Shown here: piece after piece, positions 1 through 35,573 of the stretch
Layout: each line of letters begins with the position of its first letter
How positions within the stretch are numbered: position 1 is the first letter of the stretch
Assembly (NCBI GenBank): GCA_016933425.1
Contig: JAFGAY010000225.1
Span: 1-35,573 of the forward strand
DNA length: 35,573 nt
Direction of reading: 5' to 3'
DNA from: Pirellulales bacterium
GTDB lineage: Bacteria > Planctomycetota > Planctomycetia > Pirellulales > Thermoguttaceae
The notes under the pieces: model-generated
What the model saw: only the letters and a program-made list of their open reading frames with translations
What the model was told of the DNA's origin: nothing
Databases searched by the model: none
Position numbers and translations under genes: made by a program

Positions 1-191
1 AAAGGCGGGCAGGCGGGCGCCTATGTCGGCCACCGCGCAGACCTATTAGTTTACCCTAGTTCGACGGCCAACACCAGGGGGGTTTGGACGTATTCTCGAT
101 GTCGCGGAAGCACGCCCAACCATGAAAAACGCCGCACCGGGGCCCAACTCCGCAAACCGCCGGTCCACGTAGAGTCTTGCCGCGAAAACAC

Positions 192-1439
192 TTACGTGTT
201 GCCCCGAGTGGCGTCAAACGTGGCGTGTCGACACGATCCCAACGCATCGGCCAGGTATTCGTATTGCTCGCGAGAATTGTACATCTGGGCCGAAATCCGT
301 AGGACCAACCGCGGCCGGGCGGGCCAGGAGAGAACCGGAACCTCGATGCCATACGACTCCCAAAGTTCCGTCTGCAACGGATGAATGTCGAAAGCCGAAC
401 CGGCGCCGTCGGCCCCAGACGAGTTCTTTTCGTCGGGTAGACGGACCGCGGCCATCGCACCGAGCATCTCCGCCGGGCAAACCGGCTCGACGCCCAACCG
501 CGAGCAAAGAATCTCTCGGGCCTCTCGGGCCAGGGTCCGATTGCGGCGCATCACGCCCGCCAGGCCGCCCTCAAACGACTCCAGAAATCGGATCGCCTCG
601 CCGACGCAAAGCCAGGGCGTCGGATCGTCGGTGCCCACCCAATCGAATTCGTCCTGAAATCGCGAGTGGCCAGGCCGCGGCGAATTCCACCCGTGGCTGA
701 TCACGGTCGGATGGATGCCCTGCTGGCGGTCGGGCCGAACATGGAGAAAGCCGGCCCCCTTGGGCGAACAAAGCCACTTGTGGCAATTGCCCGTGTAGTA
801 GGCCGCGCCCCATCGTTCCAGGTCCAGCGCGATCATGCCGGGCGCGTGAGACCCGTCGACCAGAACGTCGACGCCCCGGGCATTGAATTGCTCGACGAGC
901 CGTTCGATCGGCAGCACAATGGCCGTCGGGCTGGTGACGTGATCGAGTAGAGCCAGCCGCGTTCGGTCGGTGACGTGTTCCAGGACGCGCTCGACGATTT
1001 CGTCCGGCGAGCCGACCGGCACGGGCAGCCGGACCACAACCGCCCGGGCCCCCGTCCGCTCGGCCGTGAATCGGACCGCGTTGGCGCAAGCGTTGTACTC
1101 GTGATCGGTCATGAGGATCTCGTCGCCCGGCCCAAAAGGCAGGCTGCGCAGCACCCCGTTGACCGCCGAGGTGGCGTTGCGCACAAACACGACGTCTTGC
1201 GGAACCGCGCCGACGAGTTGGGCCAGTGCCGCGCGCGACTCGTCGAGTAGTCCGTCCACCTCGCGCATGAAAAACCGGACCGGACCGGCTTCCAATTGCT
1301 CGCGCAGCGCCTGCTGCCGAGCCAGCACGGCCCGAGGGCATGCGCCGAACGAGCCATGGTTGAGCATCACGATCCGCGGATCGAGCGGCCAAGCGGAAAA
1401 CTCCAGCGCCGGCTTCGGGAAAGAGGGAAGCGGATTCAT
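192..1439 (-). CDS. Class V aminotransferase, isopenicillin-N-epimerase-like PLP enzyme
   Basis: A 415-residue fold-type I PLP-dependent enzyme of the class V aminotransferase / cysteine desulfurase / isopenicillin-N-epimerase group, probably cytosolic. Visible features are the N-terminal LNHGSFG segment (residues 26-32), the cofactor-stacking region around NATSAVN (88-94), the PLP-pyridine aspartate in VDGSHAPG (D195) and the Schiff-base lysine in GNCHKW (K221). The length is normal for the family. The start is the first Met. No good Shine-Dalgarno is seen, and no alternative is better. It is divergent from the SMP-30 gene with a 133-bp gap. The substrate (amino acid epimerisation, desulfuration or transamination) cannot be told from the sequence. 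It lacks features that would mark it as a dedicated NifS/SufS desulfurase, and it has no Fe-S assembly neighbours. Confidence 0.88.
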   Translation of the reverse strand: MNPLPSFPKPALEFSAWPLDPRIVMLNHGSFGACPRAVLARQQALREQLEAGPVRFFMREVDGLLDESRAALAQLVGAVPQDVVFVRNATSAVNGVLRSLPFGPGDEILMTDHEYNACANAVRFTAERTGARAVVVRLPVPVGSPDEIVERVLEHVTDRTRLALLDHVTSPTAIVLPIERLVEQFNARGVDVLVDGSHAPGMIALDLERWGAAYYTGNCHKWLCSPKGAGFLHVRPDRQQGIHPTVISHGWNSPRPGHSRFQDEFDWVGTDDPTPWLCVGEAIRFLESFEGGLAGVMRRNRTLAREAREILCSRLGVEPVCPAEMLGAMAAVRLPDEKNSSGADGAGSAFDIHPLQTELWESYGIEVPVLSWPARPRLVLRISAQMYNSREQYEYLADALGSCRHATFDATRGNT

Positions 1440-1498
1440 CGTCGGACCACGAAAACAGCGAGGTTGGTCAAAAGGGAACGCTCCATTGTAACCCGATC

Positions 1499-1527
1499 TT
1501 GTCGGAACGCCAGCTCCGGAGTATGCT
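1499..1527 (+). promoter_or_regulatory. Candidate sigma-70 promoter for the SMP-30 gene
   Basis: TTGTCG (1499-1504) and TATGCT (1522-1527) are separated by 17 bp, each matching consensus at 4 of 6 positions. Transcription would begin near 1534, about 40 nt before the chosen ATG. Prediction by eye only. Confidence 0.35.
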
Positions 1528-1572
1528 TCTGGGAGTCAAATGTCGATCTCTTGGCTCGAAAGGAGAGGTTCC

Positions 1573-2448
1573 ATGATGCGGCCCGAGCTTGTCGTTGATT
1601 GCGACTGTCACACGGGCGAAAATCCCCTGTGGCATCCGACCGAGAAGCGACTTTACTGGGTGGATATTCCCCGAGGCCGGCTGTTTCGCTTCGACCCGGC
1701 CACCGGCCGGCACGAGACTTGCTATGAAGCCGGCGCCGCGATCGGCGGATTCACCATTCAGGCCGACGGGGCGCTGCTGCTGCTGTTGGCCGACGGGGCT
1801 ATCCGCGCATGGCGCGACGGGCGCGTCGCGACGATCCTCGACGGCGTGCCGGAGCTGGTCGGCAACCGTTACAACGACTGCATCGCCGATTCCCACGGGC
1901 GGGTTTTTTGCGGCGTGCTTTCGACGCCCGAGCAGCCGGGCCGGCTCTATCGGCTCGACGTCGACGCCAGCCTGACCGTCATGGACGACGGGCTGGGCAC
2001 GTCGAACGGCATGGGCTTTTCGCTCGACCGCCGGCAGCTCTACCACAGCGACTCGGGCGACCAGTTTCGCCATATCCGGGTTTTCGATTACGATGAATCG
2101 ACCAGCACGCTGACCCGGCCGCGGATGTTGCTTACGGCCGAGCCCGACGAGGGCAAACCCGACGGACTTGCCGTCGACGCCGAGGGTTGCATCTGGAGTG
2201 CCCGATGGGATGGGAGTCTGTTGATCCGCCACGCGCCCGATGGGACGGAAAAATGCCGGATCGAATTTCCGGTCAAGAAGGTTTCGAGCGTGACGTTCGG
2301 CGGGCCCGACTACACGGATATCTACGTCACCACGGCCGGCGGGCACGACCGCCGGAATGAAGGTTCCCTGGCCGGCAGCCTGTTTCGGCTCAATCTGGGC
2401 ATCCGCGGCGTGCCCGAGTTCCCCTCGCGAATCGGCTTGGAGAAATGA
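1573..2448 (+). CDS. SMP-30/gluconolactonase/LRE family hydrolase
   Basis: A 291-residue six-bladed beta-propeller of the SMP-30/gluconolactonase family, which hydrolyses sugar lactones or related esters using a bound divalent metal. Recognisable elements are the N-terminal GENPLWHP segment carrying the metal-ligand glutamate, the ND-C-IAD-HGRVF blade motif, the SNGMGFS-D segment followed by LYHSDSG, and PDGLAVDAEG. The end, TDIYVTTA, is typical of the last blade. The ATG at 1573 is preferred over an in-frame ATG at 1540 because a strong Shine-Dalgarno (AAAGGAGAGG, 1559-1568) lies 4 nt upstream of it. No signal peptide is seen, so it is probably cytosolic. It fits a sugar-acid or aldonolactone step, but nearby genes do not fix the substrate. 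Confidence 0.88.
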   Translation: MMRPELVVDCDCHTGENPLWHPTEKRLYWVDIPRGRLFRFDPATGRHETCYEAGAAIGGFTIQADGALLLLLADGAIRAWRDGRVATILDGVPELVGNRYNDCIADSHGRVFCGVLSTPEQPGRLYRLDVDASLTVMDDGLGTSNGMGFSLDRRQLYHSDSGDQFRHIRVFDYDESTSTLTRPRMLLTAEPDEGKPDGLAVDAEGCIWSARWDGSLLIRHAPDGTEKCRIEFPVKKVSSVTFGGPDYTDIYVTTAGGHDRRNEGSLAGSLFRLNLGIRGVPEFPSRIGLEK

Positions 2449-2501
2449 CGCTTTGATTTTTGGCAACACTTCAGCCGTCGGAAACATTCGACGTGCAAAG
2501 T

Positions 2502-2558
2502 GTTAGCCGTCGAGCCCGCTCGACGTTTGTTAAATCTAGCACGGACTCGACGGCTAAC
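2502..2558. repeat. 57-bp inverted repeat between convergent genes; possible bidirectional terminator
   Basis: Perfect 13-bp arms GTTAGCCGTCGAG (2502-2514) and CTCGACGGCTAAC (2546-2558) flank a 31-nt loop. The left arm also takes part in a nested hairpin, CGTCGAG-CCCG-CTCGACG (2508-2525). It lies between the 3' ends of the SMP-30 gene and the convergent STN-domain gene, so it could end both transcripts, although there is no T-tract. A related core (CGTCGAGCCTGCTCGAC) occurs near 35369-35385, suggesting a dispersed palindromic repeat. Confidence 0.6.
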
Positions 2559-2579
2559 TTCATGGATGAATCAACCGGG

Positions 2580-3848
2580 TTACCGCCGTCGAGGCTGCTC
2601 GACCTTCGGAGCGTCGTCGGGCGGGTTTTCGTCGGGGGCCGCAACGTTTGGAGTGTCGCACGGATCACACGGAACGGCGCAATTGCCCGGTTCACTCTGA
2701 TGGAGCACGCGAACGGCTTGCGATTCGCTCAGAATGTCGCCATAATCGCGATTGGTTACCAGGATGCCATAGGGACGCACGAAGCATTTAAGTCCGGTGC
2801 CGCTACCGTCTTCAAGGGCCTGTAGAAGGGCCGCCAAAGTGACCGATTTGAGTTGCAGCACGACAAGCTCATCGGCCATGCCTGTATCAGCCATGAAAAA
2901 GTTGACGCCCGTTTTCTCTCGCAGATAGGCAATGACTTCCGCCAAGGGTACTTGCGTGAAATTCGCGTCCAGCGTCGTTTGGAGCGCCTTGCGAATCTCG
3001 GGGCTCGCGGTCGCCGCCGGATAGGGAGGATTTTCTGCCACGCCCGATCCTGGCCGCAACATGCCGGCGCGTGGATTGGGAGCACCGGCGCCCGGCAGCC
3101 CGTATGGATCCCACGTCGGCGGAGTTGCAACCCTGTGAAGACGTCCCTGTTTCGGCGGCGCCTGGCCGAGATAGGGTAGTTCCATCTCGATCTGCGCGAG
3201 CTTGGCCCGGGCATCGACGTACTGTTGCAGGAGTTTGTCGTCGTCGGGCGTCTTCTTCAAGGCATCGGAGAGGCATTGCACGGCGCGGCGGCGGACTTCC
3301 CATTGGGCCCGGGTGCGGACGATTTGCCGGGCGACTTCCATACGGGCTCGCTCGACGGCGGCCTGGGCCTGTTGCAATTGGGCTTGCGCTTCGATGACCT
3401 GGGGATTGGTTTCATAGGCCTTCTCGAGCAATGCTTCGAGGCCGGGCAAATCCTCGCCGGCGGGCGTCGCGGCCATGGCCCATTCCAAGACCACCTCGCG
3501 TGGTATGCTGGCGGCTTCCCAAGGATTTGGGCCCGGTTCGCCCGGCGCGCCGAAACCCATTGGATTATGAGGAACGAAGCCGCCCGCCATTCCCGGGACG
3601 CCGCGGTCTCCGTCGCCGATTCTCCCGCCGGGCATCATGGGTCGAAACGGCGAGCTGGCTGGAGCGCCGCCCGCCATTCCTCCCATGGGCCCCATGCCAG
3701 GGCCCGCGAGTCCCGGAGGAGCCATGCCAGGGCGTTTCTCGGCGGCGGCCGGCAGGGCCAGGACAACCACCAAGCCGCAGGCCGCAAGGCCCGTCAGCAA
3801 TCGCGGCGCGAACCATCCCCAATGAATACTAGGTCGATCGGTTTTCAT
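2580..3848 (-). CDS. Secreted Gly/Met/Pro-rich protein with coiled coil and STN (secretin/TonB short N-terminal)-like domain
   Basis: A 422-residue exported protein, third gene of the sigma-factor operon. Residues 1-36 form a signal peptide ending in LPAAA. Residues 37-110 are low complexity, rich in Gly, Met and Pro. Residues about 135-225 are helical and Ala/Gln/Glu-rich, likely a coiled coil. Residues about 284-372 look like an STN fold: the pattern 'ALQTTLDANFTQVPLAEVIA' followed by an LREKTGVNFF strand and a second TLAALLQALE helix is typical. The tail has three Cys and is acidic and proline-rich. STN domains in secretins and TonB receptors contact periplasmic signalling partners, so an envelope role is plausible but inferred. 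The start is firm: AGGAGAG lies 5 nt upstream. It overlaps the preceding gene by 20 nt, indicating translational coupling. Confidence 0.8.
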   Translation of the reverse strand: MKTDRPSIHWGWFAPRLLTGLAACGLVVVLALPAAAEKRPGMAPPGLAGPGMGPMGGMAGGAPASSPFRPMMPGGRIGDGDRGVPGMAGGFVPHNPMGFGAPGEPGPNPWEAASIPREVVLEWAMAATPAGEDLPGLEALLEKAYETNPQVIEAQAQLQQAQAAVERARMEVARQIVRTRAQWEVRRRAVQCLSDALKKTPDDDKLLQQYVDARAKLAQIEMELPYLGQAPPKQGRLHRVATPPTWDPYGLPGAGAPNPRAGMLRPGSGVAENPPYPAATASPEIRKALQTTLDANFTQVPLAEVIAYLREKTGVNFFMADTGMADELVVLQLKSVTLAALLQALEDGSGTGLKCFVRPYGILVTNRDYGDILSESQAVRVLHQSEPGNCAVPCDPCDTPNVAAPDENPPDDAPKVEQPRRR

Positions 3849-4419
3849 CGTTTCTCTCCTGAAGGCGTTCTTGTTTGAGGGCGATTAACAACCAACTGTC
3901 TGTGTCGGTGGCGATGGCCAGCTCCGCGTCGGTCGCGACGGCCAGGGCCTTGCGGTAATAATGGATCGCGGTGGTCACGTCGCCGCGCTGATAAAGGTAT
4001 TCGTCGCTGATCCGTCGCAGCCGCTCGAAACGGCTGGGCGGCTTGCAAGCCGGCCGCGACGCGGCGATTTCCTGCACCGGCTCGCGGACGATGCGAACGT
4101 AATTGGCCGGCTTTGACGGATCGGAGGCGACGGCGGAGCCAGCGGCACTCGCGCGGACGTTGTTGTTGCCGGGCAAACCGGCCGTGACGCCCATGGAACC
4201 TCGGCCGAACTGCGCACTGGCCAGTCCGGCGACGTAACAGGCCGCCAGGGCCGCGACCCAGGCAAACCGCCGTACACGCCGGCGGCGGCGAATCGCGCGC
4301 GTCGATCGGTCCAAAATCGCGCGGCGCAGCACGGCGTCGAGCTTGATTGTCGGCTCAGGCTCGCTCGGCGCGGCAAGCAGTTCGTCCCACTCCGATTCAG
4401 TCCGGTCATGAAGGGTCAT
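3829..4419 (-). CDS. Membrane-anchored protein with C-terminal TPR-like helices, possible anti-sigma factor
   Basis: A 196-residue protein starting at the ATG at 4419, which has a good Shine-Dalgarno (GGAGGT) and overlaps the 3' end of the sigma gene by 14 nt. The longer upstream extension of this frame runs antisense-like across the sigma gene and is rejected. The protein has an acidic N-terminal segment of about 45 residues, an Arg-rich stretch (RRRRRVRR), one membrane segment at about 66-86 and then an exported region. The C-terminal 70 residues hold a TPR-like pair of helices (DEYLYQRGDVTTAIHYYRKA). The position directly after an ECF sigma gene and the membrane topology are those of an anti-sigma factor. 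No zinc anti-sigma H-x3-C-x2-C motif is present, so this role is inferred from context only. Confidence 0.7.
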   Translation of the reverse strand: MTLHDRTESEWDELLAAPSEPEPTIKLDAVLRRAILDRSTRAIRRRRRVRRFAWVAALAACYVAGLASAQFGRGSMGVTAGLPGNNNVRASAAGSAVASDPSKPANYVRIVREPVQEIAASRPACKPPSRFERLRRISDEYLYQRGDVTTAIHYYRKALAVATDAELAIATDTDSWLLIALKQERLQERNDENRST

Positions 4420-5005
4420 CGGACACCTCCGTCGGTTTTCCGTTGGTCTCGAATTTCTCGTAAACTTCGCGAAATGCCCGGCGTGCACGGCCGAGGCGCG
4501 ATTCGACCGCCTTGACGGTTTCCTCGCCCGCCGCGGCGATTTGGGCCACCGTCTGGCGGTCGACGTATTTGGCCCGAAGCACGGTTTCATACGGCTCAGG
4601 CAGTGCGTCGAGCGTTCGCATGATTCGCCGGCTTCGCTCTTCGAGTTCCGTGGCCCGGCCGTTGGTTTCCTCGACGGCCGGCGCGTCGCCCAGCGGGCGG
4701 ACGTGCCGCACGAAAGTCCTGCGCCGCCGCAGGTGGTTGCGCAGAACGTTGATGGCGATTCCGCGGAGCCACGCGGCGAAGCTTGCTCGGGCCGGATCGA
4801 ACCGCCGGACGCGCCGGACGGCGGCCATCCAGGTCTCTTGGACGATTTCGTCGGCCCAGTCGCGCCGGCCGCCGCACCGCCATTGGACATAACGATACAG
4901 CGCGTCGTAAGTGGCGTCGTACCAGGCGCGCCACGCGGCCTCGTCGCCGGCCAGGACGGCCGCCCGCATGGCTCGCTCATGTTCGACGCGGTCGCTGGCG
5001 TTCAT
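4406..5005 (-). CDS. RNA polymerase ECF-type sigma factor
   Basis: A 199-residue sigma-70 family factor with region 2 (about residues 14-80: DALYRYVQWRC, then ADEIVQETWMAAVRR and SFAAWLRGIAINVLRNHLRRRR) and region 4 (LDALPEPYETVLRAKYVDRQTVAQIA plus the helix carrying EETVKAVESRLGRARRAFRE), separated by a short linker. It would direct RNA polymerase to a small regulon, probably including its own promoter. I chose the ATG at 5005 because the extension to 5161 would need a TTG start and has no sigma homology. A TATAAT element lies upstream at 5138-5143. It is first in a three-gene overlapping minus-strand operon with a membrane protein and a secreted STN-domain protein. Confidence 0.88.
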   Translation of the reverse strand: MNASDRVEHERAMRAAVLAGDEAAWRAWYDATYDALYRYVQWRCGGRRDWADEIVQETWMAAVRRVRRFDPARASFAAWLRGIAINVLRNHLRRRRTFVRHVRPLGDAPAVEETNGRATELEERSRRIMRTLDALPEPYETVLRAKYVDRQTVAQIAAAGEETVKAVESRLGRARRAFREVYEKFETNGKPTEVSDDPS

Positions 5006-5137
5006 TCGCTGTCCGGGGGGGCTGTCGCGCGGGTGCCTCGCCGGGAAGCGCCCCGGGGCGGCGGCTTCCAACGGTTTATTGTCGAAAAGGCCATAAAACC
5101 TTCGCGGAAAAAATTTTCGCAAATCCCATGCCGGCTG

Positions 5138-5143
5138 ATTATA
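5138..5143 (-). promoter_or_regulatory. Candidate -10 box (TATAAT) of the sigma-factor operon
   Basis: Perfect TATAAT on the minus strand, about 130 nt before the chosen sigma start. No convincing -35 hexamer is visible at 16-18 bp, so it may be recognised by an alternative sigma factor or be fortuitous. Confidence 0.3.
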
Positions 5144-5168
5144 CCCAATTTCACACGGCAACGGGCGA

Positions 5169-5197
5169 TTGACAAATCGGCACGCGGGGGTTAGACA
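5169..5197 (+). promoter_or_regulatory. Weak candidate promoter upstream of the SRPBCC gene
   Basis: Perfect TTGACA (5169-5174), a 17-bp spacer and a poor -10 (TAGACA, 5192-5197). It reads toward the gene starting at 5321. The -10 mismatch keeps confidence low. Confidence 0.2.
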
Positions 5198-5213
5198 CTC
5201 GGAAAGGTTTTTT

Positions 5214-5283
5214 TACCGCAAAGTCGCACAGATGCAAAAGACGCAAGTGGAGCAAGACGGGGACATTTGCGGCGCTTGCGTCT
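5214..5283. repeat. Short periodic GCAAAG-type repeat with inverted arms
   Basis: Four imperfect GCAAAG/GCACAG/GCAAAAG/GCAAG units lie every 8 nt at 5218-5247. The last overlaps AGACGCAAG (5239-5247), which pairs perfectly with CTTGCGTCT (5275-5283). It is non-coding and lies in the leader of the SRPBCC gene. It resembles dispersed intergenic repeats, but only one copy is visible here. Confidence 0.45.
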
Positions 5284-5320
5284 CTTTCCTTGTTTTTTAG
5301 CGCAACCACGAGGACGTGTC

Positions 5321-5758
5321 ATGACCATGATTTCGGTGAGTTCGGTGATCGACGCCCCGGTCGCCGAGGTTTGGGCGAAGATTCGCGATTTCAACGCCCT
5401 GCCCGACTGGCATCCGGCCATTGCCGAGAGCCACGTTGAAAATGGCGAACCGAGCGATCGGGTTGGATGCGTGCGGAATTTCACGCTTGTCGGCGACGGA
5501 ACGATCCGCGAGCGGCTCCTGGGGCTGGACGACGTTGAGCACGTTTGCACGTATTCCATCCTGAATTCGTCCATGCCGGTCGAGAACTACGTCGCCGCGT
5601 TTCGTCTGCGTCCGGTCACCGACGGCGACCGGACGTATGCCGAGTGGACCGCCCGATTCGATTGCCCGCCGAAGGAAGAAGACGCCTTGATCAAGTTGAT
5701 CAGCCAGGGCGTTTTTCAAGCCGGATGGGACGCCCTGAAACGCCATTTTGCCAAATGA
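5321..5758 (+). CDS. SRPBCC (polyketide cyclase/dehydrase-like) family protein
   Basis: A 145-residue START/Bet v1-like helix-grip protein that would bind a hydrophobic ligand in a deep pocket. The family signature is clear: SSVIDAPVAEVWAKIRDFNALPDWHPAI at the N-terminus (split here as SSVIDAP, VWAKIRDF and LPDWHPAI), VGCVRNFTL, IRERLLGLDD, a central YSILNSSMPVENY strand, and a long C-terminal helix (LIKLISQGVFQAGWDALK). The ATG at 5321 has GAGGA 6 nt upstream. The upstream extension to 5267 runs into repeat sequence and is rejected. It converges with the sigma-54 regulator gene, 17 bp away. The ligand is unknown. Confidence 0.85.
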   Translation: MTMISVSSVIDAPVAEVWAKIRDFNALPDWHPAIAESHVENGEPSDRVGCVRNFTLVGDGTIRERLLGLDDVEHVCTYSILNSSMPVENYVAAFRLRPVTDGDRTYAEWTARFDCPPKEEDALIKLISQGVFQAGWDALKRHFAK

Positions 5759-5775
5759 CGAGGCCTCGCGGCGGC

Positions 5776-7530
5776 TCAGCGCTGGCGGAGCCATTGGTAG
5801 AGAGTACGCCGGGTCACGCCCAGTTGGCGGGCGGCGGCCGCCTTGTTGCCGCCAACGCGAGCGAGGACCTCGTCGAGCCGGGCTCGCTTCACGTCCATGA
5901 TTTCCCTGCGGTCGACCGTTTGGTTCGACGAGGCCGCGGGAAGCGCAATGCGGCCGTCCATCGCCAGCATGTCCTGGATCCATTCCGTTCGGAATCGGGC
6001 GCCTCGGCCAAGGACGAATCCCCGTTCGATTGCCCCGCGCAATTGCCGGATGTTGCCCGGCCAATGATGGCCGATCAGCAATTCCATGACCGCGTCGGGA
6101 ATGGTCGGCGGCCGGCAAGCGTAGCGATCGACGAATTCATAAACGAACTCGCCGACGAGCAGCGGGATATCCTCGGGCCGATCGCGCAGCGGGGGGATGC
6201 GCAGCACCACGGTGCTTAGCCGGTAATACAGGTCGAGCCGAAAATGGCCCTCCTCGATCAACCGCGACACGTCCTTGTTCGAGGCCGCCACGAGGCGAAC
6301 GTCGACCGGAATGGTCCGCTGGCTTCCGACGCGGACGATTTCTCGTTCTTGCAGGACGCGCAATAGGCTTGCTTGGACCGACAGCGGCAGGTCGACCACC
6401 TCGTCCATGAAAAGAGTCGCGCCGTTGGCCGTCTCGAATTTGCCCAGGTACGTCCCCGCCGCGCCCGTGAATGCGCCCTTTTCGTGTCCAAACAACTCCG
6501 ACATGGCGAGGCTCTCGCTCGTGGCGCCACAGTTCCAGCAGACCATGGGCTGGGTGCATCGCGGGCTGAGACGATGGATTTCACGGGCGACCAGCTCCTT
6601 GCCGGTGCCGCTTTCACCGAGAATGAGGACGGGCGCCTTGGACTGGGCGACGCATCGAATGGTCTCGAACAACTCGTGCATCGTCTTGCTGCGCGCCGTG
6701 ATGGCTCCGAGACGATCGTGCTGGGTCTGCGTGGAAGCCAGCTTGAACTGGCGAACCGTGTGGACGATGGTTTCGGCGGCAGGAAAGCGTTCGATGGAAC
6801 TCCCGCCAATGTAGCCCCGGACGCGCGTCCTTTGGAAAACTTGCTCGGCGTCCTGGGGCAAGGCCACGGGACCTCCAAACAGCGTCATGCACGCATCGTG
6901 CCCCGCCTTTTCCAGTCCGTCAATCACTTTATTGATCCCCACAACGGCCCGATCCAGATCGGCCTGGTGGGCCTGGGCTTCGACGGGCCGAGTCTCTGCA
7001 AAACCGAGAGTCAGGTTCAAAATATCGACGCCCGCGTCGGCCATGGCCAGGGCTTGCGGCAGGTTGAAAAAGAACCCGACGGTAAAGAGACCCTGACGCT
7101 TGGCCGCGACGAGCATGTTGATTTCGTCGGCCATGGCGAAACCACTCTCCTCGAGGGCTTCGCGGAACTGGCCATCATAGAATCCGACGGATGGAAAATT
7201 AGTCACGCCGGCAACGCCGTAGTCGTGCGCTTCGTGAAAAAAGGCTTCAAAGTCGAATTCGGGATCGTGGGCACACAGACCCACGATCACCGGCATGTGT
7301 TTCAGTCGCGGGAGAACGTGCCGCTGAGTGATTTCCCAGGTGAGCTTATTGGCATTGGCCACGGGCAGAACGGCCGTCATGCTCGAAAGGCCCTGGCTGC
7401 GAAAGATGCCCGCGTTGAGCACCATGACCAGATCGGCCCCTCCGTCCTCGGCGGCCACAGCCGCCATGCCCGACCCGACGGCCACGCCGATCAGCTTTTG
7501 ACGATGGACGAGAAGATCTTGAAGAATCAC
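5776..7530 (-). CDS. Sigma-54-dependent activator with N-terminal PEP-hydrolase-like TIM-barrel sensor
   Basis: A 584-residue enhancer-binding protein. Residues about 1-265 form a PEP-hydrolase-like TIM barrel (the PF09370 family, known as an N-terminal domain of sigma-54 activators). They align along their whole length with the protein encoded at 14543-15400: shared motifs include [10 protein letters not shown] (111-120), GGP (219-221) and GGSSIERFP (242-250). Residues 275-510 are the AAA+ domain: Walker A GESGTGKE (305-312), sigma-54 contact loop GAFTGA (352-357), Walker B ATLFMDE (371-377), and the arginine-finger region FRLDLYYRL. Residues 561-582 are a Fis-type helix-turn-helix ([20 protein letters not shown]). 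No receiver domain is present, so a ligand rather than phosphorylation should control it. The start is GTG at 7530, without a clear ribosome site. Two histidines of the enzyme-like paralogue are absent here (H182 aligns with T174, H225 with F218), consistent with a non-catalytic sensor. Confidence 0.93.
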
Positions 7531-7560
7531 AGTATTCGACTCAATCGCCGCCGGGTGTGT

Positions 7561-7589
7561 ATACTATACGCATGGCATACGTATAGTAT
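7561..7589. promoter_or_regulatory. Perfect 10+10 bp palindrome, candidate enhancer/operator for the sigma-54 activator
   Basis: ATACTATACG (7561-7570), a 9-nt spacer, and CGTATAGTAT (7580-7589). The AT-rich perfect dyad stands out in GC-rich surroundings. Its centre lies about 145 bp upstream of the -12 element of the sigma-54 promoter, a usual distance for an activator site. It is also about 45 bp upstream of the regulator's own start, and its left arm read on the minus strand contains TATAGT, a possible -10, so autoregulation is possible. Binding by the Fis-type HTH is inferred. Confidence 0.65.
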
Positions 7590-7704
7590 TCACCAGGAAC
7601 AGAGCGTTCGTCAAGAAGGCATTACCTTCAGGGATTCATCAGTTCGATCACAACTCGCTTTTGGGTTATGACTTGCGTACCGCATGCGTCTCCGAAAAAA
7701 CTTA

Positions 7705-7721
7705 TTGGCACGACAAGTGCA
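7705..7721 (+). promoter_or_regulatory. Sigma-54 (-24/-12) promoter of the DUF1559/Tm-1/PEP-hydrolase operon
   Basis: TTGGCACGACAAGTGCA matches the family consensus YTGGCACGRNNNTTGCW at 16 of 17 positions, with the required GG-N10-GC spacing (GG 7707-7708, GC 7719-7720). Transcription should begin near 7732, about 85 nt before the GTG of the first gene. A divergent sigma-54 activator and an upstream palindrome complete the expected arrangement. Confidence 0.75.
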
Positions 7722-7816
7722 TCATATATGGCCAGGAGGGTGGAACCATCTAATCCGCGGACATTTGGGGCTGATCACCATATTTTCACCCCTTACTCCG
7801 AGCCCAAGGAATAGCC

Positions 7817-8815
7817 GTGAAGAAATCTTCTCCCCTACATGGTTTTACGCTCGTTGAACTGCTGGTGGTAATCGCCATAATAGGCATTCTGGTTGCCCTA
7901 TTGCTTCCGGCGATCCAAGCAGCGCGCGAGGCGGCTCGGCGAGCCCAATGCGCGAACCGGCTGAAGCAAATCGCCCTCGCATTTCGCAGCTTTGAATCGG
8001 CCAATGGGAAATTTCCCCATGCCGGCTGGGGATTCATGTGGGCGCCACATCCGGGACGGGGCGTGGGATTGGAACAGCCGGGCAACTGGGCCTACATTTT
8101 GCTCCCCTATCTCGAACAGCAGACGCTGCGCGACCTGGGGTCCAATACCGATCCCAACTCGATCATGGAACCTCGGCCTTTCGTCAAGTTGCTTTTCGAA
8201 ACTCCGAACACGCTGTGGAGTTGTCCCTCGCGGCGCCCGCCGGTCCCGTGTCCCGTGACGTCGACCGTTCTTCAGGTGTATCAGCCTTATTTGTCCGACA
8301 GATTGTCAGTCAACATGCAATCGGATTACGCGGTCAACGGGGGCGAACGTCACAGCGACTGTCCCTCAGGGCCAACCCTCTCCGTAACCACATTGAAGAC
8401 CTATGTCCCGCCCGTGGTAACCAACCCTACGCCGGCCACGGGAATTGTCCACTATGGAATGATGATTACACTGGATGACATAACGGACGGCACGGCCCAC
8501 GCCTACCTGGTCGGCGAGAAATACGTCGATCCGGACGGATATTACACCATCGAAAACTGGGACTGGGGGGACGACCAGGGTCCGTACTGTTCGGACGACC
8601 GCGATGCGATGCGATTCTCCGCGGAATTGGATAATTCACCGTTGCTCCCTCGACAAGACACGCCGGGTATCGATCCCTATGTGTTTGGCAGCGCCCACGC
8701 GGGCAGCATGAACATGGCCATGTGCGATGGGTCGATTCGGACGATCGACTACGACATCAAGGAACTCGTCCACCGGCGACTGGCCAATCGCGAGGACGGA
8801 AAATCAACCGAGTAG
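7817..8815 (+). CDS. DUF1559 domain protein with prepilin-type N-terminal signal
   Basis: A 332-residue protein of the very large planctomycete DUF1559 family. The N-terminus has the type IV prepilin cleavage/methylation motif ([22 protein letters not shown]9 then FTLVE) and a hydrophobic helix continuing into [14 protein letters not shown]. The C-terminus has the family's H-x9-DG motif ([12 protein letters not shown]). It would be processed by a prepilin peptidase and lie in the inner membrane or in a pseudopilus-like assembly. Its exact role is unknown. GTG start with AAGGA 6 nt upstream. It is the first gene downstream of the sigma-54 promoter, and only 12 nt separate its stop from the ATG of the next gene. 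Its position suggests induction with the metabolic genes that follow. Confidence 0.9.
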
Positions 8816-8827
8816 GAAGGCAACGTG

Positions 8828-10171
8828 ATGAGACGACGCGAATTCTTGCGGCGGGCCGCGGCGGCCGTTGTTTTGCCGAGTTTCGTGCCCGGCGCCGTGT
8901 TGGGGCGCGGCGGGGCGACGCCCCCCAGCGATCAAATTTCCCTGGCGGCAATCGGCTTGGGGTTTGCCTGGGAGGTCGGCGCCCACAATCCGCATGCGCG
9001 CATGTTGGCTGTCTGCGACGTGCAGCGATGGCGCCGCGAGGGGGCCAAGCAATACGTCGACCGCCTCCGGGGCAACGCTGACTGCCGCGCCTACGTCGAC
9101 TTCCGCGACGTGTTGGCGCGCGACGACGTCGACGCGGTCTACATTGCCACGCCCGACCACTGGCACGCCCTGGTCGCGGTGGCGGCGGCGCGGGCGGGCA
9201 AGGACATCTATTGCCAGAAGCCGCTTTCACACACCGTGGCCGAAGGTCGCGCCATCGTCGAGGCGGTCCGCCGCCACGGCGTCGTTTTTCAACACGGCAC
9301 CCAGCAGCGGAGCGAGTGGGCGTTCGACGCGGCCCGGCGGCTCGTGCGGGGCGGCTATCTCGGCAAGCTCCATACGATTCGCCTGAGCATGGCCAGCGGC
9401 CGGGCGTGCCCGCCGCAGCCGGTCCAGCCGGTGCCCGACGGATTCGACTACGACCGGTGGCTCGGCCCGGCGCCGTGGGCGCCGTATACGACCAACCGCT
9501 GCCTGGGACCACATGCCTGGTATTTTGTCTCGGACTATTGCGCCGGATATTTCTCGGCCTGGGGCGTGCACCATTTCGACAGCGCCCAGCACGGCCGCGG
9601 CGACGCCGAAGTCGACTCGATCCGCGTGCGATCGAAGTCGATATTTCCGACCGACGGACTATACGACACGGCCCTTCACTTCCGCGTCGATTACGAATTG
9701 GCCGACGGCGCGACGATCATCGCGACCGACGACATCGCCAGCGGCTGGTCGAACCGGACGGGCATCCCCGAGTCGCGCGTCCGCGAAATACAGGGCGACG
9801 CTTTCGGCCGAACGCCGTTCGGCGTCGCATTCGAGGGGACCGAGGGAAGCGCGTTTGCTTGGCGCGGCGGCGTGTTGCGGACGACTCCCGCGCGGCTGCG
9901 GCGCATCGTCGAACACGACGAGCCGCGCGTGGCGCTGGAAAACGTCACCGCCGACCACTTTCAAAATTGGATCGATTGCATCCGAAGCCGCGGCGAGACC
10001 CGCGCGCCCGTCGAAGTCGCCCACCGTTCGACCACGCTGGCCAATATCGGCGTGATCAGCATGGCGCTGGGCCGGCCGGTCGACTGGAATCCGAGGACCG
10101 AACGATTCGTCGGCGACGACGAGGCCAACCGGATGCTGTCCTCCCCGATGCGCGCTCCGTGGACCCTTTGA
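8828..10171 (+). CDS. Tat-exported Gfo/Idh/MocA family oxidoreductase
   Basis: A 447-residue NAD(P)-dependent sugar-type dehydrogenase. A twin-arginine signal (RRREFLRRAAAAVV) predicts folded export, as in many planctomycete members. The Rossmann half follows (AAIGLGFAWEVG, less regular than the usual GxGxxG). VYIATPDHWHALVAVAAARAGKDIYCQKP is recognisable as the family signature, here divided into YIATPDHWH and DIYCQKP, with Q replacing the common E of EKP. The C-terminal half contains RWLGPAPWAPY, GAHHFD-like GVHHFD and a final ENVTADHFQNWIDCIRSR, typical of the planctomycete subgroup. ATG 8828 (or GTG 8825) follows AGGAAGG at 8814-8820. The substrate is unknown. Genes before and after are 12 and 21 nt away, so it is operonic. 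Confidence 0.9.
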   Translation: MRRREFLRRAAAAVVLPSFVPGAVLGRGGATPPSDQISLAAIGLGFAWEVGAHNPHARMLAVCDVQRWRREGAKQYVDRLRGNADCRAYVDFRDVLARDDVDAVYIATPDHWHALVAVAAARAGKDIYCQKPLSHTVAEGRAIVEAVRRHGVVFQHGTQQRSEWAFDAARRLVRGGYLGKLHTIRLSMASGRACPPQPVQPVPDGFDYDRWLGPAPWAPYTTNRCLGPHAWYFVSDYCAGYFSAWGVHHFDSAQHGRGDAEVDSIRVRSKSIFPTDGLYDTALHFRVDYELADGATIIATDDIASGWSNRTGIPESRVREIQGDAFGRTPFGVAFEGTEGSAFAWRGGVLRTTPARLRRIVEHDEPRVALENVTADHFQNWIDCIRSRGETRAPVEVAHRSTTLANIGVISMALGRPVDWNPRTERFVGDDEANRMLSSPMRAPWTL

Positions 10172-10192
10172 ACGTTTGCAGCAAGAGGATTA

Positions 10193-13081
10193 ATGCTCAT
10201 GCGGAAGCCATCTTTTGTGATCGCGGTGTTTCTCGCGTTGGCGGGCGGGTTTGTCGGATCGCCCTGCAACGCGCGGCACACGGCTCCGCCGCCGCCGGAG
10301 GCCAAGACGGTGAAGGCCATTCTGGCCCAGGCGCCGCCGGCGTCGACCGAGCGGGCGCTGAACATCGTGCTCGTGGCCGGCCCCAAGGACCATGGACCCG
10401 GCGAGCACGATTATCCCCTGTGGCAAAAGCGGTGGAAGGTGCTCTTGGGCGGCGCCGGCGACGGCGACGAACCGGTGCTGAACACCGATGGACCGTCGCG
10501 GCCGGTCGACCGAAAAGATCTCTCGGGCGCCGAGAACGTTCGAGTCGACACGGCCTGGGAGTGGCCTTCCGACGCGCAATGGAAGACGGCCGATCTGGTC
10601 GTCGTGTTCAGCGCGCCGCCGTGGAACGACCAGCGGCTATCTCAACTCGAAACGTATCTCGGCCGGGGCGGCGGGCTGGTCGTCATCCATATGGCCGTGT
10701 GGCATCCGTCGCCCAAGCTCCTCTCGCTCATCGGAACGGCCTATCGCGACGGCGCGGCGTATCGCCACGGGCCGATGTCGCTTCGGATTGCCGATCCGAA
10801 AAACCCGATCTGCCTCGGCCTGCCCCGCGAGATCAAGCTGGTCGACGAGTCGTATTTCGCCCTGGCCGCCGATCTGGCCAAGGCCGGCGTGGTGGGTACA
10901 AGCCGCGAGACCCGGCCGGGCGAGTCGACCCCGCGCGACGAACCCATGCTCTGGTCGCTTTCGCGCGCCGGGGGCCGCGTGTTTGTCTGCATTCCCGGCC
11001 ATTACCTGTGGACGTTCGACGACCCGCTGTTTCGCATCCTGCTGCTGCGCGGCATGGCTTGGGCGGCCGGCGAATCGCCCTATCGGTTCGATCCGCTCGT
11101 ACTCCGCGGCGCACGGGTCAAGGAAGACGAACCGGCCGGGCCCGATTCGAAGGCGCTCGATGCGGCCGTCGCGGCGCTTGTCGACTTTGGTTGGGGCGAC
11201 TCGCGGCTCGCGTTAGCGCCGATCGATGAAACGATTCGGCGTCGCGACGCCGGCGCGGCCGCCGATTTGGAAAAGCGGCTCACGGCCGCGTTGGCCAAGG
11301 GGCTCCCGCCGGCCGGGTGCGATTTTGTCTGCCGGCGGTTGGCCCAGATCGGAACCGCGCGGAGCGTGCCCGCGCTGGCGTCCCTGCTTTCCGACAAAGA
11401 TCGCGCGGCAACGGCTCGCTGGGCTCTCGCGCGAATTCCCGACGACGCGGCCGGCGCGGCGCTGCTGGCAAGTCTTTCGTCGACCTCGGGCCCGGCGCGT
11501 GTCGAAGTCGTTCGCGCGATTGGCTCGCATCGTTACCAGCCGGCAACAGCCACGTTGCTGAAGTTATTGAGCGGCGAAAATCGCCAAGACGCCGACGCGG
11601 CTCTGGCCGCACTGGCCGAATGGGGCGCGCCGGAAGCCGTCGAGCCGGCTCTGGCTCGCAACGACGCGCCGGTCGACTCGCTGTTGACGTTGGCCGCGCG
11701 GCTGGGCGCCGACGGTCGCCGGGAGCCGGCGCGGAAGATTTACGACCGGCTGGCTGCGTCTCCCTTGCCCCAGGTCCGTGCGGCCGTTTTGCGCGGGCTG
11801 GTGCTGCTCGAGCCGGATCGCGCCGCCGAGCGTCTGTCGGCCGTGCTGGCCGGCAACGACGCGCGGTTGCGCGGCCAGGCCGTCTCGCTCGTGACCCATG
11901 CGTGCGACGAAGCATGTGCGGCGGCGGTGGTCGAGCGGTTCAACACGTTGCCGAAGCGCTCGCGGCAGGCGTTGCTCGCCGCGTCGTGGACGCGGCTTCC
12001 TTCGTTGGGCCGCCGGTGCGCGTTGCTGGGCATGGCAAGCGACGACTCGGACGTGCGCCGCGACGCGATCCGGTTGCTCGGCATCGTTGGAACGGCCGAG
12101 GACCTCGAAACATTAGCAAAGGCAACCGGCGACGCGAACGCGGGCATTGCCGCGGCAGCCGTCGCGGCGCTGCGATGTCTGGCGGCCGAGGGAACCTATC
12201 GAACGATCGTCGAGAATCTGAGCACATTCTCGGGAAACGAGCGACTAGCGCTGATTCGCGCGGCTCGCGAACGCCAAATATCCCAGGCAGTTCCCGTTTT
12301 GCTAGAACTGACCCAATCGCCGGACGCGCCAACGCGAATCGCTTCGCTACACGCGCTCGAGACGTTGGGCGATCCGCCGACGGCGTCCTTGTTGATTCCA
12401 CGGCTGCTTGCGGCCCAAACACCCGAGGAACGCGCCGCCGCCGAACGGGCCGTGTGGCTGTGCGCGCGGCGGGCCAAGGATCCACGGCAACGGGCCGAGC
12501 CGCTGCTTCGGGCGATCGAGGGGGCGACGGACGAGGATCGCGCCGTCCTGCTGCCGGTGCTCGGGCGGTTGGGCGGCCCGCGGGCGTTGGAAATCGTTCA
12601 TCAGGCTCGGAAAAGCCCCAGCACGGCCCAGCGCACTGCGGCCGCGCGAGCCCTGTCGAACTGGCCCGACGCCGCCGTGGCCGACGACTTGCTCGAACTG
12701 GCCCGGGAAAATGAGAACGATTCGCAGCGCATCGCGGCGCTGCGGGGATATATTCGCGTGGTGACGCTGCGCGGCGCGCGGCCCGACCACGACACGCTGA
12801 CCATGCTTCGTCCGGCGATGGAATTGGCCACGCGAGTTGAGGAAAAACGGTTGATTCTTTCGCGGCTTTCGGCCATCGTGGTTCCCGAATCACTGGAGTT
12901 GGCCTTGTCGTATCTCGGCCAGGTGGAGGTTCAGCCCGAGGCGATTGCCGCGTCGACCCGGCTTGCCGAGCTACTGCTGCCCAACCACCCCGAAGCGGCC
13001 AAGGCGGCCATGAAAAAGATTTTGAACGTTACGACCGACCGGAAACTGCGCGACCGACTCGAACGACAGTTGAAAAAGTAG
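10193..13081 (+). CDS. Secreted ThuA-like domain protein with long HEAT-repeat region
   Basis: A 962-residue exported protein. Residues 1-27 are a signal peptide. Residues about 52-305 form a ThuA-like, glutamine-amidotransferase-related domain: NIVLVAGPKDHG, DLVVVFSAPPWND, LVVIHMAVWHPS and RVFVCIPGHYLWTFDDPLFRILLLRGMAWAAGE in order (the last spans the conserved C-terminal GHY and D-F-L-GMAWA motifs). The rest is a solenoid of HEAT/Armadillo-type helical repeats rich in Ala and Leu (for example ARSVPALASLLSDKD, IASLHALETLGDPP). ThuA proteins are linked to sugar utilisation, and HEAT repeats to protein contacts. No haem-binding CxxCH was seen, unlike some planctomycete HEAT proteins. The start ATG 10193 has AGAGG upstream. 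It follows the oxidoreductase by 21 nt. Confidence 0.85.
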   Translation: MLMRKPSFVIAVFLALAGGFVGSPCNARHTAPPPPEAKTVKAILAQAPPASTERALNIVLVAGPKDHGPGEHDYPLWQKRWKVLLGGAGDGDEPVLNTDGPSRPVDRKDLSGAENVRVDTAWEWPSDAQWKTADLVVVFSAPPWNDQRLSQLETYLGRGGGLVVIHMAVWHPSPKLLSLIGTAYRDGAAYRHGPMSLRIADPKNPICLGLPREIKLVDESYFALAADLAKAGVVGTSRETRPGESTPRDEPMLWSLSRAGGRVFVCIPGHYLWTFDDPLFRILLLRGMAWAAGESPYRFDPLVLRGARVKEDEPAGPDSKALDAAVAALVDFGWGDSRLALAPIDETIRRRDAGAAADLEKRLTAALAKGLPPAGCDFVCRRLAQIGTARSVPALASLLSDKDRAATARWALARIPDDAAGAALLASLSSTSGPARVEVVRAIGSHRYQPATATLLKLLSGENRQDADAALAALAEWGAPEAVEPALARNDAPVDSLLTLAARLGADGRREPARKIYDRLAASPLPQVRAAVLRGLVLLEPDRAAERLSAVLAGNDARLRGQAVSLVTHACDEACAAAVVERFNTLPKRSRQALLAASWTRLPSLGRRCALLGMASDDSDVRRDAIRLLGIVGTAEDLETLAKATGDANAGIAAAAVAALRCLAAEGTYRTIVENLSTFSGNERLALIRAARERQISQAVPVLLELTQSPDAPTRIASLHALETLGDPPTASLLIPRLLAAQTPEERAAAERAVWLCARRAKDPRQRAEPLLRAIEGATDEDRAVLLPVLGRLGGPRALEIVHQARKSPSTAQRTAAARALSNWPDAAVADDLLELARENENDSQRIAALRGYIRVVTLRGARPDHDTLTMLRPAMELATRVEEKRLILSRLSAIVVPESLELALSYLGQVEVQPEAIAASTRLAELLLPNHPEAAKAAMKKILNVTTDRKLRDRLERQLKK

Positions 13082-13113
13082 TCCCCCAACAAGCGAACAG
13101 CGAAAATTTCCTT

Positions 13114-13251
13114 TAGAACGTGTTTTGAAGCAACCATAAGCCCCACCGGGCTTGTCCCGGTGGAACACGGTTTGGCAACTACCAAGCCGCACAGCCCCCA
13201 ACTTTGTGACCGATGGCCAGCGCGCCTCGCGCATTTCCAAACACGTTCTTA
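13114..13251. repeat. MITE-like element with terminal inverted repeats, copy 1
   Basis: A 138-bp non-coding element. The left end, AGAACGTGTTTTGAA (13115-13129), is inverted at the right end as CCAAACACGTTCTT (13237-13250). Inside is a perfect hairpin CCACCGGG-CTTGT-CCCGGTGG (13143-13163). A diverged second copy lies at 35056-35205 with the same order of internal blocks (CATAAGCCCCACCGGGCTTG, then TGGCAACT, then GCCCCCAAC). No transposase is encoded. It sits between the ThuA-HEAT and Tm-1-like genes and may interrupt or insulate the operon. Confidence 0.7.
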
Positions 13252-13307
13252 ACCGCTGCGCCCGCGCGGCGGCCGACAAACGGACAACCGCGACAAGGAC
13301 ACCCTCC

Positions 13308-14522
13308 ATGGGCAAGACGATCGCATTGCTAGGAACGTTCGATACGAAGGGCCAGGAATACGCCTTCGTTCGGCGGTGCATCCACGATCGGGGACACCAA
13401 ACGCTGCTTGTGGACGTGGGCGTTTTCGAGCCGGCGGCGGTCGAACCGGACATTGCGCGCGACGAGGTGGCCGCGGCGGCCGGCGGCGACCTGGCGGCGG
13501 CTGTCGCCTCGCGCGACCGGGGCCGCGCCGTGGCCATGATGGCCGAAGGCGCGGAAAAACTCGTGCCCCGGTTGTTCGCCCAAGGCGCCTTCGACGCTAT
13601 TTTGGCCCTGGGCGGCTCGGGCGGAACCTCCGTGGCCTGCCGCGCCATGCGGGCCTTGCCGCTGGGCATTCCCAAGGTGATGGTTTCGACCGTGGCCGGC
13701 GGCGACGTGTCGGGCTACGTCGACGTGAGCGATATCGTCATGATTCCGAGCATCGTCGACATCGCGGGCATCAACCGCGTCAGCCGCGGCGTGCTGGCCC
13801 GGGCGGCCGGCGCCATTTGCGGCATGGTCGAAGCGGCCGTCGACGACGCCGAAGAGCGTCCGCTGGTCGTCGCGTCGATGTTCGGCAACACGACCAGGTG
13901 CATCGATGCGGCCAAGGCCCTTTTGGAAGCGGCGGGCTATGAAGTGCTCGTCTTCCATGCCACGGGAACCGGCGGCCGGACCATGGAAAATCTTGTGCGC
14001 TCGGGCCAGGTCGCCGGCGTGTTGGATGTCACGACCACCGAATGGGCCGACCAGCTCGTCGGCGGCGTGCTGGCCGCGGGAGAGCGCCGGCTCGAAGCGG
14101 CGGCCGCCGGCGGAGTGCCCACCGTCGTCGCGCCGGGATGCCTCGACATGGTCAATTTCCACGCTCCCGAGACCCTGCCCGAACCGTTCCGAAACCGGAA
14201 ACTCTATTTCCACAATCCCGACATCACGTTGATGCGCACCACGCCGGAAGAATGCGGCCGGTTGGGCCGGATTGTCGCCCAAAAGCTCAACCGGAGCACC
14301 GGGCCGGCGGCCGTGTTGATTCCCTTGCGCGGGTGGAGCATGATCGACGCGCCGGGCGAGCCGTTCTGGTGGCCCGAGGCCGATGGGGCATTCCGCGACT
14401 CGCTGAAAAGCGAGCTTCGCGCGGACATCTCCGTCGTCGAGATCGACGCAAATATCAATGACTCGGCGTTTTCGCGCTGCGCGGCGGAAACGCTGCTGAA
14501 ACTAATGAACGATTCGAGGTAA
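13308..14522 (+). CDS. Tm-1-like ATP-binding domain protein (UPF0261 family)
   Basis: A 404-residue protein of the UPF0261/Tm-1 N-terminal family. Tomato Tm-1, which blocks tobamovirus replication, has this domain followed by a PEP-hydrolase-like TIM barrel. The bacterial function is not established. Clear family segments are [14 protein letters not shown] (5-18), [60 protein letters not shown] and [19 protein letters not shown]. The start ATG 13308 has AAGGA upstream. The extension to 13152 would translate the repeat element and is rejected. The next gene, 20 nt downstream, supplies the TIM barrel, so the pair equals a split Tm-1. Cytosolic, probably acting with its neighbour on one substrate. 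Confidence 0.92.
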
Positions 14523-14542
14523 TCACCTCAAGGAGAAAATCG

Positions 14543-15400
14543 GTGGTCCAAAACAGAGCAGTCTTGCTGAAGCGTTTTCGGGAAAAAATACTCGCGGGTC
14601 GCCCGATCATCGGCGGCGGGGCGGGCACCGGCATCACGGCTAAATTCGAGGAAGCCGGCGGCATCGACCTGATCGTAATCTACAATTCGGGCCGATTTCG
14701 CATGGCGGGCCACGGATCGCTCTCGGGACTCCTGCCCTTCGGCGACGCCAACCAGATCGTCCTCGACATGGCCGACGAGGTGCTGCCCGTGGTCAAAACA
14801 ACGCCCGTTCTTGCCGGCGTGTGCGGCACCGACCCGATGCGTCTGATGGACCATTTTCTCCGCAAGGTCAAGGAAGCCGGATTCGCGGGCGTGCAAAACT
14901 TTCCAACCGTGGGGCTCATCGACGGAACGTTCCGCGCCAATCTTGAAGAGACTAACCTGGGCTATGATCGCGAGGTCGAAATGATCCGGTTGGCCCATCA
15001 AATGGACCTGCTCACCACGCCCTATGTTTTCAATACCGACGAAACCGTGCGGATGGTCGAGGCGGGCGCCGACATTCTCGTGGCCCACATGGGACTAACG
15101 ACCTCGGGCTCGATCGGAGCCGAGACGTCGCTGACCCTCGAGGATTGCGTCGAGCGAATCGACCAGATCGCCGCGGTGGCCAAGGGAATGCGCGACGACA
15201 TTATCCTCCTGTGTCACGGCGGTCCCATCGCCGAACCCGACAACGCGGCTTACATCCTCGAACGCTGCCCGACCGTCGACGGTTTCTACGGGGCCAGCTC
15301 GATGGAGCGACTGCCGACCGAACGGGCCATCCAGGAGCAGACCGAGCGTTTCACCCAAATCCGCCGAAACGAGCAAGCCCGGCAATCCAACCATCAATAG
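14543..15400 (+). CDS. PEP-hydrolase family TIM-barrel protein
   Basis: A 285-residue PF09370-type TIM barrel, matching the C-terminal half of plant Tm-1. Motifs in order: [11 protein letters not shown] (24-34), IYNSGRFR (46-53), GVCGTDP (92-98), [14 protein letters not shown] (118-131), AHMGLT (181-186), CHGGP (224-228), GASSMERLP (250-258). The family name suggests carbon-oxygen or phosphoenolpyruvate chemistry, but the true reaction is not shown by the sequence. GTG start, with AAGGAG (14530-14535) 7 nt upstream. It is the last gene of the plus-strand set, 20 nt after the Tm-1-like gene. It is homologous over its full length to the sensor domain of the activator at 5776-7530. A histidine in AHMG and one in CHGGP are present only here. 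Confidence 0.9.
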
Positions 15401-15402
15401 AG

Positions 15403-15437
15403 CACTTCTCGGAGGAACGCTTCAGCCTTCAGAAGTG
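15403..15437. terminator. Weak hairpin after the PEP-hydrolase-family gene
   Basis: CACTTCT (15403-15409) pairs with AGAAGTG (15431-15437) across a 21-nt loop just after the stop codon. There is no T-tract, so it is at most a factor-dependent terminator or mRNA end-stabilising hairpin for the operon. Confidence 0.25.
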
Positions 15438-15474
15438 ATTCGGCGAAAATGCGGTTTCGACCTTGTTGCGGCGG

Positions 15475-15918
15475 TTACTCTTCCAGCAGCTTCTCGCGCA
15501 GAATGGCCGCGATGTGTTCGTTGTATTCGCCCGAGGTGGTGCGCGGGGGAATCCACCGGTCGTAGTCGAACTCGGGATAGTTCAACGGTTCGTCAAGCCG
15601 CCGATGAACGATGTAGAAATCGCGGACCCGGGCGGCGATCTCGGTGCTCTCGTAGCGGCCCAGATCGATTTCCTTGGGGCGTTCGGGCGGCGTTGGCTGG
15701 GGAGCTTGTGACGGGAACCGGGATTCAAGGACGCATCCGACGTAGACGACCACGCCCCGCAGGTCCATGGCAGCGTTGATTCGCGGGCCGCCGCCGTAGT
15801 CGGCCACCCAGAGCCGCTCGTAGGTTTCCGAGATCCGACCGGGCCAATTGATGGCGAGCCGCACGTCCGACTCCGGATCAAAGCGTTTCAACAAGTCGAT
15901 GAGTTCTTGGGTTTTCAT
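15475..15918 (-). CDS. Conserved-looking hypothetical protein
   Basis: A 147-residue protein I do not recognise by family. The N-terminus (KTQELIDLLKRFDPESDVRL) resembles a small alpha/beta module seen in uncharacterised proteins. The middle is proline-rich (QAPQPTPPERPKE), and the C-terminal 70 residues are mixed and charged with many Tyr, Arg and Trp. No signal peptide or membrane helix is seen. It lies 6 bp after the zinc-ribbon/GYF gene on the same strand, so the two are probably co-transcribed. The reading frame agrees with the local minus-strand GC-rich coding pattern, supporting a real gene. Confidence 0.65.
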   Translation of the reverse strand: MKTQELIDLLKRFDPESDVRLAINWPGRISETYERLWVADYGGGPRINAAMDLRGVVVYVGCVLESRFPSQAPQPTPPERPKEIDLGRYESTEIAARVRDFYIVHRRLDEPLNYPEFDYDRWIPPRTTSGEYNEHIAAILREKLLEE

Positions 15919-15924
15919 GCGTCT

Positions 15925-17094
15925 TCAACGAGTCGAGGGCGGGGAGATGTTAGGCTGCAAATAGTCTTCCAGCAGTTGCTGCTCGGGCAGCTTGATCTTA
16001 ACCCAATCGCGGCCCGTGCTCCAGACGGCCTCCTTGTTAGCGACCGGCTCCGAAACGTGCGCGTCCAAGTAATCGCGGCATTCGCGCTGGAGGCTGTCGA
16101 ACTGCGACTCGTAGGGCGCCTTTTCGGCGGCGCCGGGCGCGGCCGGCGTTTTCTCTTCGGACGGCTTCGACCGCGGATCGGCCATTTCCTGGGCCATTTC
16201 CATCACACGCGCATAGTCGCCCAGCGGCGTGAGGACCGACGTCAGGTTGTGCTTGGCTCGCAAGGCGTTGTCGACCTCGCGAGCCATGGCCGCCGCGACT
16301 TCGTCCTTGCACCGGGCAACTTGTTGGGCATCGAGCGGCCCGACAACCGGGGCAACCGCCGGCGCGGCGGGCTGCTGGACCGCCACGACCGGCGCGGACG
16401 GCGCGTCAGCCGCGCGCGATCGCTTGCGAATTTCCAGCCCCAGGTAAACGCCCGCGCCAACAACCCCGGCCAACAAGGCAAACCCCACGACCAGAAACGC
16501 CGCGCGGCGGACAAACCGGCGTCGACCGCCCGAAGGCCCCGGCGACATGACCTCGGACGAAGAAGTGGAAGGAGACGCGGGCGTCAACCGGCTCAGCGGG
16601 CAACCGCAATGGGGACACGCCGCGGCGCGGCGCGACACGGTCTGGCCGCAGTCGGGACACGGCCGCACGCGTGACGGCCGGCCGCCATGAGCTTCCGGCG
16701 CAAGATCGTCGTCGGAAAGAAGCATGTCGTCCTCGGCGTCGTCGATCGCCATGGCGGGATAGACCTCTTCGATCATTCGCCATGCGTCCCAATCGGCACG
16801 GCGGACCTCGCAAAACGCATCGAGACGGCGCTCGGCGACCAGCCGGTCGAGCTGGGCTTTGATCATCGGCCCGTGCTGGGCGTCGTCGGCCGTGCGCACA
16901 AACCAACCCGGCTCGGCGGCCGGCGGAAGCGAAGGGGTTTGTTTCGGCATGGACGGCGCGCCGGAGGCCGCGGAAGACCGCCCCGGCAATTGAATAACGG
17001 CGGCGCACTGCGGGCATTTGACCCGATGGCCCATTGCCGAATCGGCCGCGCGGAATCGTCCGCCGCAACCGGGACATTTGCACTCAATGGTCAT
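15925..17094 (-). CDS. Zinc-ribbon, GYF_2-like, single-pass membrane protein
   Basis: A 389-residue modular protein. Residues 7-30 are a zinc ribbon (CPGC ... CPQC). Residues about 62-113 resemble a GYF_2 domain (GWFVRTADDAQHGPMIKAQL, then a VRRADWDAW segment), a proline-peptide-binding fold. Residues 146-166 form a second zinc ribbon (CPDC ... CPHC). A membrane segment follows at about 197-220, then an Ala/Pro-rich linker and a helical C-terminal domain of unknown role, probably outside the membrane. I chose ATG 17094 because GAGG lies 8 nt upstream and the first zinc ribbon begins immediately. The upstream extension to 17127 adds nothing. This architecture is common in planctomycetes, but its function is not known. 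Confidence 0.78.
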   Translation of the reverse strand: MTIECKCPGCGGRFRAADSAMGHRVKCPQCAAVIQLPGRSSAASGAPSMPKQTPSLPPAAEPGWFVRTADDAQHGPMIKAQLDRLVAERRLDAFCEVRRADWDAWRMIEEVYPAMAIDDAEDDMLLSDDDLAPEAHGGRPSRVRPCPDCGQTVSRRAAACPHCGCPLSRLTPASPSTSSSEVMSPGPSGGRRRFVRRAAFLVVGFALLAGVVGAGVYLGLEIRKRSRAADAPSAPVVAVQQPAAPAVAPVVGPLDAQQVARCKDEVAAAMAREVDNALRAKHNLTSVLTPLGDYARVMEMAQEMADPRSKPSEEKTPAAPGAAEKAPYESQFDSLQRECRDYLDAHVSEPVANKEAVWSTGRDWVKIKLPEQQLLEDYLQPNISPPSTR

Positions 17095-17210
17095 GGCGCC
17101 GACCTCGACCGAAAGACTCACCCTCACCGGCAGTCTAAATCGCCGTTGCCCGAACTGTCAACGGGAATTGCCGCGTCATGGCCCAGCTACTCCCGCATTC
17201 GGCCGGCGGT

Positions 17211-18470
17211 CTACCGTTCCGTTCCCGTGGCCAGCCGCAGGGCGATCCGGCAGGCCTGGCGAAACTTGGCCAGGTCCAATTGTTCGTCGGCCGTGTGAAC
17301 CGACATTTGTCCGGCGCCCAGGGTAACCGTCGACGCGCAGCAGGCGCTCAGGAAATTGGCGTCGAGCCCGCCGGAAGATATCTTCGTGACCGGCTCGCCG
17401 CCAACCCCGCGCACGGCCTCGCGGCAGGCGACCACGGCCGGGTCGTCGTCGGCCAGGCGGAACGATTCGTAATCGAGCACCGTGTCGATCTCGACCCGAC
17501 CACACGTGCCCTCGTCGTTGCGAACGGCCTTGGCCGCGTCGCGGAACGCTTTTTCGATGGCCGCGACGATCTTCTTGCGAAACGCGGGGTCGTGGCTCCG
17601 GGCTTCGGCGCGAACCAGGGCGTAAGGCGTGATGACGTTGGTCGCGTCGCCCGCCTGAACGATGCCGACGTTGCTCGTGCCCGTCTTATTGCCCTTGGTC
17701 ACCAGGCCAAGCCAGCCGTCCTGGTGCAATCGGGCGACGGCCAGCGACGCGATGGTGATCGCACTGACGCCGTTCTCGGGGTGCATGCCCGCGTGGCTAG
17801 CGCGGCCGTGGACTTGGATCGCGATCCGATAAGCGCCCGTGGCCCCGACGACCAGATCCTCGAATTCGCCGCCGTCGAAATTAAAACCCATCGTGGGCTT
17901 GCCCAACAGGCTCAGTTTAACCTGCTTGACCCCTTGCAGACCGAGTTCTTCTTGCACGGTCCAAAGAAACGTCAGTGGCGGATGGGGCAGGCCTCGCTCA
18001 ACGATCTCCAGCGCGGTGCTCAGAACAATGGCCACGCCGCTCCGGTCGTCGCCGCCTAGCGCCTTGTCCTTTTGGGCCGGCGCCAATCGACCGCCGCGCA
18101 CGACCGGTTTCACGCCGACGCACAAGGGGACCGTGTCCATGTGGGCCGAAAACATCCGCCGGCCGGCGCCGCGCACGTCCGCCGGCCCGTCGCCCGGCAG
18201 CGTGCAAACCAGATTGCCGATCTTTCCGGGCCGGGGCGTATGGCGATGGGCCTGATCGGTCTTGATGGCCGACTTCGACACGCCCGCTTCCAAAAGCCGC
18301 CGGGCAACATAGTCGGCCACGGCTTGTTCCTCGCCGCTGGGGCCGGCAATCGCCAACAACTCAAGAAGTATCTTTTCGGCACGCTTCAAATTCGGCTCGG
18401 GCGGAGCGGCTGTAGAGGGCGCGGACCGCTTGGCGGAGGTGGGACGTTTGGCCGTCGGTTTCTTTTTCAT
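17211..18470 (-). CDS. M20-type metallopeptidase, PepT-like
   Basis: A 419-residue zinc exopeptidase related to tripeptidase T. Metal-site motifs are SAHMDTV (H110, D112), GGDDRSGVA (D141), QEELGL (E174/E175), FDGGE (D199) and a C-terminal SVHTADEQ (H392). The dimerisation domain lies between (GRASHAGMHPENGVSA). It would cleave N-terminal residues from small peptides in the cytosol. The start is ATG 18470. An upstream Met at 18521 exists but has no better ribosome site. The first 25 residues are an unusual Lys/Ala/Pro/Ser-rich tail (KKKPTAKRPTSAKRSAPST), resembling histone-H1-like tails. The gene is alone on its transcript, divergent from the deoxyribosyltransferase-like gene. Confidence 0.88.
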   Translation of the reverse strand: MKKKPTAKRPTSAKRSAPSTAAPPEPNLKRAEKILLELLAIAGPSGEEQAVADYVARRLLEAGVSKSAIKTDQAHRHTPRPGKIGNLVCTLPGDGPADVRGAGRRMFSAHMDTVPLCVGVKPVVRGGRLAPAQKDKALGGDDRSGVAIVLSTALEIVERGLPHPPLTFLWTVQEELGLQGVKQVKLSLLGKPTMGFNFDGGEFEDLVVGATGAYRIAIQVHGRASHAGMHPENGVSAITIASLAVARLHQDGWLGLVTKGNKTGTSNVGIVQAGDATNVITPYALVRAEARSHDPAFRKKIVAAIEKAFRDAAKAVRNDEGTCGRVEIDTVLDYESFRLADDDPAVVACREAVRGVGGEPVTKISSGGLDANFLSACCASTVTLGAGQMSVHTADEQLDLAKFRQACRIALRLATGTER

Positions 18471-18625
18471 GGTTTGGCATTCATGGCGAAAAGGGTGCGG
18501 ATGGGTCGCCCGGCCATGCAATTCGGCCGAGTTTGCCCTTATCCTAACGGATTGACGTTCCGTCGCAAGCCACCGCCGGACATTGCCCCCCAGGACGAAT
18601 GGAATATATTGAAAAGAAAGGATCG

Positions 18626-18698
18626 GTAGGCCGGGTCATGATCCGGCAACGAAAATCGCCGGCCAACGCCGCAACCGCCGGGTTATAACCCGGCCTAC
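18626..18698. repeat. Nested palindromic repeat (BIME-like) in intergenic space
   Basis: Outer perfect arms GTAGGCCGGGT (18626-18636) and ACCCGGCCTAC (18688-18698). Each half also folds on itself: GCCGGGTCATGATCCGGC (18630-18647) and GCCGGGTTATAACCCGGC (18677-18694). The structure resembles paired REP hairpins in opposite orientation, with a sequence unlike the REPs at 28 kb. It lies in the divergent region before the deoxyribosyltransferase-like gene. Confidence 0.6.
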
Positions 18699-18761
18699 GG
18701 AGGTTTCCTCATACATTATTCCCTGTTTCCGTTCCCTCGATTCTCATACCAAGTCAAGTCC

Positions 18762-19205
18762 ATGCAAATCTTCCTCGCGGGCATCATTCAAGGATCGCTG
18801 GCCGAGCCGGTGGTCCACTGCCAGGATTACCGTCGCCGGCTCAAGGAGCTTCTGGCCAAACATCTGCCCGACGCTTGCGTCTATGATCCCGTAGCCGGCC
18901 ATGCCGACTCGATCCAATACGACGACGCGACCGGCCGAACCGTGTTCACCCACCACGCCCAGATGTGCCGCGAGGTCGACGTCCTCTTGGCCTTCGTGCC
19001 CGAGGCGTCGATGGGCACGGCCATCGAAATGTGGGAGGCCTATCGCCACGGCGCGGCCGTGATCGTCATCAGTCCGCTCGCGGTCAATTGGGTTATCCGG
19101 TTTTTCAGCCACGCGATTTTTCCGGATCTTGATGCGTTTGAAAGTGAATTATGCTCGGGCCGACTCGCACGGCGCATCGCCGAAATACGCGACAACTCGC
19201 CATGA
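18762..19205 (+). CDS. Nucleoside 2-deoxyribosyltransferase-like protein
   Basis: A 147-residue single-domain protein with the Rossmann-like pattern of the nucleoside 2-deoxyribosyltransferase family. It begins MQIFLAGIIQG (first strand and nucleotide loop), continues with VDVLLAFVPEASMGTAIEMWEAY, where the glutamate after GTA is placed as the family's catalytic nucleophile, and then has HGAAVIVISPL. The family transfers deoxyribose between bases or hydrolyses nucleosides and nucleotides. The thymidylate synthase-family gene at 27 kb shows that deoxynucleotide metabolism is represented, but it is not linked. The start has no obvious Shine-Dalgarno. It could also be a TIR/NDT-like protein of unrelated role. 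Confidence 0.6.
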   Translation: MQIFLAGIIQGSLAEPVVHCQDYRRRLKELLAKHLPDACVYDPVAGHADSIQYDDATGRTVFTHHAQMCREVDVLLAFVPEASMGTAIEMWEAYRHGAAVIVISPLAVNWVIRFFSHAIFPDLDAFESELCSGRLARRIAEIRDNSP

Positions 19206-19288
19206 TTGTTCCCGCGCGGGCAAAACGAGACCAGCCTGAATGACACGATGAACTACAAAACCCGTTCTATTATTCCGCGCGTGTTTCC

Positions 19289-20326
19289 ATGTTGAACCTA
19301 CTCGACCAAACGTCCGATCAGCTCCGCGGCTGGTTCGCCGAGCGAGGGCTGCCCGGCTATCGGGCGAGACAGGTTTGGCGCTGGATTTTCGCGCGGCGCG
19401 CCGAACGATTCGACCAGATGACCGACCTGCCCGGCCAACTGCGCCAAGCGTTGAACGCCGCGTTTCGGCTTTGGACCAGCCGGATCGCGGCCCATCAGCG
19501 CGCCGACGACGGCGCCGAGAAACTGCTCGTCGAAATGACCGACGGCCAGCGGGTCGAATGCGTTTTGCTGCGCGACGACCGCGGGCATTGCACCATCTGC
19601 ATCAGCACCCAGGCCGGCTGCGCGATGGGCTGCGCGTTCTGCGCCAGCGGCATGGACGGGCTCGCGAGGAATCTGACCTCGGGCGAGATTCTTGAACAAA
19701 TGCTCCGCCTGCAACAGTGTCTCGCGGCCGGCGAACGAATCAGCCACATCGTCGTTATGGGCATGGGCGAGCCGCTGGCCAATCTCGACAACCTGCTCCC
19801 TGCACTGGCCTTGGCCGCGAGCCCCGAGGGACTCGGAATCAGCCCACGGCGCGTCACGATCTCGACCGTGGGCCTGCCCGAGGGAATCGGCCGCCTGGCC
19901 GACGAAAACCGGCCCTACCACCTGGCCGTTTCGCTTCATGCCGCCGACGATGACCTGCGCAGCCGTTTGGCGCCGGCCAACCGGCGTTGGGGCGTCGCGG
20001 CCATTCTCGCGGCGGCCGACGATTATTTCACGCGGACGGGCCGCCGCGTGACGTTCGAGGTGGTGCTCCTGGGCGGCGTGAACGACCGGCCGGAACACGC
20101 CCGATCGCTGGTCGAGCGACTCGGCGGACGGCCGGCGCTGGTCAACTTGATTCCATTCAATCCGGTGGCCGGGCTGCCTTTCGCCGCGCCGCGCTCGGCC
20201 GACGTGGCCCGATTCGCCGACACGCTCCGCGCGGCAGGGCTGGCGGTCAAAATTCGCTACCGCAAGGGCGACGCGATCGACGCGGCCTGCGGACAGCTTC
20301 GACGGCGGGAACGTGGACAGGAGTGA
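19289..20326 (+). CDS. rlmN: RlmN-type 23S rRNA/tRNA adenine-C2 methyltransferase
   Basis: A 345-residue radical SAM methyltransferase that methylates C2 of adenine in 23S rRNA (A2503) and some tRNAs. It has the N-terminal RlmN domain (GLPGYRARQVWRWIF), the iron-sulfur motif CxxxCxxC (C111, C115, C118 in CAMGCAFC), MGMGEPLANLDNLL, SLHAADDDLRSRL and VLLGGVNDRPEHA. It ends with the C-terminal catalytic cysteine in DAACGQL (C334). The length is slightly below E. coli RlmN but complete. No clear Shine-Dalgarno is seen, though the N-terminus aligns well from this Met. Cfr would be the main alternative. The overall pattern fits housekeeping RlmN, and no resistance context is seen. Confidence 0.92.
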   Translation: MLNLLDQTSDQLRGWFAERGLPGYRARQVWRWIFARRAERFDQMTDLPGQLRQALNAAFRLWTSRIAAHQRADDGAEKLLVEMTDGQRVECVLLRDDRGHCTICISTQAGCAMGCAFCASGMDGLARNLTSGEILEQMLRLQQCLAAGERISHIVVMGMGEPLANLDNLLPALALAASPEGLGISPRRVTISTVGLPEGIGRLADENRPYHLAVSLHAADDDLRSRLAPANRRWGVAAILAAADDYFTRTGRRVTFEVVLLGGVNDRPEHARSLVERLGGRPALVNLIPFNPVAGLPFAAPRSADVARFADTLRAAGLAVKIRYRKGDAIDAACGQLRRRERGQE

Positions 20327-20342
20327 CTTTTTTTGTTTTTTG

Positions 20343-20367
20343 ACAGGATTTACAGGATGAACAGGAT
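20343..20367. repeat. Three ACAGGAT units with 9-bp period
   Basis: ACAGGAT occurs at 20343, 20352 and 20361, separated by two variable bases, directly downstream of rlmN and next to T-rich tracts. It is non-coding. It resembles short dispersed periodic repeats, but a single cluster is seen here. Confidence 0.5.
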
Positions 20368-20546
20368 TTTATTTTTTGGGAATAATTGAAGGGGCAGCGG
20401 GCTCTATATTGACGTCTGGTGTTATGGATACGCTGGAACTCGTGTCGATCTCGCTCAATTAGGGGGAATACGATCGGAGTCGCCATTCCACTATAATTTC
20501 TGCGCGTATCGCGTGTTTCGATCACCCCGGTTACGGAGGCGGAACC

Positions 20547-21968
20547 ATGGAAACCTTCAGGGAAAGTTCATGGGGGTTGGCGGTCGGATGGGGCATTCTT
20601 CTGGGGATGTGCGATCTGGCAATGGCCCAAGGCAGCCCGCCGGCCGACGCCGCCGCGACGGCCAATGAACCCGAGAAAATGATCTCGGTCACCATCGAAT
20701 ACGCCAAAGGCGGACTCGTGAAAGTGTGGCCCACGCTCAGCCCGGGCGTCGATGTGGTCAACCTCGGCGGCATGAGCGCCGACGGCCAGCCGCGATCGAA
20801 CCGGCTTACCTTCGACTGCCTGCCGGGCGCGATGGTCTATTTGATTGCCGGGCCGGCAGAACCGGATGCAACGAACGATGCAAAACCACCGGCAATAGGA
20901 TCGCCACCGGTCCAGCGCGAAGCCGAGCTGTTTCTCGCGATTCAACCGGGCGACGATCGTCAAACGCTCAAGCTGCGCGTCGATCCGCCCTTTGTCTACG
21001 CCAACGATAAGCCCGTCTGGATGGACGTTTCGGCGCCGAAGATCGAGAAAAAGGATGTTCAAAAGGAGGACCTGGCCCAACTTCAAAAGGTATATGCCGA
21101 GGAAGTCTTGGAGAAACTGAAGAATTTGAACCGGACGCCGGCGGTTTGGAAACGTTTTGGCCTGCACGTCGAATTAGTTGCGGACCGCGCGCCCGTCCTC
21201 GAAGCCCTCAAGGGCGCCGGCGTGGGTGTTTATCTCGATACATCGTCGAGCGAGGCTTCGGAGGCGGCCGGCGATGCGTTTTGGCAAGCCCTGGCCGCCG
21301 TCAAACCACGCCAATTGATGATCGGCGCCGGCGATTTGAGCCGATTGCCGGGCGAGGTGTCGTTTGTTGAAACGCTCTTTTTGAACGTAGATTCGGACGG
21401 AATCCCCGATGACTTGTCCCGTTTTTCCCATCTGCGAAACCTGGTTTTGGTGGGCAATAAAAGCACGATTGATTTCGCCGGAGTGGAAAAACTCACGCGG
21501 CTTCGGGCGATCGGTGTTTTCATGGCCAAGTGCAAAAACGTCGACCGGCTCGGCCGGCTCGATCAGCTTCAATATCTGTCGCTTCTGGGCGACGAGGACG
21601 AGCCCATGATAGGCGCGGCCGTTCTGGCCAAACTTCCGCGGCTTCAGTACCTGGCCGCGGCGACACCGGACGGCGATTTATCGTTCGTCGCGAAAATGCC
21701 CCACTTGCGAACGCTCTGTATACCGGTCGCCAAGCAGCAGGATTTCGAGCCGCTGACAAAACTTGAGTCGCTGCGGTGCCTGGCCATTGGCGGTGGAGAC
21801 GCCGACGCAAGAGAAAGCCTCGAATCCGGGAGCCTCAAGGAGTTCCATCAGGCGCGGCCCAACGTGAAGATCGTCCCCTACCAGGGCATTTGTCTCGGCT
21901 CGTTCTGGCTGGTGCCGCTGGCAATCGGCGCGGCCGTCGTTGCCCGGGTAATCCGGCGGCGCGACTAA
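20547..21968 (+). CDS. Exported LRR-like protein with C-terminal membrane anchor
   Basis: A 473-residue hypothetical protein. It has an N-terminal signal (hydrophobic residues 10-27, then AMAQG), an unrecognised domain to about 280, and leucine-rich repeat-like units from about 288 to 430 (FSHLRNLVLVGN, LTRLRAIGVF, LDQLQYLSLLGD, LPRLQYLAAAT, MPHLRTLCIPV, LESLRCLAIGG). A C-terminal transmembrane segment follows at about 450-466, ending in RVIRRRD. Topology is therefore a large exocytoplasmic domain anchored at the C-terminus, rather like sortase-type anchoring, but no LPXTG is present. The Shine-Dalgarno GGAGG (20535-20539) supports the start. A perfect TATAAT at 20492-20497 might be a -10. 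The function is unknown; LRRs usually mediate binding. Confidence 0.75.
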   Translation: METFRESSWGLAVGWGILLGMCDLAMAQGSPPADAAATANEPEKMISVTIEYAKGGLVKVWPTLSPGVDVVNLGGMSADGQPRSNRLTFDCLPGAMVYLIAGPAEPDATNDAKPPAIGSPPVQREAELFLAIQPGDDRQTLKLRVDPPFVYANDKPVWMDVSAPKIEKKDVQKEDLAQLQKVYAEEVLEKLKNLNRTPAVWKRFGLHVELVADRAPVLEALKGAGVGVYLDTSSSEASEAAGDAFWQALAAVKPRQLMIGAGDLSRLPGEVSFVETLFLNVDSDGIPDDLSRFSHLRNLVLVGNKSTIDFAGVEKLTRLRAIGVFMAKCKNVDRLGRLDQLQYLSLLGDEDEPMIGAAVLAKLPRLQYLAAATPDGDLSFVAKMPHLRTLCIPVAKQQDFEPLTKLESLRCLAIGGGDADARESLESGSLKEFHQARPNVKIVPYQGICLGSFWLVPLAIGAAVVARVIRRRD

Positions 21969-22009
21969 CATCTCGCTTGCCGAGTTCTCCAGACACCCGA
22001 AATGCCACA

Positions 22010-22654
22010 ATGAAACACATTGCCTCATGCGTTTGGGTCTGTCTGTTCGCGGCGGCCGCGGTCGGCTTCGCGCTGGTGGTTCATCGGGCCGATTGGGCCA
22101 TGTGGCGGTGGCTGTTTCTTGCGCTCATGGGGCTTGGACTCTGCGGCGGCTGGGCAACGCTCGACGATCCGGCGGGAACCCTCTGGGGACGAATTCGTTC
22201 GCCACGGCCCGCGTACTGGATCGTCGCCCTGGCGTGTCTGGGCCTCGTGCTGGCGGTGTGCTATCGCCGACTGTTGGAAATGCCCGGTTTTCCGTCGTCG
22301 CTCCATGCATTCGTCGTGGCGGCCGCGTGCATCGGCCTGACCGAAGAGTTCTTATGGCGCGGCTGGATCCAAGGCGCGCTGGCCGGATTGCTCGGATGGC
22401 CGACGGCCGTGCTGTTGGCCGCCGCGTCGCACGCCGCTTATAAAACGGCCTTGTTCATATTTCCTCCCGTTGGGCAATCGCCCTTTTCGATCGCGTCGCT
22501 GGCCTTTTTGGCCGGATGCACGTTTGTGGTCGGCGCCGGCCTTGGCTTTTCTCGCGTCAGGCAAGGCACGATCGGCCCGGCGATTGCGTTTCACGTCGTA
22601 TTTGACATACTGGTTTACGGTTCGCGCGCGACCGCGCCCTGGTGGGTGTGGTAA
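22010..22654 (+). CDS. CPBP family intramembrane metalloprotease
   Basis: A 214-residue polytopic membrane protein of the CPBP (CAAX protease and bacteriocin-processing, Abi) family. Motif 1 is TEEFLWRG (E112, E113, R117). Motif 2 has H141 in ASHAAY, and motif 3 has H195 in FHVVFD; together these form the intramembrane glutamyl active site. Hydrophobic helices lie near 5-25, 32-48, 70-86, 98-112, 124-141 and 160-180. I use the ATG at 22010 because the frame before it overlaps the LRR gene out of frame. No Shine-Dalgarno is obvious. The gap to the radical SAM gene is 15 bp, so the two are probably one operon. Confidence 0.82.
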   Translation: MKHIASCVWVCLFAAAAVGFALVVHRADWAMWRWLFLALMGLGLCGGWATLDDPAGTLWGRIRSPRPAYWIVALACLGLVLAVCYRRLLEMPGFPSSLHAFVVAAACIGLTEEFLWRGWIQGALAGLLGWPTAVLLAAASHAAYKTALFIFPPVGQSPFSIASLAFLAGCTFVVGAGLGFSRVRQGTIGPAIAFHVVFDILVYGSRATAPWWVW

Positions 22655-22669
22655 TCACGGATTGGCCCC

Positions 22670-23962
22670 ATGGTTCATTTTCGTCAGACGATCCAAATCC
22701 TGCGAATGCTCGCCGATCCACGAATCGCCAGGGTTCCCTTTCGCATATTGCGGCAAATCGGTCCTCGGGGCGGCCGGCAACGCGAGTCCGGCACGTGGCG
22801 AGAGCGGTTTCGCGCGGTCGCGTTTCTCTGGCGATGGCTTGCCGATCAACGGCTCACGCGGCATCGAGGCCAATGGGTCATCCATTCTTTCCTGCCGCCG
22901 TTTCCCGGCCGGGGATTCGACCGCACGTTCGAAAATCTTTTGCCCGGCGGTCCGAGGCGTCTCCACTCGGCTTTTCTCGCGCTGACCGACCAGTGTCCGG
23001 CCGATTGTTCGTATTGCAGCATGAAAAACCGCCGTCCCGCGCCGCCGCTGAATCGAGAGGAATGGCTCGGGGTGATCGAACAAGTTCACGGATTGGGCGC
23101 GAGCCTGATCGGCTTGACCGGCGGCGAACCCCTGCTGCGGCCGGACTTGCCCGAGCTGGTTCGCGCGGCCCACGAAGGCGGGGCCGAGGTGGTCTTGTTC
23201 ACCTCGGGACTCGGCGCGACGCCCGAGCGAATCGACCAACTATGCGATGCAGGGCTCTGGGCAATGGGCGTGAGTCTCGACCGGACGTCGGCCGAGGCGG
23301 TCGATCGGGCGTGCCGCGTGCCCGGCGCATTCGACGCGGCGCTGGCCGCGCTGGCGGCCTCGCGCCGGTCGGGCCTCTACACGTTTATCAGCGCCGTGGC
23401 CGACCGCGACCTGGTCGCCTCGGGCGAACACAGGCGGCTGCACGAATTAGGCCGCCGGCTGGGAATTCATGAACTTCGCCTGACCGAGGCCATGCCGTGC
23501 GGCGGGCTTGCCGTGGACGGGCAGGACCGGCTGCTTACCCCGGAGCAAGTCGCGGAGCTGCGCCAATTCCACCGCGCGACCAACCGCCGCGGACGCGGAC
23601 CCAAGGTCTGCGCGTCGTGCGAGGTCGAAAGCCCCGAGTTCATCGGCTGCGTGGCCGGCGCGTTTCACCTTTACGTCGATCCGGCGGGCGAGGCATGCCC
23701 TTGCGATTTCACGCCGCTTGGGTTCGGCAATGTTCGCCAGGAACCGCTCGATGCAATCTGGCGGCGGATGACCCAAGCCATGGGCGGACCGCGGCGCGGC
23801 TGCTTCATTCACGAGCAAGCGGCGACCATCCGCCGGCACGCCGACGGCCGCGGCTATCCCCTGCCCCGCGAAGTGAGCTGCCACGTCGCCGCGCAAGCTC
23901 CCCGGACCCCGCTGCCCGACTACTTCGAATGCGTCACGCGGCAGTTTCTCGACGGGCGATAG
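22670..23962 (+). CDS. Radical SAM / SPASM domain protein
   Basis: A 430-residue radical S-adenosylmethionine enzyme. Residues 1-100 are a basic N-terminal region of unknown fold. The cluster motif CPADCSYC (C109, C113, C116) is followed by LTGGEPLLRPDL (SAM-binding GGE). The C-terminal SPASM-like region (about 315-400) has cysteines in VCASCE, GCVAGAFHLYVDP, CPCDF and CFIHEQ, able to hold auxiliary iron-sulfur clusters. GFGNVRQEPLDAIWRRM is the usual SPASM motif. Relatives modify peptides (PqqE-like, sactipeptide maturases) or act on unrelated substrates. It follows a CPBP protease by 15 bp. No short precursor peptide gene was found next to the pair. Confidence 0.85.
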   Translation: MVHFRQTIQILRMLADPRIARVPFRILRQIGPRGGRQRESGTWRERFRAVAFLWRWLADQRLTRHRGQWVIHSFLPPFPGRGFDRTFENLLPGGPRRLHSAFLALTDQCPADCSYCSMKNRRPAPPLNREEWLGVIEQVHGLGASLIGLTGGEPLLRPDLPELVRAAHEGGAEVVLFTSGLGATPERIDQLCDAGLWAMGVSLDRTSAEAVDRACRVPGAFDAALAALAASRRSGLYTFISAVADRDLVASGEHRRLHELGRRLGIHELRLTEAMPCGGLAVDGQDRLLTPEQVAELRQFHRATNRRGRGPKVCASCEVESPEFIGCVAGAFHLYVDPAGEACPCDFTPLGFGNVRQEPLDAIWRRMTQAMGGPRRGCFIHEQAATIRRHADGRGYPLPREVSCHVAAQAPRTPLPDYFECVTRQFLDGR

Positions 23963-24017
23963 CCTAGTTTATTATCAAGTTCCGCAACCTTGACCCACCC
24001 TACGTGAATCATTCGAA

Positions 24018-26417
24018 CTAGACATGCGCCTCGCAAGCCGCTTCTTCACGGTCGTGGTTCGGAAAGGATTCGTGCTTCTTGAAGTGGCACACCAGTTCGT
24101 GTAGCAATGTGGCTTGGGCACCGAGTTGCTGGCTGCTCGAAGCGATCTCTTGCGTTCCGGAGGTAGTTTGTTCGGTGATGGCGGCGACTTCCTGGATGGC
24201 TTTCGCGACTTCGTTGGCGTTTGAGGCCTGCTGGATGGTCGCGGTGGCGATTTCTTCGATTTTCGCGGCGGTCGCCTCGACGCCGATGATAATGGCCTTC
24301 AGCGCTTCGCCCGTCTCGTCGCTCAATTGGGTTCCCTCGCCGACGCGCTGGGTCGATTCGCGGATGAGCCGGGCGATTTCGTTGGCGGCCTGGTTCGAGC
24401 GTTCCGCCAGCTTTCGGACCTCGTCGGCCACGACGGCAAAGCCCATGCCGTGTTGGCCGGCCCGGGCGGCCTCGATCGCCGCGTTCAGCGCCAACAGGTT
24501 GGTCTGGCCCGCGATGTCGGAAATGACCTGGATGATTTCGCTCATCTGTTGGGAGCTGGAGCGGATCAGCTCCATGCCATCGATCGACCGGCTGACGGCC
24601 GCGCCGCCGCGCTGGGCGAGCGAATTGGTTTGCTTGGCCAGGTCGTTGGCCTCCGAAGCGTTCCGCCGGACGGCGTCGATCGAGTGGGCAAGCTCCTCGA
24701 TCGACGCGGCGATTTCCTCGACGCTCGTGCTTTGCGTCTGGGCTCCCTGGGCCAGCGACTGCGCGCCCTGGGCAACCAAGTAGGAAACCTCGCTGAATTG
24801 GTCGGCGCTTTCCGCGACCTGGCCGATGATCCGCGAGAGATCCTCGAGCATTCGGCCGATGCCCCGGGCAAGCGCATTGATCGACTCGTTCCCGGTGGTG
24901 GTGATCGGCTTCGTGAGATCGCCGGCCGCGGCGGCCGAGACGACGGCCAGAAGTTCGTCCACCTTGCGGCGCAGCTCTTCGGCTCGAAGGTGGTCTTCCT
25001 CGGCTTGCCGCCGTTGACGGGTGGTTTCCTCCTCGGCCCGGCGTTGCTCCTTCTCTTGCTGGCGGCGCTGGCGATCGGCGTCCTCGAGTCGGCGTTGCTC
25101 CTCGGCCTCGTCGGCGAGCCGCTGCTGTTCGGCCCGTTCCGCCAGGGCTTGCTTCTCGCGCTGGGCGGCGATCTGCATGTTTTCCATGGCCTTTTGCGTC
25201 GCGACAATCGATTGATTGATCGCTTGGGCCATCCGACCGATCTCGTCGTTCGTCTCGACGCGGCACGGCCGTGAGAAATTTTGCCGCGACAAGGCCACCA
25301 CGCTTTCGACGCATTCCAAGATCGGCCGCGTGAACTTGCGAGCGTCGAGCCACATGTACGTCAACGCCAGCGAGGCGCAAAGAACCCCGATCCCGATCAT
25401 TTTCCACATGGCCACCACGGCCTGATTTCGCTGGGTTTCGGCGCTCTGGGTAATGGCCGATCGGGGCGCTCGGATCTCGACCGACCATGGCATGGATTTT
25501 CGACCGATGGGAATGGGCGCGCAAGCGGCCAACTCGCCGTTATCCAGCCAAACCCGCCTTTCTCCCTTCATGGCAACGGCCAACCATTGCGTGGCGGCTT
25601 GCTTGCCGGTCCGATGGCTCGCCGCAAACTGCATGAGACTGGTTCCAACGGCCGCGGGCTTGGAGGTTGCCGCGCAAACGACGCCGTTCGGGCTGATCAC
25701 CGTCATCGTGCCCGATCGATGATACAGATCCACGTCATCGGCGAGCTTCTGGAGAAATTCCAATCGCAGGTCGACGCCCACGGCGCCCTGAAAACGCCCT
25801 TTGACGAGGATCGGCGCGAAAAGCGGAACCACCAACGTCGATTTCCCGACACCATCGACCATGCGCGGATTCAAGGCAATCTCGGCCAGAGACTTTTCGA
25901 CCCGGGCATAGCCGCCGTCCTCGGCGGCATAGTCGTCGCCGATTTCTAACACGATTTTGTTTCGTTCGATGCGCTTCCATCGGGGAACAAAGCGTCCCTG
26001 GTCGTTTTGGCCGGCTGCTTGCTCTGGTTTTACATCGCTGCCGTCGAAAGCATCGGGTTCCCAATAGGCATAGACGGCGTCAAAGGCCGGGTTGCTCTGC
26101 AAAACCGATTTCAGAATGCTGTTGATTCCGTCTCGATCCAATTCCAATTCGACGTGGTCATCGTGAATGCCGGCGAAGATTTGGGCCAGATTTCGGGCCG
26201 CGTCCATGCCGACGTCGAGCTTCGTCTGAATTTGCTTGGCGTATTGGTCGGCCATCGTGCCGCCGTTTCGCTTGGCCATTTCGACGGCTTCAACATACGA
26301 CCGGTCCACCTCGGCGCGCATGGCGAACACAGAGTAAGCCACGATCACCACCGTGGTGGCCAACAGGCACAGGCCCGTCGATATCACCATCTTGCTTCGG
26401 ATGGATGACGTCGGCAT
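24018..26417 (-). CDS. Methyl-accepting chemotaxis protein with Cache sensor and long charged coiled coil
   Basis: A 799-residue transmembrane receptor. TM1 is about 11-33. A periplasmic double-Cache-like domain spans about 40-320 ([41 protein letters not shown]). TM2 is about 337-355 and a HAMP about 357-410. Residues 412-488 are an unusual Glu/Arg/Gln-rich coiled coil. A second HAMP-like stretch follows (about 488-540). The methyl-accepting signalling domain (545-790) has the tip at [20 protein letters not shown] (635-654). The ATG at 26417 is chosen because upstream codons are not MCP-like and AAGAG precedes it. No CheA, CheW or CheR is nearby, so this is an orphan receptor. Ligand unknown: Cache domains bind small molecules such as amino acids or carboxylates. 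Confidence 0.92.
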
Positions 26418-26971
26418 GTCAACACTCTTGCTGGATCGGTGCCCCGTCCATCGGGTGTTGGGTTTTCCCGAGGTCGTTTCACCACGGTGAAAACCTCCGG
26501 CGGCGCATGCCGAGGGAGCGGATCGCTCCGGCCACGATGCCGGCGAGCCGTCCGCCCGTCGGGGTGTGTCTTCCCCGCGCGTGTTCACAGCCGAACACGA
26601 TTCCCAAGATCACTGCCGCCCAAAAGGCATGAACCACAAGGACATGCCTCTAGGAATATTTAGGCCATAGGTCATGTAAATCAAGCGAGAACAGGATATT
26701 AACGCAAACGGTCTCGCGAGAAATGGCTTCGATCGGATGGACCGGTTTTGAGGGCTGCATTCAACGGGAATTTCTAGGTCGTCCATCCACATTTGCCCGG
26801 GGGGAGGGACCAGCCATCAGCGGCACGCAATCCCAAGCGGGGGGAACTTGAAGCGAACGGCAACGTTCGTTAGGCTGCTCACTTTGGACGAGGGATCAGG
26901 AATTTGCGCACAAGTACAACATCAAAATCCCAATCCTCGATCCCCAATCTCTCCTAACCAAGGATCGCATC
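26418..26971. other. Gene-free leader and divergent intergenic region
   Basis: No credible gene. It holds two hairpins: GTTTCACC (26476-26483) facing GGTGAAAaC (26486-26494) in the receptor leader, and AGGCATG (26625-26631) facing CATGCCT (26643-26649). No riboswitch core was recognised. The receptor gene reads left and the thymidylate synthase-family gene reads right from here. Confidence 0.5.
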
Positions 26972-27811
26972 ATGAATGGAATCCCCGTCTTGTTTGCCCG
27001 GGGCGATTCGATTGCCCGAGCATGGGAAAACTCGCTTCTGGAACTCTATCGCCACGGCGGCGACGTCGCGACCCAGTACGACAAACCGGGCGACCCGCCC
27101 AGCAAGGACGCCACGATGACCGTGGTGGTCGAACAGCCGCTGCTGGAGCCGATGATCCACCGCGACTTGCCGGGCGGGTTCGAGTCGCTTCAGGAATACG
27201 TCATGGAGGTCTGCGAGGGCATCAAGGACCACTGCATCCGAGATCCTGAAAATCCGGACGACACCCGCTGGGAATACACCTATCACCAGCGGTTGTTCGA
27301 CTACGACGTCCCCACCCGCGGCGCCGTCGATCAAATCGAGCAGGTCTGCCGCCAACTAGCCCAAACACCCCACACCAGACGCGCCCAGGCCGTCACTTGG
27401 AAAGTCTGGGAAGACCGCGACTGCTACGATCCGGCGTGTTTGCAAAGCGTCTGGTGTCGCGTCACCGAAACGTCGGATCGGGCCGTGTTGAGCATGAACG
27501 TGCGGTTTCGCAGCAACGACGCCTACAAGGCAGCCTTCATGAACATGTTCGCCCTGGTCCAGTTGCAACGAAAAATCGCCGATCGGGTGGCCGAGCTGTC
27601 GGGCCGCACGGTTGAACTGGGGCGCTACTGCCACATGGCCGACAGCTACCACGTCTATGGGTCGAACCTGGCCGAGTTCGAGGGACGATTCCTGGGCGCC
27701 ATCGAACGCCGGACCTTCGAACAACGAACCATCCGCTACGAAGACGTCCGCGACATCATGGAAGAGGCCCGACCCGCCATCCTCGAAAAAGCCCAACAAA
27801 TGGGCCGGTAA
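26972..27811 (+). CDS. Thymidylate synthase family protein
   Basis: A 279-residue ThyA-fold protein, which would methylate dUMP to dTMP with methylene-tetrahydrofolate. The central block aligns without gaps to the E. coli enzyme: HTRRAQAVTW (R136/R137, like the SRR phosphate loop), then the catalytic cysteine in DPACLQ at C156, 19 residues after the second Arg as in E. coli. RSND (R180, D183) is followed by N191 at the correct 8-residue spacing, and HVYGSN supplies H227 and Y229. The N-terminal third is divergent and no ThyA-type N-terminal folate loop is recognised. AAGGA (26960-26964) supports the start. A dCMP or other pyrimidine hydroxymethylase relative is possible, so I leave the symbol blank. 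Confidence 0.8.
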   Translation: MNGIPVLFARGDSIARAWENSLLELYRHGGDVATQYDKPGDPPSKDATMTVVVEQPLLEPMIHRDLPGGFESLQEYVMEVCEGIKDHCIRDPENPDDTRWEYTYHQRLFDYDVPTRGAVDQIEQVCRQLAQTPHTRRAQAVTWKVWEDRDCYDPACLQSVWCRVTETSDRAVLSMNVRFRSNDAYKAAFMNMFALVQLQRKIADRVAELSGRTVELGRYCHMADSYHVYGSNLAEFEGRFLGAIERRTFEQRTIRYEDVRDIMEEARPAILEKAQQMGR

Positions 27812-27840
27812 ACGGAAAGATAAACCATTTGCGGACGGGA

Positions 27841-27908
27841 CTAGCCCGTAGGTCAGGCTGTGCCTGACAAAAAGCTAGCCCGTAGGTCAGGCTGTGCCTG
27901 ACAAAAAG
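27841..27908. repeat. Two tandem 34-bp REP units
   Basis: Exact 34-bp direct duplication (27841-27874 and 27875-27908). Each unit contains the hairpin GTCAGGC-TGT-GCCTGAC (first at 27852-27868) preceded by CCCGTAG and followed by AAAAAG. It is the same core as the other REPs flanking the nearby RAYT gene. Confidence 0.8.
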
Positions 27909-28040
27909 CACCAATAGCCTTCTGAAAAGACACCTTTCCCTTTCAAAGAGGGCTTGGGTTAAATTGCGAGGATCGTTGGGTGTGTAATTGCCTGATTTTT
28001 GATAAGCTCGGGTATTGGGACAGACACAAAATCATCCTGT

Positions 28041-28057
28041 GTTAGGCATAGCCTAAC
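28041..28057. repeat. REP hairpin upstream of the RAYT gene
   Basis: GTTAGGC-ATA-GCCTAAC, 22 nt before the transposase start and just before its ribosome site. It is in inverted orientation relative to the unit downstream of the gene. A RAYT binding here could repress its own gene (inference). Confidence 0.7.
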
Positions 28058-28078
28058 CCACGAAGGAGACCAGGGGCG

Positions 28079-28630
28079 ATGTCGGACTATCGGCGAGCAT
28101 ATGTGCCTGGTGGAACGTTCTTTTTTACCGTGGTTACAGATGGTCGTAGGAAGCTGTTTCGGGATTCGCGTGCGAGAGAGATTCTTGGCCATGTAATGCG
28201 TCAGGCTTTGTTTCGTTTCCCCACGGAGGTTATAGCAATCGTGCTCCTACCCGATCATCTCCATGCCATTTGGACCTTGCCACAGGGCGATGCCGATTTT
28301 TCCACACGCTGGGCCTGGATCAAGAAGGAATTTACCAAGAACTGGATTGCCGGCGGCGGCCAGGATGGAATAACCTCATTATCCCGACAACGAGAGCGTC
28401 GGCACGGAGTTTGGCAACGACGATTCTGGGAGCACACGATTCTTAATGAGGATGATCTTGAAATCCATTTCGACTACATACACTACAACCCGGTGAAACA
28501 CGGTTGGGTTGCCTCACCCCGGGATTGGCCATGGTCAAGTTTTCATCGGTGGGTTCGCGAGGGGCATTATTCGTCCAATTGGTCGGCCGCCCGAGGTGCG
28601 GTTATTCTCCCCGGCAATGCCGGCGAGTAA
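28079..28630 (+). CDS. REP-associated tyrosine transposase (RAYT, Y1_Tnp family)
   Basis: A 183-residue single-domain HUH-type nuclease of the RAYT group, which cuts and moves REP palindromes. It has the metal-binding HUH motif in PDHLHAIW (H60, H62), the catalytic tyrosine in DYIHYNPVKHG (Y133) and the C-terminal DWPWSSFHRW signature. The length is typical. GAAGGAGA (28062-28069) supports the start. It is embedded in REPs of the matching sequence: two tandem copies before it, one hairpin immediately upstream, an inverted pair immediately downstream and one more at 29431. This is the classic arrangement of a REPtron. All key residues are intact, so it may be active. Confidence 0.93.
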   Translation: MSDYRRAYVPGGTFFFTVVTDGRRKLFRDSRAREILGHVMRQALFRFPTEVIAIVLLPDHLHAIWTLPQGDADFSTRWAWIKKEFTKNWIAGGGQDGITSLSRQRERRHGVWQRRFWEHTILNEDDLEIHFDYIHYNPVKHGWVASPRDWPWSSFHRWVREGHYSSNWSAARGAVILPGNAGE

Positions 28631-28702
28631 TTATGTAGGTTAGGCTGTGCCTAACAAAATACCATTGCGTTTTTCTGTGTCAGGCACAGCCTGACCTACA
28701 TA
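28631..28702. repeat. Inverted REP pair (BIME) after the RAYT gene
   Basis: GTTAGGC-TGT-GCCTAAC (28639-28655) and GTCAGGC-ACA-GCCTGAC (28679-28695) face each other with outer arms TTATGTAGGT (28631-28640) and ACCTACATAA in inverted form. The whole 72-bp unit is a near-perfect palindrome starting directly after the transposase stop. Confidence 0.8.
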
Positions 28703-28724
28703 ATGGATACTACATAATGGATAC
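28697..28724. repeat. 14-bp tandem duplication
   Basis: TACATAATGGATAC occurs twice, at 28697-28710 and 28711-28724, at the outer edge of the REP pair, six bases before the HNH start. It may be a scar of REP movement. Confidence 0.6.
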
Positions 28725-28729
28725 CGACT

Positions 28730-29419
28730 ATGACCAAGAGTAAACGATCTCCAATTCCAGAAGAGGATATCGCGAAACTGTTGTTGTGGTGTGCAAGACA
28801 CTGTTGTTTCTGTGGGAAGCGTTGTACTACGAACATTGAAATCCATCATATAGATGGCAACGCGAGGAACCATGATCTCGACAATCTCATTCCTGTTTGT
28901 TTTGACTGCCACGGCAAGTTGGCCCACTACAATCCACAGCATCCCCGAGGCAGATAATTCAAAGGTCTTGAGATTAAAAAACGACGAGACCAAATATATG
29001 AGTTGCACACTTTCCCATACATGCGTGGGGTCTCCATCCATATTAGCAAGTACATATTTGGCACCAAAAAAGAAAGGCCATTGGGCGATACTTCATGCAC
29101 AGTCACCTCTCTCAGTACAGATATTCCGGTGCGTTTGCGTTTGAAGCTCACGCCATTTCATGAAGAACGAGATGTCACACCAGAATTTATTGATGGCCTT
29201 TATTCCGGCAGGGATCTTTGGAATCTGAATCCCACGCAACAAGTTCGGGGTCATTTCCGATTGCCTATAGACTTAAATGGTGTACCTTTTATTTACAGAG
29301 TTGAGATTCGCTGGAGCATCGTGGATATCCACGAACGGGAGCATAAAATGCTGCCGTTCAGCTATGTGTGGAATGATCCTTCAAGCGACTGGTGGTTCGA
29401 TCCGAAAGTATTGACATGA
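28730..29419 (+). pseudogene. HNH-nuclease-type gene interrupted by one in-frame stop
   Basis: Frame 28730-28957 encodes a 75-residue zinc/HNH-like module: CxxC (CFCGKRC region), IEIHHIDGNARNHDLDNL (HH and the following N/D-N), and VCFDCHGKL. After the TAA at 28955-28957 the same frame stays open for 153 codons to 29419 and reads naturally from the stop (FKGLEIKKRRDQIYELHTFPYM), as in intact relatives where HNH domains end with a helix of this kind. So a single nonsense codon splits a gene of about 229 residues. The downstream half is unrecognised. Base composition is visibly more AT-rich than the neighbouring genes, and it lies between REPs, which suggests acquisition by transfer. Readthrough, or a genuine stand-alone HNH peptide, is possible. 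Confidence 0.65.
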
Positions 29420-29430
29420 GACACGTTGCT

Positions 29431-29447
29431 GTCAGGCACAGCCTGAC
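29431..29447. repeat. REP hairpin downstream of the HNH pseudogene
   Basis: GTCAGGC-ACA-GCCTGAC, same core as the other REPs and in the orientation of 28679-28695. It is followed by CTACGGTTTTTC, so it might also act as a weak terminator. Confidence 0.7.
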
Positions 29448-29562
29448 CTACGGTTTTTCGCCATAACATCCGGGAACGGGACTAGACGAACGCGGAAAAC
29501 CTGGTAGGATAAACGTTTCGGAGGCAGGGTATTCTGGTTGCGGCTTGTGGGTAAACACGAAA

Positions 29563-29784
29563 ATGGCAAAAAAGGAAGAAGCTCTCGAAGTCGAGGGGCT
29601 CGTCACCGAGGCTCTGGCCAACACGCGGTTTCGCGTCCAGTTGGACGGCGGCCACACGGTGATTGCCCACGTGGCCGGCAAAATGCGCAAACACTTCATC
29701 CGCATTGTGCCGGGTGATCGGGTCCATGTCGAACTCTCGCCCTACGATCTGACCAAGGGTCGGATTACCTACCGGGAACGGTAG
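29563..29784 (+). CDS. infA: Translation initiation factor IF-1
   Basis: A 73-residue OB-fold protein, the expected length of bacterial IF-1, which occupies the ribosomal A site during initiation. The family pattern is clear: [56 protein letters not shown] (core read as [10 protein letters not shown] and [13 protein letters not shown]). I use the ATG at 29563, since the ORF starting 18 bases earlier adds residues not found in IF-1. No strong Shine-Dalgarno is seen. It is isolated from ribosomal protein operons, and a paralogue or main copy elsewhere cannot be excluded. Confidence 0.95.
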
Positions 29785-29814
29785 CCGCCGAACCCTTCTT
29801 GTGGGGCATACTGC

Positions 29815-31512
29815 ATGACCCTCGCATCTTTCGTTGTCTCCAGAATCTGGCCGCTGGCCGCGGTGCTGGTGGGAGTACTGATACACTTGGCGACGCCGGC
29901 CGTCTCGATCGGCGCCTCGCAGCCGGTAGCCGTCGCGTGCGGCACAAGCTACCACCGCTGGCACGACAATGTCGCGCTGGTCGGCGCAATCTCCGGCAGC
30001 CCCGACTTGGCCCAAGGACTCGAAGCCATGCTCCGCATGGCCACCGACAATCGGGGCCTGGTGGGGCTCGACAAGACGCGACCCTGGGCAGTGATCGTGT
30101 TGGCCCGGGGACCCATCGTGGGCGTCTATGCGTGTCTTCCGATCGATCGATTCGACGAGCTGATCGAGGTGATCCGGCCATGGGCCGAAGACGTGCGGCG
30201 GCAGGGCGACACCCATCGGATCGTCCTGCCCGGCGATCATGTTTTTTACGCGGCCCAGCGAGATCGTTGGGTGGTCGTGGCGTTGGACACGGAGACTCTC
30301 GCCCGCGCGGCGGCCGATCCGTTGCTTTTGGTGGGCGACCTGCCGCAGCAGTACGATCTGGCCGCGCGGCTCGACGTGTCGCGGCTGAGCCCGACGATGC
30401 GGGCCTTGATTCTGGCCGGAATCGACGGCGCCACGTCGGCCGCGCGATCGGCGTCGGACGACCAGAATCCGGACAACCCGGCTGGCCAACTCCTCAATCG
30501 ATTCGCGGTTCGCGCGGCCCGAATGGCTTTGGAGGATTTGGACCGCGTGACGTTGGGCGTGACCGTGGATCACGCATCGCGGCGCTTGTCGGCCGAACTG
30601 CTGCTGGCGGCCCGCGAGGGGACGGCAACCTCGCGCCGGTGGCGTCAGTTTCCCCGGGAAAGTGCCCCGTTTGCCGGCCTTGCCTTGGCCGACGCCACGC
30701 TGGCGGCCCGGTGGACCGGCGAACTTTCGCCCGCGGCAACCGGCGCGATTGCATCCTGGCTCGACACGGCCCAGGCGCGGACGCTAAACCGGATCGAACA
30801 GCGGCCGGCGCCGGTCGAGCACACAAACCAGGCAAAACAAGCGGCCGTGGAGTTGTTCGATGCGGCCCGACTGCTACTTGCCGACCAGCAATTGGAGATC
30901 TGTGGAAGCCTTGTCCTCCAGTCCGACGCGATGACGTGGATATCGGCCGTGCGTTATCCGGCCGATCCCGAGTTTCGGCGGAAAGTGGATCGCCTTGTGT
31001 CGGTCGCGCGGCGGAGTCCGCAAACGTGGGCCCGCGTCCAGCGAACGGCCGACCTGCAGGGCGTCGTGCGAATGTTGGTTCTTTCAAGATTTCTCCAAGG
31101 CGACTTGAACGACAATCCATGGATCGGCCTGGTTGGCCGGCGACTCGAAATCGCGATCGGATTTGGTCAATCGCATCTGTATCTTGCGGTGGGTCGTAAC
31201 GCGGCGGAGGCGCTCGAGCGGGCGCTGGCCGAGTCGCGCGTGGCTGCGGCGCCACAGGCCGCCCCCATCGAGTGCTCGGTTGCCCTCCGTTCCCTGACGG
31301 CGGCGGTCGGCCAACGGATCGAGGGGCCGAGAAAGGCCGACTTCGCCCGAATCGCCCGAGCACTCGAGCCGCAAGCCGGCAAGGATCATATTCGCCTGAC
31401 CGCCTGTCCGACGCCGCAGGGCATAAGGGTTCGGATCGAGTTGGACGAAGGCGTGCTGGCCGTGGCAGGGCTGGCCGCCGGCCTGCTCTCAGAACCGGCA
31501 TCGGTCGAATAA
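29815..31512 (+). CDS. Exported hypothetical protein, paralogue of the next gene
   Basis: A 565-residue protein with an N-terminal hydrophobic signal (about residues 10-35). It has no family I recognise beyond its tandem paralogue at 31690-33390, with which it shares GLVGLDKTRPWAVIVL near residue 81, the mid-protein pattern of LVG followed by YDLAARLDVS, a C-terminal VGRRLEIAIGFGQSHLYLAVGRNA segment, and RVRIELDEGVL near the end. The repeated alpha/beta layout suggests a large periplasmic domain. It begins 30 bp after infA. Start ATG 29815 is preceded only by a weak GTGGGG. The gene is more Arg/Ala-rich than its paralogue, suggesting faster divergence. Confidence 0.75.
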   Translation: MTLASFVVSRIWPLAAVLVGVLIHLATPAVSIGASQPVAVACGTSYHRWHDNVALVGAISGSPDLAQGLEAMLRMATDNRGLVGLDKTRPWAVIVLARGPIVGVYACLPIDRFDELIEVIRPWAEDVRRQGDTHRIVLPGDHVFYAAQRDRWVVVALDTETLARAAADPLLLVGDLPQQYDLAARLDVSRLSPTMRALILAGIDGATSAARSASDDQNPDNPAGQLLNRFAVRAARMALEDLDRVTLGVTVDHASRRLSAELLLAAREGTATSRRWRQFPRESAPFAGLALADATLAARWTGELSPAATGAIASWLDTAQARTLNRIEQRPAPVEHTNQAKQAAVELFDAARLLLADQQLEICGSLVLQSDAMTWISAVRYPADPEFRRKVDRLVSVARRSPQTWARVQRTADLQGVVRMLVLSRFLQGDLNDNPWIGLVGRRLEIAIGFGQSHLYLAVGRNAAEALERALAESRVAAAPQAAPIECSVALRSLTAAVGQRIEGPRKADFARIARALEPQAGKDHIRLTACPTPQGIRVRIELDEGVLAVAGLAAGLLSEPASVE

Positions 31513-31587
31513 ATGCATCCAAGAAGGTCAAAATAGGCTTGACGACCGGTGGCTACGCCCCCTCACCCCCCGCAATCGTGGGTGATT

Positions 31588-31610
31588 CCTATTGGCCAGA
31601 GCCTATTGGC
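31588..31610. repeat. Direct repeat CCTATTGGC, 14-bp spacing
   Basis: CCTATTGGC at 31588-31596 and 31602-31610, about 80 bp upstream of the second paralogue's start. The spacing is a little over one helical turn, so it could be a regulator site for that gene. Prediction by eye only. Confidence 0.3.
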
Positions 31611-31689
31611 GCAGCTATTATTTCCGTAGTTATCGTTCCCACCAAGCGACGAACCCCCCCTTACGTTTCCCGCAATAGGAGATCGGATC

Positions 31690-33390
31690 GTGACCAAAAC
31701 CCATTTCGTGTACTTATTGACGGCATTGTTGCTCACTGCTGGTTTGCTGGTCCCCGCGGACCGGGCAGCCGCCGAGCAGCTCAAGCCGTTCTTTTTCGTA
31801 TCTCTGTCGGGCTACGATGCGGTGGTGTCCGACCTCGACTACGTGGGCAAGCTGGGGAACAATCCCAATCTGTCGGCGGCCGTCGAAACGCTTCTCAAGG
31901 CAATGACGCAGGACAAAGGTCTGGCGGGCCTCGACAAGACGCGCCCGTGGGGTCTGGTGGTCCTACCCGACGAGGACAACCCGGCCAACAACGTTCGTGC
32001 ATTCGGCTTCCTGCCGGTCACTGATCTGGCCGCGTTGCTCGAAGCGTTGCAAGGCCTTGGCGTCGACGCGGAAGACGGCCCTGACGGCTCGAAACAACTG
32101 GTCGGCGAAAATCTGCCTCCGAGCACGTTCGTCAAGCAGATCGGCGCGTGGGCCTTCTTGACCAACAATCCAGACAATTTCAAGGCCGCGCCGGCCGATC
32201 CGGCCGCGCTTTTGGGCGGCGTTGAAAAGAAATACGACGTTGCGCTGGGACTGGTCGTCAAGAACGTGCCCGAACCGATGAAAGCCGTTTTTCTCGGCCA
32301 GTTGGACATGACGTCCCAGATCATGGCGATGCAGCAGCAAGAGATGGGCGCCTCGGCCGCGCAGATAACCCAGATGATCGAGCAGGTCAAGCGATACACC
32401 AACGAGGTCGACACGATCCTGCTGGGCCTGGTGATCAACGATGCGTCGGGCAAAACCTACCTTGACGTCGAAATGACGGCCAAGCCCGACACGGAAACAG
32501 CCGCCGAAATGGCTGAGATGAAGCATGCGCCGAGCGATTTCACCGGTTTTTACGTCCCCGAGGCGACGGTCACGGTTCATGGCGTGCGCAAGCTCTCTCC
32601 GGCGACGATTGCTCAAGCCATGTCGTCGGTCAACGCCATGCACCAGGGGTTCCTCCAATCGTTGGAGGGCCAGGGCCTCGAACCCGAGCAGCTCGATAAG
32701 GCCAAGCAACTCATCGGCGAGCTGGTGGGCGTGGTGACCAAGACGGTCGAAGCCGGCCGGATGGACCTCGGAGCGGCCGCGTGGCTCAACTTCGACACGG
32801 CGACCCTGATCGCCGGCGGCACGATCGCCGAACCGAAAAAACTCGATAAAACGCTCCGCGACCTCGTCGCCATGGTCACCGAGGAAACGCCCGAGCTAAA
32901 GAATTCCTTTAAGCTCGACGCCCAAACGCTCGGCGACGTGGCGATCCACGTGCTTTCGATGCCGGCCGCGTCGGTCGACGACGGCGGGCCGCTTGCCGAA
33001 CTGGTTGGCGAAAACCTCGAGGTGATTGTCGGCATTGGTCCGAAAAGCGTCTATCTGGCGACAGGACGCGACGCGATGGACAAGCTTAAAGCGGCGATCG
33101 AAGCCTCGAAAGCGGCCGCGTCGACCGAAGTTTTGCCGACCCGCGCGTCGGTGGCCGTTACCCCGCTGCTTGCATTCATTGGCAAAATAGCCCCCGACGA
33201 CGAGACCCGGCAGCAGATATCCGGCGTGGCCGGCGTTCTCCGCATGGCCGGCGACCAGAATCACGTTCTCGTGACGGTCGAACCCATTCCAAACGGCATG
33301 CGTGAGCGCATCGAAATCGAGGAAGGCCTGCTCAAAACGCTCGGCGTGATGTCCCAAATGCTCAGCGGGACCCTCGTGCCGGCCCAGTAA
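31690..33390 (+). CDS. Exported hypothetical protein, second tandem paralogue
   Basis: A 566-residue protein with a signal peptide (hydrophobic 8-20, ending near DRAAAE). Shared landmarks with the gene at 29815 are GLAGLDKTRPWGLVVL, KKYDVALGLVVKNVP, VGENLEVIVGIGPKSVYLATGRDA and RERIEIEEGLL, giving clear homology over the full length. Here the sequence is acidic, with several Glu/Asp-rich segments and a Met/Gln-rich stretch near 214. The GTG start has AGGAG (31677-31681) 8 nt upstream. It is followed by a strong intrinsic terminator at 33421. Separated from its paralogue by 177 bp that hold a direct repeat, so it may have its own promoter. Function unknown. Confidence 0.82.
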   Translation: MTKTHFVYLLTALLLTAGLLVPADRAAAEQLKPFFFVSLSGYDAVVSDLDYVGKLGNNPNLSAAVETLLKAMTQDKGLAGLDKTRPWGLVVLPDEDNPANNVRAFGFLPVTDLAALLEALQGLGVDAEDGPDGSKQLVGENLPPSTFVKQIGAWAFLTNNPDNFKAAPADPAALLGGVEKKYDVALGLVVKNVPEPMKAVFLGQLDMTSQIMAMQQQEMGASAAQITQMIEQVKRYTNEVDTILLGLVINDASGKTYLDVEMTAKPDTETAAEMAEMKHAPSDFTGFYVPEATVTVHGVRKLSPATIAQAMSSVNAMHQGFLQSLEGQGLEPEQLDKAKQLIGELVGVVTKTVEAGRMDLGAAAWLNFDTATLIAGGTIAEPKKLDKTLRDLVAMVTEETPELKNSFKLDAQTLGDVAIHVLSMPAASVDDGGPLAELVGENLEVIVGIGPKSVYLATGRDAMDKLKAAIEASKAAASTEVLPTRASVAVTPLLAFIGKIAPDDETRQQISGVAGVLRMAGDQNHVLVTVEPIPNGMRERIEIEEGLLKTLGVMSQMLSGTLVPAQ

Positions 33391-33420
33391 GCGGCCCGTT
33401 TTTCGAGACACGATAATCCA

Positions 33421-33462
33421 AACGGCGCCGGCGACAAGTTTCGCCGGCGCCGTTGTTTTTTT
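33421..33462 (+). terminator. Strong rho-independent terminator
   Basis: Perfect 14-bp GC-rich stem AACGGCGCCGGCGA / TCGCCGGCGCCGTT (33421-33434 and 33441-33454), a 6-nt loop CAAGTT and then GTTTTTTT. It ends the plus-strand transcript of the second paralogue. The opposite strand has no T-run, so the protease gene is not served by it. Confidence 0.93.
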
Positions 33463-33532
33463 CAGACCGCTTTACGTCGCGGGCATCTTGCCTGGGTTGT
33501 TGCGAGAACGGCTTGGCAAGACGCTGGCGACG

Positions 33533-35023
33533 CTAATGGTCCTTCTTTCCTTCCCAAACTTCCTTGAGGTCGGGCGAGAACTGGTAGCGGATGCCTTCGT
33601 CGGCGAGGATTTCCTCGGTGACGTCGGAAAGCTCCTGGCGTTTGAACACCAGCAATTCGTAGCGGCCGCACAGCGTTACGGTGAGATATTCGCCCTCGGC
33701 GTCGCGGATGAGTTCGACCAGATGGGCCAGGTTCTTCACCTCGGTTCCGTTGATTTCCTCGACCAGGGCGAACATGGTCGTGTCGTAGCCCTTGGACACT
33801 TCATGCGGAAAGAGGCGGTAGCCCAACACGACCAGCTCCTCGCCCGGGAAAGCCTGGCGCTCGTACTGCCGGGCGAGCGCTGGATTGCCGTAGTATCGCA
33901 GGTACATTTCCATCGGACCGACCATCTTGGTAGCCAGTTCCTGGGTCATCGGCGTGAAAACCATCGGTCCGTGGATGAAAAATCGCGGGTAATCGTTGCC
34001 GAGATAGGGCATCAGCAAGTTTTCCTTGCTGCCCACCGGAACCTGCACGTCCATCGACTTGCCGTCGCGGAGGATTTTCAGGGGAATCTTGCCGTCGACG
34101 GTGAGTTTGGGAACAAGATAGGCAAAGCTCAACCGCAAATCGTCGCGAATCTTGACGTCGCCTTGCTGGTCGATCGGGTGGTCGCCGATGTGGGTGATGA
34201 CGTCCCAACGGCGCAGCGGGCATTCTTCGTTGGAGCCGCGCAAGTCGCGGACCATGAGCCCGTCGATTCCCTTCTTTAGTCCAAGCCGGTCGCGAAGGGC
34301 CTGGTTTTCCGTGGTCTGGCCGTAGATGCTTTGCAGCGAGGGTTTTCCGTCGTAGGTTCCGTCGGCCACGTCGGTGAGAAACCGCGTGATTTCCTCGGCC
34401 GCGATGAGGTAGCCGATGTTGTCGGCTTGGCTGACTTTGCTGAAAACCAACCCGATGATTTTGCCGTCGACCACCGCCGGACCGCCGCTGTTGCCGGGAT
34501 TCAGCGCGGCGTCGACCTGAATGCGCAGGACCGAGGCGTCGTAGTTGGCCCTGGCGTATTCGATGCGCGAGACGATTCCCTCGGTGATGGAAAGCTGGTC
34601 GCCGCCCTCGGGATAGCCGTAAACGTTGACCGTGTCCTTGACGTTGGGAATGTCGGTGACAAAAGGCAAGGGCTCGCGGCCCTCGAAGAACGATTCGTCC
34701 TTGACGGTGACGATGGCCAGGTCGAGGTCGGGCGCGACAAACTCGACTTCGGCCGTGACTTTCTCGGTGGTTTGGTTCGCCTGGACAAAAACCTGACTCG
34801 CGTGAAGCACCACGTGGGCATTGGTCAGGATTCGCCGGCCATCGATGATGACGCCCGAGCCGGACGATTTGGTCGGGTTAGCTTTGGTCCAGGGCCGCGC
34901 GAAATCGGGCGAGCGCTGGGTTACGTGCAGTTTGACCAGGGCGTCGCTGACGGCGTCCTTGGCCAAAGCGCCGGTCGAAGCCAACGCGCACACCGTCCAA
35001 ACCATCCAACCGCTGAGTCGCAT
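33533..35023 (-). CDS. Deg/HtrA-type serine protease with PDZ-like domains, plant Deg9/Deg2-like
   Basis: A 496-residue exported trypsin-fold protease. Signal peptide residues 1-21. The triad is H70 (ILTNAHVV), D101 (PDLDLAIV) and S179 (NPGNSGGP). The C-terminal half begins with a PDZ-like segment (about 255-350, with CPLRRWDVITHIGDHPIDQQGDV) and continues into a long second PDZ-like extension to 496. This is longer than DegP and resembles plant Deg2/Deg9-type enzymes, including their hydrophobic ECPLRRWDVI-type motif. It would degrade or refold damaged envelope proteins. The start has CAGGAG (35032-35037) upstream. Regulation is not visible. A HtrA-like stress response by the ECF sigma above is possible but not shown. 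Confidence 0.9.
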   Translation of the reverse strand: MRLSGWMVWTVCALASTGALAKDAVSDALVKLHVTQRSPDFARPWTKANPTKSSGSGVIIDGRRILTNAHVVLHASQVFVQANQTTEKVTAEVEFVAPDLDLAIVTVKDESFFEGREPLPFVTDIPNVKDTVNVYGYPEGGDQLSITEGIVSRIEYARANYDASVLRIQVDAALNPGNSGGPAVVDGKIIGLVFSKVSQADNIGYLIAAEEITRFLTDVADGTYDGKPSLQSIYGQTTENQALRDRLGLKKGIDGLMVRDLRGSNEECPLRRWDVITHIGDHPIDQQGDVKIRDDLRLSFAYLVPKLTVDGKIPLKILRDGKSMDVQVPVGSKENLLMPYLGNDYPRFFIHGPMVFTPMTQELATKMVGPMEMYLRYYGNPALARQYERQAFPGEELVVLGYRLFPHEVSKGYDTTMFALVEEINGTEVKNLAHLVELIRDAEGEYLTVTLCGRYELLVFKRQELSDVTEEILADEGIRYQFSPDLKEVWEGKKDH

Positions 35024-35055
35024 GATGCTGTCTCCTGAGGAAAAGGCCGTACCCT

Positions 35056-35205
35056 GAGAATGTGTTTTGAAATGCGCTTATCGCGACCATAAGCCCCACC
35101 GGGCTTGACCTAGTGGAACAAGGTATGGCAACTTCCCGACCGAACCGCCCCCAACCTGATGCTGGTTGGCCTACGCGTCTCACGCATTTTCAAACACGTT
35201 TTGAG
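35056..35205. repeat. MITE-like element, copy 2
   Basis: About 150 bp. The left end, AGAATGTGTTTTGAAATGCG (35057-35076), is mirrored by CGCATTTTCAAACACGTTTT (35183-35202). Internal blocks match copy 1 at 13114 in order, but the hairpin arm is decayed (CCTAGTGG in place of CCCGGTGG). It lies just upstream of the protease gene. Confidence 0.7.
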
Positions 35206-35573
35206 GGAATCGGACCGGTAAGAACCGTCCTTTGATCGTAATACGGGGTGAGCCGGTTGTCCAGGGTACGCATGGGCCCAGTTTTTCCGATAAAAACCAG
35301 GGTTGCCGCGCAAGGTCGGGAGTCGGAAGAGGCGGCCTTTCGGATGAATGGTGGAAAGTGTCGCTAACCGTCGAGCCTGCTCGACATTGGCCGAGGGCCA
35401 ATCCGTGACGGCCACGACGGAGCGTGGCCCTCCACTTGGAGGGACGCGCTCCGTCCCGTCCGCCATGGACGGCACAAACTCTTATTGGCTTTTGCACGGC
35501 CAATGAACCGAGGCCGACCAACGGGAGGCCGGTAAATGGGCCAGATACATTGGCAGAACGGGTCATTATCCAC
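35206..35573. other. Gene-free right end with palindromic repeats
   Basis: No convincing gene. The minus-strand ORFs here read through repeats. It holds GTCGAG-CCTG-CTCGAC (35370-35385), a relative of the repeat at 2502. It also holds a long hairpin with arms GACGGAGCG (35416-35424) and CGCTCCGTC (35447-35455), plus CCCTCC (35428-35433) facing GGAGGG (35438-35443). Confidence 0.6.

Follow-up and report, generated by a model that had tools for sequence, protein, structure and literature searches.

The closest described systems are REPtrons, in which a REP-associated tyrosine transposase (RAYT, or TnpA-REP) is found together with its REPs. The GTAG tag defines the GTAG-type REPs (PMC3733652), and inverted REP doublets are called REPINs in PMC3116915 and 'HH dimers' in PMC3733652. 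REPtrons in Planctomycetes have already been published in the latter, and for A. variabilis and H. neapolitanus it describes REP dimers within longer palindromes, where the palindrome was never found without the REP. The E. coli enzyme TnpA-REP uses a tyrosine to cleave REP DNA in single-stranded form, at C|T close to the hairpin, and is also able to rejoin strands (PMC8266576). The same source separates group 2, with bulged REPs and a C-terminal tail, from group 3, with perfect short REPs and no such tail.

Here we describe a locus of this kind in the window, which is the whole 35,573-nt stretch of DNA analysed, part of a 3.73-Mb draft genome in 406 contigs that is 89% complete. With a probability of roughly 80% we read the locus as a REPtron, i.e. 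an HUH (Y1) transposase of the RAYT/TnpA-REP type with its cognate REPs. That this RAYT would bind, cut and move REPs is what we infer by analogy with E. coli and other TnpA-REPs.

The locus and its hairpins

The RAYT gene and the six REPs, numbered along the window, are as follows.

27848..27868, + strand: REP 1, hairpin with GTAG tag and 7-bp stem; lies in the first copy (27841-27874) of an exact 34-bp tandem
27882..27902, + strand: REP 2, second tandem copy (27875-27908)
28041..28061, - strand: REP 3, GTGG-tagged, within the RAYT leader; stem GTTAGGC/GCCTAAC
28079..28630, + strand: RAYT gene, intact, 183 aa
28635..28655, + strand: REP 4, first member of the inverted pair (tags outward) after the RAYT stop; stem GTTAGGC/GCCTAAC
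28679..28699, - strand: REP 5, second of the inverted pair after the RAYT stop
29431..29451, - strand: REP 6, distal REP

The window contains six exact copies of the core GTYAGGC-N3-GCCTRAC, at 27852, 27886, 28041, 28639, 28679 and 29431, and all of them lie around the HUH transposase gene at the places where the original prediction had put them. When up to three mismatches are allowed there are 16 matches in the window, against a mean of 4.3 and a largest value of 10 in shuffles. The most diagnostic feature, which the original prediction did not mention, is the tag. It stands directly 5' of the stem in all six hairpins (GTAG in five, GTGG at 28041), and read from the tag their orientations along the window are +, +, -, +, -, -. 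As single-stranded DNA each folds into a hairpin whose stem has 7 bp and whose loop has 3 nt, at -5.8 to -7.0 kcal/mol (z -3.4 to -4.2), and all six have the form of a GTAG REP, with GTAG or GTGG directly 5' of a stem of 6-9 bp and a short loop. An Rfam search of 27700-29800 gave no match.

Most of the predicted arrangement is also seen in these coordinates: two hairpins are in exact tandem, an inverted pair follows the stop codon, and a further hairpin is distal. One hairpin had been said to overlap the leader of the gene. REP 3 does lie in the RAYT leader, but the gene itself is not overlapped, the end of the REP (tag counted) being 17 nt before the ATG. The gene is flanked by inverted REPs, with REPs 1 and 2 (+) upstream and REPs 5 and 6 (-) downstream, and REPs 1 and 6 make up the outermost perfect inverted repeat, which is 24 nt long (27846-27869 and 29430-29453). 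An exact 14-bp tandem, CTACATAATGGATA, is also present at 28696-28723, overlapping the end of REP 5.

The RAYT protein and its relatives in the genome

The protein has an HUH motif (H60-L-H62) and a single catalytic tyrosine (Y133) in a Y1 fold, as well as W112-Q113, E118-H119, N137, the motifs DHLH and YIHYNP, and a tail ending in Gly-Glu. It scores 184.1 bits against NF047646 (NCBIfam, REP-associated tyrosine transposase), where the cut-off is 80, and 22.6 bits against Pfam PF01797 (Y1_Tnp), just under the cut-off of 23. The best phmmer match in the PDB is the E. coli TnpA-REP 4ER8 (E 4e-40). An AlphaFold2 model (pLDDT 84.7, with a low tail at 51-56) again gives 4ER8 as the best PDB match in a fold search (E 1.4e-16, TM 0.76/0.83), followed by ISDra2 and IS200-type transposases. 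In an alignment of 95 RAYTs, H62, Y133 and N137 are kept in every protein and H60 in 94; over the whole set of H60-L-H62, W112-Q113, E118-H119, Y133 and N137, the residues are kept in 93 to 95. At residue 122, which is aligned to R104 of 4ER8 (a GTAG contact in E. coli), the window RAYT has Leu, while 75 of the 95 RAYTs have R. Its best relatives in named genomes come mainly from Planctomycetota, and on this ground the draft genome probably belongs to that phylum.

A second full RAYT in this genome, RAYT2, is 63% identical to the one in the window and has around it six REPs whose hairpin is longer, GTCAGGCAC-NNN-GTGCCTGAC (class B); a pattern for this class has 27 matches in the genome. Near-identical gene copies of the window RAYT, as in an IS200/IS605 insertion sequence, were not found in this genome, where RAYT2 is the next copy. 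A third, weaker Y1 relative at a contig end (L018, on C392) is flanked by 23-nt inverted repeats, TCTTAAGAGGTCGGGAGTCTTTA, and by no REPs; it resembles the 'TIRtrons' of PMC3733652, in which inverted repeats, not REPs, flank the gene.

REPs across the genome

The exact core recurs over many contigs of the draft genome, with 189 copies against 0 for a reversed-pattern control. This is the high copy number and dispersal looked for in a GTAG REP, and on this point the original prediction, which could have failed here, is not refuted. With the GTAG tag there are 183 of these REPs, which we call class A (GTAGGTCAGGCTGTGCCTGAC). Among 66 REPs sampled outside the window by a search that required GTNG, 64 have GTAG and 2 have GTGG, and the loop is TGT in 64; on the tag strand, the next base past the hairpin is A in most of the copies listed. 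Within 300 bp of each other, the 99 listed tagged sites form 28 outward-tagged doublets, no inward ones and 6 tandem ones, with 34 of the 99 sites being singletons. Inverted doublets therefore outnumber the other doublet arrangements, as they do in REPINs.

The hairpins around the gene might instead be taken for ordinary terminators, or for palindromes that arose by chance. Some of them do follow stop codons (28635 and 29431), and a run of five T is found 6 nt after the last hairpin on the + strand. Such a view is contradicted by the number of exact cores against the control, by the outward pairing (28 vs 0), by a tag that is nearly always GTAG where only GTNG was required, and by the A that mostly follows the hairpin, and we find this explanation scarcely credible. 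The reading of an intact RAYT in a REPtron is borne out by the NF047646 score (184 vs 80 bits), the 4ER8 match, the genomic cores and the inverted pairing.

In two of the six window copies (REPs 3 and 4) a C-to-T change in the stem is accompanied by a G-to-A change in its partner. These compensatory changes, by which the stems stay paired, had been correctly noted, but their interpretation as a sign of selection for structure is unsupported within the genome. Stem pair 3 is C-G in 66 of the 66 REPs outside the window, and the few stem changes there (5 cells) are all one-sided; selection for pairing, as drawn from the C/T changes inside this genome, was accordingly rejected. Because all the sampled outside copies are C-G at this pair, the two T-A copies in the window are local variants. 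Better evidence that pairing matters comes from other RAYT loci, whose stems are quite different in sequence and still pair, with the reservation that the hairpin scan of those loci required pairing and so cannot by itself prove selection for it. The near-uniform REP population fits recent copying.

On contig C38 (L064), hairpins of a third tagged class (GTAGGCCGGGT...ACCCGGC) are nested between two class-A REPs. The same class also flanks a RAYT in another genome (G028).

In the mechanism that we propose, the RAYT most likely binds GTAG-tagged hairpins formed in single-stranded DNA, for example behind the replication fork. Y133 would then cut one strand near the hairpin, with formation of a 5'-phosphotyrosine bond, and the cut strand would be rejoined elsewhere. 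In this way inverted REP pairs (REPINs) may occasionally undergo excision or be copied into new sites. REPs with outward-facing tags enclose the RAYT gene, and it is probable that the 1.6-kb unit as a whole inserted at the junction of a thyA-like gene and infA in this lineage.

A larger repeat around many REPINs

Many REPINs in this genome have flanks in common, which measure about 40 bp on one side and 30 bp on the opposite one and have inverted YGGGYGTCCARGAAT at their ends. This flank, which is MITE-like, was found at 13 of 40 sampled REP sites (score at least 18, where shuffled controls reached at most 11), and in 4 of the 5 copies with both ends, 4 or 5 of the 5 flanking bases are identical, as in a target-site duplication. 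Examples with REPINs inside are L076, L086, L087 and L211-L236. Relative to the flank, the 9-nt REP-REP spacer lies one way round in 4 copies and the other way in 11, as counted by eye, and a 19-nt spacer likewise varies (2 and 1). The motif ATGATTTTCC, considered as a possible REP-free target, has 22 copies in the genome, part of which were compared with REP places, and the broader search with the shared flanks took its place.

As about a third of the sampled sites sit in the MITE-like repeat, some class-A copies may have been spread by a transposase other than the RAYT. In the fullest version of this idea the RAYT is real, but many class-A REPs are passengers in a MITE with YGGGYGTCCARGAAT ends, and the RAYT is a bystander or a local editor of REPs. 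This would account for the shared flanks and for the duplication-like bases around them, and it agrees with the fact that among the 86 matches listed no MITE-like flank was seen without a REP. It leaves aside the 27 of 40 sampled sites that do not have the flank, the REPs of the window itself, which likewise lack it (by eye), and the outward-tagged pairs with many other spacers that occur outside it. We think it unlikely, though well worth keeping in mind, that many class-A REPs owe their spread to such an element, and we prefer the REPtron reading, with the RAYT acting on its own REPs.

RAYTs and REP classes in other genomes

A RAYT match at E 1e-20 was found in 16 of 60 genomes, the present one included. 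In total 99 RAYT loci were scanned for hairpins: the window, 18 from the search of the 60 genomes (RAYT2 included) and 80 from named genomes. Two or more tagged hairpins of one and the same class occur within 900 bp at 64 of these loci, and none of 297 shuffled versions shows this. The outermost hairpins, considered at 60 loci, have their tags outward in 37 cases, both on + in 8, both on - in 6, inward in 4, and are one-sided in 5. Protein distance and REP distance are weakly correlated (Mantel r 0.21), with none of 5000 permutations as high.

The REP classes are distributed unevenly. Of class-A REPs there are 183 here, 66 in G029, 18 in G059 and 1-3 in four other genomes, and the remaining 53 of the 60 have none; the two genomes of the same genus have one (G001) and zero (G002). 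The REP class that flanks the RAYTs of G001 and G002 has 13 and 28 copies there and a single one in this genome, and it is also present in G017 (20), G051 (14), G025 (7), G015 (5), G007 (3) and G029 (1). G051 has no RAYT match at E 1e-20 despite its 14 copies, and G017 has only a partial match, at a contig end. In G029 and G059, no scanned RAYT-family locus is closely flanked by class-A REPs, the scan having covered 10 of the 15 matches; the nearest association, one class-A core about 1.3 kb from the C114 copy of G029 (L192), was not counted. Since the class-A REPs of these two genomes adjoin no scanned RAYT-family locus, such REPs can exist without a visible partner RAYT, which counts against a strict one-to-one partnership.

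The low copy number of the RAYT, with two full copies of different classes, would suit a protein that has been domesticated, is vertically inherited and no longer moves, with a role in the cell on REP DNA or RNA and with the REPs as old terminators or mRNA-end hairpins. Open 75-nt frames are scarcer around REP sites than in random stretches of the window (mean 2.8 vs 4.1), a weak signal that is expected of intergenic sites and would agree with such a role. The class-A REPs are, however, near-uniform in the sample of 66 and almost absent from both same-genus genomes, which points to recent spread, and the RAYT loci differ between same-genus genomes, with the junction described below being empty in G001. 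Domestication of this sort is in our view improbable, and the reading as a REPtron that acts on its REPs is kept.

The junction, a probable insertion and a putative passenger gene

The unit bounded by the outermost REPs, and the open frames between REP 5 and REP 6, are the following.

27846..29453, no strand: REP-bounded unit, 1608 bp; absent from the same-genus G001 at the thyA-like/infA junction
28730..28957, + strand: HNH-type frame, 75 aa, GC-poor, with TAA at 28955-28957; PF01844 at E 3.5e-4, just under the cut-off
28958..29419, + strand: continuation in the same frame past the TAA, 153 aa; no relative found

In G001, infA comes 138 bp after the thyA-like gene. The gap here is 1751 bp, or 143 bp when 27846-29453 is taken out; the flanks have diverged too far from those of G001 for an exact placement of the junction. 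The insertion argument is carried by this one relative, because infA was not found next to the thyA-like gene in G002 (in the stretch examined) or in eight other relatives with a thyA-like gene. The comparison suggests that the unit was inserted into the thyA-like/infA junction in this lineage, carrying the GC-poor HNH-type gene as a passenger, and loss of the unit in G001 instead is possible.

The HNH-type region between REP 5 and REP 6 has a GC content of about 44-45%, while the thyA-like gene has about 60% and the sequence beyond infA 63-71%. The 153-aa part past the TAA matched 1 of 197 genomes, which was its own, and no plasmid. The TAA could be a mutation or an artefact of assembly, or it could be natural. 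A direct repeat stands astride the unit (27826-27844 and 29467-29485), with 15 of 19 positions identical and an exact 10-mer, ACGGGACTAG; random pairs of stretches reach this level in 2-3 of 400 trials. Duplication of the target is not an expected outcome of Y1 transposition, which therefore would not readily account for the 19-bp direct repeat.

That the 1.6-kb unit, with the RAYT and the foreign, GC-poor HNH/orphan gene, moved as one composite transposon with REPs as its ends may be entertained, but we regard it as doubtful. RAYTs are usually regarded as domesticated and stationary. If the whole unit did move with its cargo, this would bear on whether RAYTs still transpose themselves.

Comparison with known systems

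The element in the window is a real, intact REPtron of the published kind and will not surprise a specialist. What it adds, as an extension of the published pattern, is a documented RAYT/REP pair, and a second pair coexisting with it, in a draft genome of probable planctomycete origin, along with a fast turnover of REP classes between genomes of the same genus. Of interest for follow-up are the junction found empty in G001, the probably foreign gene carried as a passenger, and the MITE-like surroundings of REPs.

Compared with the E. coli TnpA-REP (4ER8, a 'group 2' REPtron), the protein here is alike in being HUH-Y1, in its fold, in the positions of W-Q, E-H and Y...N and in having a C-terminal extension, and in both systems GTAG-tagged hairpins lie on both sides of the gene. 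Unlike in E. coli, the REPs here form short, bulge-free perfect palindromes with a stem of 7 bp and a loop of 3 nt, and Leu stands at the position of R104. In the 'group 3' REPtron Sm of Stenotrophomonas maltophilia, as given in PMC8266576, the REP is likewise a perfect palindrome with a 3-nt interruption and GTAG directly before it; that text describes the C-terminal extension of about 20 residues for group 2 and not for group 3, and the protein here has the DHLH and YIHYNP motifs and a tail with Gly-Glu at its end. The locus thus mixes traits of the two groups, with a group 2-like C-terminal tail and group 3-like short perfect REPs.

In Pseudomonas fluorescens (PMC3116915) inverted REP doublets are also the abundant unit and the RAYT lies beside its own REPIN class, whereas in the present genome a spacer as short as 9 nt is frequent and a larger repeat holds about a third of the sampled sites. 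PMC3733652 describes REPtrons and GTAG REPs in Rhodopirellula baltica, among other species. They resemble the present case in the phylum, which is that of the likely host, in having multiple REP families and transposase genes in a single genome, in their HH dimers and, for a few species, in REP dimers within longer palindromes.
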